In this document: positions 1-64,000 of the stretch, piece by piece | Layout of the letters: every line of letters begins with the position of its first letter | Numbering within the stretch: the stretch's first letter is position 1 | Assembly: GCA_016871315.1 (NCBI GenBank) | Contig: VFZE01000032.1 | Span: 1-64,000 of the forward strand | Reading direction: 5' to 3' | Length of the DNA: 64,000 nt | Source: Acidimicrobiia bacterium | GTDB taxonomy: Bacteria > Acidobacteriota > Terriglobia > Bryobacterales > Bryobacteraceae | Position numbers and translations under genes: made by a program | The notes under the pieces: model-generated | What the model saw: the letters and a program-made list of their open reading frames with translations, nothing else | Databases searched by the model: none | What the model was told of the DNA's origin: nothing

Positions 1-1384
1 GGCTCGTCTCCGAAAAGTGTAATTAGCGTTCGGCGGGCAGCGGCAGCCGAGCGCAGCAGTGATAGATGAGGGCGATGAAGAGGTCGGCGCTGCGGAATCC
101 GAATGAACGATGACTGATCGATTTGATCTTGTTGTTCATGCCCTCAACAGCTCCGTTGGAGAGCCGCGTTTTGGTCCAGGCAAGGATCCCATCGAAGTGG
201 GATCGGAGCATGCGCGTGAATTTCTTAAATGGTTCCAGCCGCGATCGCATCGCCGAGTTGATCCATTTGAGCAGATGTTGTTTGGCACGCCACGGCTGCT
301 TGTAGCCCCAGAAAAGCTGGAAGGATTCCTTCAAGTACCAGGCGCGGACCAGTGGCGAGTTCCAGCGCACGAGCGTGGAAAGACGCTCTTTTTGATCGTT
401 GGTCAGATTCCACGGATTCTTCAGCAGCAGCCATCGCGTACCCTTGACCTCCACCTTTTCTTTGGAGACGAGTCGGCGCCAAAGCTCGCGCCGGGTCGCA
501 TCCACTGCTTCATTGAGGTGCTTGACGATGTGGAATCGGTCGAACAGGATCTGGGCGTTGACCGCGTGGTCGCGCACAAGCTTGGCGTAGGGCGCCCACA
601 TGTCCATGCACACCACCCGCAGCGTGCGGCAGCGCCGTTTTCCCAACTCGCGGGTGAAGAACGGCCGGACCGCCTCTTCCGTTCGGTCCCCTCCCACCCA
701 CAGCAACACGCGCCGCTCCAGATCGTAAACCACCGTGAGGTACACCTGCCCTTTGCGCCGGCTCACCTCATCGATGCCGATCGCGTGCACCGGCGCTCGG
801 GCGCGGTGCTGCAATCCATAGCGCACTGCCCGCTTCACGATCGTGGCCACGCTCTTCCAGTTCAGCCCGTACTCGCGCGCCGTCCCCTGCAAACTCAACT
901 CCCGCGCCAGCACGGCCACGGCGTTGGCCAGCGCCGTCGTTACGCGCGCCCAAGGCTCTGCCCACGGAAAATCCTCCACACGAACCCCGCATCGCGGACA
1001 TTCCACCCGACGAGGGCGGTAGCGCAGTTTCAACGGCAACTTGCGCATGGACAGATCCCGCCACTCCCGCTCTGTTCGGATGTCGTGAACCTCGCGGCAT
1101 CGCCCCCGACAGACCCCGCAACGCAACAGCCGCTTACCGAGCCGGTCGATATGCACCACCATGCACTCGCCGGTCTCCTCCACCTTGATCACGGTATGAG
1201 CTTTCAAACGCAGTTGTTTTCTGATAAAGGTTTCTATGAGCACCTCGGTTCGGGTCCTTTCGTATTCCTCGGCTAGGAAACACGAAATTAACCCGATACC
1301 GGGGTGCCGCTCAAATGCCCGCCTGCCCGCAACTCCAAGCGGTCAAAGCGCTTCAACCCCCGTCACACTTTTCGGAGAGGAACC
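1..1384 (-). mobile_element. Complete ISL3-family insertion sequence
   Basis: A 20-bp terminal inverted repeat brackets the transposase: positions 1-20 and the reverse complement of 1365-1384 match at 18 of 20 bases, with a perfect 14-bp core (7-20 against 1365-1378). The GG start, the size near 1.4 kb and the single long transposase gene on the minus strand fit ISL3, a family that makes 8-bp target duplications. The right flank begins at 1385 (agatttac); the left flank lies outside the window, so the duplication cannot be checked. The left end coincides with base 1, which suggests that the source contig was broken at this repeated element. Confidence 0.9.
23..1243 (-). CDS. ISL3 family transposase
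   Basis: Full-length DDE transposase of 406 aa that would catalyse cut-and-paste movement of the surrounding element. The N-terminus carries the ISL3 zinc ribbon, with Cys42/Cys45 and Cys82/Cys85, followed by a helix-turn-helix-like stretch around residues 115-140. The catalytic triad is visible as Asp158 (in IGIDE), Asp214 (in VCMDMW) and Glu367 (in GAVEGMNNKIK), the last being the most recognisable ISL3 motif. The frame has no interruption and ends only 22 bp from the left terminus, so the element is probably still competent. The long + strand frame over the same DNA is a shadow. Confidence 0.93.
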   Translation of the reverse strand: MLIETFIRKQLRLKAHTVIKVEETGECMVVHIDRLGKRLLRCGVCRGRCREVHDIRTEREWRDLSMRKLPLKLRYRPRRVECPRCGVRVEDFPWAEPWARVTTALANAVAVLARELSLQGTAREYGLNWKSVATIVKRAVRYGLQHRARAPVHAIGIDEVSRRKGQVYLTVVYDLERRVLLWVGGDRTEEAVRPFFTRELGKRRCRTLRVVCMDMWAPYAKLVRDHAVNAQILFDRFHIVKHLNEAVDATRRELWRRLVSKEKVEVKGTRWLLLKNPWNLTNDQKERLSTLVRWNSPLVRAWYLKESFQLFWGYKQPWRAKQHLLKWINSAMRSRLEPFKKFTRMLRSHFDGILAWTKTRLSNGAVEGMNNKIKSISHRSFGFRSADLFIALIYHCCARLPLPAER

Positions 1385-1443
1385 AGATTTACACCTTCGA
1401 GGCCCGGCGGCAGGAGCACCGAAGAAGCCGCCTGAGCCGCTGT

Positions 1444-1449
1444 TATACT
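1444..1449 (+). promoter_or_regulatory. Possible -10 box of tRNA-Leu
   Basis: TATACT lies 20 bp before the 5' end of the tRNA, a fitting place for a -10 hexamer. I see no convincing -35 box in the 60 bp between the insertion sequence and this point. The insertion sequence ends only 85 bp upstream of the tRNA, so it may have replaced the original upstream sequence. Confidence 0.35.
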
Positions 1450-1469
1450 GTGGATGTCGCCCGCTCCCC

Positions 1470-1556
1470 GGGGGAGTGGTGGAATGGCAGACACAGCAGA
1501 CTCAAAATCTGCCGGACGCACAGTCCGTGAGGGTTCAAGTCCCTCCTCCCCCACCA
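1470..1556 (+). tRNA. tRNA-Leu (anticodon CAA)
   Basis: Class II tRNA with encoded CCA. The 7-bp acceptor stem pairs 1470-1476 (GGGGGAG) with 1546-1552 (CTCCCCC); the discriminator A is at 1553 and CCA at 1554-1556. The anticodon arm is GCAGA-CTCAAAA-TCTGC, placing CAA in positions 34-36, so it reads UUG. A long variable arm (around CGGACGCACAGTCCG) and a T arm GAGGG-TTCAAGT-CCCTC complete the leucine fold. Confidence 0.97.
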
Positions 1557-1569
1557 GCCTTCGCTAAGG

Positions 1570-1590
1570 CTACGGCTGGCAAAGCCGTAG
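1570..1590. other. Hairpin after tRNA-Leu
   Basis: A perfect 8-bp stem (1570-1577 with 1583-1590, ctacggct/agccgtag) with a 5-base loop lies 13 bp past the tRNA 3' end. It could help define the tRNA transcript end, but no U-run follows, so I do not call it a terminator. The rest of the 280-bp gap to the next gene holds the repeat at 1611 and the palindrome at 1775. Confidence 0.4.
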
Positions 1591-1610
1591 AGTTGGAGAA
1601 GGCTGCCCGC

Positions 1611-1644
1611 CGAAGCCAGCAAGGGCGTAGGAGGGCCTGCTCCC
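1611..1644. repeat. Dispersed 34-bp intergenic repeat, copy A
   Basis: This 34-bp stretch matches 30936-30969 at 30 of 34 positions. Both copies are intergenic and contain the near-palindromic block agggcctgct. Two copies 29 kb apart suggest a dispersed REP-like family, although two copies alone cannot prove this. Confidence 0.6.
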
Positions 1645-1774
1645 TGATACAGCTGTGAAGACAAGGTGCGGCCTCGAATCAGGCGCGTTCGCTCACTGGG
1701 CAGAGAACGGTCATTGCCACGAGGGCTACCTTCAGCTGAGCCGAGCCTGCAATTCGGTTTTGCTCGAAAATCGG

Positions 1775-1803
1775 TAGTCCGCTAAATCTGTTTTAGCGGA
1801 CTA
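1775..1803 (-). terminator. 12-bp perfect inverted repeat, possible terminator
   Basis: Positions 1775-1786 (tagtccgctaaa) pair perfectly with 1792-1803 around a 5-base loop, 36 bp past the stop codon of the minus-strand receptor gene at 1839. On the minus strand a short T-rich tract (ccgatttt) follows the stem. Position and strength suggest an end-of-transcript hairpin; the weak U-tract keeps the call tentative. Confidence 0.5.
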
Positions 1804-1838
1804 CGCGAAAGTTGTTCTGAGCGTGTAGGCTATAGTAA

Positions 1839-4800
1839 TTAGAACATCACCTTGAGCGACAACTGCCAGTTGCGGGCGTCGCCGGCGGTACCGGTGATGC
1901 GGCCGAAGGCCGTGTTGGTGGGGGTCGTGTTCGGGTTGTTGAAATTGGTCATGTTCCAGGCGTTGTAGGCGTCGGCGCGGAATTGGGCGCGGAAGCGTTC
2001 CTTGATGGGGAAGTTCTTGACGATGGAGAAGTCCCATGAGTGCTGGTTGTCGCCGCGGATGCCGGAAAAGCGCAGCGGGAAGAGCCGGTAGTTGCTGGCC
2101 AGCTGCTGGTTGGCGTTGCGGTTGAAGCCGGCATCGGTGTTGAACCAGCGGTCGACGTCGCGCTGGCCGGCGGGGAGGTTGATGTTCTTGATGTCGCCGT
2201 TGAAGATGGCGTTGCCGAAGCCGAGCGGGGCTCCGGATTGCCAGGCGACGATGGCGCCGATCTGCCAATCGCCGAGGACGGCGTTGACCGGGCGCGGGAG
2301 CGTGGCGGCGAACTTGCGGCCGCGGCCGATGGGGATTTCCCAGATGCCGCTGGCGGCGAGACGGTGCGGACGGTCAATGGCGCTGATGGATTCATACGGC
2401 ACGGCGTCGGCGCTGTTCAGGAATTCGGTGGCCTCCATGAGTTTCGACCAGGTGTAGGCAAGCTGGAAGGTGAAGCCTTGGGCGAAGCGGCGCTCGGCGC
2501 GGAGCTGGAGCGAATGGTACCAGGAGTAGCCGGTGGGCTCTTCAACCTGGATGTTGCCGAAGTGGGGATAGGGGCGCAGCAGGTTGGCGCGGCTGATATT
2601 GGCTCCATAGATGGGATTGAGGCCGCGGAACGGGCTGGGGAACTGCTGGCTCAAAAAGTCGATGCGTGGCTGGTCGCGGACGGGGGAGCGGGAGAGGTAT
2701 TCGGCGGGCGTGGCGTTGAGCTCGCGGGTGATGTCGAGGCGGGTGCCGCGGCTGGCGACGTAGGAGGCATCGATCATGAAAAGCGCGGGGAGGAGCTGTT
2801 GGAAGCCGAGCGACCAGCGCTGCGAGTAGCCTTGGAGCATGTTGCGGTAATAAGTGTTGAGGCCCTGGCCGAGGTTGGTGGAGAGGCCGCCGGCGGAGCC
2901 TTGCGGTTGAATGAGGCCGTTGGGGAAGGGATTGGCAGTGGTGGCAACGTAGGTGAGGCCGTTGTCAAGCGATGCCTGGATGGGCGTGCCCTGAGTGAAG
3001 CCGGTTTGGAGCGGCAGGATGGTGTTGACGCCGAGCGAGTTGAAGAAGATGCCGTAGCCACCGCGGAAGACGGTCTTGGGGGAGAGTTGCCAGGCGAGGC
3101 CGATGCGGGGCAGCAGGTTGTTGCGCTCGCCACGGTAGGGGCTGCGGCCGTTGGCGCCGCCGACCCAGGTGAGTCCGCCAAGGGCGCGGAAGTTGGCGGC
3201 GGACAGTTCCGGGATAGGGTTGCGCGCGTAGTTGGCGCGGGCGGCGGCATCGATGGGGTTGGGGGTGGAACCGTCGAATTCCGAGAGCAGGCGGTCATAA
3301 CGCTCGATGATGGGAGTTTCCAGTTCATAGCGCAGGCCGAGGTTCAAGGTGAGGCTCTTGGTCACCTTCCAGTCGTCCTGGAAGTAGAGACCGAAGAACT
3401 GATTCTGGAGGGCCGAGTTGGCGGTGATTTCCATGGAGCCGGCGGGAATGCCGAGCAGCATGGCGGCGAGGTCCTGGCCGATGGGGGCGGTGGGTGAGTT
3501 GTCGAGCGGGCCGCGGGTGAAGGTGTTGGTAAAGGAGAGATCGGGCGAGACGCCGATGGGGCGGCGGTTATTGAAGCTGCGGTAGACGCGGTACTCGGGG
3601 CCGAAGCGGAAGGAATGGTTGCCCTTCAGCATGGTGACGTTGGCGGTGCCGGAGTGGGTGAGGCTGGAATTGACGCCGTCGCCGGGATCTTCCCACCAGG
3701 AGAGCTGCGAGTAGGCGCCGGGGGTGACGCGAGGCAGGGGGGCTTGGCCCAAGTCGGTGAGACGGACGAGTTGCGGGGAGAATCCGAGAGCCGCCAAATC
3801 CATGCCGCGCGAGGTGCGGTACTGCCACCACTTGGTGGACGTGAAGCCGTAGCGGAGGTTGAGCACGGTGGTGGGGTTGATGACGAGCACGTCGTCGAGA
3901 GCCACGCCACGATTCGGGCGGTTCTGGTGAATGCCGTTGATTTCGTTGAGGAAGTCGTGGTTCTTGTCCTCTTTCCAGAAGTCGTAGTGGAGGCGGAGGA
4001 AGGCGCGGTGGTTTTCGCTGAAGGCGTGATCAAAGCGGAGGAGGTTGGAGTAGGTTTTCTGGATGGCCTTAGGCGCGCTGAAGAAGTTGTTGCGGTCATC
4101 GACGGTGGCAGTGCTGGGGGAGTTGGGCAGCGGGTAGAGATTGACGATGTTGAGGCCGAGGGTATCGAGGCGGCTGCGCGGGATGAGGTTGCCGGCGAAG
4201 GGCTGGCGCTCAAAGCGGCCGCCGGCGATGGCGCGCGTGGTCATCGGGTCGTAAACCTGGTAGTTGGCGTTGCGGAGGGGGAGGAGCGCGGAGAAGTCGC
4301 CGATGCGCTGGGCGGCGGTGGGCACGGTGCGGCTGAACTGAGAGGGAACGCCGAACTTGTTGCCTTCGAATGCGAAGAAGAAGAAGGTGCGGTTACGGCC
4401 GCGGTAGAGCTTGGGAATGTCGATGGGGCCGCCGATGGAGAGGCCGTAGCGGTTGTCCTGATAGGTGGGCTGCGGAGTGCGGTTCTTGTTGTTGAAAAAG
4501 TTGGGGGCGTCGAGCACCTTGTGGCGGAGGAACCAATGGGCTTCGCCGTGGAGTTCATTGGTGCCGCTGGCGGTGGAGACGTTGAGCACGGAGCCCATGG
4601 TGTGGCCGACGCTGGCGTCGTAGGCGGCGGTCTGCATCTTGAATTCGCGGACGGCGGAGGTGGGCGGGCTGTAGGCGACGCGGGCGTAGCCGCGGCCGCG
4701 GTCGGCGGCGGTGTTGGAGATGCCGTCGATCTGGAATTCGTTGTTGTAGCGGCCGGCGCCGTCGGCGCTGATGTCGGAAGTGGCTTCCGGGGCCATGGAT

Positions 4801-5303
4801 TTGCGGAGGCGGAGATTGGTGGCGTTGACGACGCCGGGGGTGAGGAGGGCGAGCTCGAGCGGATTGCCGCCGCGCTGGGGCAGCTCGACGATGCGGCGCT
4901 GGTCCATGATCTGGCCGAGAGAGGAGTTGATTGTTTCGAGCGGCGGCAGCTCATCCTTCACCTCGACGGTTTCCGAGACCGCGCCGACTTCGAGATTGAT
5001 GACGACTTCGACGGTTTCGCTGACGCGGACTTCGACCTTGTCGCGGAGGAAGGTTTTGAAGCCCTGCTGTTCGGCGGTGAGTTTGTAGAAGCCGGGGATG
5101 AGGTAGGGGAGGTTGTAGATGCCGGCCTCGTTGGCGACGGCGGCGGCGGTGACGCCGGTTTCATTGCTGATGGCGCGGACGCGTGCACCGGGGACGACGG
5201 CGCCGGAGTTGTCCATGACGGTACCGCGGATGAAGCCGCGGGGGTCCTGGGCGTGGAGGATGGCGAGTATGGCAAAGGAGAGGAGAAGCAGGCGAAGTTT
5301 CAT
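1839..5303 (-). CDS. Oar-type TonB-dependent receptor with carboxypeptidase-regulatory domain
   Basis: Large outer-membrane receptor of 1154 aa. A Sec signal peptide ends at about residue 19 (LRLLLLSFAILAILHAQ). Residues about 22-105 form a carboxypeptidase-regulatory-like beta domain (GTVMDNSGAVVPGARV; NLPYLIPGFYKL), about 115-235 a plug, and the remainder a 22-strand-type barrel with the YNAWNMTNFNNPN and QLSLKVMF endings seen in this family. Proteins of this kind are abundant in Acidobacteriota and are thought to take up large glycans or peptides, but the substrate cannot be read from the sequence. It stands alone on its strand, with a possible terminator at 1775. The + strand frames over 2040-5318 are shadows of its C-rich coding sequence. 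Confidence 0.93.
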   Translation of the reverse strand: MKLRLLLLSFAILAILHAQDPRGFIRGTVMDNSGAVVPGARVRAISNETGVTAAAVANEAGIYNLPYLIPGFYKLTAEQQGFKTFLRDKVEVRVSETVEVVINLEVGAVSETVEVKDELPPLETINSSLGQIMDQRRIVELPQRGGNPLELALLTPGVVNATNLRLRKSMAPEATSDISADGAGRYNNEFQIDGISNTAADRGRGYARVAYSPPTSAVREFKMQTAAYDASVGHTMGSVLNVSTASGTNELHGEAHWFLRHKVLDAPNFFNNKNRTPQPTYQDNRYGLSIGGPIDIPKLYRGRNRTFFFFAFEGNKFGVPSQFSRTVPTAAQRIGDFSALLPLRNANYQVYDPMTTRAIAGGRFERQPFAGNLIPRSRLDTLGLNIVNLYPLPNSPSTATVDDRNNFFSAPKAIQKTYSNLLRFDHAFSENHRAFLRLHYDFWKEDKNHDFLNEINGIHQNRPNRGVALDDVLVINPTTVLNLRYGFTSTKWWQYRTSRGMDLAALGFSPQLVRLTDLGQAPLPRVTPGAYSQLSWWEDPGDGVNSSLTHSGTANVTMLKGNHSFRFGPEYRVYRSFNNRRPIGVSPDLSFTNTFTRGPLDNSPTAPIGQDLAAMLLGIPAGSMEITANSALQNQFFGLYFQDDWKVTKSLTLNLGLRYELETPIIERYDRLLSEFDGSTPNPIDAAARANYARNPIPELSAANFRALGGLTWVGGANGRSPYRGERNNLLPRIGLAWQLSPKTVFRGGYGIFFNSLGVNTILPLQTGFTQGTPIQASLDNGLTYVATTANPFPNGLIQPQGSAGGLSTNLGQGLNTYYRNMLQGYSQRWSLGFQQLLPALFMIDASYVASRGTRLDITRELNATPAEYLSRSPVRDQPRIDFLSQQFPSPFRGLNPIYGANISRANLLRPYPHFGNIQVEEPTGYSWYHSLQLRAERRFAQGFTFQLAYTWSKLMEATEFLNSADAVPYESISAIDRPHRLAASGIWEIPIGRGRKFAATLPRPVNAVLGDWQIGAIVAWQSGAPLGFGNAIFNGDIKNINLPAGQRDVDRWFNTDAGFNRNANQQLASNYRLFPLRFSGIRGDNQHSWDFSIVKNFPIKERFRAQFRADAYNAWNMTNFNNPNTTPTNTAFGRITGTAGDARNWQLSLKVMF

Positions 5304-5419
5304 AAAGTGGCTCCCTGAACCTTGACTGTGCGGGCCGGGACATGGTGATCGAGACCCTTTGGGGAAAGCATATCACTGCTGGGTGGCGAGCGGGGTCTAT
5401 ACTACTAGCAGGTGCTTTG

Positions 5420-6049
5420 ATGGCTTCGATTGCCTCCCCAGCGGAACAACGAATCGTGCTGGAAAACGTGAGTTGGGAGACGTACCAGCGTCTGCTTTCC
5501 GAACACGTGGATTCGACGGGGACGCGCTTCGCTTACGACGGCGGGAGTTTGGAAATCATGGTTGTTCACGCGGAACATGAGGAGATCAATCGCACTCTGG
5601 CAGCGGTTGCCGAGGCTGCGGCGATGGCGATGGAGAGGGACTTTTGCCGGCTTGGATCGACGACCTTCCGGCGTCAGGACCTGTCGAAGGGGTTCGAGCC
5701 AGACTCCAGCTTCTATTTCGAGAACGCCGATAAAGTCCGCGGGAAAGCCGAGATTGACCTCGTGGTTGACCCTCCGCCGGATCTGATCATCGAGGTGGAT
5801 CTCACCAGCAGCTCGCTGAACCGGTTTGCCATTTTCGCCGCGATCGGAGTGCGTGAGGTCTGGCGCTATGCCGAGGGGCAGTTGACGATATCGGCGCTTG
5901 ATGCGGGTCAGTATCGGACTTGCGCAAGGAGCGTGGTGCTGCCTCCTTTGACGCCTGTCGTGCTGGCCCGGTTTGTCGAGCAGAGCCGTCACTTGAAACC
6001 TCACTTGTGGTTTGCGCGGATACAGGAATGGGTGCGGCGGCAACGGTAG
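5420..6049 (+). CDS. Uma2 family endonuclease-like protein (DUF820)
   Basis: A 209-aa protein of the Uma2/DUF820 family, PD-(D/E)XK-fold putative nucleases of unknown role that are common in Cyanobacteria and Acidobacteriota. Visible family features are the N-terminal SWETYQRLL segment, RFAYDGGSLEIM, the acidic core with PDSSFYFEN, the Asp in AEIDLVVDPPPDLIIEVD and the terminal IGVREVWRY. I chose ATG 5420 over 5342 because the extra N-terminus does not resemble the family and a TATACT box lies at 5398-5403, inside that longer frame. It is divergent from the receptor gene. Confidence 0.8.
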   Translation: MASIASPAEQRIVLENVSWETYQRLLSEHVDSTGTRFAYDGGSLEIMVVHAEHEEINRTLAAVAEAAAMAMERDFCRLGSTTFRRQDLSKGFEPDSSFYFENADKVRGKAEIDLVVDPPPDLIIEVDLTSSSLNRFAIFAAIGVREVWRYAEGQLTISALDAGQYRTCARSVVLPPLTPVVLARFVEQSRHLKPHLWFARIQEWVRRQR

Positions 6050-6210
6050 GTCGAAAGTAGGCGGCGGGGAAGCTTAAGCGTCAGCCACCTGATCCGCATG
6101 AGTTGCGCGTCGGTGGCGGCAGTATCGGGGCGGATTTGGGACATGCGGCGGAGGGCTTCGTCGAGTTCGGCGAGGGCTTCGAGGGTGCGGCCGGCGTGTG
6201 GAGTTTTCAT
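6001..6210 (-). CDS. Doubtful small ORF
   Basis: A 69-aa minus-strand frame in the gap between the Uma2 gene and the glycosyltransferase gene. Its first 40 residues (KTPHAGRTLEALAELDEALRRM) look like a soluble helical protein, but its C-terminal part overlaps the end of the Uma2 gene and there is no ribosome binding site. It may be a remnant or chance. Confidence 0.2.
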   Translation of the reverse strand: MKTPHAGRTLEALAELDEALRRMSQIRPDTAATDAQLMRIRWLTLKLPRRLLSTYRCRRTHSCIRANHK

Positions 6211-6253
6211 TAGGTGCATTTGCTGAAGCGATCTTCTGGTAATTGACTCTGGA

Positions 6254-7750
6254 ATGCTGATGGGGGCCATACGAGGACACTGGCTGGTGTTGGCGGCGGC
6301 ATTGTTGCCGGCGGCGGTGCTGGCATGGCATTGGCGGACAATGCCGTATCTGGGGCTGTATCACGACGACGCGATGTATTTCGCGACGGCGAAGGCGGTG
6401 GCGGAGGGGGGCGGGTATATGATGCCGAGTCTGCCGGTGGAGGCGGCGCAGACCAAGTATCCGCCGGTGTGGCCGATGCTGCTTTCCGTGGTGTGGCGCG
6501 TGGCGCCTGAGTTTCCGGCGAACCTGGTTTGGGCGATGGGTTTGATATGGGCGCTGTATGCGGCGGCGATGGTGGCGCTGTGGAGATTGCTGGAGGGGGA
6601 GACGAGGTTGTGGGTGACGGTGCTTTCGGCTACGCTGCCGGCGATGGTGTGGGCGGGTGTTGTGCTGATGTCGGAGATTCCCTTTTTGCTGGCGGTGTTT
6701 GTTGCGCTGGGACTGGCGGAGAGGGCGTCGGACAACGATAGCGTCAAGGGTATTGCGCTGGCCGGATTGGCGGGGGGGTTAGCATATCTGACGCGGACGG
6801 CAGCGTTGCCGCTGTTTATTGGGGTGGCGCTGGCGCTGACTTTGCGGAGGCAGTGGAGACTGGGCGCGGTGTTTTGCGCAGCGATGCTCCCGTTCATGGC
6901 GGGCTGGCATGTGTGGACAGCGATGCAGAATCAGCCAGGCGATGCGGTGCTGGTGTGGTACACGTCGTATGCAGGCTACCATCGCGCCGATGTGGCGGTT
7001 TCGCGGTATCCGGCGATGATGGCGGTGAATTTCGGGATGTTTCTCACGGAGGCGTCGCGGTACGTGGTGCTGCCGGGAGATTTCTGGCCGCTGCGGATGC
7101 TGGTGAGCGGTGTGGCGATTGGGGGCGTGGTGCGGCTGGTTGGTCAAGGAAAGCTGGTGATGTACGGGGCGTTTGGATTGGTGTATTCGTTGCTGCTACT
7201 GATGCATAACTATGCGCCGAATCCGCGATTTCTGCTGCCTGTGGCTCCGCTGATGGTTGCGGGTTTCTTGTCTTTCGCAGGCGCGGTGCGATTGCGTACG
7301 GCCTGGGCCGGCGTGCTGATGTTGTGCGTGAACGTGTGGGGCGTGGCGGCAAGGGTTCATCCGAGCCTGGGAGCGGACGCGGAACGGCTGCAGGCGGCGC
7401 GGCCGGCGATGGAGTGGATCAAGACGAATACAGAGGCGGATGCGCGGGTGCTTTCCTATATCGATCCGGTGGTGTGGCTGCATACGGGGCGTCGTGGAGC
7501 GAGCATGCGGCCTTACAACCACATGGTGAGCTATGCAAGGGACGAAAAGGCTGTGCGGAGGTTCTTTGCGGAGGCGCCGGAGATCGCGAGGCGGTTGGGG
7601 ATTGAGTACGCGTTGCGGACTCCGCAGGACTACATGCTGGATGCGCCGGAGGTGACCGGGCCGCCGTGGACGGGCGTGCTGCGAGGAGAGGATTTCGAGA
7701 TGCGGTATGAGGAGGCAGGCGGCGGTGTCTACCAGTTGAAGCGGCGGTAA
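6254..7750 (+). CDS. GT-C fold membrane glycosyltransferase (ArnT/PMT-like)
   Basis: A 498-aa polytopic protein, about 10-11 membrane segments, of the GT-C superfamily that transfers sugars from polyprenyl-phosphate donors on the outer face of the inner membrane. The first periplasmic loop after the first membrane segment carries the acidic catalytic motif (YHDDAMYFATA, about residues 36-46), the position of the conserved Asp in PMT/ArnT enzymes. The C-terminal soluble part (DARVLSYIDPVVWLHTGRR) fits the usual periplasmic domain. The acceptor is unknown. The gene lies 9 bp ahead of the receptor-like gene and probably shares its transcript. Confidence 0.8.
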   Translation: MLMGAIRGHWLVLAAALLPAAVLAWHWRTMPYLGLYHDDAMYFATAKAVAEGGGYMMPSLPVEAAQTKYPPVWPMLLSVVWRVAPEFPANLVWAMGLIWALYAAAMVALWRLLEGETRLWVTVLSATLPAMVWAGVVLMSEIPFLLAVFVALGLAERASDNDSVKGIALAGLAGGLAYLTRTAALPLFIGVALALTLRRQWRLGAVFCAAMLPFMAGWHVWTAMQNQPGDAVLVWYTSYAGYHRADVAVSRYPAMMAVNFGMFLTEASRYVVLPGDFWPLRMLVSGVAIGGVVRLVGQGKLVMYGAFGLVYSLLLLMHNYAPNPRFLLPVAPLMVAGFLSFAGAVRLRTAWAGVLMLCVNVWGVAARVHPSLGADAERLQAARPAMEWIKTNTEADARVLSYIDPVVWLHTGRRGASMRPYNHMVSYARDEKAVRRFFAEAPEIARRLGIEYALRTPQDYMLDAPEVTGPPWTGVLRGEDFEMRYEEAGGGVYQLKRR

Positions 7751-7759
7751 ACTGAAAGC

Positions 7760-10525
7760 ATGGGTGTGGTGCGCGCCGCGTGGTTGGCGCTGGTTCCGGT
7801 TATCCTTTTCGCACAGCAGCAGGCTCCGCAGGAAATGCAGCGCGCGGTGGAGGAGTTCCGCGCGCTGACGCAGAATATGGGGTTGCGGGCGGATTCCCCG
7901 CGGCGGCGGGCGGAGAACGGGCGTAAACTGCCGCAGTGGCACGGGCGGCTTTTCGAGAATTTCCGCAACAACTGGCTGGACGCGGTACCGCATGAAGTGG
8001 TGCAGCGCGGGGGACGGCAGGGGATGTTGCGGAGGAGTCAGTTCGGGTTCAACGTGACGGGGCCGGTGGAGATTCCGTGGCTGTATCACGGGGGCCGGCG
8101 GACGTTCTTCAGTTTTTCGTATGAGGGGATGCGGGAGCGGGTCGGGCGCGGGAATCTGCGGACAATACCGACGATGGCGGAGCGGACGGGCGATTGGAGC
8201 GCGGTGGTGGATCAGGCGGGGCTGTTGCTGCCGATTTTTGATCCGGCATCGACGAGCCGGAACCCGAATTTCGATCCAGGCCGCGCGGTGAGCGTGGAGA
8301 ATCTGGAGTACAACAGGGCGGCATTCCCCGGGAACCGTATCCCGTCGAGCCGGCTGGACGGGACGGCGAAGCGGGCGCTGGAGTATTATCCGGCTCCGAA
8401 CAGCGATGCCGGCCCATTTTTCCGGAACAACTATTTTATTTTCGCGCCGGAGGTTAACCGCGCCGATGGGGTGATTGTGCGCGTGGACCATAACGTGGGG
8501 GAGCGGCACCGGCTGGGTTTCGGGTTGAATTCCTCCAACGGCGTGGACGGTGCGGCGGAGTGGTTCCCGAGCATCGCGAATCCTGGGCCGCTGAGCCGTG
8601 ACCGGCGCAGCCGGCGGGGAGGCATGGAGCATGTGTTCACGCGGACGCCGCGGACGATTAACACGCTGACGTTTGAGGCGTCCACCGATCAGACGGCGAA
8701 CCAGCCGCGGCTGGATGAGCGCGGCAATCCATTTCCGAACTACCGGTTTGTGCCGTACCTTTCGATGGGGAATTCGTATCCGGTGTCGCGCAACGCGCGG
8801 AACGGCTTTGCGGTGACGAACGGATTTTCGGCGCGGTGGCGGGAGCACCGGTTCCGGGTGGTATTGCAGGCGGCGCGGGACCAAGTGCATTCCTTCTGGC
8901 CGCAGTATCCGGAGGGGAGCTTCCGGTTTTCGGCGGGGTTGACGAGTTTGCCGGGCATCGTGAACACGGGGCACGGATTTGCGAGTTTCCTGCTAGGCTC
9001 GGCCGATTATGCGGAGAAGAGCGTGGTGATATCGCCGTCCTATTTCCGGCGGACGCGGGGGTTGGTGGCGCTGCGTGATCAATGGGAGCTGCGCCGGGAT
9101 CTGACGCTGAACATCGGGTTCAACATCGACGTGAGCACGCCACGGGTGGAAAAGCATGACCGGCAGTCGACGGTTGCCTTGGACGAGGTCAATCCGGTGA
9201 ACGGACGGATGGGGGCGCTGGTGGCGGCGGGCAACGGGCGGTTCGGGCGCGCGTTCCAGCCGACGCAAGTGAGGCCGGAGCCGAGCATGTCGCTGGCGTG
9301 GAACGTGCGGGGGAACACGCGGACGGTGGCGCGGGTGAGCTATTCGCGGTCGTATTCGCCGATTCCGATTTATTCGGGGCAGTGGGGGACGCAGGCATTC
9401 AACGGCACGCTGGCGTGGATATCGATGAACCAGCAGCTGACGCCGGCGGTCACGCTGGCGCAGGGATTGGAAGCACAGCGGCAGTTTCCTGATCTGCGGC
9501 CGGAGGCGGCAAACAACACGATCGCCGATTTGGTTGATTCCAGTGGCAAGCAGCCGACGTATCAGTCGGCGTCGGCACAGCTGGAGAAGGAGCTTCCCGG
9601 CGCGCTGGTGTTGACGATGGGGCTGGCGCATAGCGAAGGCGTGAATCTGCTGGTGGGGAATTCGGCTTCGAACCCGAATGCGATACCGCTATCGGCGCTG
9701 GAGTTCCGCGATCAGCTGAATGATGAGACGTTCAACCGCAGCCTGCGGCCGTTTCCGCATTATCAGAGGTTCGATGTCTACAGCAGTTTCCCGGAAGGGA
9801 GCTATCAGCGCGACGCCTGCTATGCGCGGCTGGAGAAGCGCACATCGGCGGGGCTGTCTCTGACGGCGAGCTATGAGTACTCCAAACAGATGGACAACTA
9901 TTCGGGTCCGTACGGGATCCAGGATTATTACAACCGGGACAATGAGTGGTCGCTGACGTCGTCGAACAATCCGCACCGGTTTTCGATGACCTACGTGTAT
10001 GAGCTTCCGCTGGGGACGAACAAGGCGCTGTTGCAGATGAATGACTGGCGGCGGTATTTGGTGGACGGCTGGTCATTGAGCGGAGTGACGACGATGTCGA
10101 GCGGGGAGCCGGTGGCGCTGCGGCCTCAGTTCAACAATACGGGCGGGGTGGTGGACTCGCTGCGCGTGAACGTGGTTCCGGGTGTTGACCCGCGGGTGAG
10201 CAATCAGGGGCCGGAGCTGTGGTTCAACCCGGCGGCGTTCGCGCACCCGGGAGATTTCACAACCGGCGATGCGGGGCGCACGCATCCGACGCTGCGGCAG
10301 CCGGGGAATCAGAATCATGATGTGAGCGTGACGAAACGGTTCAGCGTGAGAGCGGACCGCACGGTGGAGTTCAGCGCGGCGGGGTTCAATTTTTTGAACC
10401 AGGCGAATTGGACGGAGCCGGACATGGTGATCGGCACGGCGGCGGCGCCGAACGTGAACGCGGGGCGGATTATCGGGTCGCGGGGAGGGCGTGTGATTCA
10501 GCTGGGGTTGCGGGTGAGTTTTTGA
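7760..10525 (+). CDS. Oar-like outer-membrane barrel lacking N-terminal regulatory and plug domains
   Basis: A 921-aa protein with a signal peptide (VVRAAWLALVPVILFAQ) followed by only about 80 residues before the first barrel landmarks: FGFNVTGPVEIPWLYHGGRR, FFSFSYEGMRERVGR and IPTMAERTGDWS. In the full-size receptor at 1839 the equivalent motifs (IGGPIDIPKLYRGRNR, FEGNKFGVPS, VPTAAQRIGDFS) come after a carboxypeptidase-like domain and a plug. Here both appear to be missing, while the barrel C-terminus (FLNQANWTEPD, IQLGLRVSF) is complete. It is translationally coupled to the next gene (4-bp overlap). It could be a passive porin-like barrel, or it may have lost its gate by deletion. Confidence 0.8.
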   Translation: MGVVRAAWLALVPVILFAQQQAPQEMQRAVEEFRALTQNMGLRADSPRRRAENGRKLPQWHGRLFENFRNNWLDAVPHEVVQRGGRQGMLRRSQFGFNVTGPVEIPWLYHGGRRTFFSFSYEGMRERVGRGNLRTIPTMAERTGDWSAVVDQAGLLLPIFDPASTSRNPNFDPGRAVSVENLEYNRAAFPGNRIPSSRLDGTAKRALEYYPAPNSDAGPFFRNNYFIFAPEVNRADGVIVRVDHNVGERHRLGFGLNSSNGVDGAAEWFPSIANPGPLSRDRRSRRGGMEHVFTRTPRTINTLTFEASTDQTANQPRLDERGNPFPNYRFVPYLSMGNSYPVSRNARNGFAVTNGFSARWREHRFRVVLQAARDQVHSFWPQYPEGSFRFSAGLTSLPGIVNTGHGFASFLLGSADYAEKSVVISPSYFRRTRGLVALRDQWELRRDLTLNIGFNIDVSTPRVEKHDRQSTVALDEVNPVNGRMGALVAAGNGRFGRAFQPTQVRPEPSMSLAWNVRGNTRTVARVSYSRSYSPIPIYSGQWGTQAFNGTLAWISMNQQLTPAVTLAQGLEAQRQFPDLRPEAANNTIADLVDSSGKQPTYQSASAQLEKELPGALVLTMGLAHSEGVNLLVGNSASNPNAIPLSALEFRDQLNDETFNRSLRPFPHYQRFDVYSSFPEGSYQRDACYARLEKRTSAGLSLTASYEYSKQMDNYSGPYGIQDYYNRDNEWSLTSSNNPHRFSMTYVYELPLGTNKALLQMNDWRRYLVDGWSLSGVTTMSSGEPVALRPQFNNTGGVVDSLRVNVVPGVDPRVSNQGPELWFNPAAFAHPGDFTTGDAGRTHPTLRQPGNQNHDVSVTKRFSVRADRTVEFSAAGFNFLNQANWTEPDMVIGTAAAPNVNAGRIIGSRGGRVIQLGLRVSF

Positions 10526-11439
10526 GGAAAACGAATCGGAGACGGAATCGGTGGTGGCTTGCGTTGCTGGCGTTGCCTTTGATAGCCACGGCCAACGGCA
10601 GGAGAGATAGTGTCCGCGTGCCGGTCTGGGGGGCGGTGGAGGGTGTGCAGGCGAAGGTGGATGGGAAGTCGGCGAACATCGCCGGGGTGTTGGGGCCAGA
10701 GCGTGGATTGATGCTGTTGGTAGTGATGGATGTGGCGGGAGATCTGTCGCTTGTGGAGCCCGCGCGCAAGGCGTTGGCCGATGGGTTGGAGAAGGCGGGG
10801 CCGGAGGTGTATGCGGGATTGATGCGGGCGCAGGATGGGTTGCAAGTGGTGCTGGATCCGACCGAGGACCGGGTGAAGTTCCGCGAGGCGGTGGATGCGC
10901 AGGCGGTGGGAGGCAGGGCGGCGCTGCTGAATACGGTGGAGACGGCGGTGCGGCTGGGGGACGGGATCATGGAGAAGACAGGGGTTCGACTGGCGGTGCT
11001 CTACATCACCGACAGCAACATTACGAATTACCGTGAGGATTATACGAACCCGGTGGTGAATTCGAGCGATAGCCGTGATCTGAGCCGGAGGTTTCCCGAG
11101 GGCTTGGTGAAGGAGCGGATCTCGCGGCTGGCGTTGAGCGTCGCGGCGCGGCAGACCCCGCTGTTCATCGTGCACCTGGATTACCGGAGCGACCGTTTGA
11201 ACGAAGCTTACCAGACGGGGTTGATGGAGCTGGCGGCGCTGACAGGCGGCGCGGCGGAGTTTTGCCGGTCTGTGGGGGAGATTCCATCGGCGGTGGGCAA
11301 GGCGCTGGAGGCAGCGATGTCCCATCACAGTGTGGTGGTGGAGCTGCCTGCCGGGACAGCGCAGCAGGTGACGGTGACACTGGAGGCGCCGGGAGGAAGC
11401 CTGCGCCACCGGACGCGGTTTCTGATAAAGGATAAATAG
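10522..11439 (+). CDS. Exported VWFA-like domain protein (degenerate MIDAS)
   Basis: I place the start at TTG 10522, which overlaps the previous stop codon as TTGA and is preceded by gggtgag. The 305-aa product then begins with a clean signal peptide (Arg-rich start, then WWLALLALPLIATANG). The middle resembles the VWFA-related domains common in Acidobacteriota: a beta strand LMLLVVMDVAGDLS where the MIDAS DxSxS would be, then a helix, and LAVLYITDSNIT. The MIDAS serines are not present, so metal binding is doubtful. The protein probably acts in the periplasm with its operon partners. An alternative upstream frame start at 10408 lies inside the barrel gene and is unlikely. Confidence 0.65.
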   Translation: MRKTNRRRNRWWLALLALPLIATANGRRDSVRVPVWGAVEGVQAKVDGKSANIAGVLGPERGLMLLVVMDVAGDLSLVEPARKALADGLEKAGPEVYAGLMRAQDGLQVVLDPTEDRVKFREAVDAQAVGGRAALLNTVETAVRLGDGIMEKTGVRLAVLYITDSNITNYREDYTNPVVNSSDSRDLSRRFPEGLVKERISRLALSVAARQTPLFIVHLDYRSDRLNEAYQTGLMELAALTGGAAEFCRSVGEIPSAVGKALEAAMSHHSVVVELPAGTAQQVTVTLEAPGGSLRHRTRFLIKDK

Positions 11440-11450
11440 AGGGAAATGGA

Positions 11451-12269
11451 ATGGGACGAGCACGGATACTGTTACTGATCGCACTGGTGGCGAGCTGGGT
11501 GGTGATGGGCTGGCTCTACCTGGAGCTGCGGAAGGTGCAGGAGGCGCAGCAGATGAAGGTGCAGCTGCTGGAGAAGGAGAGCGAGCCGTCCGAGGTTCCG
11601 CGGCCGGCGGAGCCGCAACCGGCGCAACCTGCGCCGGAACCGCGCGAGGTCAGCCAACCAGGAGCACCTGCGGCCGGCGATGAGGCGGCACGCAGGGAGC
11701 TGATCAAGATGCTGGACGCCAAGCAGCAGCAGCTGGATTCGACGAAGGCGGCGCTGACGGAATTGCAGACAAAGCTGGCGGAGATGGAGGGGCGGCTGAC
11801 AACGGTGTCGGCGGAAGGCCAGCAGCTGGCGGCGGCGGAAAAGGACCTGCGGGAGAGGCTGGAAAGCTCTTCGCGGCTGGCCGACGCCTTGCAAGCGGAG
11901 ATGAAGAGCCGGAACGACCGGCTGACGCAGTTGCAGGTGGCCAATCGCGATTTGTTGAAGCGGGTGGAGGATACTTCGCGGCGGCTGACACGGCTGGCGT
12001 CGGCAGGGCAGGAGATGGAGGATATCAACCGGCGGCGCGAGGTGTACATGACCGGCATTCTGCGGCGGTACCGGGAGCTGACCGATTTCTACCGCAACCT
12101 GGCGCTGCGCGTGAACACAGCGGAAGCGGCGACGACGCTGGCCAACGTGGATCTGGACCGTATGCAGAGCGCGATCACGCTGGCGGATGAGGATATGCGG
12201 CAGCTGCGGGTGCTGAACGCGCAGGCGGCGAGGCTGGAAAAGGAATTGGCCGGGGCGCGGGCGCAGTAA
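11451..12269 (+). CDS. Membrane-anchored coiled-coil protein
   Basis: A 272-aa protein with one N-terminal membrane segment (residues about 5-24), a Pro/Glu/Ala-rich linker (about 43-75) and a long coiled coil (about 80-200) with regular Leu and Gln/Glu/Lys spacing. A second helical region follows (about 205-272). A GAGGG ribosome binding site precedes the ATG, 11 bp after the VWFA-like gene. The topology suggests a periplasmic strut or scaffold tied to the inner membrane and acting with the barrel and VWFA-like protein. I do not recognise a named family. Its TAA abuts the TAA of the convergent bufC gene, forming TAATTA at 12267-12272. Confidence 0.7.
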   Translation: MGRARILLLIALVASWVVMGWLYLELRKVQEAQQMKVQLLEKESEPSEVPRPAEPQPAQPAPEPREVSQPGAPAAGDEAARRELIKMLDAKQQQLDSTKAALTELQTKLAEMEGRLTTVSAEGQQLAAAEKDLRERLESSSRLADALQAEMKSRNDRLTQLQVANRDLLKRVEDTSRRLTRLASAGQEMEDINRRREVYMTGILRRYRELTDFYRNLALRVNTAEAATTLANVDLDRMQSAITLADEDMRQLRVLNAQAARLEKELAGARAQ

Positions 12270-13106
12270 TTACTGAGCCGCGAGTGAGACTGACTGGAAA
12301 AGCCCTTCGCTCATCCACTGCTGGAACATGGTGAAGAGCTGTTTGTGGCGGGCGGGTGTGTGCATTTTGTGGGCGAGGATGGCTTCGCCGAGGGTGGCGC
12401 CGGAAGCGAGTGAGATGAGGACGGCGTAGCCTTGCTTGGTAAGTTCCATCGACATGAGGGCGTAGTCACGGCGGTGGATTACCAGATAAGTTTGCTTGCG
12501 GCGGATGGGGGGTCGCGGTTTGTTGTCGCGCATGGCGCGGAGATAGAGATGGGCGGGATAGCGGAGTTCGATCAGATGGAATGCGGCAATGGGGGTGAGG
12601 CGCGCGTCGGGCCAGGATTCCTCGGGCACGGCGGCGATTTGCTGCTGGGTGAGGGCGGGGGTCTCCTCGGCGTCAAAGACGATGGATTGCGCATGCTCCA
12701 GGCGGGCCAGATCCTGCACGAATTTCTCGCGCGGCAGACCTTCGACATCGGGGATGAAGCCGGGGAGGTTGTCGCCGAGGCGGTTGAGGGTGTAGGTGCG
12801 CGAGGGGTTCTCGCCGATGTAGAGGCTGGCTAGCTCGGCAAAGCGATGCTCGCCGAGGAAGTCGGCGAGGCCGGGATAGTCGACCTCCAGAGCTTCTGAA
12901 AGCCGGGCTTCATACATGCCGCGATAGATGTCGAGGCGTTCGAGCGGCTCCATCGTCTTGGAGGGGAGGATCATCCCGGTGGCCTGCGCGGCAGGGACTT
13001 CGGCGGCGACGGCTTCGGCGGCGACGGCCGATTCGCAATCGCCGGGGGTCATGATGGCGGCCTGCATCCAGCGCTGGGTTCGCACCAAGCCGGGATCAAG
13101 CGGCAT
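12270..13106 (-). CDS. bufC: BufC-like DUF2063 partner protein of the MNIO enzyme
   Basis: A 278-aa protein whose N-terminal DUF2063 domain shows the family signature: RTQRWMQAAI near residue 8-17, then LDIYRGMYEARLSEALEVDYP. In RiPP systems of the bufferin, TglHI and HvfABC types this family presents the precursor to the DUF692 oxygenase. The C-terminal half (LIELRYPAHLYLRAM, YLVIHRRDYALMSMEL) is the usual second, winged-helix-like part. ATG 13106 is chosen because GGAGGAA precedes it and because earlier codons in the frame lie inside bufB. The gene overlaps bufB by 11 bp, so translation is probably coupled. Confidence 0.88.
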   Translation of the reverse strand: MPLDPGLVRTQRWMQAAIMTPGDCESAVAAEAVAAEVPAAQATGMILPSKTMEPLERLDIYRGMYEARLSEALEVDYPGLADFLGEHRFAELASLYIGENPSRTYTLNRLGDNLPGFIPDVEGLPREKFVQDLARLEHAQSIVFDAEETPALTQQQIAAVPEESWPDARLTPIAAFHLIELRYPAHLYLRAMRDNKPRPPIRRKQTYLVIHRRDYALMSMELTKQGYAVLISLASGATLGEAILAHKMHTPARHKQLFTMFQQWMSEGLFQSVSLAAQ

Positions 13107-13944
13107 GAGGTTCCTCCACGGGCGCTTCACGATACTGGCGGGCCTTGAGAGCTTCGGCGTGGACAATGTCGAAGGCGGGGATGTCCTCATCCCATTCGAG
13201 CAGGGTGGCGATGCCACCCATGCGGCGGTAGACGCGGCGGTAGAGATCCCAAACCTCATCGATGACGTGGTCGGAGTGTGTGTCGAGAATGTGCGTGCCT
13301 TTGTTGGTGTGTCCGGCGAGATGGATCTGCACGACGCGGTCCGGCGGAATGCGGTCGATGTACTCGCGCGGGTCGAAGCCGTGGTTATAGGAGCTGACGT
13401 AGACGTTGTTGACGTCGAGAAGCAGGCCGCAATCGGCCTCTTCGGCGAGGGTGGCGAGGAAGTCCCATTCGGTCCAATGGGAGGCGCTGAATTCGAGATA
13501 GGTGGAGGGGTTCTCGAGCACGAGCGGACGCTCCAGAAACTCGGAGATGGTCTTCACTCGCTGGATGGTGTGGCGCAGCGCTTCGCCGGTGTAGGGCATC
13601 GGCAACAGATCATGCGTATTGAGGCCGGCGACGCCGGTCCAGCAGAGATGATCGGAGACCCAGTGGGCGCGAGTGCGCGCGGCGAGAGTTTTCAGCTTGC
13701 CGAGAAAGTCGAAGTTGATCGGATCGGTGCTGCCGACGGACATGGAGACGCCGTGAAGGACAATAGGGTAGCGCTCTGCCACCTGGTCCAGGACGTAGCT
13801 TGGCCGTCCGCCCGTGTCCATGAAGTTTTCGCTGAGGACTTCAAACCAGTCGATGGAAGGCTGGTGCGAGAGGATATGAGAAAAATGGACGGTTCTCAGG
13901 CCGATGCCGAAGCCGAGATCCGAATATCCCCAACGGTTTGCCAT
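13096..13944 (-). CDS. bufB: BufB-like DUF692 multinuclear non-haem iron oxygenase
   Basis: TIM-barrel enzyme of the MNIO (DUF692) family, which uses a two- or three-iron centre and O2 to modify cysteines of precursor peptides, for example into thiooxazoles in bufferins. Conserved elements are all present: GFGIGLR, DWFEVLSENF, VLHGVSMSVGS, WVSDHLCWTG, LENPSTYLEF, LLLDVNNVYVSSYNHG, QIHLAGHTN, DTHSDHV and LLEWDEDIP, which supply the His, Asp and Glu ligands. I prefer ATG 13944, giving 282 aa as usual for the family; the alternative ATG 14013 adds 23 residues with no resemblance. It sits between the Cys-rich precursor and the DUF2063 gene. Confidence 0.92.
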   Translation of the reverse strand: MANRWGYSDLGFGIGLRTVHFSHILSHQPSIDWFEVLSENFMDTGGRPSYVLDQVAERYPIVLHGVSMSVGSTDPINFDFLGKLKTLAARTRAHWVSDHLCWTGVAGLNTHDLLPMPYTGEALRHTIQRVKTISEFLERPLVLENPSTYLEFSASHWTEWDFLATLAEEADCGLLLDVNNVYVSSYNHGFDPREYIDRIPPDRVVQIHLAGHTNKGTHILDTHSDHVIDEVWDLYRRVYRRMGGIATLLEWDEDIPAFDIVHAEALKARQYREAPVEEPHAA

Positions 13945-14022
13945 GGCAGGTTTCGTTTGGATCGGAGCAGCGCCGGACCGGTTAGATAGCGTGCCCGGCG
14001 CCGCCAATATCATGCTACGCGA

Positions 14023-14397
14023 TCAGGCGTGAACGGCACGGTTGCGCTTGCGCAGCGACATCTTCTGCAATGGAACGGCGCAGCCACCCTTGCCCTTGCA
14101 GCTGTTCTTGCCGGCGCAGCCCTTGTCGCCCGACTTGCAGCCACCCTGGCCCTTGCACTCATTCATGCCTTGGCATCCGTGTTTGGCTGCCGTGGCGCAG
14201 CCACCCTTGCCCTTGCACGAGTTCTTGCCGGCGCAGCCCTTGTCGCCGGACTTACAGCCGCCCTGCCCCTTGCAGGCGTTCTTACCCTTACAGACATGCT
14301 TGGCGGCTTTGTCCTGAGCGGCGGCGCGCGTGGCGGCGGTGGTCATCATGCCGGAAACCGCTGCTCCCACGGCGACGGCGAAGTTCCTTCGAGTCAT
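14023..14397 (-). CDS. bufA2: Cys-rich bufferin-type RiPP precursor (BufA2-like) with Tat signal
   Basis: A 124-aa precursor preceded by AAGGAGAT. The N-terminus has a twin-arginine signal (TRRNF at residues 2-6, hydrophobic stretch to about 22, cleavage expected near Ala27-Gln28), so the product is probably exported folded. The mature region has 12 cysteines at 36, 42, 48, 55, 61, 67, 75, 81, 87, 94, 100 and 106, spaced mostly C-x5-C within CKGxGGC-type motifs rich in Lys and Gly. Residues about 36-74 and 75-113 are a near-perfect tandem copy. This is the BufA2 pattern: such peptides are modified by BufB/BufC and bind copper in the periplasm. Metal and modification here are inferred. Confidence 0.88.
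   Translation of the reverse strand: MTRRNFAVAVGAAVSGMMTTAATRAAAQDKAAKHVCKGKNACKGQGGCKSGDKGCAGKNSCKGKGGCATAAKHGCQGMNECKGQGGCKSGDKGCAGKNSCKGKGGCAVPLQKMSLRKRNRAVHA
14078..14311. repeat. Two 117-bp tandem repeats inside the RiPP precursor gene
   Basis: Positions 14078-14194 and 14195-14311 are two in-frame copies of 117 bp (39 codons). The first 60 bases of each are almost identical; the rest differ partly at third codon positions and in a few residues. Each unit encodes six cysteines. This is internal duplication of the core peptide, not a CRISPR-like array. Confidence 0.9.
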
Positions 14398-14434
14398 ATT
14401 GTTTTATCTCCTTACCAGGTGTTGAGGTGTAACG

Positions 14435-14451
14435 GGACCCAGTAAGGGTCC
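14435..14451 (-). promoter_or_regulatory. Small inverted repeat in the bufA2 leader
   Basis: GGACCC (14435-14440) pairs with GGGTCC (14446-14451) around a 5-base spacer, 38 bp upstream of the precursor start codon. It could be a regulator site or a leader hairpin. The 170-bp gap between this operon and the gene at 14570 shows no clear sigma-70 boxes. Confidence 0.35.
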
Positions 14452-14569
14452 GCAACAAGGTTTACGCTCCCCAAACATAGCACGGATGCATGTTGAGGGA
14501 GGATTAACATCCATCGCATAGTTCTTCGCAGCGGCGGCGTTTTCGGTTACGCGAGCTCAGAGTGAAGGG

Positions 14570-15040
14570 TCAGAGATTTGGGCCCGTGGGGTTCTGGAAA
14601 CGGGGATTGCAAACGGGGCCCCAAGGGGCAAAACCGAGAATGAGATCGTTGCGATTGACCCAGAGAAACACCTGCTCGCCCTTGCCGAAATCGAGGCCTT
14701 GAATCACGCCGCTGGAGCAGGAGCGCTTCTCGGTTTTTTTGGCGGCCGCGGCATCGGGGCGAGGGCTCTGCGGGCCCCAGTCCTCGAGAAATTTTTCGAG
14801 AGAGTAGTCGCGGCAGGGATTCTTCTCGGTGCAACCCCAGAGAGCGTATGCTTCGTTGTAACGCTTGTTGCCGAGATGGTCGAGGAAGGTCTGGATCTGT
14901 TTCTCCTCGCGATAGTCGCGGAAAAGGAAATAGAGCACACCGGTGATGAGGATCAGGGCGCCAAGGGCGATAAAGATGCGCTTGCGCAGCCGTTCGCGGC
15001 GCGCATCGTCGACGCCGTAGCCGTCCATGTAGCCGGCCAT
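14570..15040 (-). CDS. Hypothetical single-span membrane protein
   Basis: A 156-aa protein with a charged cytoplasmic start, one membrane segment (about residues 23-41) and a periplasmic domain of about 110 residues containing a run that resembles small lumazine-binding-like or DUF4878-type folds (TFLDHLGNKRYNEAYALW; DYSLEKFLEDWG). Three to four cysteines lie in the periplasmic part. It starts 10 bp after the OmpH/Skp gene, so the two are probably co-transcribed. No function is assigned. Confidence 0.65.
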   Translation of the reverse strand: MAGYMDGYGVDDARRERLRKRIFIALGALILITGVLYFLFRDYREEKQIQTFLDHLGNKRYNEAYALWGCTEKNPCRDYSLEKFLEDWGPQSPRPDAAAAKKTEKRSCSSGVIQGLDFGKGEQVFLWVNRNDLILGFAPWGPVCNPRFQNPTGPNL

Positions 15041-15050
15041 CGGAGGCTCC

Positions 15051-15575
15051 TTATTTCGCCGGGTGCGCTTTGTCGTAAGCGGCGGTGGCCTCGGCGGTCA
15101 GATCGAGAGCGGGCTTGAAGTAGACGGTGTTGGTCACGTCGATCAACACGTCGAGAGCCTTTTCCTCGGCGAGCTTGGTAAGAATAGCCTGCATGCGGGC
15201 GCCAGCCTGGCGGAGAATGTCGTTGCGCTCCATCTCGACATCGGCCTGCAAATCTTCACTGAGCCGTTGGAGGTCCTTCTGCTTGCGCTGGCCGTTGAAC
15301 TGCAGTTCCTGCTCGGCCTGCGGCGTGAGCTTGCCGGCGAGCGTGGTGAGCTGCTGCTGGATCTGCTGAAGCTCCTTCTGAAGCTTTTCGATTTCATCCT
15401 GCTGAGGCTTGAATTTGGCCTCCATGCCTTTTTGCGCCTTTTGCATGTCGGCGGTATCGAGCAAGGCCTTCTGCGTGTTGACGATGCCGATTTTTACTTG
15501 AGCCGCCAGAGGCGCCGCAGTGAGGGCCGCCCAGGCGCAAATGAGCAGCATACGGGCAAGACGCGATGTGAACAT
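15051..15575 (-). CDS. OmpH/Skp family periplasmic chaperone
   Basis: A 174-aa product with a signal peptide (about residues 1-25, ending APLAAQ) and the OmpH/Skp layout: a short beta strand VKIGIVNTQKALLDT, then a long charged helical arm (about residues 45-140) and a C-terminal strand (KALDVLIDVTNTVYF). Skp holds unfolded outer-membrane proteins on the way to the BAM machinery. ATG 15575 is preceded by AAGGAG and gives a proper signal peptide; the longer frame from 15650 would add 25 residues before it. In this genome it would serve the very large receptors. Confidence 0.85.
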   Translation of the reverse strand: MFTSRLARMLLICAWAALTAAPLAAQVKIGIVNTQKALLDTADMQKAQKGMEAKFKPQQDEIEKLQKELQQIQQQLTTLAGKLTPQAEQELQFNGQRKQKDLQRLSEDLQADVEMERNDILRQAGARMQAILTKLAEEKALDVLIDVTNTVYFKPALDLTAEATAAYDKAHPAK

Positions 15576-15646
15576 GGGAACCAAACTCCTTGTGCGATGA
15601 CTGGTGAATTTCTGTTTCCTACAGAGTATCACACCGGCGGGAGGGT

Positions 15647-15994
15647 TCAAGGCTGGGAAAGGGCGAGTTCGGCGCGGATTGCCTGTTCGCGCTCGGGCGG
15701 GCGGAAGCCGCGCGGGCCGGGCTCGCCTTTGAAGGCGATACGGCCATCCTTGCCAACGAGATAGAGGCGGTCGGGCCAGACTGTGTATGCCTGTTCGACG
15801 GCGTTATCCATGCCATCGACGAGCGTAGGAAAGTGGATGTCGAGCTTGCGCGTGCAGACGGTGGCGTAGTCTTCTTTCTGCTCGATCGATTTCGCGGTTT
15901 CCAGCAACACGCCCTCCTTCACATTCCGCGGCGACTGCCGGCCGTCGGTGGGATGAGCCTCGCGGATGTAGACGAGCAGGAATTCGACTTGGTT
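15647..15994 (-). pseudogene. 5'-truncated deiodinase-like redoxin remnant
   Basis: The minus-strand frame directly after the MFS stop codon (15995-15997) reads through VEFLLVYIREAHPTDGRQ, VKEGVLLETAKSIE, FPTLVDGMDNAVEQAY, WPDRLYLVGKDGRIAFKG and GPRGFRP. These are the central and C-terminal motifs of the iodothyronine-deiodinase-like redoxin family. The N-terminal thioredoxin half, with the catalytic cysteine motif, is absent: the sequence begins abruptly at the position just before FLLVYI. The junction therefore looks like a deletion or rearrangement that joined the end of the MFS gene to the middle of this gene. A GTG at 15922 could in principle start a 91-aa fragment. Confidence 0.8.
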
Positions 15995-17188
15995 TTAACT
16001 GGAGGCGTAGCGGCGCATGCGGAGCCAGCAGTAGATGGCGATCACATTGAGGGCAGAGGTCCACAGGAAATAGGCGTTGGCGCTGCCGGTCAACCCCTGC
16101 AAGAACGGAAAAAGGTTGGCGGAGAGGAAGGAGCTGAAGTTGCCCATCATGTTCATGGCTCCGGAGAGCGCGCCAGCGTTTTTACCGCCCATGTCGAGGC
16201 AATAAGCCCAGCTGGGGCTGATTGTCATTTCGACGCCGTAGCTGGCGAGGATGAAGGCGACCACTGCACCCGGCGCGGTGCCGGCGAAGCAGAGCAGGAG
16301 AAGGCCGGCGGTGGAGAGGGCGAAACCGAACATGGCGGGGAAGGCGCGGGACCAGCTCCTATGGCGGGAGCGGTATAGGCTGTCGACCAATGAGCCTGTG
16401 ACCCATTGCGCGGTAGCGCCGAATAGGAGGGGAAGAGTGGCGTACCAGGCGGCGTCGGAAGTGGAGAGCTTGTACTCGGCCTTCAGATACGGCAGCATCC
16501 AGCTGAGAGTGAGGAAAGTGGTGAAGTTGGCGGCGAAGTACTGGAGCATGGTGAAGAGCATGAAAGGGGCGCGGATGGCCTTGCCGAGTTGGAGGGGGGC
16601 GGCGGCGGGTTTTTCAACGCGGGGCGGAGCCGTACCGGGATGATCGCGGAAGGCGAGCGCCCAGCCGATGCCCCAGACAACGCCGGGGATGGCGAGGAGG
16701 TAGAAAGCGGTGCGCCAGTCCCAACGCTCGAGCATCCAGGCCATGAGCGGGAAGGCGGCAGCGGCGCCGAGCCGCGAGCCGGCAAAGATGATCCCGTTGG
16801 CGCGGCCATGTTCGGAGCTAGGCAGCCAGTTGTAGAAAGCGCGCGCGGCCCCAGGAAAGGCTCCCGCTTCGGCAACGCCGAACCAGAAGCGGATGACGAG
16901 CAGCACCATCAATCCGGCGGCGAGGCCGGTTGCGCCGGTGAGCAGGCTCCAGGCGACGACGACGGAGGTGAGCAGCAGGCGCGGGCCGTAACGGTCAGCC
17001 AGCCAGCCGGAGGGGATTTGCGCGATGGCGTAGCCTAGGGCGAAAGCGCTGAAGACGGCTCCCATGGCCTGATCGTTGAAGCCGAGGTCGCCCGACATGG
17101 CGTCCTTGACGGTGGCGATGGCGGCGCGATCGATGTAGGTGATAAGCGAAAGAATGAACAGCCAGGCGACAACCAGGCGTCCGGTCAC
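15995..17188 (-). CDS. MFS transporter, anion:cation symporter family
   Basis: A 398-aa, 12-segment carrier of the ACS branch of the MFS (hexuronate, tartrate and similar organic acids). Landmarks are YIDRAAIATV in the first segment, the signature GYAIAQIPSGWLADRYGPR in loop 2-3, EAGAFPGAARAFYNWLP and RANGIIFAGSRLG. GTG 17188 overlaps the amidohydrolase stop codon as GTGA and has a GGAG nearby, so I prefer it to ATG 17227, which lies inside the upstream gene. It is the last gene of a coupled operon and presumably imports that operon's substrate. Confidence 0.85.
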   Translation of the reverse strand: MTGRLVVAWLFILSLITYIDRAAIATVKDAMSGDLGFNDQAMGAVFSAFALGYAIAQIPSGWLADRYGPRLLLTSVVVAWSLLTGATGLAAGLMVLLVIRFWFGVAEAGAFPGAARAFYNWLPSSEHGRANGIIFAGSRLGAAAAFPLMAWMLERWDWRTAFYLLAIPGVVWGIGWALAFRDHPGTAPPRVEKPAAAPLQLGKAIRAPFMLFTMLQYFAANFTTFLTLSWMLPYLKAEYKLSTSDAAWYATLPLLFGATAQWVTGSLVDSLYRSRHRSWSRAFPAMFGFALSTAGLLLLCFAGTAPGAVVAFILASYGVEMTISPSWAYCLDMGGKNAGALSGAMNMMGNFSSFLSANLFPFLQGLTGSANAYFLWTSALNVIAIYCWLRMRRYASS

Positions 17189-17940
17189 GCGGTGACTCCG
17201 TCGAAGAGCTTGCGGGGGGTGTCCCAAAGGATGGCGCGCTTGCCGGCATCGTCGAGATCGAGCGTGAAGATCTTGCCGATTTCGGCTTCCAGGCTTTCCG
17301 GCACGTCAGAGCCGGCCATGATGCGCGACGGCTCGACATGATTCAACACCTCGCGGATGTGATGCGGCATGCAGCTGGAGAGTTCGAGGTAGATGTTGGG
17401 GCAGACGGTGGCGGCGACAATGCATTCGCCGGCGTAGATGCCGCCGCCGCAGTGGCCGAGGATGATGTTGAGTTCCGGGAAACGGCGCGCGGGCATGATG
17501 TAGAGCGAAGGGAGAGCGAAGGGCGCGCCCGCGCCGGTGTGCACGATGACGGGCACCTTGTGCTTGACGGCGGTTTCCCAGAGGAAGTCAGTGCGGGGGC
17601 TGAGCGGGTTGAGGGCTTGATATTGGGGCTGGAGTTTGATGGCGCCGAAGCCGAGCTCTTCGGCGCAGCGGCGGATTTCGTCTTTGAATTGCTGCTCGGG
17701 GATGAAGGGATAGATGCAGGCGGCGCCGGCGAAGCGGTCCGGAAAGGCGCGGATGGCGGCGGCGATAGTGTCGTGCGTGTGGCGGTGGTCGTCGACGACG
17801 GGGAAGGGGATGAGCATAGAGCGGTCGACGCCGTAGCGGTCCATGGAAGCGAGCATTTGTTCGAGCGACCACTGGCGGCCGCTGTGACGGGCGACGCCGA
17901 GGTGGGTGTGGGTGTCGTAGATCTGGAATCCGTTTCTCAT
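17185..17940 (-). CDS. Amidohydrolase family protein (amidohydrolase_2 type)
   Basis: A 251-aa TIM-barrel hydrolase or decarboxylase. The start shows the metal-binding DTHTHLG motif (residues about 9-15), followed by a VIVHTGAG strand, LNIILGHCGGG and IMAGSDVPES, which provide the His and Asp ligands of the amidohydrolase_2 family. ATG 17940 overlaps the dehydrogenase stop codon as ATGA. Family members include 2-pyrone-4,6-dicarboxylate lactonase-like and ACMSD-like enzymes; the substrate is not evident. Its place between a 2-hydroxyacid dehydrogenase and an organic-acid carrier suggests a small catabolic pathway. Confidence 0.8.
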   Translation of the reverse strand: MRNGFQIYDTHTHLGVARHSGRQWSLEQMLASMDRYGVDRSMLIPFPVVDDHRHTHDTIAAAIRAFPDRFAGAACIYPFIPEQQFKDEIRRCAEELGFGAIKLQPQYQALNPLSPRTDFLWETAVKHKVPVIVHTGAGAPFALPSLYIMPARRFPELNIILGHCGGGIYAGECIVAATVCPNIYLELSSCMPHHIREVLNHVEPSRIMAGSDVPESLEAEIGKIFTLDLDDAGKRAILWDTPRKLFDGVTA

Positions 17941-18983
17941 AGGTTGGCAGCCACCCATTCTCCGATTTGCGCGGTGGTCCATTTGCCGCCGAGGTCTGGC
18001 GTGGCGCGGGAGGGATCTTCGCAGCATCGCTCAACGGCTTGGTTGATCATCTTCGCGCCGCGTTTGGTTTCCTCCGAGGGAAGCCACTCGATCATCATGG
18101 CGAGAGAAAGGATGGTGGCGAGCGGATTGGCAATACCCTTGCCGGCGATGTCAGGCGCGGAGCCGTGCGAGGGTTGGAAGACCGCGTTGCGGTCGCCGAT
18201 GTCGCCGGAGGGGGCCATGCCCATGCCGCCGACGATGCCGGCGGCGAGATCGGAGAGAATGTCGCCGAACATGTTTTCGGTGACGAGCACGTCGAAGCGC
18301 TGAGGACGCTGGACGAGGTAGAGGGCACAGGCGTCGACGTAGCAGTATTCGGCCTTCACGTGGGGGAACTCGGCGGCGATTTCATCGAAGATCTCGCGGA
18401 AGTAGGCCATGGAGGGCAGGACGTTAGCCTTGTCGATGAGAGTGACCAGGCCGCGGCGGCGTTCGGCGTGGCGGAAGGCGGCGCGGAAGAGACGCTCGGA
18501 GCCGCGGCGGGAAACACGGAGCTGGTCAAGCACCTCGGCGGCTCCGGCTTGGCGCGGATTCTTGCGGGAGTAGAAAAGGCCCTCGGTGTTCTCACGGTAG
18601 ATGACCAGATCGATGCCGCCGCCGTTCTTCAGTGGCGAGTGGGCGGGATGATAGAGCCGGATCGGGCGGACGCCGGCGTAGAGTTCCATGACTTCGCGCA
18701 GGTCGAGCTGGGGGGCCATCTCGCGGCCGTCGGGCCAGCGGACGTCGGGCAGGCCCATGGCGCCGAGCAGAATGGCGTCGGCCTTCCGGCAGGCGTCCAT
18801 GGTGGCGGCGGGCAGCGGATCACCGCCGCGGAGGAACTCACCGGCGCCGCAGGGGTATTCGGTGAGAGAGAAAGAGACGTCTTTGAGCTTGGGCTGGACA
18901 GCGTTAAGAACGCGGACGGCCTCGGCGGTAACGTCGGCGCCGATGCCGTCGCCGGGTAACACAGCAATAGAGAAAGTCGGCAT
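17937..18983 (-). CDS. Isocitrate/isopropylmalate-type dehydrogenase (tartrate/malate branch likely)
   Basis: A 348-aa NAD(P)-dependent beta-decarboxylating dehydrogenase. Motifs in order: AVLPGDGIGADVTAEA (N-terminus), LLGAMGLPD, LRVMEL-like LREVMELYAGVRP, DLVIYRENTEGLFYS, a Lys/Asn at VTLIDKANVLP, VTENMFGDILSDL with the metal-binding Asp pair, and FQPSHGSAPDIAGKGIANP. With no leuCD nearby and a carrier plus amidohydrolase in the same coupled operon, it is more likely a tartrate- or malate-type enzyme than leucine biosynthetic LeuB. An IS remnant ends 31 bp before its start codon. Confidence 0.8.
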   Translation of the reverse strand: MPTFSIAVLPGDGIGADVTAEAVRVLNAVQPKLKDVSFSLTEYPCGAGEFLRGGDPLPAATMDACRKADAILLGAMGLPDVRWPDGREMAPQLDLREVMELYAGVRPIRLYHPAHSPLKNGGGIDLVIYRENTEGLFYSRKNPRQAGAAEVLDQLRVSRRGSERLFRAAFRHAERRRGLVTLIDKANVLPSMAYFREIFDEIAAEFPHVKAEYCYVDACALYLVQRPQRFDVLVTENMFGDILSDLAAGIVGGMGMAPSGDIGDRNAVFQPSHGSAPDIAGKGIANPLATILSLAMMIEWLPSEETKRGAKMINQAVERCCEDPSRATPDLGGKWTTAQIGEWVAANL

Positions 18984-19013
18984 GGAGGGGAGTCTGATAT
19001 TATGGCTCTAAGC

Positions 19014-19750
19014 GAGAATCTGACAGACATGGCATTTCAAGCGGCTTTCGCAAAGACGACGAATTCGGTCTTGGTCGCGGCCATTCTGTGAGCTTTCAAT
19101 AGCAGGTATCGGAGGTTCGTATAGCCGCGGTAATCCGCGACCGCTGCCACCTACTCAGCTCCTGCGCAAAGAACTCGTCCAGCGTTTCCTTTTTCCGCTC
19201 CCGGCCAAACCACAGTGGCTCGCACGTCTCCAAGTTGCTGACCACTGTCAGGAACTTTTGCTTCTTTCCCCGGTAGATCTCGTCAACGCCCATTTGCCGC
19301 AGTGCGGGCTTACGTCGCTGTGCCGACCAGCGTTCCAGATCACAGGCTTGTCCCACGGCATCCTCGAACCGCTTGGAAAACGGCGCCTTGCTCGGCAACT
19401 GTTCCACCTTCTCCGTCTTGATCCCGTAGTCCGGACAGCGCACCCGGTGCAGTTCGATCACCACTGTCGTCCGGTACTCGAAGCACGGCAGATCCCGCAC
19501 TTCCCGCTCGTAGACCTCGTGGATCGCGCCCACTCGCTGGCCGCCCGGAACAAACCAACCGCCGATTCCCTGACTTGCGTCGCACCCACCGCTTCAGTCT
19601 CTTCGCCCGTTCGTCAATCTCAGATTGGAAGACCCGATAACCGGGCCAGCCCAGGATCTTCGTCCAGTCTCTGTTCCTCCCCTGGCGCAGTATAGCCGAA
19701 AAGCCCCCTCCACTGAAAGACCCTCAAACCGCACACCCTGTCAGATTCCT
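19014..19750 (-). mobile_element. Decayed ISL3-family element
   Basis: An 11-bp terminal inverted repeat (gaatctgacag at 19016-19026 and its complement at 19738-19748) encloses a broken transposase gene. The element is about 0.74 kb, little more than half the usual size, so internal sequence has been lost. It differs from the intact element at position 1 in both termini and protein, so the two are separate lineages. It sits directly upstream of the dehydrogenase operon and may have altered its promoter. Confidence 0.8.
19037..19697 (-). pseudogene. ISL3 transposase pseudogene
   Basis: Recognisable pieces appear in order but in different frames. The N-terminal part (DWTKILGWPGYRVFQ, DERAKRLKRWVRRK, LVCSG) is followed by an apparent 2-bp loss inside the second zinc-ribbon Cys. 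The next frame gives VGAIHEVYEREVRDLPCF and VRCPDYG (a further Cys replaced by Tyr), then MGVDEIYRGKKQKFLTVVS with the first catalytic Asp. After SRITAA the middle is missing, and another frame shift leads to the C-terminal block NLRYLLLKAHRMAATKTEF. Two catalytic acids are lost. The main open stretch is 19096-19533. Confidence 0.85.
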
Positions 19751-19991
19751 GCGCGGAGCCAACTATTTTAACCCCGCTTCAATCTTGCAAAGCCATCGTA
19801 TCGTGCCAGTTCGCTTTCTTAGTATACACCCGTGCAAACGCGCCTCCCATCCAGCCATCCGTGGCCTCCTCGGGGTAGGCCATACGTGGTCATCTGGCGG
19901 CCTGTGGTTTGATCAAGCCGGAGGAATTGCCTCTTCTCCAGGCCTGGCTTAGCGGCCTGAAAGAGGCGGCAATCAGGACAGGCTGATACCG
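19751..19991. other. Intergenic stretch without recognised gene
   Basis: About 240 bp between the IS remnant and the membrane glycosyltransferase gene. No frame resembles a protein I know, and I see no clear terminator or promoter. It may hold decayed sequence left by the IS. Confidence 0.4.
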
Positions 19992-21710
19992 TCAGCGCCG
20001 CCCGGCTCCCGCATTCCGCTCCCAGATTTCATAATTACCGTGCTCCTCAGCCAGCGTGAAGTTCGCTTTGAACCAAGCCTGAAGAAGAGGGAAGAAGCTG
20101 TACACGTTGGACCCCTCGTCGGTGTCCGTGAACATGAATTTCTCACGCACCACGACGCCAACGCCGTTGCGTTCCAGCTCGGCGGTGATGAGGGGATCAA
20201 GGACGGGGATATGGCGCTCCAGGAACGAATGGGAGTGCTGGAAATAGAGCAATGGCTGCGGTGGCTTGGCTCCCAGAAGCCCGTACAGCAGCAGCGCGTC
20301 GCCCATCACGAAAAAGTTGGTCTTCTTGCGGACAAGATAGGCGGCGACGTTTTCAAAATCGCCCTTGTTGATCGTTCCCTTGAGAGTGTTTTTATACGTG
20401 TGCCATGTGGGCTCGCCCCAGTACACCCGTTCCAGGCCGGGCACACGGATGGTCTCGCGGAAAACAGTGCCCGACTGGTACTCATGGACGGAGCGGGTCC
20501 AGGCTGCCCGGCCTACGTATCCGAAAGCCGCCACGCTCCAGATGCCCACCGCAAGGCAGCCAAGACGCCCCATCGTTTTCGCGGAAGGCATGCGGATGAG
20601 ATCTCCGGAAAAGGCTTCGCCCAGATGCGGAACGATCTTCAGCCAGACAGCGAGCCCGACACAAACCGACAAGCCGGAAAGGCCGAAGGTATTGGCCGCA
20701 TTGTTGTCGGTGGAGGCCTGTACCAGGCTGCGGAATAGCGGCAGGGTAACGGCGGCGGCCGCCGCCGGTGCCAACTGGCGCCATAGAGGCGAGGGGAACC
20801 GCACCGATACCAGTGCCAGCAGGCCGAAGAACATTCCTGCCAGATCCACTTGAAGCAGATTCGGCGAAATGTTGAACGAGAACGCCTGGGCCAGAACCCG
20901 GGGAGTCAATCTTGCTTTGCCGATTTCACGGGCGGTGATCAGTGCATGACGCTCACAGGCCGCGAAATCGGAAAAGAGAAATACCCACCCGAGGAAGAGA
21001 ACAGCCACCGCCAAGGTGGCGAGGCCAGCTCGCAGGATCGCGAAGATAGTCTGCCGAACAGACGGCAGTTCGCCGGCCGCGAGAACCGCCACTAAGACAG
21101 GAGCGAAAAAGACGCTGAAGTTCTGCTTTGTGATCAAGGCAAGCCCGAGGAACACTCCGCTCAGGATCTGCCAATACCCGCGGCGCGGAGCCGCCGCCTG
21201 CAAGGATTCCACCGCCGCATGCAACGCAAGCAGGTCCAAAAACATCGCGGTTTGTTCGTAATACAACGTTCCGAAAACCGGCTGAAAACTCAGGGCCGTC
21301 GCCAGGCCGGCGCACAAGGCGAGAATCCGCGATCCGCCTCCCAGCAGCCGGACGACGCGGATGACGCTCAGGGTCGCAATCGAATTCAGGACGCATGCCC
21401 CGAGAACCGCGGCGGACCAGTTCACCCCGGCGATCCAAAAGAAAAAAGCCAGAATGTAAAAAGCCAACGGTCCGACGGGACTGAAGAAATCCTTATAGGG
21501 GATCTGGCCCTGAAAAACACGCCATGCCCCGTCAAATATCGTGGATTGATCCAGAAACATCAGCCCCTTGTGCCCGGTATGCCAGTTGAAGAGAAATGCG
21601 AGAACCCCCAGGACGGCACAAGCTGGCAGGTAGAAAGAGGTCGCGATTCCGCCCTGACGCAACTCCGGAGACCTCCCGGACGGCTCAGCGCCATTGCCCA
21701 CTTTTTGCAT
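19992..21710 (-). CDS. Polytopic membrane glycosyltransferase-like protein (GT-C/GT39-like)
   Basis: A 572-aa protein with about ten membrane segments. After the first segment (about residues 28-42) comes a periplasmic loop with FLDQSTIFDGAWRVFQGQIPYKDFFSPVGP; the Asp and Tyr-Lys-Asp positions fit the acidic active-site loop of GT-C transferases acting on lipid-linked sugars. The C-terminal 150 residues form a soluble domain (FENVAAYLVRKKTNFFVMGD; VLDPLITAELERNGVGVVV). It is a single gene with no obvious operon partner. Its codon use is less GC-extreme than that of neighbours such as the dehydrogenase operon. Confidence 0.7.
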   Translation of the reverse strand: MQKVGNGAEPSGRSPELRQGGIATSFYLPACAVLGVLAFLFNWHTGHKGLMFLDQSTIFDGAWRVFQGQIPYKDFFSPVGPLAFYILAFFFWIAGVNWSAAVLGACVLNSIATLSVIRVVRLLGGGSRILALCAGLATALSFQPVFGTLYYEQTAMFLDLLALHAAVESLQAAAPRRGYWQILSGVFLGLALITKQNFSVFFAPVLVAVLAAGELPSVRQTIFAILRAGLATLAVAVLFLGWVFLFSDFAACERHALITAREIGKARLTPRVLAQAFSFNISPNLLQVDLAGMFFGLLALVSVRFPSPLWRQLAPAAAAAVTLPLFRSLVQASTDNNAANTFGLSGLSVCVGLAVWLKIVPHLGEAFSGDLIRMPSAKTMGRLGCLAVGIWSVAAFGYVGRAAWTRSVHEYQSGTVFRETIRVPGLERVYWGEPTWHTYKNTLKGTINKGDFENVAAYLVRKKTNFFVMGDALLLYGLLGAKPPQPLLYFQHSHSFLERHIPVLDPLITAELERNGVGVVVREKFMFTDTDEGSNVYSFFPLLQAWFKANFTLAEEHGNYEIWERNAGAGRR

Positions 21711-21738
21711 AATAGAAGGGATTGTAGCGCGGCGGCCT

Positions 21739-22209
21739 CTACCCGATGCCCGCCTTGCGCAGAAGCTCCAGCAACGCGGGCTCTCCGCCGCCTCCCTCCT
21801 GCACGCCGGCGATACGGCCTTGGCGATCTATGATGAGGTAGCTGGGGAAGGCGCGGGGCCGGTATGTGGAGACGAGATTGGTGTCTGCGGTCAGCACGAT
21901 CTTCGGCTCGCGTGGCGATTTCTGCAGGTAACGGCTGACGGTCTCGCGATCCTCCTGCACGCTCACCGCCAGCACGATTAGACCTTTGTCCTTGAATTTG
22001 CGCGTGATCTCGTCAACGGCCGCCTGATCCGCGCGGCAAACGCCGCACCAGGTGGTCCAGAACTGGATAAGAGCCACCTTGTTCTTAATCGTCTCGGGGG
22101 TGACCAGTTCGCCGCCAAGCGTTTTGGCGCGGAATGGCGGCGCGTCGGGATTGCGCTGCGCCATCACCCAGCCAGGCAGACTAAGCAGCAGCGCCTGCCT
22201 CCTGGTCAT
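21739..22209 (-). CDS. TlpA-like thioredoxin-fold protein
   Basis: A 156-aa redoxin with an N-terminal signal-like sequence (TRRQALLLSLPGWVMAQ) and the thioredoxin active site WTTWCGVC (about residues 52-59). A cis-proline strand FPSYLIIDRQGRI and C-terminal LLELLRKAG complete the fold. TlpA/ResA-type proteins reduce disulfides, or deliver reductant, in the periplasm. Its ATG overlaps the TGA of the upstream epimerase gene as ATGA, so it is co-translated with two carbohydrate-type enzymes, an unusual partner choice. Confidence 0.85.
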   Translation of the reverse strand: MTRRQALLLSLPGWVMAQRNPDAPPFRAKTLGGELVTPETIKNKVALIQFWTTWCGVCRADQAAVDEITRKFKDKGLIVLAVSVQEDRETVSRYLQKSPREPKIVLTADTNLVSTYRPRAFPSYLIIDRQGRIAGVQEGGGGEPALLELLRKAGIG

Positions 22210-23060
22210 GCGCCACCTGCCGCGGCCGCGTGGACGCGCAGGAACCGCAGGCCGTCGGCCGCAATATCGTCCACCGAAGGCGCCAGGTCACGCCAGATGC
22301 AGGCCGCGGCGGCGATCTCCCGGATCGTGAAGCCGAAACTCTCGATCACAACGTGGCCGTCGTAGCCGGCCTCTTGCAGCGCTCCAAAGACTTTGTTCCA
22401 GTCCACGTGGCCGCTGCCGGGAATCCCGCGGTCGTTCTCACAGGCATGAACGTGACGGAGGTAGGGGGCGGCATGGCGGATGGAGTCCGCGAAATCCTTG
22501 TCCTCGATATTGGCGTGGAAAGTGTCGAACAGAATGCCGACGCGGGGATGATTCACTTCCCGGCACAGCTTGACCGCATCCTCAGTGGTATTGAGAAAGT
22601 AAGTCTCAAAGCGGTTCAGCGGTTCCACCGCCAACGTGATGTTGTGCCTGTCCAGCGTGGAGGTGAGCGCCTGAAGCCCTTCCACCGCCCAATCCCACTC
22701 CTGCTTCGTGCGGCGCCGGCCGGGAAGATAGCCGACGGGTGAACAGAAAGGGCCGAGGAACACCGGGCTGCCTATCTCGGCGGCCGATTCCATTCCCTGG
22801 CGGAGGAAATCGATGGCCGCTTTGCGGATCGATGCCTCCTCGCTGACGAGGCTCAAATTTCCGGTCAACGCCGAACAAAGCGTCACGCCGAGGCCCACAC
22901 GATCCAGTTCGCTGCGGATGGCGGCGATGGGAAAGCCGTCCCAGGAAAAACGGGCGATTTCCACGGCATCGAATCCCTTGGATTTGATCCATTCCAGCAG
23001 CGGAATGTGCTCTTCGCCGAACGCGGCTGTCCACAGCAGCGTGTTGACGCCCAGTTTCAT
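22206..23060 (-). CDS. Sugar phosphate isomerase/epimerase family protein
   Basis: A 284-aa AP-endonuclease-2-type TIM barrel. It starts with KLGVNTLLWTAAF and has conserved metal-binding stretches LAVEPLNRFETYFLNTTEDAVKL, VGILFDTFHANIEDK, HVHACENDRGIPGSGHVDW and DGHVVIESFG, matching ketose 3-epimerases of the D-psicose/tagatose type. The Glu, Asp, His and Glu ligands are all present. It overlaps the genes on both sides by 4 bp, in an operon with a cupin of phosphomannose-isomerase type, so a role in interconverting an uncommon sugar is likely. Confidence 0.88.
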   Translation of the reverse strand: MKLGVNTLLWTAAFGEEHIPLLEWIKSKGFDAVEIARFSWDGFPIAAIRSELDRVGLGVTLCSALTGNLSLVSEEASIRKAAIDFLRQGMESAAEIGSPVFLGPFCSPVGYLPGRRRTKQEWDWAVEGLQALTSTLDRHNITLAVEPLNRFETYFLNTTEDAVKLCREVNHPRVGILFDTFHANIEDKDFADSIRHAAPYLRHVHACENDRGIPGSGHVDWNKVFGALQEAGYDGHVVIESFGFTIREIAAAACIWRDLAPSVDDIAADGLRFLRVHAAAAGGA

Positions 23061-24265
23061 TGCAGGAATCCTTGCGCATCCGGGTTGCCCGGTCCGAAGT
23101 GCTTGAGCATGACGAGATCCTCGGCGTCGGAGCGGTTGGTGATGCGGACGCCATTGCGCGCGGCATCAAAGCTGACAAACAGTTCGTCCTTGGTCATCTG
23201 GCCATACCGGATCATCGAAGGCGTTTCCACGTCGAGCTTGCCCACCGCACCCGTGCCCTGCACCACGATGAGCCCGTAAGCGGCGGCGTCTTTTATCGTC
23301 ACGCTGCGGCCCGGAAGCACCGTGAGCTCCTTCGCCGAATAATACCCAGTAGAATAAACAACCCACTTTTCCGAATAGCCGGCTTCCGCCATCGCCCCCG
23401 GGTCAAGTACAGCATGAGGATGGAACAGACGGTGTTTCATGAACTCCGGATCGGTGTTGGCCTCCCAGTCGAGCATGTCGAGAATATAGTCGAGATCGTG
23501 GTGATGCTCGGCGGGCACGTCCTTCACCAGCAGATCCCAAGGCACGGCCCGGCCTTCCACCATCGACTGGTACATCGCAAAAACATCGGAGTTAACCTGG
23601 GGCTCATAGGTCACCAGTGAGCCGGGCGCGTGGAGAATGCCGGCGTCGATCTGCCATCCCGTGCCCGGCTTCAGGCGGTAGGCGCGGGAGTGATCCAGGA
23701 TGCCGTTGTCGCCCTCGTTCCAGCGCTCCAGGCAGCGCCGCACGTCATCGCGCGTGGTGCCGGGCTCAAGCCCCATGAACGTGTAGGGGAAATTGTTGCT
23801 CTTGAAGTTGTACTGCGGAGGGAAGTAATAGGCCTCCGGCTTTCCCTTCTGGCTGACCCGCCGCGCGAACTCATCGTTCTGATGCAGGTGGTGCGGAATC
23901 GGCCCGAGATTGTCGAAGAACTTGCACAGCAGATTCCAGCCGCCGTGTTCGGACATCACCGCCGAGCCGAGGAACTTGTCGCCGGCGGTGTCGATAGCTT
24001 CCTTGAAGAGAGCCTTTTTTCCATGGAATTCGACGTAGCTGAGCCCTTCATCCTCGGCCGTCAGCGGACCGTTGGCTGCCTTGGTTGTGGAGCAGAACCA
24101 GCGTTCGTCGATGCCGCCGCGATGCGCGCCGAGGCAGTATAGATCGCGAGGGTCGAGCTTGAGGCGTCCGCCGGGCATGAGAAAGGCGCGGGGAACCCAG
24201 CATGGGGCGAGGCGGACGATGCCGTCGCCGGCGGCGAGGGCGTCGAGGAAGAGAGGATTGGGCAT
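23057..24265 (-). CDS. Cupin protein, mannose-6-phosphate isomerase class I-like
   Basis: A 402-aa double-cupin-like protein. The zinc-site region is visible at LGPIPHHLHQNDEFARR (His-His-x-His, then Glu), with a matching second strand at WQIDAGILHAPGSLVTYEPQVNSDVF. The C-terminal part LTVLPGRSVTIKDAAAYGLIVVQGTG is a second cupin jelly roll. Similar proteins in Acidobacteriota and Planctomycetota occur beside sugar epimerases and are not characterised to my knowledge. It is the first gene of the three-gene coupled operon ending at 21739. A sulfatase pseudogene ends 3 bp before its start. Confidence 0.75.
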   Translation of the reverse strand: MPNPLFLDALAAGDGIVRLAPCWVPRAFLMPGGRLKLDPRDLYCLGAHRGGIDERWFCSTTKAANGPLTAEDEGLSYVEFHGKKALFKEAIDTAGDKFLGSAVMSEHGGWNLLCKFFDNLGPIPHHLHQNDEFARRVSQKGKPEAYYFPPQYNFKSNNFPYTFMGLEPGTTRDDVRRCLERWNEGDNGILDHSRAYRLKPGTGWQIDAGILHAPGSLVTYEPQVNSDVFAMYQSMVEGRAVPWDLLVKDVPAEHHHDLDYILDMLDWEANTDPEFMKHRLFHPHAVLDPGAMAEAGYSEKWVVYSTGYYSAKELTVLPGRSVTIKDAAAYGLIVVQGTGAVGKLDVETPSMIRYGQMTKDELFVSFDAARNGVRITNRSDAEDLVMLKHFGPGNPDAQGFLQ

Positions 24266-24267
24266 CG

Positions 24268-24739
24268 CTACCAGTGTAGTGCGGAGTGAGAAACCATGCG
24301 GCCGACGGTCTCATCCATGTAGGAGACCATGTCGGCGAACAAGGCCGGATCGTTCTTCAAACGCTGCGTGTTCCAGGCCGCGCTGCGCGGCGTTGGATTG
24401 AAGGGGCCGTGAGTGAGCGCCATCGGGTAATCGAAGGTGCGCTGTTTTGGGATCCATCACGGCAAAGGCGCGCCAGTTGCGGAAGTTGTATTGTCCGGTC
24501 ATCAGCTGCACGCGCGTCGGCGTGCACAGTGGCTGCGCGTAGGCGTGCGTGAAGCGAATCCCTTGCGAGGCCAGCCTGTCCAGGTGCGGGGTTTTGTACG
24601 ACGTGCCTCCGTAGCAGTCCAGGCATTCATATCCCAGGTCGTCGGCCATGATGAGGAGCACGTTGGGGCGTGTCTGCGCGCGGGCCAATCCTAACGCTGC
24701 GGTGGATGCCAAAAACTGGCGGCGGGAGAGCGATTGCAT
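24268..24739 (-). pseudogene. Sulfatase pseudogene (internal deletion and frameshift)
   Basis: The N-terminus is good sulfatase sequence: a Tat-like signal ([18 protein letters not shown]), the metal-binding [20 protein letters not shown] and the formylglycine motif LCTPTR followed by [10 protein letters not shown]. At about 24445 the frame breaks within a CCCAAAAC run; the alternative frame continues with [36 protein letters not shown] and a TAG at 24268. Only about 155 codons remain of the 450-500 usual for the family, so most of the middle and the C-terminus are gone. Confidence 0.85.
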
Positions 24740-24788
24740 TTCCCTAAGCGTCCTCCCGCGACTGCCTCCGAGCTATACTCGGAAGGCT

Positions 24789-25193
24789 ATGAGCCGGCGA
24801 GTAATTACAAACGCCTGTGTCATTCCAGCTTCCGTCTTTCTACTCCTTGTCGGCCTGATTCATGGCGTCGTCAACGTAACTGGAATGTCGCGGGCGATCG
24901 AGCGCGGTGACATTGCCCCGAGGTTCCGCGTTGCCGTTCTCATGAACGCCGCATTCTCGGGTCTGGCCCTCAGTTTGCTCGGCGTCATCGTCCTTCTCCA
25001 TCTTGCGGCCCTTCGAGCAGGCAGCCGCAGGGCGAGCCATCTTGCCGCGGCCGTCGGTACCTTCGTTGCGGCCGTCGGTGTTGGAGGTTATCTCTGGGTT
25101 CCGGCTAGCCCAACGATCCTGATCTTTTTCTTGTTCGGTACTCTTCTCGCCGCTCCACTCCTGATCTGGAGACGTCAGTTCTCCAACGAATGA
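24789..25193 (+). CDS. Small four-span membrane protein, unknown function
   Basis: A 134-aa protein with four predicted membrane segments (about residues 8-28, 48-70, 82-102 and 106-125). I set the start at ATG 24789 because the first membrane helix follows at once and a TATACT box lies at 24774-24779; the longer frame reads back into the sulfatase pseudogene. The family is not recognised. It is a lone gene between two disturbed regions. Confidence 0.6.
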   Translation: MSRRVITNACVIPASVFLLLVGLIHGVVNVTGMSRAIERGDIAPRFRVAVLMNAAFSGLALSLLGVIVLLHLAALRAGSRRASHLAAAVGTFVAAVGVGGYLWVPASPTILIFFLFGTLLAAPLLIWRRQFSNE

Positions 25194-25219
25194 GCTGAAT
25201 TCGCTAATACTGTTTCGTC

Positions 25220-26137
25220 ATGTCCTCGTCCACCCCTCCACCACGCATCACTCACTACCTCCTCTCCCTCCCCGAACGCCTCCTCCGCTCCGCCTCCGGA
25301 CTCGCCGGCGGCCTCGTCCGTGAAATCGGCGACGTCGCCATCCCCGCCACTGTCCGCCGCACACGCCTCTACCAAAACCTCGTCGAATCCACTCTCCGCT
25401 TCCTCGTCGAACAAATCGGCCAGGTCGAAGGCGTCTACCCCGCCGAATCCAGGCTCGCCGAGGATTTCGCCGTCCGCCGCGCCGCGGGCAACGGTGTCGA
25501 ACTCGTCGGCATTCTCGCCTTCCGCGCCTCGCCCGTCTGGGTCATGGCCGCTCTCGCCGACCTCTCCGGCGCCGGCCGCCACCTCATCCACGAAATCTCC
25601 GAAGCGCTCAAAAAGGAAGGCCTGCTCGAACCCCATACGCGCTTTGAGACCATGGACCAGGTTCTCGACGGCCTCGAGCGCGGCTCCGGCCGCCTCGCCG
25701 ACACCATCAACACGCCGCCGCTCGACGTCGCCGAGCTCCGCGAGGAATGGACCGCCATCCAGCGCGAGTTCTCCTCCGCCGTCCCCACCGTTCCCGGCCC
25801 CGACAAGCTCAACAGCCTCTGGACCAGCCTCCAAGCCGAAGCCCGCGCGCAGAACCGCTCCGTCTTCGCCCTCAGCTCCCTTATGGCTCTCCAAACCCTC
25901 CGCGGCGCGCCGTCGCAGCTCCGATGGTTCTCCCGCAGCGCGCAAACCGCCGCCCGCCGCACCGGCCAGCTGCTCGGCGAATCCCTCCTCGATCACTACC
26001 GCCTTACTCTCGACGACATCCACCGCACCGGCTTCCTCGACTTCTGGATCCGCGAATACAGCCCCTACCTAAGCGCCGCCGCATCGCAATTCTCTCCCTC
26101 CCGCTCCACACTCACCGAACGCTGGCTTAAGCGCTGA
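25220..26137 (+). CDS. Conserved-looking hypothetical protein
   Basis: A 305-aa soluble, mostly helical protein. Segments such as ITHYLLSLPERLLRSASGLAGG, VRRTRLYQNLVESTLRFLVEQIG and SPVWVMAALADLSGAGRHLI look like amphipathic packing helices. There is no signal peptide or clear membrane segment, though the Gly/Ala-rich parts could touch membranes. I do not recognise a family. The coding strand is strikingly C-rich, with codons ending mostly in C, like the aldo/keto reductase that follows and unlike most neighbours. Confidence 0.6.
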   Translation: MSSSTPPPRITHYLLSLPERLLRSASGLAGGLVREIGDVAIPATVRRTRLYQNLVESTLRFLVEQIGQVEGVYPAESRLAEDFAVRRAAGNGVELVGILAFRASPVWVMAALADLSGAGRHLIHEISEALKKEGLLEPHTRFETMDQVLDGLERGSGRLADTINTPPLDVAELREEWTAIQREFSSAVPTVPGPDKLNSLWTSLQAEARAQNRSVFALSSLMALQTLRGAPSQLRWFSRSAQTAARRTGQLLGESLLDHYRLTLDDIHRTGFLDFWIREYSPYLSAAASQFSPSRSTLTERWLKR

Positions 26138-26157
26138 CGCGTTACAATACTGTCCAA

Positions 26158-27279
26158 ATGCTAGACCGTCGCGAATTCCTTGCCGCATCTCTTTCGGCCG
26201 CCGTCGCCAGCAAGGCCGCCGCCGCGCCGCCAGCCTCCGCCGCCCCCGAATGGCGCAACCGCCAGTCCGGCATCAGCTACCGCCAGCTCGGCCGCACCGG
26301 CTTCATGATCTCGGAAGTCGTCATGGGCGGCAACACCATCTCACCCGATAACTACGAGCATGTCCTGCTCGCCATGGACATGGGCCTCAACTATCTCGAC
26401 ACCGCCCCCGCCTACGGCAACACCAAATCCGAACTCGGCTACGCCAAGGTCATCGCCGCCCGCAAGCGCGACAGCTTCTTCCTCAACACCAAGATCAGCG
26501 CCTGGGACATCAATCGCATCAAGTTGTACAAGGACATCTTCGACAGCCTCCCGGAACCTGACCAGAAGAAGCTACGCCACCAGGCCCAGGACGAGCTCGC
26601 CCGCCGCCGCGCGCTCGACTCCGATTACCTCGGCAACTACTTCGCCTCCCAGACCGCCGAACTCGAAGGCTCCGCCCTCGCCAACGTCATGGAGAAAACC
26701 TACGGCGCCAGAATCGACCGCGGTAAGAACTACAAGCAGCTCATCCTCGACTCGCTCGATGCCAGCCTCAAGCGGCTCGGCACGGATCACGTCGACCTGC
26801 TCATGTGCCCCCACGGCGCATCCACTCCCGCCGAGCTCACCCGCCACCCGGAAATCTTCGAAGCCTTCGAGATCATCAAAAAGCAGGGCAAGGCCCGCCA
26901 TCTCGGCTTCTCTGCCCACAACGACCCCGCCGGAATTCTCGAAGCCGCCGTCCAGGCCAAGCTCTACTCCGCCGCCATGGTCGCCTTCAACATCGTTAAC
27001 CGCGCCTACACCGAAAAGGCCGTCGAGCACGCCCGCAAGAACAACCTCGGCGTCATCGCCATGAAGGTCGCCCGCCCCGTCTTCAACGGCCGCAATGCAG
27101 GCATCAAGGACGACCCCAAACGCGTCCAGCTCATCGAAGCCGCCGTCCCCGGCCCCCTCAAGATCCCGCAGAAAGCCTACATCTGGGCCCTCCGCAACCC
27201 CAACCTCAGCGCCGTCATCAGCGAACTCGTCAACGCCGGCATGGTCCGCGACAACCTCCCTCTGGCCGCCAAGGCTTGA
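26158..27279 (+). CDS. Tat-exported aldo/keto reductase
   Basis: A 373-aa protein with a twin-arginine signal (DRREFLAASLSAAVA, residues 3-17, cleavage near 28). The barrel shows the AKR tetrad: Asp and Tyr in YLDTAPAYGNTKSELG, Lys in FFLNTKIS and His in LLMCPHG. An insertion around residues 125-185 (DSLPEPDQKKLRHQ to YGARIDRGKNYK) is longer than in typical enzymes. It reduces, or oxidises, a carbonyl or sugar substrate with NAD(P)H; a Tat signal implies cofactor loading before export. TACAAT lies 9 bp before the ATG. Confidence 0.85.
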   Translation: MLDRREFLAASLSAAVASKAAAAPPASAAPEWRNRQSGISYRQLGRTGFMISEVVMGGNTISPDNYEHVLLAMDMGLNYLDTAPAYGNTKSELGYAKVIAARKRDSFFLNTKISAWDINRIKLYKDIFDSLPEPDQKKLRHQAQDELARRRALDSDYLGNYFASQTAELEGSALANVMEKTYGARIDRGKNYKQLILDSLDASLKRLGTDHVDLLMCPHGASTPAELTRHPEIFEAFEIIKKQGKARHLGFSAHNDPAGILEAAVQAKLYSAAMVAFNIVNRAYTEKAVEHARKNNLGVIAMKVARPVFNGRNAGIKDDPKRVQLIEAAVPGPLKIPQKAYIWALRNPNLSAVISELVNAGMVRDNLPLAAKA

Positions 27280-27423
27280 GCTCCACGATCGGAATGGAGT
27301 GTTTGCAGAAGGTTGCCGAGCCGCGCGCGTCAGCAAGCGGTGGTAAGGTTTCAGTTAGGACAGGTTTTTACCTGGCCGCGATGTCCGATCGCATGAGGAA
27401 GCCTTACCTTCTCAGTCGCTGAT

Positions 27424-28230
27424 TTGACAGAGCCGCGTCCATTACCCCCTGAAACAATAACTCCCACCGTGGCCCGCATCTTTGTCTCCTCCACCTACGT
27501 TGACTTACAGGACTGCCGCCACCAAAGCCAGCCTCGCCATCCGCCGCATGGGCCACGACGACATCGCCATGGAGTCGCCCCGGACAACCTCCCCGCCGCC
27601 CGCGCCGTTCTGCTGGGCCACCCTGGTGCCGGCAAGTCCACCCTCGTCCGCTTCCTCACCCTCGCCCTCATCGAGCCCGGCCTCAGCCCCCTCCTCGAGG
27701 ACGCCTTCCCCGGCTGGCTCCCCATCCCCATCGAACTCAAAACCTACATCGCCCTCCGCCGCCAGAACCGCTGCGATAACTTCATCGAATTCTGGGACAC
27801 CCACTCCCGCGATCATCAATGGAACATCCCCGGCGCCCGCCTCGAAGCGCACCTGTTGAAACACGGCCGCGCCCTTGGCCTCTTCGATGGCCTCGATGAA
27901 ATCTTCGTTCCCGATGACCGCGAAGCCGTAGCCCGCCAGATCGCCTCCTTCGCCGCGCGCTACCCCCTCTGCCGCATCATCCTCACCAGCCGCATCATCG
28001 GCTACCAGCGCAAAATCCTCGACGAAGCCTCCTTCTCCCACTTCAGCGACGATGATAAGATCAGCCTGCACCTGAAGGACACGCTCGCGGCAGGCGACGG
28101 TCTTTGCGATGAGGCGGCGGTGCAAGTGCTGGTGGAAGAGGCCCCGCGCGCGATCGAGGATCTGGACGGTGGATGGGAAGCCAAAGGCATCTGCCTGAAA
28201 GGCGCATGGGACTGCAACCGGAACCTGCTG
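27424..28230 (+). pseudogene. Chimeric pseudogene: DUF4062-NACHT NTPase joined to a NadB fragment
   Basis: Three pieces are visible. The first (about 27469-27580) is a DUF4062 start, RIFVSSTYVDLQ, continued after a frame slip by YRTAATKASLAIRRMGHDDIAME. The second is a NACHT P-loop NTPase core with Walker A GHPGAGKSTLVRF, Walker B LGLFDGLDEIF and sensor IILTSRIIGYQ, fused with no linker. From about 28044 to 28164 the sequence changes to ISLHLKDTLAAGDGLCDEAA and VQVLVEEAPRAIEDL, which resembles the inside of L-aspartate oxidase (NadB). The reading frame runs on only as an antisense shadow of the next gene. DUF4062-STAND proteins are often linked to defence or signalling; this copy is dead. Confidence 0.7.
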
Positions 28231-28234
28231 ATCT

Positions 28235-29386
28235 CTAATAACGCAGGAGGGTGCGGTCGAGGGAGGCTATGGTGGAACGGCCGGCGAGGCCCATCGCCCA
28301 GGCCAGTTCGTTCCGCAGAATCTCCATCACGCGCTGAACGCCGTCCTGGCCGAACGCGCCGAGGCCCCAGAGCGGGGGGCGGCCGACCAGCACGGCCGTG
28401 GCACCGATGGCGAGCGCCTTCAGAATGTCCGTGCCGCGGCGGAAGCCGCTGTCGATCAGGACGGGGATGCGGCCTTCCACCGCATCGACGATGGAGGGGA
28501 GCATCTCGATGGTGGAGGGCGCGCCGTCAAGGTAACGGCCGCCATGGTTGGAGACGATTACGCCCGCGGCGCCATGCTGGGCGGCGAGGACGGCATCCTC
28601 GGGCGTCAGTATGCCTTTGAGCAGCACGGGGAGTTTGGCGTAGGCGCAGAGCTGATCGACAAAGCTCCAGTCGAGCGTGGCTTGGAACCGCATGGGCAGG
28701 CCGAAGGGGCTGGTGGCCGCTTCCTCGGAATAGCGGCGGCGGCGCGGGCCGGCCTTCGCTTCGCCGAAAGTGCGGACGAGGTTGTTGCGGGCGTCGCGCT
28801 CGCGCGGGGCGTGGTAGGGAGCGTCGACGGTGAGGCAGATGGCCTTACAGCCGAGGGCGCGGGCGTTTTCCACGCGGTCGCGCGTGCCGTCCAGATCGGG
28901 TCCGGTGTAGAGCTGGAACCAGAGCGGGCGATTGGCTTCCGCGGCGATTTTGGCAAGCGGGTAGCTGGAACTGGTGCTGACGACCATGGCAGCTCCGGCG
29001 GCTCCGGCGCCGCGCACGGTGGCGAGTTCGCCGTCGGGATGGACCATCGTGTGGGTCCCGGTGGGCGCAACCAGGATCGGCATGTCGAGCTTCTCACCGA
29101 ACAGGGTGATCGAGAGATCCAGCTTGTCGACGCGGCGCATGAAGCGGGGCAGGAGGATAATCTTATCGAACTCGGTGCGGTTGCGCTTAAGGGTCCATTC
29201 GTCCCAGCTGCCGCCGGTGACATATTCGTAGTTGGGCTTGGCGAGCTTCGACTTGGCGATCGGGTCAAAGTCGAAGACGTTGATCATCTCTTCGAGCTTT
29301 GCCGGGTTGGCTTGCGGCGGAAGTGCGAGCAGTGGACTGGCGGCGGCGAAGCGGGCGAACTCGCGGAGGGCGTGACGGCGCGTCAT
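28235..29386 (-). CDS. FMN-dependent alpha-hydroxy-acid oxidase/dehydrogenase
   Basis: A 383-aa TIM-barrel flavoenzyme of the glycolate/lactate oxidase family, with a Tat-like start (TRRHALREFARFAAASP). Conserved regions: NYEYVTGGSWDEWTLKRN, ILVAPTGTHTMVHPDGE, WFQLYTG, CLTVDAPYHAPRERDARN, LLKGILTPEDA, the catalytic His and Arg in VSNHGGRYLDGAPST, and phosphate binding in VLIDSGFRRGTDILKALAIGA. It would oxidise an L-2-hydroxy acid to a 2-keto acid. Single gene; the chimeric pseudogene abuts its 3' end. Confidence 0.9.
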   Translation of the reverse strand: MTRRHALREFARFAAASPLLALPPQANPAKLEEMINVFDFDPIAKSKLAKPNYEYVTGGSWDEWTLKRNRTEFDKIILLPRFMRRVDKLDLSITLFGEKLDMPILVAPTGTHTMVHPDGELATVRGAGAAGAAMVVSTSSSYPLAKIAAEANRPLWFQLYTGPDLDGTRDRVENARALGCKAICLTVDAPYHAPRERDARNNLVRTFGEAKAGPRRRRYSEEAATSPFGLPMRFQATLDWSFVDQLCAYAKLPVLLKGILTPEDAVLAAQHGAAGVIVSNHGGRYLDGAPSTIEMLPSIVDAVEGRIPVLIDSGFRRGTDILKALAIGATAVLVGRPPLWGLGAFGQDGVQRVMEILRNELAWAMGLAGRSTIASLDRTLLRY

Positions 29387-29422
29387 AAGAGGATGGTGGC
29401 AACTATATCCGCCGCGGGCGGG

Positions 29423-29947
29423 TCATTGCAAGCGGGACGCGCGTTCGAGATAGGCTTCGGCGGCTTTGCGGATCTCATCGCCGCCGGGGAAGAGCCACAT
29501 ACGCGTGGCTTGCCAGTCGACACGGGCTTCGAGTTGGCCGGCCTTGAACGTGGATTGGCGTGGCAAGTAGATGTCCTGAAAGATCACGTGGAGCAGTTCG
29601 TGCACGCAGGTGTTGACGGAGAAGAAAGGGACGCGGTGGGTGTGCGCCCTTTTCATCGAGATCATCGACAGGTGATAGCCTTCGTGGATGGTGCTGATGC
29701 CTGAGAGTCCGCGGGCCTGATCCCAGTGCATGGGGACGTTGTCGGTGATGACCATGTTGATGACGCCGCGCTTGAGTCCGAGGAAGACCGGGCGTCCGCC
29801 GGGGGAGCGCTGGATCTCGCCGTTGACGTCGGTGGTTTGAAGGCGGATGCCGGCGTTCTGGAAGTCGCGGTAGGCTTCGCGCCAGATGCGGCAACGATCG
29901 CGGGGATCACGGGCTTGTCGGCGGCGAACGTGGCGATGAAGATACAC
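29423..29947 (-). CDS. Putative secreted HELLH-type zinc metallopeptidase
   Basis: The 174-aa frame has a metallopeptidase-like motif TCVHELLHVIFQD (about residues 114-126), preceded by GISTIHEGYHLSMI and HRVPFFSV. The 5' end is problematic: the frame begins at a GTG inside what looks, in another frame, like a signal peptide (MFLIRCIFIATFAADKPVI), and the mature-like sequence RIWREAYRDFQNAGIRLQ follows only after a frame change. Either a frameshift has broken the gene near 29890, or the real start is internal. I know no named family for it. Confidence 0.55.
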   Translation of the reverse strand: MYLHRHVRRRQARDPRDRCRIWREAYRDFQNAGIRLQTTDVNGEIQRSPGGRPVFLGLKRGVINMVITDNVPMHWDQARGLSGISTIHEGYHLSMISMKRAHTHRVPFFSVNTCVHELLHVIFQDIYLPRQSTFKAGQLEARVDWQATRMWLFPGGDEIRKAAEAYLERASRLQ

Positions 29948-29988
29948 CGGATCAAGAACATCATTTCGCGGCGGTTTGAGGAGGTGCC

Positions 29989-30558
29989 ATGAGTGACGAA
30001 ATCCGGAAGGCGTGGAAGGGGCAGCCTGGAGAGGAGGTTCCGGTGAATGTGCAGAAGATGTTGAAGCGCCTTGCGCGGCAACTGTATTGGGGGACGCGGC
30101 GGGAGATTCTGGTGAGCGTGGCGGCGGCGCTGGCGCTGCTGCTTGTCGTGCCGAGGTGGCTGGCGCCGGTATGGGCTGGGTTGACGGTGGCTGCCTATGT
30201 TGCCGTGGCGGGGTGGGTGGTGGTTTCCCTGGTGTGGTACCGGAGGCGGCTGTCGCGGAGGTTCGAGGATGCGGCGGCGAGCGGGGTGGAGCACTACCGG
30301 CGGGAACTCCAGCACCGGCGGGATCATTTGCGGAACGCGTGGATCTGGCACGGGCCGCTGCTGCTGGCGTGCCTGTTCCTTACGGCTGGGCTGGCGGGGA
30401 AGGCGCTGCCGGAGCCGAAGCGTCTATTCAATATGTTGCCGTTCGTTTTGCTATTGGTGGGGTGGGTGGTGTTCGGGGTGGTGCAGAGGCAGCGAATGGC
30501 GCGGGCGGTCGAGCAGGAGCAGGAGGATCTGGAAGCTGCTGATGGGAATGGTTGTTAG
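29989..30558 (+). CDS. Hypothetical membrane protein
   Basis: A 189-aa protein with four hydrophobic segments arranged as two pairs (about residues 40-57, 59-80, 117-135 and 147-163), separated by an Arg-rich loop (WYRRRLSRRFED). The charged C-terminus has EQEQEDLEAAD. Similar small proteins in Acidobacteriota often follow sigma-factor genes, but none is present here. It is divergent from the metallopeptidase-like gene, with 41 bp between their start regions. Confidence 0.6.
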   Translation: MSDEIRKAWKGQPGEEVPVNVQKMLKRLARQLYWGTRREILVSVAAALALLLVVPRWLAPVWAGLTVAAYVAVAGWVVVSLVWYRRRLSRRFEDAAASGVEHYRRELQHRRDHLRNAWIWHGPLLLACLFLTAGLAGKALPEPKRLFNMLPFVLLLVGWVVFGVVQRQRMARAVEQEQEDLEAADGNGC

Positions 30559-30935
30559 GGGTAAATTGGGTTTGTTCTGCAAGTCGGGTGGGGGTCGGCG
30601 ATTTGTCGAAAAAGTGTCGAATTGTGTCGAAGCGGTCCAGGGCGCCGGAAAGGAAGATCCTGGCAAGAACGAAGCTCTTTCCTATAGGTATATCGGCGGA
30701 TGGGTGGAGTCAGAGTGCCTCGGCCGCTTCTTCAGATTGTGGTTTTTCGAATTCGATGCCGGGAAAGGCGAGCTGACGATCACTCGAGCCGGTCAAAAAT
30801 ACTTCGCGTGTTGGAGAAACGCGCCTCCGTGCTGAGGCGGCTGGGGCAACCGGCTTTGGGGGACGAATTCCGGGAAAGGGCCAAACGAATTCGCAACAGG
30901 CATGAGTGAATGCAAGTCCCTTCTTCACCACCCGT

Positions 30936-30969
30936 CGAAGCCAGATCGGGCGTAGCAGGGCCTGCTCCC
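30936..30969. repeat. Dispersed 34-bp intergenic repeat, copy B
   Basis: Matches copy A at 1611-1644 in 30 of 34 bases. It ends 20 bp before the hslV start codon, so it may overlap the upstream part of the hslV promoter. Confidence 0.6.
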
Positions 30970-30970
30970 G

Positions 30971-30976
30971 TACAAT
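30971..30976 (+). promoter_or_regulatory. Possible -10 box of hslVU
   Basis: TACAAT ends 12 bp before the hslV ATG, which would give a leader of only a few bases. No -35 box is obvious. The same close placement of a TAtAAT/TAcAAT box recurs at several other genes in the window. Confidence 0.4.
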
Positions 30977-30988
30977 AGAAGAATCCCC

Positions 30989-31528
30989 ATGAAGCAGCGA
31001 ATCCGCTCAACCACGATTCTTTGTGTGCGCCGTGACGGGAAGGTCGTGATGGCCGGCGACGGGCAGGTGACGCTCGGCCAGGAGGTGCTCAAAGCCTCGG
31101 CCAATAAACTCCGCCGTCTCTACAAAGACAAGATCCTGGCGGGGTTCGCCGGCTCCACCGCCGACGCATTCTCTCTGTTCGCGCGCTTTGAAGCCAAGCT
31201 CGAGCAGCACAACGGCAACCTGCCGCGCAGCGTCGTGGAACTGGCCAAGGACTGGCGCACGGACAAGGTGTTGCGCCACCTGGAAGCCCTCCTGCTCGTG
31301 GCCGATGCCGGGAACACCTACCTCGTCAGCGGCAACGGAGACGTGATTGAGCCGGATGAGCCGGTGGCGGCCATCGGCTCCGGCGGGCCGTTCGCGAAGT
31401 CGGCTGCCACGGCGCTGATGGAGAACACGAAACTCAGCGCGCGCGAGGTAGCCGAAAAATCGATGAAGATCGCTGGGGAAATCTGCATCTACACCAACAT
31501 CAACGTCCGTTATGAGGAGCTGGGATAG
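30989..31528 (+). CDS. hslV: ATP-dependent protease subunit HslV
   Basis: The 179-aa proteolytic subunit of the HslUV (ClpYQ) protease, a threonine peptidase of the proteasome fold forming two hexameric rings in the cytoplasm. Processing after residue 7 would expose the catalytic Thr8 in [23 protein letters not shown]. Further family features are [40 protein letters not shown] and [19 protein letters not shown]. It is followed 2 bp later by hslU, the invariant partner. Confidence 0.97.
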
Positions 31529-31530
31529 TT

Positions 31531-32889
31531 ATGGTGATTTATCTTCCCGCCCAGGCCGTGTCGGAAGCGCCGCTTCTGGATGAACTGACGCCGCGCGAGA
31601 TCGTGGCGGAACTGGACAAGTACGTAATCGGGCAGGATGAGGCCAAGAAGGCCGTTGCCATCGCCCTGCGCAACCGCATCCGCCGGCAGAAGCTGGAGCC
31701 GGAGATGGCCGAAGAGGTGATGCCGAAGAACATCCTCATGATCGGGCCAACCGGCGTGGGCAAGACCGAAATCGCCCGCCGTCTTGCGCGCCTCGCCAAT
31801 TCACCTTTCTTAAAGGTCGAGGCCAGCAAGTTCACCGAGGTCGGCTACGTCGGGCGCGACGTCGAGTCCATGGTGCGCGACCTGGTGGAGATCTCGATCG
31901 ACATGGTTCGCGAGGAAAAGCTCGATGAAGTGGCCGAGCGCGCCGAGCGCAATGCCGAGGAGCGATTGCTGGACCTGCTGATGCCGCCGCAGCCCGAGCC
32001 GAGCGAATCCATGGAGCGGACGCGCGACAAGCTGCGCGAGCGGCTGCGCGCGGGCAAGCTCGACGACCGCATGGTGGAGATCGACGTCAAGGAGCGCGGG
32101 CCGACGTTCGAGGTGGCGACCAACATGGGCGTCGAGGAGATGGACATCAACTTCAAGGACATGCTGGGCAATCTCTTCGGCCAGAAATCGCGCAAGCGCA
32201 AGCTGAGGGTGGGCGAGGCGCTGGAGTACCTGATCCAGGAAGAAGAGCAGAAGCTGGTGGACATGGACATGGTGACGCGCGTCGCCATTGAACGCGTCGA
32301 ACGCAGCGGCATGATCTTCCTCGATGAGATCGATAAAATCGCCGGGCGCGAGGGCGGCCATGGCCCCGACGTCAGCCGCGAAGGCGTGCAGCGCGACATC
32401 CTGCCGATTGTGGAAGGCACCACCGTGAACACCCGCTACGGCTTCGTGCGCACGGATCATATTCTGTTCATCGCCGCCGGCGCGTTTCACGTGTCGAAGC
32501 CGAGCGACCTGATCCCGGAACTGCAGGGGCGTTTTCCGATCCGCGTGGAGCTGAAGTCGCTGTCGGAAGAAGATTTCATACGGATTCTGAAGGAGCCCAA
32601 GAACGCGCTGGTGAAGCAGTACACGGCGTTGCTTGAGACCGAAGGGCTGAAGATGACCTTCACGCAGGACGCGCTGGAAGAGGTGGCGCACATGGCGGCC
32701 GAGGTGAACCGCGATACCGAGAATATCGGCGCGCGGCGGCTCCACACCATCATGGAGAAGGTGCTGGAGGAGATTTCCTTCCAGGCCCCGGATCTGCGGA
32801 AGAAGAACATCAAGATCGATAGGGCTTTTGTGCGGCAGCAATTGGCCGATATTGTGAAGGACCAGGATCTGAGCCGCTACATTCTGTGA
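31531..32889 (+). CDS. hslU: ATP-dependent protease ATPase subunit HslU
   Basis: The 452-aa AAA+ unfoldase that feeds substrates to HslV. Walker A is [17 protein letters not shown] (about residues 70-86) and Walker [15 protein letters not shown] (about 260-273); the intermediate I-domain lies between, with [16 protein letters not shown]. The sensor region [14 protein letters not shown] and the C-terminal tail [14 protein letters not shown], which docks into HslV, are intact. Length and order are standard. Confidence 0.97.
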
Positions 32890-33800
32890 TGGCCCGCGCC
32901 TCGCTTGCTGTCTTTGCTCTGATGCTGGTTGGCTGCGGCTATGTCGGCGATCCCTTGCCGCCGGCGCTGAACATCCCTCAACCCGTGACGGACCTGGCGG
33001 TACAGCAGCGCGGGGACAAGCTGCTCATTCAGTTCACGATTCCGCCGCTTACGACCGACCGGCTGCCATTGCGAGTTGGTGCGATCGAGTTGCGCGGCGG
33101 TGATCAGACACTGCCGGCGGAGGCGGCGGAGCCGGGCCCGGTTTCGCTGTCTGTTCCCCTGGCGCCGTTTAAGGGGCGCAAGGTCCGGTTTCAGGTTCGT
33201 GTCGCTTCGCACAAGATGAAATGGTCCGATGTGTCGAATCCTGTCGAATTGGAGGTGACGGCTCCTGTTCCGGCGCCCGATACGCTGCGCGCGGAGGCAA
33301 CGGCGGAAGGAGTTCGGCTGAGCTGGTCTTCCAAAGCGGGCCTGGTTCGAGTGGAACGCAGAGGATTGGGAGGCTTCCAGCAAGTTGCTGAGGTGAAACA
33401 GCCGGAGTGGCTTGATAAGGAGACCGTTTTCGGCGAAAGCTACCAATACCGCGTGATGGCGTTGGCGGGAAGGGCTGAAAGCGACTATGCCGGGCCAGTC
33501 GAGATCACTCCGCGCGACACCTTCCCGCCATCGGCGCCCCTGAACGTGACTGCGGTGGAAGGCATCGGCAGCATCGAGCTCACCTGGGACCGAAGTCGGG
33601 AAAGCGATGTAGCCGGATACCGCGTCTATCGCGGCGTGACATCGGACGTGCTTGCTCCGTTCGACGAAATTCGACAGGTGTCGAGCTTCAGCGATAGGGA
33701 AGTGAAGTCCGGCACGGTGTACTTCTACGCGGTGAGCGCTGTGGATCAGGCGGGCAACGAGAGCAAGCCCTCGGAAGCCGTGGAAATCAAGGCGCCGTGA
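32889..33800 (+). CDS. Lipoprotein with fibronectin type III domains
   Basis: A 303-aa product beginning at ATG 32889, which shares its A with the hslU stop codon. A lipobox (LMLVGCGYVGDP) puts the lipidated Cys near residue 17. Two or three FN3 modules follow; the clearest are PAPDTLRAEATAEGVRLSWSS and PPSAPLNVTAVEGIGSIELTW with YRVYRG and YFYAVSAVDQAGNESKPS. It is probably anchored in the outer or inner membrane as a binding surface. Coupling to hslU may be only positional. Confidence 0.8.
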   Translation: MARASLAVFALMLVGCGYVGDPLPPALNIPQPVTDLAVQQRGDKLLIQFTIPPLTTDRLPLRVGAIELRGGDQTLPAEAAEPGPVSLSVPLAPFKGRKVRFQVRVASHKMKWSDVSNPVELEVTAPVPAPDTLRAEATAEGVRLSWSSKAGLVRVERRGLGGFQQVAEVKQPEWLDKETVFGESYQYRVMALAGRAESDYAGPVEITPRDTFPPSAPLNVTAVEGIGSIELTWDRSRESDVAGYRVYRGVTSDVLAPFDEIRQVSSFSDREVKSGTVYFYAVSAVDQAGNESKPSEAVEIKAP

Positions 33801-33823
33801 ACAGGGGCCGCCAACCCCTCTGC

Positions 33824-33829
33824 TATAAT
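33824..33829 (+). promoter_or_regulatory. Likely -10 box of the transaldolase gene
   Basis: A perfect TATAAT lies 31 bp before the ATG of the transaldolase-like gene, within the 60-bp gap after the lipoprotein gene. No good -35 hexamer is seen at the right spacing. Confidence 0.5.
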
Positions 33830-33860
33830 CGCCTTAGAATCGAAAGAGGAACGGCTCAAC

Positions 33861-34523
33861 ATGAAAATCTTTCTCGATACGGCGAACCTTGACGAGTTAC
33901 GCAAGGGCGCGTCCTGGGGGATCCTCGACGGGGTGACAACGAATCCCTCCCTCATCGCAAAGGAAGGCATTCCTTTAGAGGAGCAGATCCGGCGGATCTG
34001 CGACATCGTGGACGGCGATATCAGCGCCGAGGTGGTTGCCACCAAGGCCGATGAAATGATCAAAGAGGCCTATTCGCTGGCCAAACTGCATCCGAACGTG
34101 GTGGTGAAGGTTCCGCTCACCCGCGACGGGATTCAGACGACGGCCAAACTGAGCAAGGAAGGCATCCGGTTCAATGTAACGCTTTGCTTTTCGGCGGGCC
34201 AAGCTCTGCTGGCGGCCAAGGCGGGAGCCTACATCGTCAGCCCGTTCGTCGGGCGGCTGGACGATATCTCGCAAGAGGGCATGACGCTGATTCGCGACAT
34301 CATGACCATCTACGGCAATTACGGGTACCAGACTCAAGTGCTGGCCGCATCGCTGCGCTCGCCGCTGCATGTGGCGCAGGCGGCGCAAGCCGGTGCGCAC
34401 ATCGGCACGCTGCCGTTCAAGGTGCTCGATATGCTGTTCAATCACCCGCTGACCGATAAAGGGCTGGATCAGTTCCTCAAAGACTACACGAAAGTCTTCC
34501 AGGAAACCCCGGTCGCCGGTTAA
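33861..34523 (+). CDS. fsa: Transaldolase / fructose-6-phosphate aldolase family protein
   Basis: A 220-aa class I aldolase of the small transaldolase (TalC/FSA) subfamily. Start [23 protein letters not shown], the Schiff-base Lys83 in [35 protein letters not shown] and [23 protein letters not shown] are all conserved. It either shuttles dihydroxyacetone units in the pentose phosphate pathway or cleaves fructose 6-phosphate; sequence alone cannot separate the two. GAAAGAGGAAC upstream serves as ribosome binding site. Confidence 0.93.
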
Positions 34524-34548
34524 CGGCGGCGGGACAAGGGCCAGGCGA

Positions 34549-34989
34549 GTGTCGATTCTCGAAACCCTTACAGTCAATGAACGGCTCGCTGTTCTGGCCC
34601 TAATCGCGGCCGGGCTTTTCGCCCTCGCCGTGCTTATCATATTCCGCCTGCGGATGACCCCGCTCGAAAAAGAGCGGCGGAGGCGGCTGGCAATCCATAT
34701 GTTCGGACGGATGGGCGACGGCTTGCTGTCGGACGTGCAGGACAACACGTTGTATTATTCCTATTCGGTAAGCGGCGTGGCCTACAGCGCCAGCCAGGAC
34801 ATTACTTATCTGCGCTCCATGGTTCCCCCGGATGTCGAGGTTCTCGTAGGGCCTGTGACGCTGAAGTACATGGTGCGCAATCCGGCCAACTCGATCGTGA
34901 TTTGCGAGGGCTGGTCGGGTCTGCGGGTTCGTCCCGCGGAGTTAACCACATCAACAAAGGAGACAAACCCCAATGAAGCAACTGCTTAA
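34549..34989 (+). CDS. Hypothetical protein with one membrane segment
   Basis: A 146-aa protein starting at GTG 34549, 25 bp after the aldolase gene. A membrane helix (about residues 13-32) is followed by a basic stretch (EKERRRRLAIHMFGR) and a small beta-rich domain (LYYSYSVSGVAYSASQDIT; VEVLVGPVTLKYM). The tail, rich in Thr/Glu/Asn, overlaps the next gene by 17 bp. Such proteins are seen in Acidobacteriota without known function. Confidence 0.65.
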   Translation: MSILETLTVNERLAVLALIAAGLFALAVLIIFRLRMTPLEKERRRRLAIHMFGRMGDGLLSDVQDNTLYYSYSVSGVAYSASQDITYLRSMVPPDVEVLVGPVTLKYMVRNPANSIVICEGWSGLRVRPAELTTSTKETNPNEATA

Positions 34990-35365
34990 CAAGAAGATCG
35001 CGGCCCTGGTTGTGGCCTGCACCATGCTGTTCGGCGTCGGACTGCTGGCGGCGGCGGGCAAATTCGGCAAACCGAAGACCGTCATCCACGTCGTGACGGT
35101 GAAGTGGAAGGAAGGCACGACGCCGGAGCAGATCAAGGCTGCCATTGACGGCGTGGAGAAGCTGGCGGAGAACTACCCCGGAATCACCAACATCTGGCTG
35201 CGCTCGATCAAAGTGCAGGGCGCCGGCTACACGCACGCCTTTGTGATGGAGTTCGAAAGCGAGGATTCGCTGAAGAACTACGCCGGAAGCAAGGCTCAGC
35301 TGGAATGGTACAAGGTGTACGAGCCGATCCGTGGGCAAAGCACTACCCACGACATCACGAACTAG
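34973..35365 (+). CDS. Exported Dabb (stress-responsive A/B barrel) domain protein
   Basis: A 130-aa protein with a signal-like N-terminus (about residues 1-28) and a single Dabb ferredoxin-like domain: VIHVVTVKWKEGTTPEQIKAAIDGVEKL, then YTHAFVMEFESEDSLKNYAGS and WYKVYEPIRGQSTTHDITN. Dabb domains form dimeric barrels and are often stress-induced, usually cytoplasmic, so the apparent export signal is unusual. It is last in the aldolase transcript and is followed by a strong terminator. Confidence 0.85.
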   Translation: MKQLLNKKIAALVVACTMLFGVGLLAAAGKFGKPKTVIHVVTVKWKEGTTPEQIKAAIDGVEKLAENYPGITNIWLRSIKVQGAGYTHAFVMEFESEDSLKNYAGSKAQLEWYKVYEPIRGQSTTHDITN

Positions 35366-35390
35366 ACGGAACTAGGATTTTAAGCCGGAA

Positions 35391-35430
35391 GGCAGACCTT
35401 AGCTGGCAAGGTCTGCCTATTCGTTTATTT
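35391..35430. terminator. Strong hairpin terminator between convergent genes
   Basis: A perfect 10-bp stem (35391-35400 with 35408-35417, ggcagacctt/aaggtctgcc) with a 7-base loop is followed by the T-rich tattcgtttattt. It ends the Dabb transcript on the + strand and, with A/T-rich sequence on the other side (gatttt), may also serve the convergent cold-shock gene. Confidence 0.85.
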
Positions 35431-35440
35431 GGTGGGGATC

Positions 35441-35644
35441 TTAGGCGCGCTGAACGTTTTCTGCTTGCAGTCCCTTGGGGCCCTGCTTTACCTCGAATTC
35501 CACTTCTGCGCCATTATCCAGGCTGCGATAGCCGTTCATGTCGATCGCGCTAAAGTGAACGAACACATCTTCGCCCGTGGACCGCTGGATGAATCCATAG
35601 CCCTTGGCATTATTGAACCACTTCACTACACCCTTTTCTCTCAC
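35441..35644 (-). CDS. csp: Cold-shock domain protein
   Basis: A 67-aa cold-shock protein, an RNA/ssDNA-binding OB fold. RNP1 (KGYGFI) and RNP2 (VFVHF) are both intact, with KWFNNAKG at the start and PKGLQAENV at the end. I choose GTG 35644 because AGGAG lies at the right distance and the family begins near this point; the ATG at 35668 would add a non-family octapeptide. Confidence 0.93.
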
Positions 35645-35716
35645 TACTTCTTCTCCTGAACAGTACAAATTACCGCACGGACTGGATCAGCTGGATGTTT
35701 TGGAGAAAACCCCTTA

Positions 35717-35750
35717 ACAAAACAAAAGCCACGGGGGTTCAGCCCGTAGC
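35717..35750 (-). terminator. Rho-independent terminator, minus strand
   Basis: On the minus strand a GC-rich stem (35743-35750 with 35728-35735, 7 of 8 pairs) is followed by the T-rich tract cttttgttttgtt. It is about 140 bp past the stop of the HEAT-like gene at 35889 and upstream of the cold-shock gene, separating the two transcripts. Confidence 0.65.
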
Positions 35751-35888
35751 CCTTATCCTCCCTCGAAACCAGAGACGCATGCGAACTTATTGACAGCTTT
35801 GAAAGCCGCTAGAGCATTCTCTCAGAAGTTTGCCCGGGGGTCAAGGGGGGTGATGGAACCTAGCCGATTGATTCTCAGGAACTTGAGG

Positions 35889-36902
35889 CTAGGGCCGGGC
35901 CTGCTCGGCCATCTTCTTCACCCTGGCCGCGCGGTCCGATGCAAGCCAAGCCTCTTTGATCGCCTCGTCCGTCATGCCCGCCAGCCGTCCCAGGAGTAGG
36001 AACGCCGGCAGCGCATGAGGCAGATGCTTCCAGGAAGCCATCTCCACCAGAGGCTCCAAGCCTCTTGTTTTCATGCGAGTTAACAACTCCGCATCGCGCG
36101 GTTCGGTGAGCGTCACCAGAATCCCCGCTGCGGTCGTGCGGTCCTGCCAGATGAGCGAATGAAGCATCTCGATCAGCCATGTAGGCGAGATCGAGAGCCA
36201 TTTTTCCGGCTTCTTCGCTCCCATCACCGCCAGCGCTCCCAAGGACCGCATGGCATTGTTGCGCACGGTGTCATCGGGATCGCGCAGCGCGTGCTGCAAA
36301 TCGGCCACGACTTGAGGGATCACCCGTGCGTTTTTGGGTGCATAGCCGATCACATAAGCGGCGATGGCGCGGTGCTCCTCATCGAAGGAGTTGCGAATCA
36401 CCTCGCGCAGCTTTTCCAGATGCGTTTCGGCAAGCGGAATAAACCGTTCCTGATGTTTGCGGCAGCCCGCGTTGGCCATGAGGGAGTGGCCTTGGCTCAA
36501 ATCCTCCGCGGTTTCCCCGGCCCGCAGCGCCAGGCCGACGGCGGCGAGGAACTGGACATATTCATCGTGGATTTCCAGCGGCAGCATGGCCGCGCCTTCC
36601 GGCGGCGGGAAGTAGTCGAAGTGAGGCGCGCCCTTTTCCTCGACGCCTACATAGAGGATGGCCTTGCCTTCCTCACAACAAATGGCCTCCAGGCGGGCAT
36701 GGACAATGTTGTTCACCTTTTCCAGCCGCTCCTCGGTTTCCCCCTTGGATCGAGGGAGTTTATCTCCTTCCTTCACTCCCAGGGCCGCGCGCAACTGGTC
36801 GCGGCTGGCCTTCCGGACGCCATAGAAATCGATCAGGCCGATTACGGGCTCCTGGCCCAGCGCGGACAACGCCGCCAGCAGGAGAAGTGCGATTGGTTTC
36901 AA
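35889..36902 (-). CDS. Exported HEAT-like repeat protein with N-terminal POTRA-like segment
   Basis: A 337-aa protein with a signal peptide (KPIALLLLAALSALGQ). Residues about 20-90 look POTRA-like (IGLIDFYGVRKASRDQLRAALGVKEGDKL), a fold typical of outer-membrane assembly proteins. From about 165 on, helical pairs with HEAT character appear (HRAIAAYVIGYAPKNARVIPQVV; DPDDTVRNNAMRSLGALAVMG). Probably a periplasmic interaction protein; no enzymatic motif is seen. Confidence 0.65.
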   Translation of the reverse strand: MKPIALLLLAALSALGQEPVIGLIDFYGVRKASRDQLRAALGVKEGDKLPRSKGETEERLEKVNNIVHARLEAICCEEGKAILYVGVEEKGAPHFDYFPPPEGAAMLPLEIHDEYVQFLAAVGLALRAGETAEDLSQGHSLMANAGCRKHQERFIPLAETHLEKLREVIRNSFDEEHRAIAAYVIGYAPKNARVIPQVVADLQHALRDPDDTVRNNAMRSLGALAVMGAKKPEKWLSISPTWLIEMLHSLIWQDRTTAAGILVTLTEPRDAELLTRMKTRGLEPLVEMASWKHLPHALPAFLLLGRLAGMTDEAIKEAWLASDRAARVKKMAEQARP

Positions 36903-36932
36903 GCTATTCAGACGCGACAGGCACGGCTTCGG

Positions 36933-37346
36933 CTACGACTGTTTTTCCGCTATCGGGCCGATGACCGGCAAGACGATTCTTTCCTTGGTGTAGGTCTTCC
37001 ACATCATGAATAGCCATAGCAGCATACCGGCGATTTGCACCAGCGGGCCGAGGGTGAAGCGGAAGCCGAAGGGAATGAACAGGGCGATCATGAAATGAAC
37101 CAGCAGCCAGGCCACGGTAAGCAGGATGGACTGGTAGGCGTGGAACCGCACGTTCTTGCTCTGGTTGTAGGGCGACCAGGCAAGAAAGATGATGCCGGTG
37201 ATGAACCCGAACAAATAGCAAAGCGCGGCCGCGACGTGATCCTCCAGCGGGGTGTCGCCGGTTTTCGCAGCGGTTGTGGAGCCGGCGCCGCAGCTGCCGC
37301 AAAACGAGCCTTGCATCTCGGCTCCACAGCTTGAGCAGAATGCCAT
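36933..37346 (-). CDS. Zinc-ribbon membrane protein, DUF4870/Tic20-like
   Basis: A 137-aa protein starting at ATG 37346. An N-terminal zinc ribbon (FCSSCGAEMQGSFCGSCGA) is followed by a Tic20-like four-helix membrane core (AALCYLFGFITGIIFLAW, VRFHAYQSILLTVAW, FMIALFIPFGF, AGMLLWLFMMWKTY). Such DUF4870 proteins are widespread and of unknown function. It lies 30 bp ahead of the HEAT-like gene and may be co-transcribed. Confidence 0.8.
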   Translation of the reverse strand: MAFCSSCGAEMQGSFCGSCGAGSTTAAKTGDTPLEDHVAAALCYLFGFITGIIFLAWSPYNQSKNVRFHAYQSILLTVAWLLVHFMIALFIPFGFRFTLGPLVQIAGMLLWLFMMWKTYTKERIVLPVIGPIAEKQS

Positions 37347-37377
37347 GATAACGCTCACTGTATCACGACTGGCGGCC

Positions 37378-40300
37378 CTATCTGACAGCGATGGTGACGG
37401 CGCGGCTTACCAGATCGTCGGCCGTGATGACCAACGGGATGGCGTTGCCGGTGGGCGCGTTCAACGGAACGCGTGCGTTGATCTGATTGAGTCCGGCAAA
37501 GCCCGGGGCCAGACCGGCGAAGCTGACGTTATCGGACTCCACGCCACCGACCGTGACGCGGACGCGTGCACGGGCCAGACGCAGCGGCAGCGTGGTCTGC
37601 TCGCCGTTTGCGATGGGCGGATCCACTTCTCCTAGCCCTTCTGCGTAAATAATCACGAAATCGCCGCGATTGACGGGGTTGGCGGAGTCGGCCAAGGTCC
37701 GGCCATCGACCAAAGTGACGCTGCCCTGTCCTTCCTGATTCGCCATGAAGACAGCGGGCGCATTCGGACGCAGCCGGATCGCGATGGGGTTTGACGGCAG
37801 CGCGCCGTCGCGGCGCAACACCACCGTGTACTGTTCGTCGGTGAGCCGGTAGGGCAGGATGGCGTTCACTTGGCCGGGTCCGGCGAAAAGCAGCCTCGCG
37901 TCGCGCGCATCCAGCGAAGCGGTTGGAAGCACGGCACGAGTGGCGCCGAGCCGGGCGGGGATGGGGAATCCGGCGGCGCTCTGGGTCCCTGTAGAAAGAC
38001 CCGAGCCGAACATCGCGATCATGCCGCCAGGAGCAAGCGGCACGGCCGGCTCGAAACTGGCGACGCTGACAATGCCGCCAGGGGAAAGCACCGGCGCGCC
38101 GGCATCCTCCGCGGCGCCGCCCACCAGCAGGCAGCCGCTTCGGCCGATGGAGTCGCGCGCCTCCAAACGCAACGGGAAGGGGCCGCTGAGCCCGGCCAGC
38201 AGGAGCGGGCCGCGCCAGATTCCGGGTTCGGCGGTTGTAGTCGTGAGCAGCTGCAAACTGCCGGGGCCGAACGATGCCGTGACTTCCCCTGCCAGCAGCG
38301 CCAATCCGTCGTTGCCGCTTACGCGAGCCTCGACATTGAGCACCGATCCGGTGGGAGCAACAAAGCCCGGAGGCACCGTCGTGGAGTTGATGTGCAGATT
38401 CCCGGCGGGACAGGTGGGATCCTCGATGCGGCGGGGCGTGCCGTCGATGGCGGCGGTGCGGCCGGGCCCCGGAGGAACAATGAGCAGCAATTCCACCGTG
38501 TGGACCAGCGGGGAGCCTGCGGCGCGGATCCCGAGCAGCGTGCGGTGCGGACCGGAGGCAAGCCCTGCTGGATTGGCCGAGACGTCAATGGCCGCCGAGC
38601 CGCCCGGCGGAACCGGTGTGCCGGCGCCCAGCCTCGCGCTCCACACACCAGGGTCGCCTTGCACGGAGATCTCGAGCGTCACCGGACCGGTCCCGTTGTT
38701 GCGCACGTTGATGCGCTGGCCCTGCACCGGGGGCACGAAGGTGAGGCCTGACGGGGAAACCGAGATGCGCGGATCCGTCGTGGGAGCTTCCACGGTGAGT
38801 GAGACAACGGCCACGACGGGCGAACCGGCCGAACCTTGCGGTTCGACAATGACGAAACCCGTATGGATGCCGGGAGGCAATCCCGTGAGATTCACCTCGA
38901 CCGGCAACAGCGTGGGATTACCGGGTGTGCTGCTGCCGCTGGACCGGGAAACGCCGAGCCAGCCTGGAAGCCCCGCATCCACCTCAGTCCGTGCGTTCCA
39001 GTTGATGGCGCCGGCTCCCTTGGCGGCGACGAACAAGCTTTGGCGCCCCGGCAAGGGTCCGCCTTGCACGGCATGGAAGGAGAGAACGGAGGGGATGAGA
39101 TCCAGCAGACGGTCGAACCGGCTGACGCCGAGGCCGACGGGTATGAGAATATCCGCGCCCGAAGCGGGGCGGATGCGCAGCCTTGCGCGATAGTCGCCCG
39201 GCGCCAGGTTTGCCGGGTTGAAGTCGATCTGTAGGTTCAACTCGCCGCGCGCCGGGATCTGGCCGCCGGCCGGTGTCACCGCGGCCCAACTTGCGCCGTT
39301 GAGAAGCTCCAGTTGCGCGGTGATCGAGGCTCGTTGCCCGTCGCGGTTGGATACACGTATCAGACGCGAGAAGCGGCCCGAGCCGCGGGGGACAAACTCA
39401 TCCACCACGCGGGGAGCCGCCTCCAGGCCGGTTTCCGGAGTCCCGGAACTCTGCAGCCGCACGGGGATCGTGCGAACCACCGGGCCAAAGGTGACCACTC
39501 CGGCGTCGCTGGCCGGGGCGAGTTCCGGATCGACGGTCACCTCCGCGAGAAACGGAATGCGTCCTGTGCTGGGCGATGCGGTCAGCCACCGGCGGCCCGA
39601 TGTCGTGCTCCCGCGCACTTCTACGGGCTGGCCGGGAACAGTGCCGGTCACGCTGACCAGGCGGGTTTGCCGCCGGCCGCCGGGCGTGATCTGGAACTCC
39701 AGCACCGTGGGGTCGGTGAAGATCTGGCCGAGGACGCGGATCGAGCAGCTCTTCGTGTCCGTATTCCCGGCCGCGTCGGAAACCTCGATGGTGTATTCGA
39801 ACAATCCCGGCAGCGTGGTCACGCCGAAAAGGATACCGGTGGGGGTGAGAAGGACGCCCGGAGGAAGACTGCCTCCGCTGAGCCGCCAGAGAAGCGGTGG
39901 AGTGCCACCGGTGGCGGTGACGTTTTGATTGTAAGGGCCGGGGATGGTCTCTGAAAGCGGACATTGCGGCTGGATGGTGAGCCTCGGCCGGACGCGGATC
40001 TGGAAGATGCGTTGCGATGTTCGCTGCAAGCCGTCGCGCACCTGAATCGTGAATTCAAACACGCCTTGCACCTCCGGCGTGCCGAGCAGGCGGCCGTCGC
40101 CCGCCAGAACAATGCCGCGCGGCAGCACTCCGGCGAGAACGCTCCACACCAGCGGGGGCACGCCGGAACCCTCGAAGAGAAAAACATAAGGGATGCCGAC
40201 CGTGGCATCGGGGATGTTCTGCGTCGTGATGATGAGTCCCGGCTGACCAGGTTGATCGATGATGGTGTGGTTGAATGTCTGGTCGGCTGTTCCGGCTACA

Positions 40301-40593
40301 ACGCCGTCCAGAAACCGGATCAGGCGGACTCTATAAATGAAGATGCCCGCCTGTTGAGGGGTGCCCAGCAGAAGTCCGGCGGCGGAAAGCTGGAGACCGG
40401 GAGGGAGTTGGCCGGCGATGATGGTCCACGTTCCGGTGGTTCCTGCGAACTGGAATTGGTACGGGGAGCCGACGATCCCGTTGGGAACGGCGGTGGTGAA
40501 GATCTGCGGTTCGGTGACTTGCGGCCGCGCCGGGCTGGCCAGTATCAAGAGTCCCAGCAGCACCGATCCGGCCCTTGCAAGGTTAGGAACCAT
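37378..40593 (-). CDS. Giant secreted Ig-like/BACON-like protein with Solibacter C-terminal domain
   Basis: A 1071-aa exported protein. ATG 40593 is preceded by GGAGG and gives a signal peptide (about residues 1-25, SVLLGLLILASPARPQ). Several putative-Ig modules (IVGSPYQFQFAGTTG, LPPGLQLSAAGLLLGTPQQAG repeated with variation) occupy about 30-300, BACON-like beta domains follow, and the last about 230 residues are the TIGR03437 domain (NPVNRGDFVIIYAEGLGEVDPP, FAGLAPGFAGLNQINARVP). The role is probably surface adhesion or glycan binding, but this is not shown. It is divergent from a smaller relative at 40712. Confidence 0.85.
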   Translation of the reverse strand: MVPNLARAGSVLLGLLILASPARPQVTEPQIFTTAVPNGIVGSPYQFQFAGTTGTWTIIAGQLPPGLQLSAAGLLLGTPQQAGIFIYRVRLIRFLDGVVAGTADQTFNHTIIDQPGQPGLIITTQNIPDATVGIPYVFLFEGSGVPPLVWSVLAGVLPRGIVLAGDGRLLGTPEVQGVFEFTIQVRDGLQRTSQRIFQIRVRPRLTIQPQCPLSETIPGPYNQNVTATGGTPPLLWRLSGGSLPPGVLLTPTGILFGVTTLPGLFEYTIEVSDAAGNTDTKSCSIRVLGQIFTDPTVLEFQITPGGRRQTRLVSVTGTVPGQPVEVRGSTTSGRRWLTASPSTGRIPFLAEVTVDPELAPASDAGVVTFGPVVRTIPVRLQSSGTPETGLEAAPRVVDEFVPRGSGRFSRLIRVSNRDGQRASITAQLELLNGASWAAVTPAGGQIPARGELNLQIDFNPANLAPGDYRARLRIRPASGADILIPVGLGVSRFDRLLDLIPSVLSFHAVQGGPLPGRQSLFVAAKGAGAINWNARTEVDAGLPGWLGVSRSSGSSTPGNPTLLPVEVNLTGLPPGIHTGFVIVEPQGSAGSPVVAVVSLTVEAPTTDPRISVSPSGLTFVPPVQGQRINVRNNGTGPVTLEISVQGDPGVWSARLGAGTPVPPGGSAAIDVSANPAGLASGPHRTLLGIRAAGSPLVHTVELLLIVPPGPGRTAAIDGTPRRIEDPTCPAGNLHINSTTVPPGFVAPTGSVLNVEARVSGNDGLALLAGEVTASFGPGSLQLLTTTTAEPGIWRGPLLLAGLSGPFPLRLEARDSIGRSGCLLVGGAAEDAGAPVLSPGGIVSVASFEPAVPLAPGGMIAMFGSGLSTGTQSAAGFPIPARLGATRAVLPTASLDARDARLLFAGPGQVNAILPYRLTDEQYTVVLRRDGALPSNPIAIRLRPNAPAVFMANQEGQGSVTLVDGRTLADSANPVNRGDFVIIYAEGLGEVDPPIANGEQTTLPLRLARARVRVTVGGVESDNVSFAGLAPGFAGLNQINARVPLNAPTGNAIPLVITADDLVSRAVTIAVR

Positions 40594-40711
40594 AAGAATC
40601 CTCCAATGAGCATTATCCGTTAAACGCGGAAGATAGCAAAAATTGCGGTCAGGTTGGCTCATGAAAACCGGCGTCGAGCCGAAGAGCCGCTTCAGGAGCA
40701 CGTGTGCGCCG
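40594..40711. promoter_or_regulatory. Divergent promoter region of the two TIGR03437 proteins
   Basis: The 118-bp gap must hold both promoters, or a shared regulator site, because the two genes start in opposite directions. I see no clear -10/-35 pair; an A/T-rich stretch lies near 40601-40650. Confidence 0.4.
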
Positions 40712-42430
40712 ATGAAGCGAAACAAAGCAGCTGGAAAGATGTGCAGGGCCTTGGCCATGGTCGTATGGTGCGCGGCGAGCGGGCCTTTGGCGGCTCAGGT
40801 GACCGGGTTCAAGGCGACGCCAACCACGATGAGTTTCAATTATCAGTTGGGAGACGCCAAGCTGCCAACGGCGCAGAGCCTATCGGTTTCCACCTCCAGT
40901 GCCGCGCAGGCGACCTTCACCACGGTCATTGCCGGAGGGCCATGGCTGACCATGAGTCCCGCTTCGGGTACCACGCCACTGGCAGCGAAAGTGAACGTGA
41001 ACCCGACTTCGCTGGCCGTAGGAACCTACACGGGCACCCTGACACTAACCACCAGCGGATCCACGCCGGCGACCGTGGTAGTAGCGGTGACACTGGTAGT
41101 GAAGGCGCCACCGCCGACACTCACGGCTTCTCCAAGCCCGATGTCGGTGACCTACGTGCGCGGCGATTCCGACCCGTCGCCCATGCAGCTGTCTCTTTCC
41201 ACCAGCGGCGGCGTGCTGAGTTATTCGGCGGCGCTGGCGGGGGCAAACTGGCTGAGCATTTCCCCCAAGAGCGGCGTCGTGTTTCCCGCATTTCCGGCGG
41301 CCGTCACCGTCACGGTGAACCCGGCCGGAATGATGCCGGGAACCTATAAGGCAAGCATCAACGTCTCCGCGCAACAGGCGGCCAATAAGACGCAGACAGT
41401 CACGGTAAACCTAACCGTGAACGCCGGCCTGCCGGCGCTGGATTCGATCTGGCCTACGCAGGTGACCGCGGGGGCCCCGGCAACCACAATCACGCTGAAC
41501 GGAAGTAACTTCTTCAGCGGTACGGTGGTGAAGGCGGGGACGACCACGCTGAGTTCGACGCTGGTGGGCTCCAACACCATGACGGCGGTGATTCCGGCGT
41601 CGCTGCTGGCCTCCTCGGGCACGCTGGGCATCGTGGCCACCAATAACGGGCCGGGCGGCGGCGACTCCTCCGCCAGCACCTTCACGATCGCCAACAGTGA
41701 ACCGACGATTAACGCCATTGTGAATTCGGCGAGTTTCCTCGGCGGCACGGTTGCGCCCGGGGAGATGGTGACGATATTCGGAACCGGGCTGGGTCCGGAG
41801 ACGCTGACCACTTTCGTGCCCCCCACAGGCACCGCGCCCATCGCCACCACGCTCTCGACCACACGCGTGCTGTTTGACACCACCCCGGCGGCGGTGATCT
41901 ACACCAGCGCCGGTCAGGTGGCGGCGATGACGCCCTATGACGTGGCCGGCAAGACAACGGTAGCCGTGCGCGTCGAATACAGCACCGTGCAATCGTCGCA
42001 GGTCACGATGAACGTGGCGCAATCGGCGCCAGGCATCTTTACAGCAGCCGGTACCGGATCGGGAGCGGCGGTGGCGTTCAATTTGGATGAGACGTCCGGA
42101 ACCTACACGCTGAATTCCGACTCCACCCTCGCCCAGCGCGGCACAATCGTCGCCTTCTTCGCCACCGGGGAAGGAGTGACGACGCCCGCCAGCACCGACG
42201 GCGCGATCGTGAGCGCACCGGCCAGCGGACCGAATTCGGCGCTAGCGGTGACCATCGGCGGCCAGGACGCCACCGTGCTCTACTCGGGTGGCGTGGTTGG
42301 CCTGGTTGCTGGACTGATACAGATCAACACGCGGGTGCCGCTGAACGTGGCGCCCGGCAAAAGCGTGCCCATGATCCTGACCATCAACGGCATTCAAAGC
42401 CAGCCGAACGTGACCATCGGCATCAAGTAA
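40712..42430 (+). CDS. Secreted BACON/IPT-domain protein with Solibacter C-terminal domain
   Basis: A 572-aa protein. I place the start at ATG 40712, giving a signal peptide that ends near ASGPLAAQ; ATGs further upstream lack a signal. Two BACON-like domains follow (TMSFNYQLGDAKLPTAQSLSVSTSS, WLTMSPASGTTP; WLSISPKSGVVFP), then an IPT/TIG module (IWPTQVTAGAPATTITLNGSNF), and from about residue 345 the TIGR03437 domain (NSASFLGGTVAPGEMVTIFGTGLGP, LIQINTRVPLNVAPG). It is probably displayed or secreted and binds extracellular polymer. Its 3' end overlaps the convergent helicase gene by 8 bp. Confidence 0.85.
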   Translation: MKRNKAAGKMCRALAMVVWCAASGPLAAQVTGFKATPTTMSFNYQLGDAKLPTAQSLSVSTSSAAQATFTTVIAGGPWLTMSPASGTTPLAAKVNVNPTSLAVGTYTGTLTLTTSGSTPATVVVAVTLVVKAPPPTLTASPSPMSVTYVRGDSDPSPMQLSLSTSGGVLSYSAALAGANWLSISPKSGVVFPAFPAAVTVTVNPAGMMPGTYKASINVSAQQAANKTQTVTVNLTVNAGLPALDSIWPTQVTAGAPATTITLNGSNFFSGTVVKAGTTTLSSTLVGSNTMTAVIPASLLASSGTLGIVATNNGPGGGDSSASTFTIANSEPTINAIVNSASFLGGTVAPGEMVTIFGTGLGPETLTTFVPPTGTAPIATTLSTTRVLFDTTPAAVIYTSAGQVAAMTPYDVAGKTTVAVRVEYSTVQSSQVTMNVAQSAPGIFTAAGTGSGAAVAFNLDETSGTYTLNSDSTLAQRGTIVAFFATGEGVTTPASTDGAIVSAPASGPNSALAVTIGGQDATVLYSGGVVGLVAGLIQINTRVPLNVAPGKSVPMILTINGIQSQPNVTIGIK

Positions 42431-44759
42431 GCAGCAACTCGACAATACGGCGCGCGGCCTCCTTGCCCCGCTCGCCCACTTCGCCAAGCGGCCCGACACA
42501 GCTCGGGCAGCCCGCTTCGCACGCACAGGCCGAGAGCATCTGGGAGGCCAGTTCCAGCAATCTCCGGTGGTGTCGGTGCAGTGGCGCGCTCAGCCCGACG
42601 CCGCCTGGATAGTTGTCGTATAAGAACAAATCGGGCTCCCACGTCTCGAGACTCGATGCAATGTCCTCGGTGATGGAGACGCCGAGGTCGCGCGGGTCCG
42701 ACATCAGCAAGAGAGCGCCAACCGCGCGCATGGCGCTGCCTAAGCCAATCAGCGCTGCCTGCTTTTCCGCGGCCGAGAAGCCTTCCATTTGCGATAGAAA
42801 CTGGCGGGGCAAATGCAGCCAGAAGGCGGTGGTGTGCATCTCCTGCTCGGGCAGCGTGAGCTGTCCGGCGCCCACATTCTCGTTGGTGTAGAACTTGATC
42901 TTCTTGAAGCCGACGATCTGCCGGTTGACGCGCACTTCGCCGTGACGGGCAAAGGCCGAGCCGATGGCGGTCGAATCAAACTGCTCCAGCTCCTTCACCA
43001 GCGTGTAGTCGATGGCATCGGTGAAATAATCGCACTCGACGCGGCGCACGTAGGCCTTGCGGTTGGCGAAGTCGAGCCGCTCCACCTGGTACTGGCGGGC
43101 CTCGTGCAGATAGATTGCTTTTTCATGCAGCTCGGCGGGCGCGGCGGTGTAGGCGACCTCGGCGATCACTTTCGCCTCTCCGGTTTCATCGATGACCACA
43201 AAGTTATCGCTCGATACCGAACGCAGGCTGATGGCGTCGGCGGGATAGCTGTCAGACGTCCAATGCCAGGTGTCCCCGGAGCGGTGCAGCAGGCCGTTCT
43301 CGGCGAGGAAGCCGCAGAGCTGGCCGGCCTGTATGCGCCCGAACTTTTCCTCATCCCGCACCGGCAGCTCAAAGGCGGCGCACTTCAGATGGTTGATCAA
43401 GATCTCGAGGTTGTCCGGGTTAATATGCGCGGTCTCGGGAGGCTGCGAAAAGAAGTATTCGGGATGCTCGATGATGTACTGATCCACCGGGTTGCTGCTG
43501 GCAACCAACACGGCAAGCGAGGCGGTATGGCGGCGCCCGGCCCTTCCGGCGCGCTGCCACGTGGAAGCGATGGCGCCGGATAGCCCGGCCATAACCACCG
43601 CGTCGAGCGAACCGATGTCGATGCCCAGCTCCAGCGCATTCGTGGCGACCACGGCGCGGATCTCGCCGTCGCGCAGCCGGCGTTCGATTTCGCGGCGCTC
43701 CCGCGGCAGGTAGCCGCCGCGGTAACCGCGCACCCCGTCCGGACCCATCGGCATGCGGGCGCAGCCGTCCTTGAGATAGGTGACCAGGACCTCGGTGGCC
43801 AGGCGGTTGTTGGCGAACACCAGCGTCTGCTGGCCGCCTTCGATCAGCTCCATGGCAATGCGGCGTGTCTCATGCAGGTAGCTGCGGCGGATGCCGAGCT
43901 GGCGGTTCACGACCGGCGGGTTATAAAAGAGGAAGTATTTCTCCCCGCTCGGGGCGCCGTTGTTGTCAAGCAGCTGCATGGGCTCGGCCGTGAGCGCCTC
44001 GGCCAGCTGCTTGGGATTGGCGATGGTGGCTGAGCAGCAGATGAACTGCGGGCGCGAGCCGTAGAATTCGCAAATGCGGCGCAGGCGGCGCAGAATGTTA
44101 GCCAGGTGGCTGCCGTAGACACCGCGGTAGTAGTGCAGCTCATCGAGCACAATGTAGCGGAGGTTCTCGAAACACTTGGCCCACTTCGTGTGATGCGGCA
44201 GGATGCCGGCGTGCAGCATGTCCGGGTTGGTCAGCACGACGTTGGCCCGCTCGCGGATGGCGCGGCGGGCATCCTGCGGCGTGTCGCCATCGTAGGTGAA
44301 GGCCCGGATCGATGAGCCCATCGCCTCCACCGAAGCGTTGAATTCCGCCAGCTGATCCTCGGCCAGAGCCTTTGCCGGAAACAGGTAGAAGGCCCGAGCC
44401 TCCGGGTCGCCGAGCAGGCGGTTCCAGATGGGCAGGTTGTAGCAGAGGGTTTTTCCGCTGGCCGTGGGAGTGACGATGACGGCATTGCCGCCCTTGCCGA
44501 TCGCGTCGAAGGCCTCGCGCTGGTGCGTGTACAGTTGCGCAATGCCGCGTGTCTCTAGCGCCTGGCGCAGCGTCGGATCGACGGTGTCCGGCATGGGGGC
44601 ATATTGAGCCTGGCGGGCCGGCTGGTGGCGGATTTCGCGGATCGGGGAGTTAGGCCGGCGCATCAGGTCGCGGTAGTGGTTGAGAGCGGACTCAAGCTGG
44701 CGCGCGGGAAGCAGTTGTGGGGAAGGGTCAAGGGGATCGAAGAAGAGAGGGAGGTGCAT
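42423..44759 (-). CDS. DEAD/DEAH helicase with DUF1998 (MrfA-like)
   Basis: A 778-aa superfamily 2 helicase. Motif I VTPTASGKTLCYNLP, motif II (DEAH type) VLDELHYYRG, motif III CCSATIANP, motif V TNALELGIDIGSLD and motif VI WQRAGRAGRR are in order. The C-terminal DUF1998 part carries the four-cysteine site CACEAGCPSCVGP (about residues 745-757). This matches MrfA, a 3'-5' helicase that in Bacillus repairs mitomycin C damage with the exonuclease MrfB; no MrfB-like gene is seen nearby. An annotation as a DNA-repair helicase is therefore by family. Confidence 0.88.
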   Translation of the reverse strand: MHLPLFFDPLDPSPQLLPARQLESALNHYRDLMRRPNSPIREIRHQPARQAQYAPMPDTVDPTLRQALETRGIAQLYTHQREAFDAIGKGGNAVIVTPTASGKTLCYNLPIWNRLLGDPEARAFYLFPAKALAEDQLAEFNASVEAMGSSIRAFTYDGDTPQDARRAIRERANVVLTNPDMLHAGILPHHTKWAKCFENLRYIVLDELHYYRGVYGSHLANILRRLRRICEFYGSRPQFICCSATIANPKQLAEALTAEPMQLLDNNGAPSGEKYFLFYNPPVVNRQLGIRRSYLHETRRIAMELIEGGQQTLVFANNRLATEVLVTYLKDGCARMPMGPDGVRGYRGGYLPRERREIERRLRDGEIRAVVATNALELGIDIGSLDAVVMAGLSGAIASTWQRAGRAGRRHTASLAVLVASSNPVDQYIIEHPEYFFSQPPETAHINPDNLEILINHLKCAAFELPVRDEEKFGRIQAGQLCGFLAENGLLHRSGDTWHWTSDSYPADAISLRSVSSDNFVVIDETGEAKVIAEVAYTAAPAELHEKAIYLHEARQYQVERLDFANRKAYVRRVECDYFTDAIDYTLVKELEQFDSTAIGSAFARHGEVRVNRQIVGFKKIKFYTNENVGAGQLTLPEQEMHTTAFWLHLPRQFLSQMEGFSAAEKQAALIGLGSAMRAVGALLLMSDPRDLGVSITEDIASSLETWEPDLFLYDNYPGGVGLSAPLHRHHRRLLELASQMLSACACEAGCPSCVGPLGEVGERGKEAARRIVELLLT

Positions 44760-44841
44760 GATTTTCGCCTTTTCTTTGCTCTACAGAGAGGGTACACCGC
44801 AGCGCGGCGTTAAAGCAAGACACACAAACGGGGCAGGCGCT

Positions 44842-46149
44842 TTACACCTGCCCCAAATATGCGAATCGAACCACAAATAGCGCCGTCAAAACCCATAACA
44901 TCCAATGGATACGCCGCCAGTTTCCGCTCAGCAGATTGACCAGCGTATAGGCGGTGAAGCCGATGGCGATGCCGTTGGCGATGGAAAACGTCAGCGGGAT
45001 GGTAGTGATCGTAAGAAAGGCCGGGATGGCGAGACTTGGCTTGGCCCAATCGATCTCGGCTGCGTGGGAGACCATGGCCGCGCCCACCAGGATCAACGCA
45101 GGCGCTGTGGCCGCGGCGGGAATGGCGCCGGCCAGTGGCGCAAGGAACAGCGCCCCTACAAAAAAGAGCCCGGCGACGATGGCGGTGACGCCGGAGCGGC
45201 CTCCGGCCACAGTACCTGCCGCGCTTTCAATGTAGCTGACCACCGTCGAGGTCCCGGCAAAGGAGCCGGCAATCGTCGCGGCGGCATCGGTGACCAGGAT
45301 GCGGTTGAGGCGCGGGATGTTGCCGGCGCTGTCGAACAGCTGCGCTTTCTTCCCTACCGCAACCAGCGTTCCCAGATTGTCGAAGAAGTCGACGAACAGG
45401 AAGACGAACACAATTTCGAGCAGCCCGAGCCGAAGCGCCGCGGGAATGTCGAGCTGAAAAGCGGTGGCCGTGATCTCGGTGAAGCGGTAGGGTTTCATTT
45501 GGAAAGGGACCAGTCCGAACACGGCTCCGGCGGCGGTCGTGAGGACAATGCCGGAGAGCATGGCGGAGGACAGGCCGCGCGAAAGCAGCGCGGCCGTGAC
45601 GATGAGGCCGAAGATGCTGAGCAGCGCGTGCGGATCGGAAAGATTGCCGAGCTTAACGGTGGTTGCCTTGTCCGGAACGATGAGCCCGGAGTTGCGGAAG
45701 CCGATAAAGGCGATGAAGAGCCCGATGCCGACGGCGACCGAGGAATAAAGCACGGCGGGGATGGAGGCGAAGATGCGCTCGCGGATTCCGGCAACGGTGA
45801 GCACAAGAAACGCGACGCCGGAGAGGAAGACGGCGCCGAGCGCGGTCTGCCACGGGATGCCCATCCCGATGACCACCGTGTAGGCGAAATAGGCGTTGAT
45901 GCCCATGCCGGGGGCGAGCGCGATGGGGTAGCGCGCAAAGGCGCCCATGAGGATGCTGGCCAGCGCCGCGGAAGCGCAGGTGGCGGCCATGACCGCGGTG
46001 ACGGGCATGCCCGCTTCGCCAAGGATGGCCGGGTTGACGAAGACGATGTAGGCCATCGTGGCGAAGGTGGTTGCGCCGGCCAGGATCTCCGTGCGCCAGT
46101 TGGTATTCAGTTCCTGAAATTGGAAGTACCGCTCAAGTCGGGAGCGCAT
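44842..46149 (-). CDS. NCS2 family purine permease (AzgA/PbuG-like)
   Basis: A 435-aa inner-membrane carrier with about 13 segments. Family landmarks are the start EILAGATTFATMAYIVFVNPAIL, IALAPGMGINAYFAYTVV, EIVFVFLFVDFFDNLGTLVAV and SFAGTSTVVSYIESAAGTVAGGRSG, matching hypoxanthine/guanine/adenine importers of the AzgA branch. It begins 3 bp after the response-regulator stop codon, so it is probably expressed with the upstream two-component pair. Confidence 0.92.
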   Translation of the reverse strand: MRSRLERYFQFQELNTNWRTEILAGATTFATMAYIVFVNPAILGEAGMPVTAVMAATCASAALASILMGAFARYPIALAPGMGINAYFAYTVVIGMGIPWQTALGAVFLSGVAFLVLTVAGIRERIFASIPAVLYSSVAVGIGLFIAFIGFRNSGLIVPDKATTVKLGNLSDPHALLSIFGLIVTAALLSRGLSSAMLSGIVLTTAAGAVFGLVPFQMKPYRFTEITATAFQLDIPAALRLGLLEIVFVFLFVDFFDNLGTLVAVGKKAQLFDSAGNIPRLNRILVTDAAATIAGSFAGTSTVVSYIESAAGTVAGGRSGVTAIVAGLFFVGALFLAPLAGAIPAAATAPALILVGAAMVSHAAEIDWAKPSLAIPAFLTITTIPLTFSIANGIAIGFTAYTLVNLLSGNWRRIHWMLWVLTALFVVRFAYLGQV

Positions 46150-46152
46150 TAA

Positions 46153-46803
46153 TTAGGAGATGATCTTCTTTCGCAGGGCATAAAGAACGATGTCGACAGT
46201 GTTGTGCAGGTCAAGCTTCTGCATGATGTGCGAGCGGTGCGTCTCCACCGTGTACGGGCTCAGGTCGAGCACGGCGGCAACCTCCTTGTTCGATTTGCCT
46301 TCGGCGAGCAGCTGGAGAACCTCCTTCTCGCGTTCGGTCAGCAGGTCATAGGAATCCTCCAGCCCCCGCTGCTGGAGTTTGCGCATGTAATCCTCAAGCA
46401 GCGTCTGTGCGATGGTGGGGCTGAAGAAGGGCTTTCCCTGCGCCACCGCCTGTACGGCGCGGTGCAGATCCACATCGGCATTGTCCTTCAGCAGATAGCC
46501 CTTGGCGCCGGCGTTAAGAGTACGTGTCAGGTAACTCTCATCGGAATACATGCTGAGCATGATGACGCCGAGATTGGGGTTGCGCTTGACGATCTGCGCG
46601 GCGGCATCGATGCCGTTCAGATTGGGCATCGCGATGTCCATGATGACGACGTGCGGCTCCAGCTCTTCGGCCAACTTGACTGCCTCGCGGCCGTCGGTGG
46701 CCTCGCCGACCACTTCGAACTCGCTGTAGCTCTCCAGTTGAAGGCGGAGCCCCTTGCGCACGATGCCGTGATCATCGGCAATCAGGATACGGATCTTATC
46801 CAT
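46153..46803 (-). CDS. NarL/LuxR-family response regulator
   Basis: A 216-aa regulator with an N-terminal receiver domain (phosphoacceptor Asp in HVVIMDIAMPNLNG, Asp54 or so; Asp-Asp at IADDHG; Lys in LNAGAKGYLLKD) and a C-terminal LuxR helix-turn-helix (LTEREKEVLQLLAEGKSNKEVA, TVETHRSHIMQKL). Once phosphorylated by the kinase gene, with which it overlaps by 8 bp, it would bind DNA and likely control the local operon. Confidence 0.95.
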   Translation of the reverse strand: MDKIRILIADDHGIVRKGLRLQLESYSEFEVVGEATDGREAVKLAEELEPHVVIMDIAMPNLNGIDAAAQIVKRNPNLGVIMLSMYSDESYLTRTLNAGAKGYLLKDNADVDLHRAVQAVAQGKPFFSPTIAQTLLEDYMRKLQQRGLEDSYDLLTEREKEVLQLLAEGKSNKEVAAVLDLSPYTVETHRSHIMQKLDLHNTVDIVLYALRKKIIS

Positions 46804-48145
46804 GTGGAGTAGCCGTTTTCGGTACCGGGAATTCGACGTGCAGCATGGTTCCCCGGCCGGGATTGGAAGTCAGATCCACGAGTCCCTTCAATCCTCGCAC
46901 TCTCTCTTCGATGCCAACCAGTCCGAGGCCCTTGCGCGCGGCCTCGCCGGAATCGAAGCCGACGCCGTCGTCCTGCACGGTAAGCCGGACCAGGTCAGGA
47001 CCACCGTGGAGGGAAACGCGGATCGAGGATGCGCTGGCGTGTTTGGCGCAGTTGGTGAGGGCCTCCTGCACGACACGGAAGACGCAAGTGCGGTGAGGTT
47101 CGGGGAGCGTATCCAGCAGCCCGTCGATCTGGACATTCACGGGAATGCCGGAACGCCGCGAGAATTCGCGGCCCTGCCATTCCAGCGCCGGACCCAGACC
47201 AAGATCGTCGAGCATCGACGGACGCAGGCCCATGGAAAGATCGCGGACGGCGCGCAGAGACTCCTCGGCAATGTTGCGCGCCTCCTGCACGCGGCGGGAG
47301 AACTGATCGGGGTCCGTGTTGCGCAGCGGCTCCAGCCCCGCAAGCTCCATTCGCAGCCCGGTCAACAACTGGCCGACGGCGTCGTGCAGTTCGCGGGAAA
47401 GCGACTTGCGTTCCTCCTCATGCGCGCGCACCAGATTATGGGAGAGGCGGCGCAGTTCTTCCTCGGCTTGCTCGGCGCGGCGGGTCTGCTGGCCGCTTCG
47501 GGCTTCCAGTTGACGCACCTGGTGGATCGTGACCGCGGCGACCACGGCGCCCAGACAAACGGCCAGCAGCACGATCCGGAGCATGAAGGACTCGAAATCG
47601 CGTTGGGCGGTGCGAAGCTGCTGCCGCTCGGTGGCGAAGGTCTTGTTGTTGGAGGCGGCGATGCGCCTGGAAAGCTCCAGAACGGCGTTGCGTTTCGGCA
47701 GCACCTGCTGCCGCAGGAACAGGAAGCTAAGCGCCGACTTTTGAGCCGGAGTCCAGTCGAAGATCGGGTTCATCGAATCCCAGTAGGATTCCACTTCACG
47801 CCGCATATCCTGCATCGTGTCCAGATCGGCCGGACTGACGCGAAGCGCCACCCGGTCCAGCCGGTTGCGCGCCTCTTTCCGCAGCTCCAGCAGCTGCTGG
47901 CGGTGCATCGGCGCGGTAATGTGAGACGGTTCCAGCAGGTAGTCCCTCACCAGCAGGCCCGCCAAGTGCAGATCCGAGGCGATCTCCTGCAGCAGGGACT
48001 CCGCCGTGAAGTAATCGTCCTGGATCCGCGTGATTTCCTGCTGTATCGCGCGGGAGCGGGTCAGCGTGACATATCCCAGGATCGCGATCAGCCCTACGCT
48101 GATTCCGAATCCGATCGAGAGTATGATCCACGATCTGCTCTTCAT
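46796..48145 (-). CDS. Sensor histidine kinase, NarL-partner type
   Basis: A 449-aa membrane kinase. Two membrane segments (about residues 7-28 and 188-207) enclose a helical periplasmic sensor of about 160 residues resembling CHASE3-type four-helix bundles (IQQEITRIQDDYFTAESLLQ). HisKA_3 dimerisation and the phospho-His are in LSRELHDAVGQLLTGLRMEL (about residue 255), and the HATPase N, G1 and G2 boxes in QEALTNCAKHA, DDGVGFD and GLGLVGIEERV. Ligand unknown. It is the first gene of the kinase-regulator-permease operon. Confidence 0.93.
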   Translation of the reverse strand: MKSRSWIILSIGFGISVGLIAILGYVTLTRSRAIQQEITRIQDDYFTAESLLQEIASDLHLAGLLVRDYLLEPSHITAPMHRQQLLELRKEARNRLDRVALRVSPADLDTMQDMRREVESYWDSMNPIFDWTPAQKSALSFLFLRQQVLPKRNAVLELSRRIAASNNKTFATERQQLRTAQRDFESFMLRIVLLAVCLGAVVAAVTIHQVRQLEARSGQQTRRAEQAEEELRRLSHNLVRAHEEERKSLSRELHDAVGQLLTGLRMELAGLEPLRNTDPDQFSRRVQEARNIAEESLRAVRDLSMGLRPSMLDDLGLGPALEWQGREFSRRSGIPVNVQIDGLLDTLPEPHRTCVFRVVQEALTNCAKHASASSIRVSLHGGPDLVRLTVQDDGVGFDSGEAARKGLGLVGIEERVRGLKGLVDLTSNPGRGTMLHVEFPVPKTATPHG

Positions 48146-48187
48146 GGCGGCTTACTACCATTCTCGCCTCTTCCGGCGGGCGGAAGA

Positions 48188-48193
48188 TACAAT
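48188..48193 (+). promoter_or_regulatory. Possible -10 box upstream of the GNAT gene
   Basis: TACAAT lies 12 bp before ATG 48206, inside the 60-bp gap shared with the divergent histidine kinase gene. AGGGAA between the box and the start codon could serve as ribosome binding site. Confidence 0.35.
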
Positions 48194-48205
48194 CAGGGAA
48201 CAAGC

Positions 48206-48646
48206 ATGCCAGTCCAAGAGAGTATCCATGTCGCCGCGGTCACCGGCGATGAACAGATTGTGGCCACCTGCGAAGTCATGCGCCAGTTGCGGCCGGCCGT
48301 GAAACCGGAAGACTATCTGCCCACTGTGCGGCGGATGATGGAGACCGATGGATACCGGCTGGCGGCTGCCTTTGAAGGCAACGAAGTGCGGGCGGTGGCC
48401 GGCTACCGCTATATGGAGATGCTCTACTACGGCAAGATCCTCTACGTGGACGATCTCAGCACCGATGAGGCCCACCGTTCCAAGGGCTACGGAAAGATGC
48501 TGCTGGAATGGCTCAAAGCGGAGGCCCATTCCCGGGGATGCAGCCAGCTGCAACTCGATTCCGGCGTGCAGCGCGATCACGCGCATCGCTTCTATTTTCG
48601 GGAAGGATTCGCGATCAAGAGTTACCACTTCCGGATTGAACTGTAG
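48206..48646 (+). CDS. GNAT family N-acetyltransferase
   Basis: A 146-aa acetyl-CoA-dependent transferase. The acetyl-CoA motif is at KILYVDDLSTDEAHRSKGYGKMLLEWL (about residues 83-109), with QLQLDSGVQRDHAHRFYFREGF after it. The start at ATG 48206 is set by AGGGAA and by family alignment; the long frame back to 46802 is antisense to the kinase gene. Acceptor unknown. It is 2 bp ahead of a sugar-phosphoglycerate phosphatase gene. Confidence 0.88.
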   Translation: MPVQESIHVAAVTGDEQIVATCEVMRQLRPAVKPEDYLPTVRRMMETDGYRLAAAFEGNEVRAVAGYRYMEMLYYGKILYVDDLSTDEAHRSKGYGKMLLEWLKAEAHSRGCSQLQLDSGVQRDHAHRFYFREGFAIKSYHFRIEL

Positions 48647-48648
48647 GC

Positions 48649-49443
48649 ATGTTTCTGATCTTCACGGATCTGGACGGGACGCTGCTCGATCACAACACCT
48701 ACAGCTGGGAGCCGGCACGCGATATGATCCGCCTGCTCCGCGAGACCGCAACGCCGTGGATCTTCACTACCAGCAAGACGCGGGCCGAGGTTCTCTGGTG
48801 GCGCGAGCAGATGGGCAACACGCACCCGTTCATCGTCGAAAACGGGGGCGCCGCGTTTTTCCCGGCCGGAGGCATTCAGCCGGCTGAGGATCAGGGAATC
48901 GAGCTCGAAGGATTCCGCGTGCTGGAGTGGGGGACAAGATACCCGAAGCTGCTGGAGGCGCTGCGGGTGGCTTCCCGGGGCAGCGATTGCCCGGTCCTAG
49001 GATTCAGCCAGATGACCGTGGAAGAAGTAGCCGGGACGTGCGGACTTCCGGAGGGGCAGGCGCTGCTGGCCAAGCGCCGCGAATATGACGAGCCGTTCCA
49101 GGTGCTGCGCGAAGGCTGTGATGAATCCCTGGTCCGCGAGATCGAGCAGCAGGGATTGCGGTGGACCCGCGGTGGCCGCTTCTGGCATATCTGCGGCGAT
49201 TCCGACAAGGCCCGCGCGGTGGAGGCAGTGACGCAGATCTATCGGCGGGAACAGGGCAGCATTACCACGATCGGCTTGGGCGACAGCTTTAACGACCTGC
49301 CGTTTCTGGCCAAGACCGATATCGCCGTAGTGATACGCTCCAAACATTCCACGCAGTTGATGAAGCAGTTGCCGGGCGCGCGGCTGACCCCCCAGAGCGG
49401 TCCCGCCGGATGGGCCCAGGCGCTCCGGAGTATCCTCCCGTGA
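48649..49443 (+). CDS. HAD phosphatase, mannosyl-3-phosphoglycerate phosphatase (MpgP/YedP) family
   Basis: A 264-aa HAD-IIB phosphatase. Nucleophile motif FTDLDGTLLDH (residues 5-15), WIFTTSKTRAE, IVENGGAAFF and the metal-binding GLGDSFNDLPFL are those of the MpgP group, which dephosphorylates mannosyl- or glucosyl-3-phosphoglycerate in the last step of compatible-solute synthesis. A glucosyl-3-phosphoglycerate synthase-like gene lies 4 kb away at 53052, supporting this role. It overlaps the following gene by 4 bp (GTGA). Confidence 0.8.
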   Translation: MFLIFTDLDGTLLDHNTYSWEPARDMIRLLRETATPWIFTTSKTRAEVLWWREQMGNTHPFIVENGGAAFFPAGGIQPAEDQGIELEGFRVLEWGTRYPKLLEALRVASRGSDCPVLGFSQMTVEEVAGTCGLPEGQALLAKRREYDEPFQVLREGCDESLVREIEQQGLRWTRGGRFWHICGDSDKARAVEAVTQIYRREQGSITTIGLGDSFNDLPFLAKTDIAVVIRSKHSTQLMKQLPGARLTPQSGPAGWAQALRSILP

Positions 49444-50996
49444 CCAGCGGACGGAATCTGTTGCTGATCCCGGTGGCCGTCTATCTGTTGTGGGCGGCAC
49501 TGTTCATCGCCATGAATCCGGGATTCCAATACGATGAGGCGCTGCTGGTGCTGGGCGGCGTCCACATGCGCCATTCCTGGGATCCGTTCCCTCTTCCGCA
49601 GGATCCCGGCACATGGATCTGCCCCATGGCCAAATGCGTTCAGTTGATGACGGTTCGCTATGTCGGCGCGATCAAGGACTATCTCAGCCTTCCGCTGTTT
49701 GCACTGTTCGGCACGGGCGCCGAGGTGGTGCGCGCGCTTTCGGCGGCGCTCGGCGCTTTAGGGATTTGGGGCCTGGGCCGGTTGATCTTCGCGCAGGCGG
49801 GCAGGAATGCCGGGTTGGCCGTGGCCGGCGTTCTGGCGATGCACCCGGCCTATGTTGATCAGACGGTCTTTGACAACGGGACGGTTTCCGTTTGGATGGG
49901 GGCGCTCGGTGTCGTGTGTCTCGCGCTGAACCGTTACCTGGAGACGGGGCGCGGCCAGCCCGCCTTTCTGCTCGGCGCCGCGTTGGGGTTCGGAATCTGG
50001 GCGAGAGCCAATTTTTTGTGGCTGATCATGGCGTGCGCCGCAGCACTGGCGATTGTCCTTGGCAGGCGCGTCTTTGTGGGATGGCGGCATTTCAGCCTGA
50101 TGGCGGCCGGAGGCGTAGCAGGCGGGGTTCCGTTCCTGCTGTACCAGGTGGTCTCCGGCGGTGGAACGCTGGAGGCGGCAGGCATGTTCGCTTCCACGGA
50201 ACCACTGTTGCAAAGGCACAGCGCGCGGCTGTGGATGTTCACCGAGGTTCTGCTTACTGACCGTGAGCATCGCGCCATCTGGGACGGGCCGATGGTGCCG
50301 GAATGGCAGCGCTGGCTGTTTCCCGCCATTCTTGCAGCCGCCGCTCTGGCCTGTGCAGTGGGCCGGCCCGGCCTGGAAGGCAAACGGCTGGCCTGCGCCC
50401 GCGCCGCCTGCCTCGCCATGCTGATGGTGCTCACCACGATGCTCTTCACTCGGCTGCCCGTGTCTGAGCATCATCTGATCGTGCTTGTTCCTCTCGCCGT
50501 GCTGGTTGTGGTAATCGGGTTGAGCGGAGCCGGCAAGAAGCTCGCTTACGTGTTGGGAATTGTTTATTTCGCCTCGGCCCTCTGGTGGCAGGCCTTGGCG
50601 GTGGAAGGGCTTCACCGTACGGGCGGAGTGGGCCAGTGGTCCGACGCGGTGTTTGGATTGGCTGATTTTCTGGAAGAGAAATACAACGGCCGCGAAATCA
50701 AGATCCTGGACTGGGGTCTGCAGAATAACCTCTACGTGCTGACAGATGGAAGGATCCGCTCCCGGGAAATCTACGGTGACGTGGGCGCGGAGGCTTGGCC
50801 CGCCCTTGTCCGCAACGGCGGCGTGTTTCTGTTCAACGGCCCAGCGAACCGCCATTTCCCCGAGGCCACCGAACGCTTTCAAACTGCCTTGCAGGCGGCG
50901 GGGGCGGTGTCGCGCCGCTACGCCGTCCGCCAGCGGTCTGGGGCCGTCTACGCAGAGATCGTCGAAGTGGAACCGCTACAAATGGCTCCACAGTGA
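49440..50996 (+). CDS. Polytopic GT-C-type membrane glycosyltransferase
   Basis: Starts at GTG 49440, overlapping the phosphatase stop codon. The 518-aa product has about ten membrane segments, with an acidic first loop (GFQYDEALLVLGGVHMRHSW, around residue 30) as in GT-C transferases of the PMT/ArnT type. The soluble C-terminus (VFGLADFLEEKYNGREIKILDWG) is periplasmic. The acceptor is unknown. The pairing with the phosphatase may be only positional. Its 3' end overlaps the convergent channel-like gene by 21 bp. Confidence 0.7.
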   Translation: MTSGRNLLLIPVAVYLLWAALFIAMNPGFQYDEALLVLGGVHMRHSWDPFPLPQDPGTWICPMAKCVQLMTVRYVGAIKDYLSLPLFALFGTGAEVVRALSAALGALGIWGLGRLIFAQAGRNAGLAVAGVLAMHPAYVDQTVFDNGTVSVWMGALGVVCLALNRYLETGRGQPAFLLGAALGFGIWARANFLWLIMACAAALAIVLGRRVFVGWRHFSLMAAGGVAGGVPFLLYQVVSGGGTLEAAGMFASTEPLLQRHSARLWMFTEVLLTDREHRAIWDGPMVPEWQRWLFPAILAAAALACAVGRPGLEGKRLACARAACLAMLMVLTTMLFTRLPVSEHHLIVLVPLAVLVVVIGLSGAGKKLAYVLGIVYFASALWWQALAVEGLHRTGGVGQWSDAVFGLADFLEEKYNGREIKILDWGLQNNLYVLTDGRIRSREIYGDVGAEAWPALVRNGGVFLFNGPANRHFPEATERFQTALQAAGAVSRRYAVRQRSGAVYAEIVEVEPLQMAPQ

Positions 50997-51683
50997 CGGC
51001 TCGGGAGTTTTATCGTCGTGGCTCTCCCGCCTGTCATCCAGGTAACGCCGGACGCTGTTGCCTGCTCCAACCCCGAACGCCAGACTGGCGCCAAGAACCG
51101 CCCCGCCGACCAGGATGATAAAGGCGGCGAGAAAAATGTTGCGGGCGAAATTGATGTGATCGGCCGCGACAACAACCGCCACGAACATAATGATCACGCG
51201 GACAGCGGCCGCGATGCGGCGCGGCGATGGCAGCCCTTCATTGACCGCCCAAACCAGCGTGCTGCGTCCGATAAACTGGCCCAGCCACATGCCCGCTAGC
51301 AGGATCAGACCGGCCATGAACAGCTTCGGCAGCAGGAAGACGAAGCCCTGGATGATCTGCGTGGTGAGATCGGTGTTGAATACGCTGAGGCCCGCCAGCA
51401 CGCCGCCCACCAGGATTCCCCAATAAGCGGTTTCGGCCACCACGTTGGTGGCGCGCAGCCTGCCGGAGCGGTCGATCATGTATGCCACGCCGGACTGGCG
51501 CAGGAACTTATCGATCGACAGTCCCTTCACGATCCGATGAATCAGCCACCGCGCAAGCACGGCGACAATCCAGGCTCCGGTCATGATGATCAGAGCCGCC
51601 ACCAGCGAGGGGACGTAGGTTGTGATGTGGTGCTGGAGGCGGTCGAGCACGCCTTGCAGGACCTGTTCCAATGTTTGAATCAT
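50976..51683 (-). CDS. Mechanosensitive-channel-like membrane protein (conserved TM helix type)
   Basis: A 235-aa protein with five or six membrane segments. It carries the repeated helix found in MscS-like and conserved-TM-helix families (IIMTGAWIVAVLARWLIHRIVKGLSIDKFLRQSGV; LLAGMWLGQFIGRSTL; LAFGVGAGNSVRRYL at the pore-like end) but stops where the MscS beta and C-terminal domains would begin. It lies 2 bp after a glycosyltransferase gene in an operon with a GpgS-like enzyme. A role in osmotic responses fits, but channel activity is unproven. Confidence 0.75.
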   Translation of the reverse strand: MIQTLEQVLQGVLDRLQHHITTYVPSLVAALIIMTGAWIVAVLARWLIHRIVKGLSIDKFLRQSGVAYMIDRSGRLRATNVVAETAYWGILVGGVLAGLSVFNTDLTTQIIQGFVFLLPKLFMAGLILLAGMWLGQFIGRSTLVWAVNEGLPSPRRIAAAVRVIIMFVAVVVAADHINFARNIFLAAFIILVGGAVLGASLAFGVGAGNSVRRYLDDRRESHDDKTPEPSLWSHL

Positions 51684-51685
51684 GT

Positions 51686-53032
51686 TTAGTTAACCTCCAT
51701 TCGGGCAGACTCTCCTGCCATTTGGGTATTCGTGGCCCCCGCACTCACACCGGCAAGTTGCGGCAACCCGTCCCATTGGCGGATCAAATACGGTTTTAAA
51801 TTCTCAAAGCACAGACACAGCTCTTCGATTTTCTGTTCCACCTGGTCGGACACCATGTCTCGGGTGTCCTGCACAAACGATGCCACCCGTCCGATGTAGA
51901 GCGGAGTGAGTGAGCGGATCAGCTGGCCCTGCGCCACCGGATGCTTGCGCACCGCGCAGGCGAAATCCAGTACGATGCGCGCCCACAGATCGTCATCGAA
52001 ATGAAGCGGCTTGCCTTCGTTGCAAACGGCGTGGCTCACCGCTCGCAGCTCCTGCAATGTCTGCCGCTGCAGCGCCATTTCCCAAAGTTCGCCCAGCTCT
52101 GCGGAGCCTTTCTTGAAGACCTGCGTCATGCGGTCCAGGTTCACGGCGATCGGGTCAAGCCCGACATCAAAGCGGAACCCGAACAACTCGGCTGGCTGGC
52201 TTCCTTTTCGCCCGCGCCAGACGCCTGCGTACTGCTGCATCAGCTGAAAAACGCTGCCCACAACCTGCTGCAACATGGCGCTCAGGTCCGAGCCGGGGTC
52301 TTTGGCGTCGTGCAGCTTCGCGCCAAGGAAACTCTGGCAGACGCGGAACCCTTCGGCTACGGCGATCGTGGACATCCAGATATCGATGCCGAAGCGCGCG
52401 ACGTCGGTCTCCCAGTCGTCGCGTTCCAGATAGCGGGCGATGAGCGGCGCCGAAACGCCAAACTCGCCGCCGATCGGCTGGCGGATTCGTGTGCCATATA
52501 GGGTGCGGATGGTGGGATAAACGATGGAATTGGTGATTGTGCCGTCGTATTTGTGGCGGTGGTAATAGGGCGCCACGAAATCGTAGCCGGCAAGAGCGAT
52601 GGGGCGCAGCAACAGGTCGATCCACTCCGGAGTGATGGAGCGCAAATCGGAATCAACCACGGCGACTGCCTTGGCGTTGAGTTCCTTGGCCATCTGAAAG
52701 ATCATGCGGAAGGCGCTGCCCTTGCCGGGAATCCCGTGATAGGGAAACGACAGCCGGTTGACGGGCAGCATCGGCGTGGAGAGCATCAGCAGGTGGTTGT
52801 CATCGACGTGGGTCGAAAGGACTGCCTCGCGCGTATTGTCTTTGGACCCTCCATCGGAGTTAATGACAACACCGGACAGCTGGGGAAAGTATTTGTTCAA
52901 TCCCGCATAGGCGGCGCGCACAACATGACCGATGGTCTGTGCATTGTTGTAGCTGGGGATGCCAACGACAAGGTCCGCGCGGCGTATCGATTCCACGGCC
53001 CGCTGGGCCTCCGGCGGAAGAAAATATTTCAT
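51686..53032 (-). CDS. Family 2-type glycosyltransferase
   Basis: A 448-aa cytoplasmic GT-A enzyme. ATG 53032 has GAGGAGA upstream, and the family begins here (KYFLPPEAQRAVESIRRADLVVGIPSYNNAQ). Nucleotide-sugar binding and the DxD-like VVDSDLRS motif (about residues 120-127) are present, with the long C-terminal helical region typical of sugar-phosphoglycerate transferases. By context it could add the second sugar in mannosylglucosylglycerate (MggA-like), but the acceptor cannot be read from the sequence. It follows the GpgS-like gene by 19 bp. Confidence 0.75.
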   Translation of the reverse strand: MKYFLPPEAQRAVESIRRADLVVGIPSYNNAQTIGHVVRAAYAGLNKYFPQLSGVVINSDGGSKDNTREAVLSTHVDDNHLLMLSTPMLPVNRLSFPYHGIPGKGSAFRMIFQMAKELNAKAVAVVDSDLRSITPEWIDLLLRPIALAGYDFVAPYYHRHKYDGTITNSIVYPTIRTLYGTRIRQPIGGEFGVSAPLIARYLERDDWETDVARFGIDIWMSTIAVAEGFRVCQSFLGAKLHDAKDPGSDLSAMLQQVVGSVFQLMQQYAGVWRGRKGSQPAELFGFRFDVGLDPIAVNLDRMTQVFKKGSAELGELWEMALQRQTLQELRAVSHAVCNEGKPLHFDDDLWARIVLDFACAVRKHPVAQGQLIRSLTPLYIGRVASFVQDTRDMVSDQVEQKIEELCLCFENLKPYLIRQWDGLPQLAGVSAGATNTQMAGESARMEVN

Positions 53033-53051
53033 CCCTGTCTCCTCAGGTCTT

Positions 53052-54281
53052 TCATGCGGCCAAGCCGGAGTTCTGCTTGGCGTCTCGTTCCACCGCGTCC
53101 TCCAGGAGCTCAAAGAACTCCGGTACAGCCGCCAGAACGCGGTTCCAGTTGGGGATCAGCGGCAATCCCAAGGGGTTTTCAATGTAGCTTTCCGCCGCGC
53201 GTCCCAAACTCTGCGCAAAGGCGGCCACCGCCTTCTCCTCCCCGTGCCGGTCAAACTTCAAGCCATTGATCATGGCGTCGGCATAGTAGCGGGCGATGGT
53301 GTCCTGCGCCGTGCGGATGTAGCGCACCTGCAGGCTGCGGAAATGATCCGCGGTGAATACAATACCTTCGCTGGCCAAAGTCGTGAACAGCGACTTGGCG
53401 ATATCTTCCGCCATCCGCGTCAGTCCTTTCGTGGGATCATGCTCGGAAAGCGACTGGTGTTTGTGTTCGTACATATCGGTTAGATCCACCTGGCAGGTGC
53501 GCGAGACGGCGCAATTGCGGTAGATCTCGGCGATCACGCCCACTTCCAGGCCCCAATCGGCGGGGATGCGGTTCACGCGGGCCAAGTTGCTATCCATGGC
53601 GAATTCCCCGGCCAGCGGGTACCGGAAAGAATCCAGAAAGGTGAGGAACTTGGTGTTCGGCGCCAGCGACATCATGGCCCGAACCAGCGGAGTAACGAAC
53701 AGCCGCGTCACGCGCCCATGCATGGTGTCGGTGACCCGGGCGTAGTAACCCTTGCAGAATTCAAACGCCAAGTGCGGGTGCGTAACGGGATAGCAGAGCC
53801 GCGCCAGAATCTGGCGGTCATAGCTGACGATGTCGCAATCATGCAGCGCGATCACGTCGCAGTCGCGCTTGGCCAGCATGTAGCCGTAAGCCAGCCAGCA
53901 GGAGCGGCCCTTGCCGTCTCCGCCCGCCGACAGGCCGCGTTCCTCCAACATGCGCAGCATGGATTGGATGCGGTCGGAATCCACCCACAAGATCGAGACG
54001 GGCGTATAGAAATCCTGGAAATAAGAGCAGGCCCGCTGATATTGCTCGCGCGTCGCCCGTCCCAGCGCGACCACGATCCTTTGCAGATACCTGACGTCCT
54101 TCAGCTGCGGGACGATTCGTTGCATGGCCAGCGATTCAAATTCCGAGTAAAGAGCCGGCAGCACCAGGCCAACCGGCCGGTTGCGGCTATGTTTTTCGAG
54201 TTCGGCTTCCAGACGCTCCAGATTGTTTGGCTTCAGCCGGTGGAGCGTCGTCAGTACGCCTGTTTGGTAGAAATCAGACAA
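53052..54281 (-). CDS. gpgS: Glucosyl-3-phosphoglycerate synthase-like glycosyltransferase (GpgS)
   Basis: A 409-aa retaining GT-A transferase. The start SDFYQTGVLTTLHRLK, donor loop SAGGDGKGRSCWLAYGYMLA and metal-binding VIALHDCDIVSYDRQILARL (about residues 140-160) are the fingerprints of GpgS, which joins a UDP- or GDP-glucose to 3-phosphoglycerate. The downstream features LTFLDSFRYPLAGEFAMD and DLTDMYEHKHQSLS fit. With the MpgP-type phosphatase at 48649 it can make glucosylglycerate, a compatible solute. First gene of a three-gene minus-strand operon; it is divergent from the radical SAM gene. Confidence 0.82.
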   Translation of the reverse strand: MSDFYQTGVLTTLHRLKPNNLERLEAELEKHSRNRPVGLVLPALYSEFESLAMQRIVPQLKDVRYLQRIVVALGRATREQYQRACSYFQDFYTPVSILWVDSDRIQSMLRMLEERGLSAGGDGKGRSCWLAYGYMLAKRDCDVIALHDCDIVSYDRQILARLCYPVTHPHLAFEFCKGYYARVTDTMHGRVTRLFVTPLVRAMMSLAPNTKFLTFLDSFRYPLAGEFAMDSNLARVNRIPADWGLEVGVIAEIYRNCAVSRTCQVDLTDMYEHKHQSLSEHDPTKGLTRMAEDIAKSLFTTLASEGIVFTADHFRSLQVRYIRTAQDTIARYYADAMINGLKFDRHGEEKAVAAFAQSLGRAAESYIENPLGLPLIPNWNRVLAAVPEFFELLEDAVERDAKQNSGLAA

Positions 54282-54415
54282 CGCGGTTCACCTCTTCTAA
54301 CATGGTACGGACCGGTACCCATTCCGCGATATCCCGGAAAGAGAGTAGAAGAAAGGGGAAATGAGGGTATTTAACCCATTCGATCCAATAAAATAGAAGG
54401 AGAAGGTTGTTGCTG

Positions 54416-55522
54416 ATGATGCAGACACTGGCGCAACAACTCACCCGCCGGACGCGGGAATCGCCGCTGATGGAGCGGTTGGAAGGCAATCGCATCCGTT
54501 GCCTGGCCTGCGGCCACCGCTGCCCCATCCCGGCCGGCTTCAACGGCGTGTGCAAGGTGCGGTTCAATCGCGCGGGCCAACTGTATGCGCCTTTCGGCTA
54601 TGTGGCCGGAGTGCAGTGCGACCCCATTGAAAAGAAGCCTTTCTTTCACGTGAACCCCGGCACGGCCGCATTCAGTTTCGGCATGCTGGGCTGCGATCTC
54701 CACTGCGGCTACTGCCAGAATTGGGTCACTTCCCAAGCCCTGCGCGACGTGCGCTCCACCCTCGAGTTTCAATCCACCAGCGCCAGGCAACTGGCCCAGC
54801 TCGCCGTAGCCCGCGGCGCGGGCGTTATCGTCAGCACTTACAACGAACCTCTCATCACCGCCGAATGGGCCATCGAGGTCTTCCAGCACGCGCGGCGCGA
54901 AGGCCTGCTGACCGGCTTTGTCTCCAACGGCAATGCGACGCCCGAGGTGCTCGCGTTCATCAAGCCTTCGGTGGATCTCTACAAGGTGGACCTGAAGAGC
55001 TTCGACGAGGCGCACTACCGCAGTCTCGGAGGCAGGCTCGCGCCTATTCTTGACTCCATCGCGCGCATTCATGAGATGGGCTTTTGGCTCGAAGTAGTGA
55101 CGCTCGTTGTTCCCGGCTTCAACGACTCAGAATCCGAGCTACGATCCATTGCGTGCTTCCTCGCCGGTATCTCTCCCAACATTCCCTGGCACGTCACCGC
55201 TTTCCATAAGGACTACAAGATGACCCATCCGGATAACACGCCGACAGCAACGCTGACGCGCGCCGCCCAGTGGGGCATGGAAGAAGGTCTGCACTACGTC
55301 TATGCCGGCAATCTGCCCGGTAGAACCGGCGAATGGGAGAACACGCGCTGCCACGGCTGTCACTCCATTCTGGTCCGCCGCACAGGGTTCCGCGTGCTCG
55401 AAAACAGGATTCCCGCAAGCGGGCACTGCCCGGACTGCGGCGTCACGATCCCAGGTATCTGGAGTAACCCTCCCAACCTGCGCTACGACGGTCTGGTGCG
55501 CATCGAAAGGCTCTGCGGCTAG
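54416..55522 (+). CDS. amrS: AmmeMemoRadiSam system radical SAM enzyme (AmrS)
   Basis: A 368-aa radical SAM enzyme. The iron-sulfur motif is GMLGCDLHCGYCQNW (CxxxCxxC, about residues 96-104), preceded by the family's cysteine-rich start IRCLACGHRCPIPAG and followed by STYNEPLI, GFVSNGNATPE, YKVDLKSF and WHVTAFHKDYKM. A second Cys pair region near the end (RCHGCHS; HCPDCG) fits the family. Start sites TTG 54407, ATG 54416 and ATG 54419 are all possible, since AGGAG lies at 54398-54402. It pairs with the Memo-AMMECR1 fusion gene 2 bp downstream. Confidence 0.93.
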   Translation: MMQTLAQQLTRRTRESPLMERLEGNRIRCLACGHRCPIPAGFNGVCKVRFNRAGQLYAPFGYVAGVQCDPIEKKPFFHVNPGTAAFSFGMLGCDLHCGYCQNWVTSQALRDVRSTLEFQSTSARQLAQLAVARGAGVIVSTYNEPLITAEWAIEVFQHARREGLLTGFVSNGNATPEVLAFIKPSVDLYKVDLKSFDEAHYRSLGGRLAPILDSIARIHEMGFWLEVVTLVVPGFNDSESELRSIACFLAGISPNIPWHVTAFHKDYKMTHPDNTPTATLTRAAQWGMEEGLHYVYAGNLPGRTGEWENTRCHGCHSILVRRTGFRVLENRIPASGHCPDCGVTIPGIWSNPPNLRYDGLVRIERLCG

Positions 55523-55524
55523 CA

Positions 55525-56922
55525 ATGACTTGGCGATCCCCCTATTGCGGCTCCTGGTACCCGGCTGGCGCCGGAGACCTGACAAGGTTGCTGGATCGAT
55601 GCTTTGCCCAGTCAGCCGACCGATGCGGCGATTACCTGATGACGGGAGCCAAAGCTTATCTGGTGCCCCACGCCGGCTTGGTCTACTCGGGCGCCGTTTC
55701 GGCCGCGGTATGGCGCCACTTGCGCGATCAGGGGGTGCGGAGGGTGGTTCTGCTGGGCTTCCGCCACCGCGGCGGTGTGCGAGGGTTGGCCGTCCCGGAC
55801 TTGGACCACTACGAAACGCCGCTTGGCGAGGTAGCTGTCGACCGGCATCATCCATTCCAACTCCAGCCCGCCCAACAGCACAGCGATCACTCCGTCGAGA
55901 TCCAGCTGCCCTTCCTGCGCTACGCGCTCCCGGACGCAACCTTGTTGCCGGTTTATGTCGGCCAGATGACGCCGGAGGAAACCGAGTGGGCAGCCTTGCG
56001 CCTGGCCGAGCTCATCGATGCAGGCGCCGTGCTTGTCGCCAGCTCCGATTTCACTCACTATGGCCGCGACTTTCAATACCGGCCCTTTGAAGCCGATGAA
56101 CATGTCGCCGGCCGGCTGGCGCGGCTTGACGGCCTGTTGATGGAAGCGTCAGGCAGCCTGGAACCCGGGCTATTTCAAGCCGAAATCGACAGCACGGAGT
56201 CCAATCTGTGCGGCGGCGCGCCTATCCGCTTGCTTCAACGCAGCCTGCAAAACCTTGCCGGTGAGGAGATCTTTCAGCGGACGCTGGATTACCAGACCTC
56301 CGGTGAGATTACCGGCAGCTTTAGCCATTCGGTCAGCTACGCCGCGCTCGGCTATTTTCCGGCCTCCAGCTTTCAGCCCGGCAACCCGGCGCGGGAAAAG
56401 CTCCTGGAACTGGCGCGCACCGCATTGGCTCACTACGAAACCAACGGCGAGCGTCCGCACACCGAAGATGACGGCGGCATGCGCGGAGCCGCCTTTGTGA
56501 CCTTGCGTGAACAGGGCGAGCTGCGAGGCTGCGTCGGAAGGATCACCGGGGATAAGCCGCTCAGCAGCATTGTTCCCGGCCTGGCATTGTCGGCGGCCCT
56601 CGATGATTCCCGATTCGAGACCAAGCCCGTGCGAGCCGCTGCCCTGGATATCGAGATTTCCCTGCTGACACCCTTCAAGCGCATCGACACGCCTGAGAGA
56701 ATCGAAGCCGGACGACATGGGGCGCACCTGGAATGCGGTGATCGGCGCGGACTGTTGCTGCCCCAGGTGGCATCGGACCGCGGATGGAGCCGGGATCAAT
56801 TCCTGGAGGCGCTCAGCGTGAAAGCCGGTGGACATCGCAAACTTTACCGGGAGCCAGAAGCCAAACTGAGCCTCTTTCTTGGACACCGGTTTTCCAGCGA
56901 AGCAACCGGCAAAGTAATATAG
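55525..56922 (+). CDS. amrB: AmmeMemoRadiSam proteins B and A fused (Memo + AMMECR1)
   Basis: A 465-aa fusion. Residues about 1-275 are the Memo domain, a dioxygenase-fold protein with metal-binding His in VPHAGLVYSG, DHSVEIQLPFL and SSDFTHYGRDFQY. From about 285 to the end is AMMECR1 (GMRGAAFVTLREQGELRGCVG; ALDIEISLLTPFKRI; LLPQVASDRGWSRDQFLEAL). Together with the AmrS gene just upstream this gives all three parts of the conserved system, proposed to act in an oxidative modification of unknown substrate. A and B are often separate genes; fusion supports a physical complex. Confidence 0.93.
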   Translation: MTWRSPYCGSWYPAGAGDLTRLLDRCFAQSADRCGDYLMTGAKAYLVPHAGLVYSGAVSAAVWRHLRDQGVRRVVLLGFRHRGGVRGLAVPDLDHYETPLGEVAVDRHHPFQLQPAQQHSDHSVEIQLPFLRYALPDATLLPVYVGQMTPEETEWAALRLAELIDAGAVLVASSDFTHYGRDFQYRPFEADEHVAGRLARLDGLLMEASGSLEPGLFQAEIDSTESNLCGGAPIRLLQRSLQNLAGEEIFQRTLDYQTSGEITGSFSHSVSYAALGYFPASSFQPGNPAREKLLELARTALAHYETNGERPHTEDDGGMRGAAFVTLREQGELRGCVGRITGDKPLSSIVPGLALSAALDDSRFETKPVRAAALDIEISLLTPFKRIDTPERIEAGRHGAHLECGDRRGLLLPQVASDRGWSRDQFLEALSVKAGGHRKLYREPEAKLSLFLGHRFSSEATGKVI

Positions 56923-56931
56923 TTCCAGCTT

Positions 56932-57735
56932 ATGAGCAAAGCCATTCTCGGGTTTGTATTGTGTCTGTCCACGGCCAGTGCGCAGGTGGATAAAGAAAAA
57001 GAAAAGGTCAAGCTGCCGACTTCGAAGGCGGATCTGGAGCGCGGAGAAAAGCTCTACCGCGGCAGTTGCCTGTTCTGTCACGGACCGGCGGGGGAAGGCG
57101 GCAAGGGCGCCAACCTGGCGCGGGCTCGTCTCACCCGCGCCGCGAATGACGAAGAACTGGTCCGGATCATCGAGCTTGGCATTCCCGGCACGGAAATGCC
57201 CGGCGCCTGGCACATGACCCGCCGCGAGGCAACGCAAGTGGCCGCCTACATGCGCACATTTGCCCGGGCCAAGCGCAACGTCGTGAGTGGTGACGCTTCG
57301 CGCGGCAAGGCGATTTACGACGGCAAGGGCGGGTGCGTCGCCTGCCACAGCGTGCGGCTGCGGAGCGGCGATACGGTTCGCGTGATGGGAGGACTGTCGG
57401 GGCCCGATCTCAGCGCTATCGGAGCGCGCCGCAGCCCGTCTTACTTGAAGGAGGCCCTCCTTGATCCGGGGGCGACGATACCCGATGGCTATCAGCAAGT
57501 GCGAGTGGCTGCCAGGGACGGCCGCACGCTCACCGGCATTCTTCTCGCCGAAGACACCTTCCATATTCTGATGCGCGATGACGCCGGCAAGCCGCACTCA
57601 TTTGCCGTAGCCGATCTGACCGAGAGAGCTTTGCAGCCGAATCGCACTCTCATGCCGGGTTACCGCGACAAGTTCACGGCGGCGGAATTGGATGATCTGG
57701 TGGCATACCTGACAACGCTGGTGGAGGTAAACTGA
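56932..57735 (+). CDS. Di-haem cytochrome c
   Basis: A 267-aa exported protein with a signal peptide (about residues 1-18, ending STASAQ). Two c-type haem motifs occur, CLFCH (about residues 46-50) and CVACH (about 136-140), with a likely axial Met in GTEMPGAW and a second domain that includes GPDLSAIGARRSPSYLKEALLDP, typical of the haem domains found with PQQ dehydrogenases. It would pass electrons from the dehydrogenase encoded next, whose ATG shares a base with its TGA. Confidence 0.9.
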   Translation: MSKAILGFVLCLSTASAQVDKEKEKVKLPTSKADLERGEKLYRGSCLFCHGPAGEGGKGANLARARLTRAANDEELVRIIELGIPGTEMPGAWHMTRREATQVAAYMRTFARAKRNVVSGDASRGKAIYDGKGGCVACHSVRLRSGDTVRVMGGLSGPDLSAIGARRSPSYLKEALLDPGATIPDGYQQVRVAARDGRTLTGILLAEDTFHILMRDDAGKPHSFAVADLTERALQPNRTLMPGYRDKFTAAELDDLVAYLTTLVEVN

Positions 57736-59312
57736 TGCGAGCCCTTCTGTTTCTGTTGAGCCTCACGATGCTTGTCCCGGCGCAGGTGACCTATGAGCGC
57801 ATTCTGCATGCGTACAAGGAGCCCGGGAGCTGGCTGACCTATTCCGGCAACTATCTTGGCCACCGCTATTCCCAGCTCGACCAGATCCACCGCGGCAATG
57901 TCAGCCGCCTGCGCGTCGCGTGGGTGCATCAGTCGCGCGCCACGGAGGCTTTTCAGACCTCGCCCATTGTGGCCGACGGCGTGATGTACATCACGGAGCC
58001 GCCGAACATCGTCAAGGCGCTGGATCTGAAAACCGGCCGCGCGTTGTGGACCTATCAGCGCACCATTCCCGACGATCTGCGCCTGTGCTGCGGCCGCGTC
58101 AACCGTGGCGTTGCGGTGCTCGACGACAAGGTTTTCTACAACTCGATTGACGGCCACATGATGGCGCTCGATGCCGCCACCGGCCGCCTGCTGTGGGACG
58201 TCGAGATGGCCGACTACAAGCTGGGCTATTCCGCCACGCAGGCTCCGCTGGCGATCGAGGGCAAGGTGATCACCGGCATCGCCGGCGGCGAGTTCGGCAT
58301 TCGCGCCTTCATCGACGCCTATGAACCCTCCACCGGCAAGCGGCTATGGCGCTTCTACACCGTTCCCACCGCCGGCGAGTTCGGCGTCGACACCTGGGCC
58401 GGGGATAGCTACAAGACAGGCGCGGCCTCCATCTGGGTGACCGGCTCCTACGATCCGGAGTCGAACACCCTGTTCTGGGGCACCGGCAATCCGGGACCGG
58501 ACTGGAACGGGGACGGCAGAAAGGGCGACAATCTTTTCTCCGATTGTGTCGTCGCGCTCGACGCCGATACCGGCCAGCGCAAATGGCATTTCCAGTTCAC
58601 CCCGCACGACGTGCATGACTGGGATTCGACTCAAGTGCCCGTGTTGATCGACGCCCCGTTCCGCGGCGCCGCGCGCAAGATGCTGATCACCGCAAACCGC
58701 AACGGCTTTTATTATGTGCTGGACCGCGGCCATGGAAAATTCCTGCAAGGCAAGCCCTACGTCAAACAGACCTGGGCGTCGGGACTCGATGACAACGGCC
58801 GCCCGATGGTGCTGCCCAACACCACGCCGACCGAGGAAGGCAACACCGTCTGGCCCAGCCTGGGCGGCGGCACAAACTGGTACAGCCCCTCCTACAGTCC
58901 GCAGGCGCGGCTCTTCTACGTGCCCGCGCGCGAAGAGGGGGCCATCTATTACAAAGGTGAAGCCGAATACAAACCCGGCGCATTCTTCAACGGCGGCGGC
59001 CAGCGCTTGATCCCCGGAGAGGAATCCTATGGGGCGATTCGTGCGCTGGATCCGGAGACTGGCGATCGCAAATGGGAGTTCCGTCTGCGCCGCACACCGA
59101 CATCGGGCTTGCTGACCACGGCCGGCGGACTGCTGTTCAGCGGAACCAGCCAGGGCGAGTTTCTGGCCCTCGATGCCGCAACCGGAAAGCTGCTCTGGAG
59201 CATCCGCCTCGGCGGCGCGGTATCGGCCGCCCCCATCAGCTACATGCATGAAGGCAAGCAGTACATCTCCATCGCAGCCGGCACGGGACTTTTTCAGTTT
59301 GCACTAGAGTGA
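57735..59312 (+). CDS. PQQ-dependent alcohol dehydrogenase (quinoprotein)
   Basis: A 525-aa periplasmic quinoprotein with signal peptide (RALLFLLSLTMLVPAQ) and an eight-bladed propeller with tryptophan-docking repeats (LDLKTGRALWTYQR, LDAATGRLLWDVEM, LDAATGKLLWSIRL). The vicinal Cys pair is in LCCGRVNRG (Cys118-Cys119); the metal-binding Asn is in GNPGPDWNGDGR. The catalytic Asp lies in TPHDVHDWDS near residue 295, and the Asp two residues on (D-W-D) is the extra ligand characteristic of lanthanide enzymes. A lanthanide cofactor is inferred from it. It likely oxidises primary alcohols and donates to the cytochrome gene upstream. Confidence 0.88.
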   Translation: MRALLFLLSLTMLVPAQVTYERILHAYKEPGSWLTYSGNYLGHRYSQLDQIHRGNVSRLRVAWVHQSRATEAFQTSPIVADGVMYITEPPNIVKALDLKTGRALWTYQRTIPDDLRLCCGRVNRGVAVLDDKVFYNSIDGHMMALDAATGRLLWDVEMADYKLGYSATQAPLAIEGKVITGIAGGEFGIRAFIDAYEPSTGKRLWRFYTVPTAGEFGVDTWAGDSYKTGAASIWVTGSYDPESNTLFWGTGNPGPDWNGDGRKGDNLFSDCVVALDADTGQRKWHFQFTPHDVHDWDSTQVPVLIDAPFRGAARKMLITANRNGFYYVLDRGHGKFLQGKPYVKQTWASGLDDNGRPMVLPNTTPTEEGNTVWPSLGGGTNWYSPSYSPQARLFYVPAREEGAIYYKGEAEYKPGAFFNGGGQRLIPGEESYGAIRALDPETGDRKWEFRLRRTPTSGLLTTAGGLLFSGTSQGEFLALDAATGKLLWSIRLGGAVSAAPISYMHEGKQYISIAAGTGLFQFALE

Positions 59313-59319
59313 GGATGAA

Positions 59320-60675
59320 ATGAAGGACAGAACCAGACGTGATTTTGTTGTCGGGACGGCGCTCGGCGCCGGCGCCGCATTCTCACAGAACCCGGCGGCC
59401 AATCAAGTCCGGCTGGGAGTGGTCGGTTTCCGCGGCCGCGGCCGCGACCATTACCGCAGCTTCGCGCGCATTCCCGGCGTCAAGGTTGCCTACCTGTGCG
59501 ACATTGACGAGCGGCTCTTTCCCGCCGCCGTGCAGGAGGTGGAGCAACTGGGCGGCGACCGTCCGGAGACCTTCGTCGATATCAGAAAAATGCTGGAGCG
59601 GAAGGATCTCGACGCCATCTCCATCGCCACTCCCGACCACTGGCACGCGCTGCACGCGATCTGGGGCTGCCAGGCAGGCAAGGATGTCTATGTCGAAAAA
59701 CCCGTCTCGCACAACCTCTACGAGGGCCGGAAGATGGTGGAGGCCGCCCGGAAATACGGGCGTATGATGCAGGCCGGGCTGAACCGGCGCAGTGAAAGGC
59801 GGAACCTCGCCGGCGTGCGCTATGTGCAGCAGGGTGCGCTGGGCAAGGCCTATCGCGCGAAAGCTGTCGTCTACCGCGGCCGGACTACCATCGGCAAAGT
59901 GCAGGAAGCTTCAATTCCCGCCGGCGTGCACTGGGACGTGTTTCTCGGTCCCGCCCCGTATCGCGCCTACACGCTGAACCGGTTCCACTACGGTTGGCAT
60001 TATTACTGGGACACGGCCACCACGGAAGTGGGCAACAACGGCGTCCACGCGATCGACATCGTGCGCTGGGGACTGGGCAAAAACACGCATCCGGTGAAGG
60101 TGACCTGTTCCGGTGGCCGGTTCGAAGACGATTCCGACCAGGAAACGCCCAACTATCAAAACGCTACCTTTGAATATGCCGACGGCACGCTTGTGGATCT
60201 GGAGGCGACGACGCTGCCCAGCCCGCCGTTCGGCGGCGTGCATATGGGCGAGTTTTTCTACACCGCGCGCGGCTACGTAACTTCGGCCAACAAGTGGAGC
60301 ACCGTCCTCGGCGAGTTCACCCCGCGCGAAACGCCCGATCCGCCGTCCGGAGTCTCCAACCGGCTGAACAACGTCAGCTTCCCCCAGATCGCCTACAAAC
60401 CCGGCCCGGCCATCCCCGATGTCGAAGGAGAGGAAGTCAGTCACTTCCAGAACTTCATCAACTGCGTCCGCTCGCGCAAGCGAGAAGATCTCGCCTGCGA
60501 GATTCTGGAAGGCCATCTATCCACCTCGCTGTGCCACCTCGCGAACATCGCGTTCCGAACGGGAAGGAAGCTGACTTTCGATCCGGCCACGGAGACCTTC
60601 CCCGGCGACCGCGACGCGAATGCGCTGCTTCGCCGCAAGTATCGTGAACCCTACGTGCTACCGGATCCGGTGTGA
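59320..60675 (+). CDS. Tat-exported Gfo/Idh/MocA family oxidoreductase
   Basis: A 451-aa NAD(P)-dependent oxidoreductase with a twin-arginine signal (TRRDFVVGTALGAGAAF, residues 5-21). The Rossmann start RLGVVGFRGRGRDHYRSF, IATPDHWHALHA and the catalytic VEKPVSHNLYEG are conserved. The C-terminal half (MGEFFYTARGYVTSANKW; EEVSHFQNFINCVRSRKREDL) is the family beta sheet. Exported members act on sugars or cyclitols in the periplasm or at the membrane. It lies 7 bp after the PQQ dehydrogenase gene and probably shares its transcript. Confidence 0.88.
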   Translation: MKDRTRRDFVVGTALGAGAAFSQNPAANQVRLGVVGFRGRGRDHYRSFARIPGVKVAYLCDIDERLFPAAVQEVEQLGGDRPETFVDIRKMLERKDLDAISIATPDHWHALHAIWGCQAGKDVYVEKPVSHNLYEGRKMVEAARKYGRMMQAGLNRRSERRNLAGVRYVQQGALGKAYRAKAVVYRGRTTIGKVQEASIPAGVHWDVFLGPAPYRAYTLNRFHYGWHYYWDTATTEVGNNGVHAIDIVRWGLGKNTHPVKVTCSGGRFEDDSDQETPNYQNATFEYADGTLVDLEATTLPSPPFGGVHMGEFFYTARGYVTSANKWSTVLGEFTPRETPDPPSGVSNRLNNVSFPQIAYKPGPAIPDVEGEEVSHFQNFINCVRSRKREDLACEILEGHLSTSLCHLANIAFRTGRKLTFDPATETFPGDRDANALLRRKYREPYVLPDPV

Positions 60676-60698
60676 TCCGTGACAACGGCCAGAGTTTT

Positions 60699-60797
60699 GG
60701 CTACCTTGAAAGAAGCATATACCGCATTGCAGGCGATGAAATCCTTGTCCTGCACGTAATGCGGGGAAGCCACGATATCGCGGAGTTGATGGAGTAG
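60699..60797 (+). pseudogene. RelE/ParE-like toxin C-terminal remnant
   Basis: One frame of this 130-bp gap reads LERSIYRIAGDEILVLHVMR, then GSHDIAELME and TAG at 60795-60797. This is the C-terminal beta-sheet pattern of RelE/ParE toxins. The start of the gene is missing: the frame has no start codon with a family-like N-terminus, and no antitoxin gene is next to it. A short relic, easily missed. Confidence 0.5.
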
Positions 60798-60805
60798 TGG
60801 GAGCC

Positions 60806-62467
60806 CTACTTCTTCTTCCCGCTCAGCTGCCACTCCGTGAACGGGCTGCGCGCGCCCCTCACGTTCACGTTCAGCAGATACGGCTTCCGAGCCCGGAAGG
60901 CGCGCCGGATGGCCGGGCCCACCTGATCCAGCCGCTCGATGTTCTCCCCCGCCCCCCCGAAGCCTTGCATCACCACGTCGTAGCGCGTCGCCCGAAGCTC
61001 GCAAGCGACGGTGGAGTTGCACAGCTCGCCTTGCAACTCCCGCTCCAGACCCCAGCCGGCGTCGTTACCCACAATGATCACCACCGGCAGATTGTGCCGC
61101 ACCAACGTATCGAGTTCCGCCAGATAGAAGCCCAGCGAGCCGTCGCCGGTGATCATCACCACCGGCCGGTCCGGATGCGCCATCTGCATGGCGATGGAAT
61201 TGGGTAGCGCCGAGCCGATCGTGCCCAGCGGACCCAATCGCAGCCAGCCGCCGCCGGTCATCGCGGGCAGCGTGGCGCGCCCCCAGTGGATGAAGTCGCC
61301 ACCGTCCCAGGAATAGAGAATGTCCGGCGGCAGCGCCTTCGCCAGCTCCTCAAAGAACGCCGCCGGGTGAATCGGCCGCGAACGGTCCGACGCCGTGGCG
61401 GCCAGCTGCTTCTTCCAGGCGTCGCGATAGGAGCGCTGCGCGCGGATCCATTCCACGCGCGCCTTCCAGCTGCGACGGCCGAGCGCTTGCGTCATCGCCG
61501 CCAGCGTCGATTTCACATCGGCGCAGATGCCCAGCTCCAGCGCGCGCGTCAGGCCAAGCTCCTGCGCATGAATGTCCACCTGGATGAACTTCGCGTTCCC
61601 CGAAAACAGACGCGGACCGCCGAGCGCAAGCCGGTAGTCGATCCGCTTGCCAAGCACGAGCACGACATCAGCCTCCTGAAACGCCTTGTGCACAGCTTTG
61701 TTCAGCGCGCCGTCCGCGTAGCCGAAGTTGTTGCGCGCATTGTCGGGCACCACGCCGCGCCCCATCGTCACCGAGTAGTACGGCAAGCTGGTCTTCCGAA
61801 GGAACTGTTTGAGCTCGGCGCCCGCATCGGCCCACCATACGCCCGAACCCGCGATCACAACCGGCCGCTCCGCCTTCTCCAAAAGCCGCAGCGCGCGCAG
61901 CACCTCCGCGGATGCCGGCGCCGCCGCTGGCTGCGCGGAAGGCTTGGGCAGCGGCAACGGGTTCACCGCCTCCCCGGCGAACATGTCCACCGGAATCGTC
62001 AGGTGCACCGGGCCCATCCGGCCGCTGACCGCCTCCTGGTAAGCCTTGCCGAGATAGTAAGGGATCTGCGCGCCGCTGGCCGGCTGCGCCGCCCACTTGC
62101 AGACAGGCGCCGCCATGCCCACCTGATCGATCACCTGAAACACCTGCCGCCCGGCAAGCGCCGCCGAAGGCGCTCCGCTCACCGCGATCAGCGGGCTGGC
62201 GGCCTGGTAGGCCGTAGCGATCCCCGTCAGCGAATTGGTGTGACCCGGTCCGCCGGTCACCAGCGAAATAGCCGGCTTGCGATGCATGCGACCCCAGGCG
62301 TCGGCCGCGTGCGTGACGCCGGATTCGTGCCGGAAATCCACCACCCGGATGCCGCGCCGGCCCGCCACCGACAGCACTTCATTCAGGTGATCACCAACCA
62401 GAGTGAAGATCAGCCGGATCCCCAGCTTCTCCATTGAGTCAACAAACAATTCGGCGCCAGTGGCCAT
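60806..62467 (-). CDS. Thiamine-diphosphate-dependent enzyme, acetolactate synthase-like
   Basis: A 553-aa three-domain TPP enzyme. The catalytic Glu is in VVDFRHESGVTHAADAWGR (about residue 49), the central domain has VVIAGSGVWWADAGAELKQFL, and the TPP-binding motif is VMITGDGSLGFYLAELDTL with VVIIVGNDAGW following. Family members include acetolactate synthase, sulfoacetaldehyde acetyltransferase and oxalyl-CoA decarboxylase-like enzymes. No small ilvN subunit gene lies nearby, which argues against branched-chain synthesis. The + strand frames here are shadows. Confidence 0.88.
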   Translation of the reverse strand: MATGAELFVDSMEKLGIRLIFTLVGDHLNEVLSVAGRRGIRVVDFRHESGVTHAADAWGRMHRKPAISLVTGGPGHTNSLTGIATAYQAASPLIAVSGAPSAALAGRQVFQVIDQVGMAAPVCKWAAQPASGAQIPYYLGKAYQEAVSGRMGPVHLTIPVDMFAGEAVNPLPLPKPSAQPAAAPASAEVLRALRLLEKAERPVVIAGSGVWWADAGAELKQFLRKTSLPYYSVTMGRGVVPDNARNNFGYADGALNKAVHKAFQEADVVLVLGKRIDYRLALGGPRLFSGNAKFIQVDIHAQELGLTRALELGICADVKSTLAAMTQALGRRSWKARVEWIRAQRSYRDAWKKQLAATASDRSRPIHPAAFFEELAKALPPDILYSWDGGDFIHWGRATLPAMTGGGWLRLGPLGTIGSALPNSIAMQMAHPDRPVVMITGDGSLGFYLAELDTLVRHNLPVVIIVGNDAGWGLERELQGELCNSTVACELRATRYDVVMQGFGGAGENIERLDQVGPAIRRAFRARKPYLLNVNVRGARSPFTEWQLSGKKK

Positions 62468-62507
62468 AGATTGTTAGTTTCCCCGATAGAGGGCGATTTC
62501 TCAACCT

Positions 62508-63644
62508 CTAGCGCGCTTCCAATACGTCCTTGATCCGCTCCAGATTCTCCGCCCGCAAATCCCCCGTCCGCGGTCCGCTTCGTTTCAGGCAACGCCCCAA
62601 CAGGAGTATCGCGTCCTGATCCCCGGGCTCCCTGTCCAGCACCGCGCGGAACCGGTCCGCCGCCTCTTCAAAATCTCCCCGCTTCCACAGCGCGTAGCCG
62701 GTATTGAAATGATAGTCCGGATCCGTCGCGTCCGCCGCCAGCGCACGCCGGAAGTTATCCAGCGCCGACGCCTGCCCCAGCTTCAGCTGTGCCGCGCCAA
62801 GATTGTTGATCACATCCGGGTTCCCGCTGCCCTGGGCCAGCGTTTCAAACGCCCGCAGCGCCCCTTCAAAATCCCCCGTCTGAAACCGGCTCACTCCCAG
62901 CAAGAACATGACCTCTCCGGATTCCGGCCACCCTGGTCCCACTTTCTCCAGCCATCCCGCCGCCTCACGGTAATTCTCCTGCTCGTAGTGCATACGCCCC
63001 AGATGCAGGCACGGCTGCCATAGCGTCCCATCCAGCCGGTATGCCTGCGTGAAAAACCGGTGCCGCTGCTCCGCCGTCCCCGCCATCAGCCCCCGGATGT
63101 AGTTTTCCAGCGCCGTGATCTTCACTGGCGGATGCCGACGGTCGAACTCCTCTCGCGTCACCAGGCTTTTCGCCTCGATTGACCGCACCAGCTGATAGGC
63201 CAAGTTCGACTGGATCCGCCCCAGGTCCTCCAGCGCCCCCGTCTCGGCGAACTCCGCCTTCTCCGTCACCTGCTCCAGATCAATCGCCCGCGCAGTCACA
63301 CGCAGCGACCCTCGGCTCGCCGATCCCTCCGGCGCCGCCATCAACTCGAATTGCCCCGTCACCAGCACTCGCGCCTGCACCTGCTCGGCCAGCCGCACCC
63401 CGCTGGCGATCGTGATCTGTCCCGTCGCCGGCAACGCCAGCCTCCGCAGCGCCTCCTGACGCTCCGGTCTCGGCGTCACCTCGACGCCCGCCGCCGCCAG
63501 TGCTTCGCGCGCTGCCTCCGACAGACTCTCTCCGATCCAGTCCAGGTTCGGCTCCGTCGTCCGGTTCGCGAAGGGAGCCACCAACACACTACTGCCCCAT
63601 GCAGTGACAGAGGATAAAACAAGAAACGCGAGAAACCGCTCCAT
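62508..63644 (-). CDS. Exported TPR protein
   Basis: A 378-aa protein with a signal peptide (ERFLAFLVLSSVTAWGSS); ATG 63644 is chosen for that reason, as the longer frame up to 63989 is antisense to the sulfatase. Residues about 20-170 form an alpha/beta domain resembling TolB-N/FlgO-like modules (VLVAPFANRTTEPNLDWIGESLSEAAREAL; VLVTGQFELMA). At least four TPR units follow, such as PDYHFNTGYALWKRGDFEEAADRFRAVLD. Probably a periplasmic scaffold. Confidence 0.78.
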   Translation of the reverse strand: MERFLAFLVLSSVTAWGSSVLVAPFANRTTEPNLDWIGESLSEAAREALAAAGVEVTPRPERQEALRRLALPATGQITIASGVRLAEQVQARVLVTGQFELMAAPEGSASRGSLRVTARAIDLEQVTEKAEFAETGALEDLGRIQSNLAYQLVRSIEAKSLVTREEFDRRHPPVKITALENYIRGLMAGTAEQRHRFFTQAYRLDGTLWQPCLHLGRMHYEQENYREAAGWLEKVGPGWPESGEVMFLLGVSRFQTGDFEGALRAFETLAQGSGNPDVINNLGAAQLKLGQASALDNFRRALAADATDPDYHFNTGYALWKRGDFEEAADRFRAVLDREPGDQDAILLLGRCLKRSGPRTGDLRAENLERIKDVLEAR

Positions 63645-63697
63645 GCAACGCTTCAGTGTAGCAAAGCGGCTTCTCGCGGCAGGCCCGCAAGCCTCGG

Positions 63698-63703
63698 TAT
63701 AAT
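63698..63703 (+). promoter_or_regulatory. -10 box of the sulfatase gene
   Basis: A perfect TATAAT (in ggtataatcgc) ends 10 bp before the sulfatase ATG. The same box context, tataatcgc, occurs before the transaldolase gene at 33824. Transcription from here would give an almost leaderless message. Confidence 0.5.
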
Positions 63704-63713
63704 CGCTGGCACG

Positions 63714-64000
63714 ATGAGGACGATTACGAGACGGGAGGCGTTGCAGGCGGGCTTGGCGATGGCGGCGGCCTCGTGCTCGCGGGGCAGGAAGAGGCCGAAC
63801 ATCCTGTTTGTGATGACCGATGATCATGCGGTGGGCCATGTCGGATGTTATGGGAACTCGCTCGTGCGGACGCCGAACATGGACCGGCTGGCGGGGGAGG
63901 GGGTCCGCTTCGCGAATTCGTTCGTGACCAATTCGCTGTGCGCGCCCGGGCGGGCGACGGTGCTGACGGGGGCCTATTCGCATGTGCACGGGATCCTGGG
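63714..64000 (+). CDS. Sulfatase, N-terminal part (runs off the window)
   Basis: The first 95 codons are intact. A Tat-like signal with lipobox character (TRREALQAGLAMAAASC) is followed by the metal-binding NILFVMTDDHAVGHVGCYGN and the formylglycine site LCAPGRATVLTG (C-x-P-x-R), with TPNMDRLAGEGVRFANSF between. The active-site Cys would be converted to formylglycine by a separate enzyme. It hydrolyses sulfate esters of a glycan or similar substrate. The remainder lies outside the window. Confidence 0.88.
   Translation, partial: MRTITRREALQAGLAMAAASCSRGRKRPNILFVMTDDHAVGHVGCYGNSLVRTPNMDRLAGEGVRFANSFVTNSLCAPGRATVLTGAYSHVHGIL

Follow-up and report, generated by a model that had tools for sequence, protein, structure and literature searches.

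A Bufferin-Type bufABC Operon From an Acidobacterium Whose Precursor Peptide Starts With a Twin-Arginine Motif

Introduction

By which route does a bufferin-type peptide leave the cytoplasm when its precursor starts with a twin-arginine motif? This question is raised by three genes at positions 12270–14397 of the window, that is, of the whole stretch of 64,000 nucleotides analysed here (contig VFZE01000032.1 of assembly GCA_016871315.1, from a Bryobacteraceae acidobacterium). Bufferins are described as Sec-exported in the part of PMC12452194 available to us, the Discussion of which asks how premature export of the precursor is avoided.

Results

Gene Content and Family Assignment

The earlier note, made from the letters alone, had read the region as a bufA2-bufB-bufC set, in which genes for a Cys-rich exported peptide, a DUF692 MNIO and a DUF2063 protein lie in one direction with an 11-bp overlap between the last two. 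All three genes were recovered from the open reading frames in the order bufA-bufB-bufC on the minus strand, the overlap covers positions 13096–13106, and profiles, gene order and the fold of BufC agree on the identity of the set (Table 1). BufB scores 359.2 bits (E 1.1e-107) against the NF050167 model MNIO_BufB, the equivalog cut-off of which is 310, and 362.7 bits against PF05114. It aligns to the solved DUF692 protein PDB 3bww with an E value of 2.5e-49, whereby inspection by eye found that His/Asp/Glu stretches common to both proteins are kept in the alignment; we take these stretches to be the metal ligands. An alternative BufB start at 13944 (MANRWGY...), which the earlier note does not have, lies near the point where the similarity begins in most, although not all, of the relatives. 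BufC matches DUF2063 (PF09836) with 60.9 bits at a cut-off of 27.2 and the HvfC model with 36.4, which is below the cut-off of 142. The structural model of BufC is confident (pLDDT 95.4), and Foldseek matched it to 8hi7_A, a chain of the TglHI complex that is presumably TglI, and to 3dee (NGO1945, a DUF2063 protein). BufA reaches 56.8 bits (E 1.9e-15) with the NF050166 model Cu_RiPP_BufA2 and thus slightly misses the cut-off of 60, which is why it is classed here, as a near miss at that profile, as a bufferin-type variant. The profile matches of all three proteins are far above chance, and the operon is almost certainly a bufferin-type bufABC operon. Its enzymes and its core place it with the type-2 bufferins, and the export signal marks it as a new variant.

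Table 1. Features of the bufABC region, in positions of the window
Feature	Position	Strand	Basis
bufA, gene for the 12-Cys precursor of the type-2 bufferin, 124 aa	14023..14397	-	ORF; NF050166 Cu_RiPP_BufA2 match in two stretches
bufB, MNIO (DUF692) maturase, 305 aa	13096..14013	-	NF050167 and PF05114 matches; true start may be ATG at 13944
bufC, DUF2063 partner protein (PME type 1), 278 aa	12270..13106	-	PF09836 match; 11 bp overlap with bufB
Signal peptide, about residues 1-28 (M-TRRNF-AVAVGAAVSGMMTTAATRAAA)	14314..14397	-	sequence; cleavage site inferred from A-x-A
Twin-arginine motif R3-R4-N5-F6	14380..14391	-	sequence; RRxF census of 113 loci
Core unit 1, C36 to C67, 6 Cys	14197..14292	-	sequence comparison of units
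Core unit 2, C75 to C106, 6 Cys	14080..14175	-	sequence comparison of units
Shine-Dalgarno AAGGAG ahead of bufA ATG	14408..14413	-	upstream sequence
Upstream element TGCTATGTTTGGGGAGCGTAAACC, nearly identical in same-genus locus L021	14459..14482	-	read by eye

The Doubled Core

BufA contains 12 Cys in two six-Cys units that are 81% identical to each other. According to the available part of PMC12452194, six Cys are present in 90% of the Buf2 precursors and 12 in all others, and the model of one 12-Cys Buf2 precursor has a duplicated domain. Novelty of the doubled core was rejected, since Buf2 precursors with 12 Cys have already been described as a minority class. The earlier note had held an acidobacterial copy with such a long doubled core to be unstudied; this fails for the core, whereas it stands for the host in so far as no paper on an acidobacterial bufferin was among the literature matches listed. 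Comparison of the halves in 13 precursors, the window's included and those of L156 cut wrongly, showed that the two halves within one precursor are 78% alike, the same half across species 77% and opposite halves across species 73%. The same cysteine is missing from both halves in L022 and L062. The two halves of the core seem to evolve together, as far as these alignments tell. AlphaFold gave no fold for the precursor (mean pLDDT 44.7), and a fold was rejected on this basis; the modelling suggests that the unmodified, metal-free cargo peptide of about 95 residues is apparently unfolded.

Signal Peptide and Upstream Region of bufA

The N-terminus of BufA reads MTRRNFAVAVGAAVSGMM and opens with M-T-R-R-N-F. 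The Tat consensus is S-R-R-x-F-L-K; in the motif T-R-R-N-F-A-V of the window the twin arginines and the F are present, whereas the L and the K of the consensus are absent. The twin-arginine motif does not appear in the earlier note. The start codon of bufA is supported by the AAGGAG sequence at the right distance upstream, and a Shine-Dalgarno sequence precedes the MxRR start in all 15 RR-type acidobacterial loci that were looked at, namely L021, L058 and 13 of the 18 RR-type acidobacterial rows that the de-replicated set contains. The upstream element at 14459..14482, nearly identical in L021, is probably part of the promoter. A GGACCC-5-GGGTCC repeat was seen by eye near 14440, and a script that looked for perfect 7-base dyads only found no operator common to the 15 upstream regions.

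The start codon bears on the reading that the peptide serves another metal than copper, or that it is a cytoplasmic metal sink which is not exported at all. We regard this reading as rather unlikely. It is favoured by the naming of bufferin operons as gold-induced genes as well, by the roles beyond copper that the available text of PMC12452194 expects, and by the profile scan of the neighbouring genes, in which no metal gene was recognised adjoining the operon. However, the signal-like N-terminus with its start codon and Shine-Dalgarno sequence in 15/15 loci argues against a non-exported peptide, as does an A-x-A sequence after the hydrophobic core, which was found in 24 of the 35 RRxF-bearing precursors described below.

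RRxF Census Among Bufferin-Like Loci

Altogether, 178 loci were examined, which came from a contig scan with BufB (the best 80 of at least 571 loci), from the relatives of the window and from a search of the phylum Acidobacteriota, whereby the last four matches of the phylum search were left out of the locus set. After removal of 15 near-duplicates, 25 loci without a recognisable core-bearing precursor, 14 with a core score below 1.2 and 11 with a misread BufB start, 113 loci remained for the census. The 11 loci with the misread start comprise four RR-type rows (L021, L053, L071, and L105) and seven others, and no other basic pair precedes x-F in them; L021 and L053 are one and the same locus, the nearest relative of the window.

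Of the 113 de-replicated precursors, 35 carry an RRxF motif at the hydrophobic core. Close to that core, x-F comes after 35 of the 36 RR pairs, L075 (RRVV) being the sole exception, and after none of the 34 KK, RK or KR pairs (19, 11, and 4, respectively, some of which overlap an RR). The positions around the pair vary, with N, T, D, K, S or E before it and D, E, K, N, T or Q after it, and the pair is encoded by 16 different codon pairs, whereby 14 of the 35 use AGA or AGG, which are one step from Lys. As a background, 133 non-bufferin signal-like genes of at least 150 aa from the same loci contained three RRxF motifs. Two of these lie in the window, in an aldo/keto-reductase-like gene at 26158 and a Gfo/Idh-like gene at 59320, both named from below-cut-off matches. 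That R3, R4, and F6 do not vary in alignment A1 was discarded as evidence, since the rows of this alignment had been picked by RRxF and the argument would be circular. Going by the pair census and by clades that were defined by BufB, the RR of the RRxF-type precursors is constrained.

Is the Signal of the Tat Type?

The plainest alternative is that of an ordinary Sec-exported type-2 bufferin, in which the RR is a mere arginine-rich n-region in a GC-rich genome. RR signals are also acceptable to Sec, and RR as such is not rare, as it makes up 24 of the 43 adjacent basic pairs in the 133 background genes of the same loci. SignalP 6 is said, by the title of its paper, to predict all five signal types. 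The published survey predicted its signals with SignalP 6 and reported no Tat signal among the bufferins, and neither Tat nor twin-arginine is mentioned in its main text, as far as this was available to us (PMC12452194). In that survey the precursors were sorted by the presence or absence of a predicted Sec signal before families were collected by profile, and RR-type members may well be inside the sets so obtained. Finally, the BufA of the window has no Tat-profile match even at an E value of 10.

On the other side, the Sec reading would not lead one to expect x-F behind 35 of 36 RR pairs and behind none of the KK, RK and KR pairs, nor the use of 16 codon pairs. According to the available part of PMC7317946, Lys is poorly tolerated in place of Arg in Tat signals and makes no difference in Sec signals; the same source describes Tat cores as of lower hydrophobicity, poorer in Leu and richer in Gly. 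The mean hydrophobicity of the core is 1.81 in the RR rows compared to 2.09 in all 78 non-RR rows (p 4e-5) and to 2.15 in 35 hand-picked BufA2-like non-RR rows (p 4e-7), both values ignoring kinship. The Leu fraction is 0.08 in the RR rows compared to 0.18 in the 35 BufA2-like non-RR rows (p 8e-7, likewise ignoring kinship), and no Gly enrichment was found in the RR-type signals against these 35 rows. Both differences speak against the Sec reading. Weak matches with E values up to 10 were obtained for TIGR02811 in 10/35 RR-type precursors against 1/35 of the others, and for TIGR01409 as well as PF10399 in 8/35 against 0/35 each; the best Tat-profile E value among the RR-type relatives was 1.7e-4. 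Leu follows the RRxF in only one of the 35 precursors. The Gfo/Idh-like protein at 59320, which has an RTRRDF start, served as a yardstick and reached 15.3 bits with TIGR01409 at a cut-off of 16.7, and the RRxF-bearing gene 26158 gave no TIGR01409 match. Since these two genes also fall short, weak or missing Tat-profile matches are not decisive.

TatC is encoded in the genome of the window (E 8.4e-60). It was detected in 20 of 24 RR genomes, the four without it being MAGs, and in 11 of 12 non-RR genomes, so that TatC was rejected as a discriminator of the RR type. A linkage of bufABC with tatC occurs in one genome (G455, at about 8 kb) and was treated as coincidence; in the other 19 RR genomes with both, they lie on different contigs of draft assemblies, where a linkage would still be possible.

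Tat is a post-translational pathway that prefers folded cargo. For this reason, the failure of AlphaFold to see a fold in the precursor counts against Tat. Taking both sides together, we consider export of this bufferin type via Tat to be quite likely on sequence grounds, and the Sec reading to be unlikely. Among the literature matches listed there was neither a Tat-exported bufferin nor a natural Tat-exported RiPP, whereby the original bufferin paper was outside our reach.

Distribution Across Phyla and BufB Tree

The earlier note had called bufferins known mainly from Proteobacteria and had proposed a search for the family in related genomes. Of 396 Acidobacteriota genomes, 57 have a BufB that passes its cut-off, so that rarity of bufferins in this phylum was rejected; the same applies to 37 of 199 Planctomycetota genomes, compared to 42 of 200 Pseudomonadota genomes, and the gene set is not rare outside Proteobacteria. 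Near relatives of the window's locus include ones labelled as Bryobacterales and Solibacteraceae. RR-type loci were seen in Acidobacteriota, Planctomycetota and in single Verrucomicrobiota and Armatimonadota loci, whereas the seven Pseudomonadota rows among the 113 census loci had no RRxF. Two separate samples comprised 30 listed loci per phylum, mostly top-scoring ones that were not de-replicated, four of them in genomes already used. Here, RRxF was found by script in 14 of 28 Planctomycetota precursors, or in 15 with L208 (KRRDF, seen by eye), and in none of 29 Pseudomonadota precursors; 21 of the latter resemble Buf1 with their four Cys, so that the comparison is not like for like. The Pseudomonadota sample contains KKSF in L235 and RR without F in L233 (RRTL) and L236 (RRTV). 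L217 of the Planctomycetota sample is probably not a signal-bearing precursor, and L251 of the Pseudomonadota sample is probably a wrong ORF.

In the BufB tree, RRxF is present in 7/7 members of the clade of the window (support 98) and in 16/16 members of a mainly planctomycetal clade (15 Planctomycetota, one Verrucomicrobiota; support 99). The RR label requires 7 changes on this tree, compared to 30.1 with shuffled labels, and 6 changes when the remote rows are removed. Uniting all RR rows in one clade gave a tree that was marginally rejected (p-AU 0.031) with 89 rows, from which seven named rows and those with a BufB below 215 bits were left out. One origin of RR is thus marginally rejected, although the well-supported branches alone force only one change; on the BufB tree, gain and loss of RR are indistinguishable. 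Genome G454 has one operon of each type, the RR-type one with 10 Cys and the Sec-like one with 4 Cys. The Sec-like type with six Cys also occurs in the window's own family (L016, L018-L020), whereby the BufB proteins of L018 and L020 group with those of other genomes of the same class.

Another reading, in which RRxF serves as a leader element for recognition by the BufB-BufC complex and not as an export signal, is very unlikely, because, although preliminary results in the Discussion of PMC12452194, as available to us, put the signal peptide in the BufBC recognition sequence, RRxF is the Tat motif, the loci L038, L068, L039, and L154 combine RRxF-less precursors with related BufB/BufC pairs and stand among the RR rows in the BufB tree, and it is a small-residue/Gly core motif, not RR, that is common to both groups (28/35 RR, 22/35 non-RR).

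Discussion

The gene set with its order and families, the doubled core, the start codon, the kept RRxF and the Tat-like group statistics rest directly on this analysis; Cys modification, the metal and Tat export in this operon are what we infer. Our preferred reading, which we hold to be fairly likely, is that of a type-2 bufferin with two six-Cys units that is modified by BufBC and then exported via Tat as a periplasmic metal buffer. In this scheme, BufC would hold the signal or leader region of BufA while BufB carries out the cytoplasmic oxidation of the BufA Cys, for which 5-thiooxazoles are the most likely products. The modified peptide would then exit via the Tat translocase instead of Sec and, once in the periplasm, would act as a buffer for copper or some other soft metal.

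Tat works after translation and accepts folded proteins, which would leave time for the modification to be finished before export; Tat export would therefore provide an answer to the question raised in PMC12452194 of how export awaits modification. Copper oxidases of the CopA/CueO kind, which leave by Tat and are probably copper-loaded (PMC10304878, as far as available), are a precedent that supports Tat export. It is possible, though doubtful, that the RR-type loci form a second bufferin branch that is exported by Tat, in which the preference for folded cargo would be the check-point for the BufBC-modified, metal-folded peptide and in which metal would be carried out of the cytoplasm. If this is true, RR-type bufferins would export metal from the cytoplasm, which goes beyond periplasmic binding only, and they would be, going by the literature matches listed, the first natural RiPP known to leave by Tat. 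A comparison of RR-type with Sec-type bufferins whose enzymes are related makes the export question directly testable and bears on the site of metal loading.

Comparison With Known Systems

With the type-2 bufferins (Buf2, BUF_6/12Cys, NF050166) the operon shares the bufABC order, an MNIO BufB above the equivalog cut-off, the DUF2063 partner and 12 Cys in a duplicated six-Cys core, whereas its signal is of the twin-arginine kind instead of the described Sec signal and its BufA is 3 bits under the cut-off of the model. Bufferins 1 and 2 of Caulobacter vibrioides have the same enzyme pair and gene order, and the copper role of the present operon is proposed by analogy to them; they are, in contrast, described as Sec-exported in the available text of PMC12452194, which assigns thiooxazoles for Buf1 and states that the modification of Buf2 is not yet identified.

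The captophorins/oxazolins (fontiphorin, the H. influenzae oxazolin, and gonophorin) likewise combine an MNIO with a type-1 partner, which according to the available part of PMC13097082 install 5-thiooxazoles on Cys; copper binding is described there as well. 5-Thiooxazoles and copper binding in the acidobacterial peptide would follow by analogy with PMC13097082 and PMC12452194. Unlike the EGKCG repeats of the captophorins/oxazolins, the core of the acidobacterial precursor is built from CKGxNxCKGxGGC. The cofactor-bound Tat substrates with a Rieske signal (PF10399) resemble the RR-type precursors in RRxF and in a leucine-poor, weakly hydrophobic core, and it is their profile that gave the weak matches in 8/35 cases. 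They differ in the cargo, which here would be a peptide of about 95 residues that is presumably Cys-modified and, going by the model, apparently unfolded as long as metal or modification is missing.

Other Genes of the Window and of Its Genome

Upstream of bufA lies a membrane-protein-like gene whose product gave no NCBIfam or Pfam match at E 0.01, and a homologue occupies the equivalent position at the same-genus locus L053. The protein encoded at the beginning of the window appears to be an ISL3-type transposase. The second MNIO gene of the genome adjoins a gene for a TIGR04222 membrane protein (85.1 bits against a cut-off of 43), which carries a Cys/Gly-rich C-terminal tail. According to PMC12452194, this type is found mostly in Actinomycetota.

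Features of the window and of the compared loci
Feature	Locus or genome	Position	Strand
Membrane-protein-like gene, 156 aa, upstream of bufA	window	14570-15040	-
406-aa protein	window	23-1243	-
Second MNIO and TIGR04222 neighbour	L005, contig C50, window's own genome	5753-7551	
BufB	L056, genome G455	2413951-2414724	
TatC	L056, genome G455	2422703-2423332	
RR-type precursor with CKGEK core	L041 (also L066), Blastocatellia bacterium	912-1385	

Variation Among Bufferin-Like Loci

Among the compared genomes with RR-type precursors (twin-arginine RRxF signal), G455 has tatC and bufABC about 8 kb apart on one chromosome; in the other 19 they lie on separate contigs. An RR-type 10-Cys bufferin operon and a Sec-like 4-Cys one (loci L254 and L255) occur together in G454, whose large assembly (11 Mb) may be mixed. 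At L022 and L062 the same cysteine is absent from each half of the doubled core, with GGAPGKN instead of GGCAGKN, which suggests that the halves undergo concerted evolution. At L041 and L066 the core of the RR-type precursor contains 14 CKGEK units; signal and enzymes are of the same kind, whereas the core differs.
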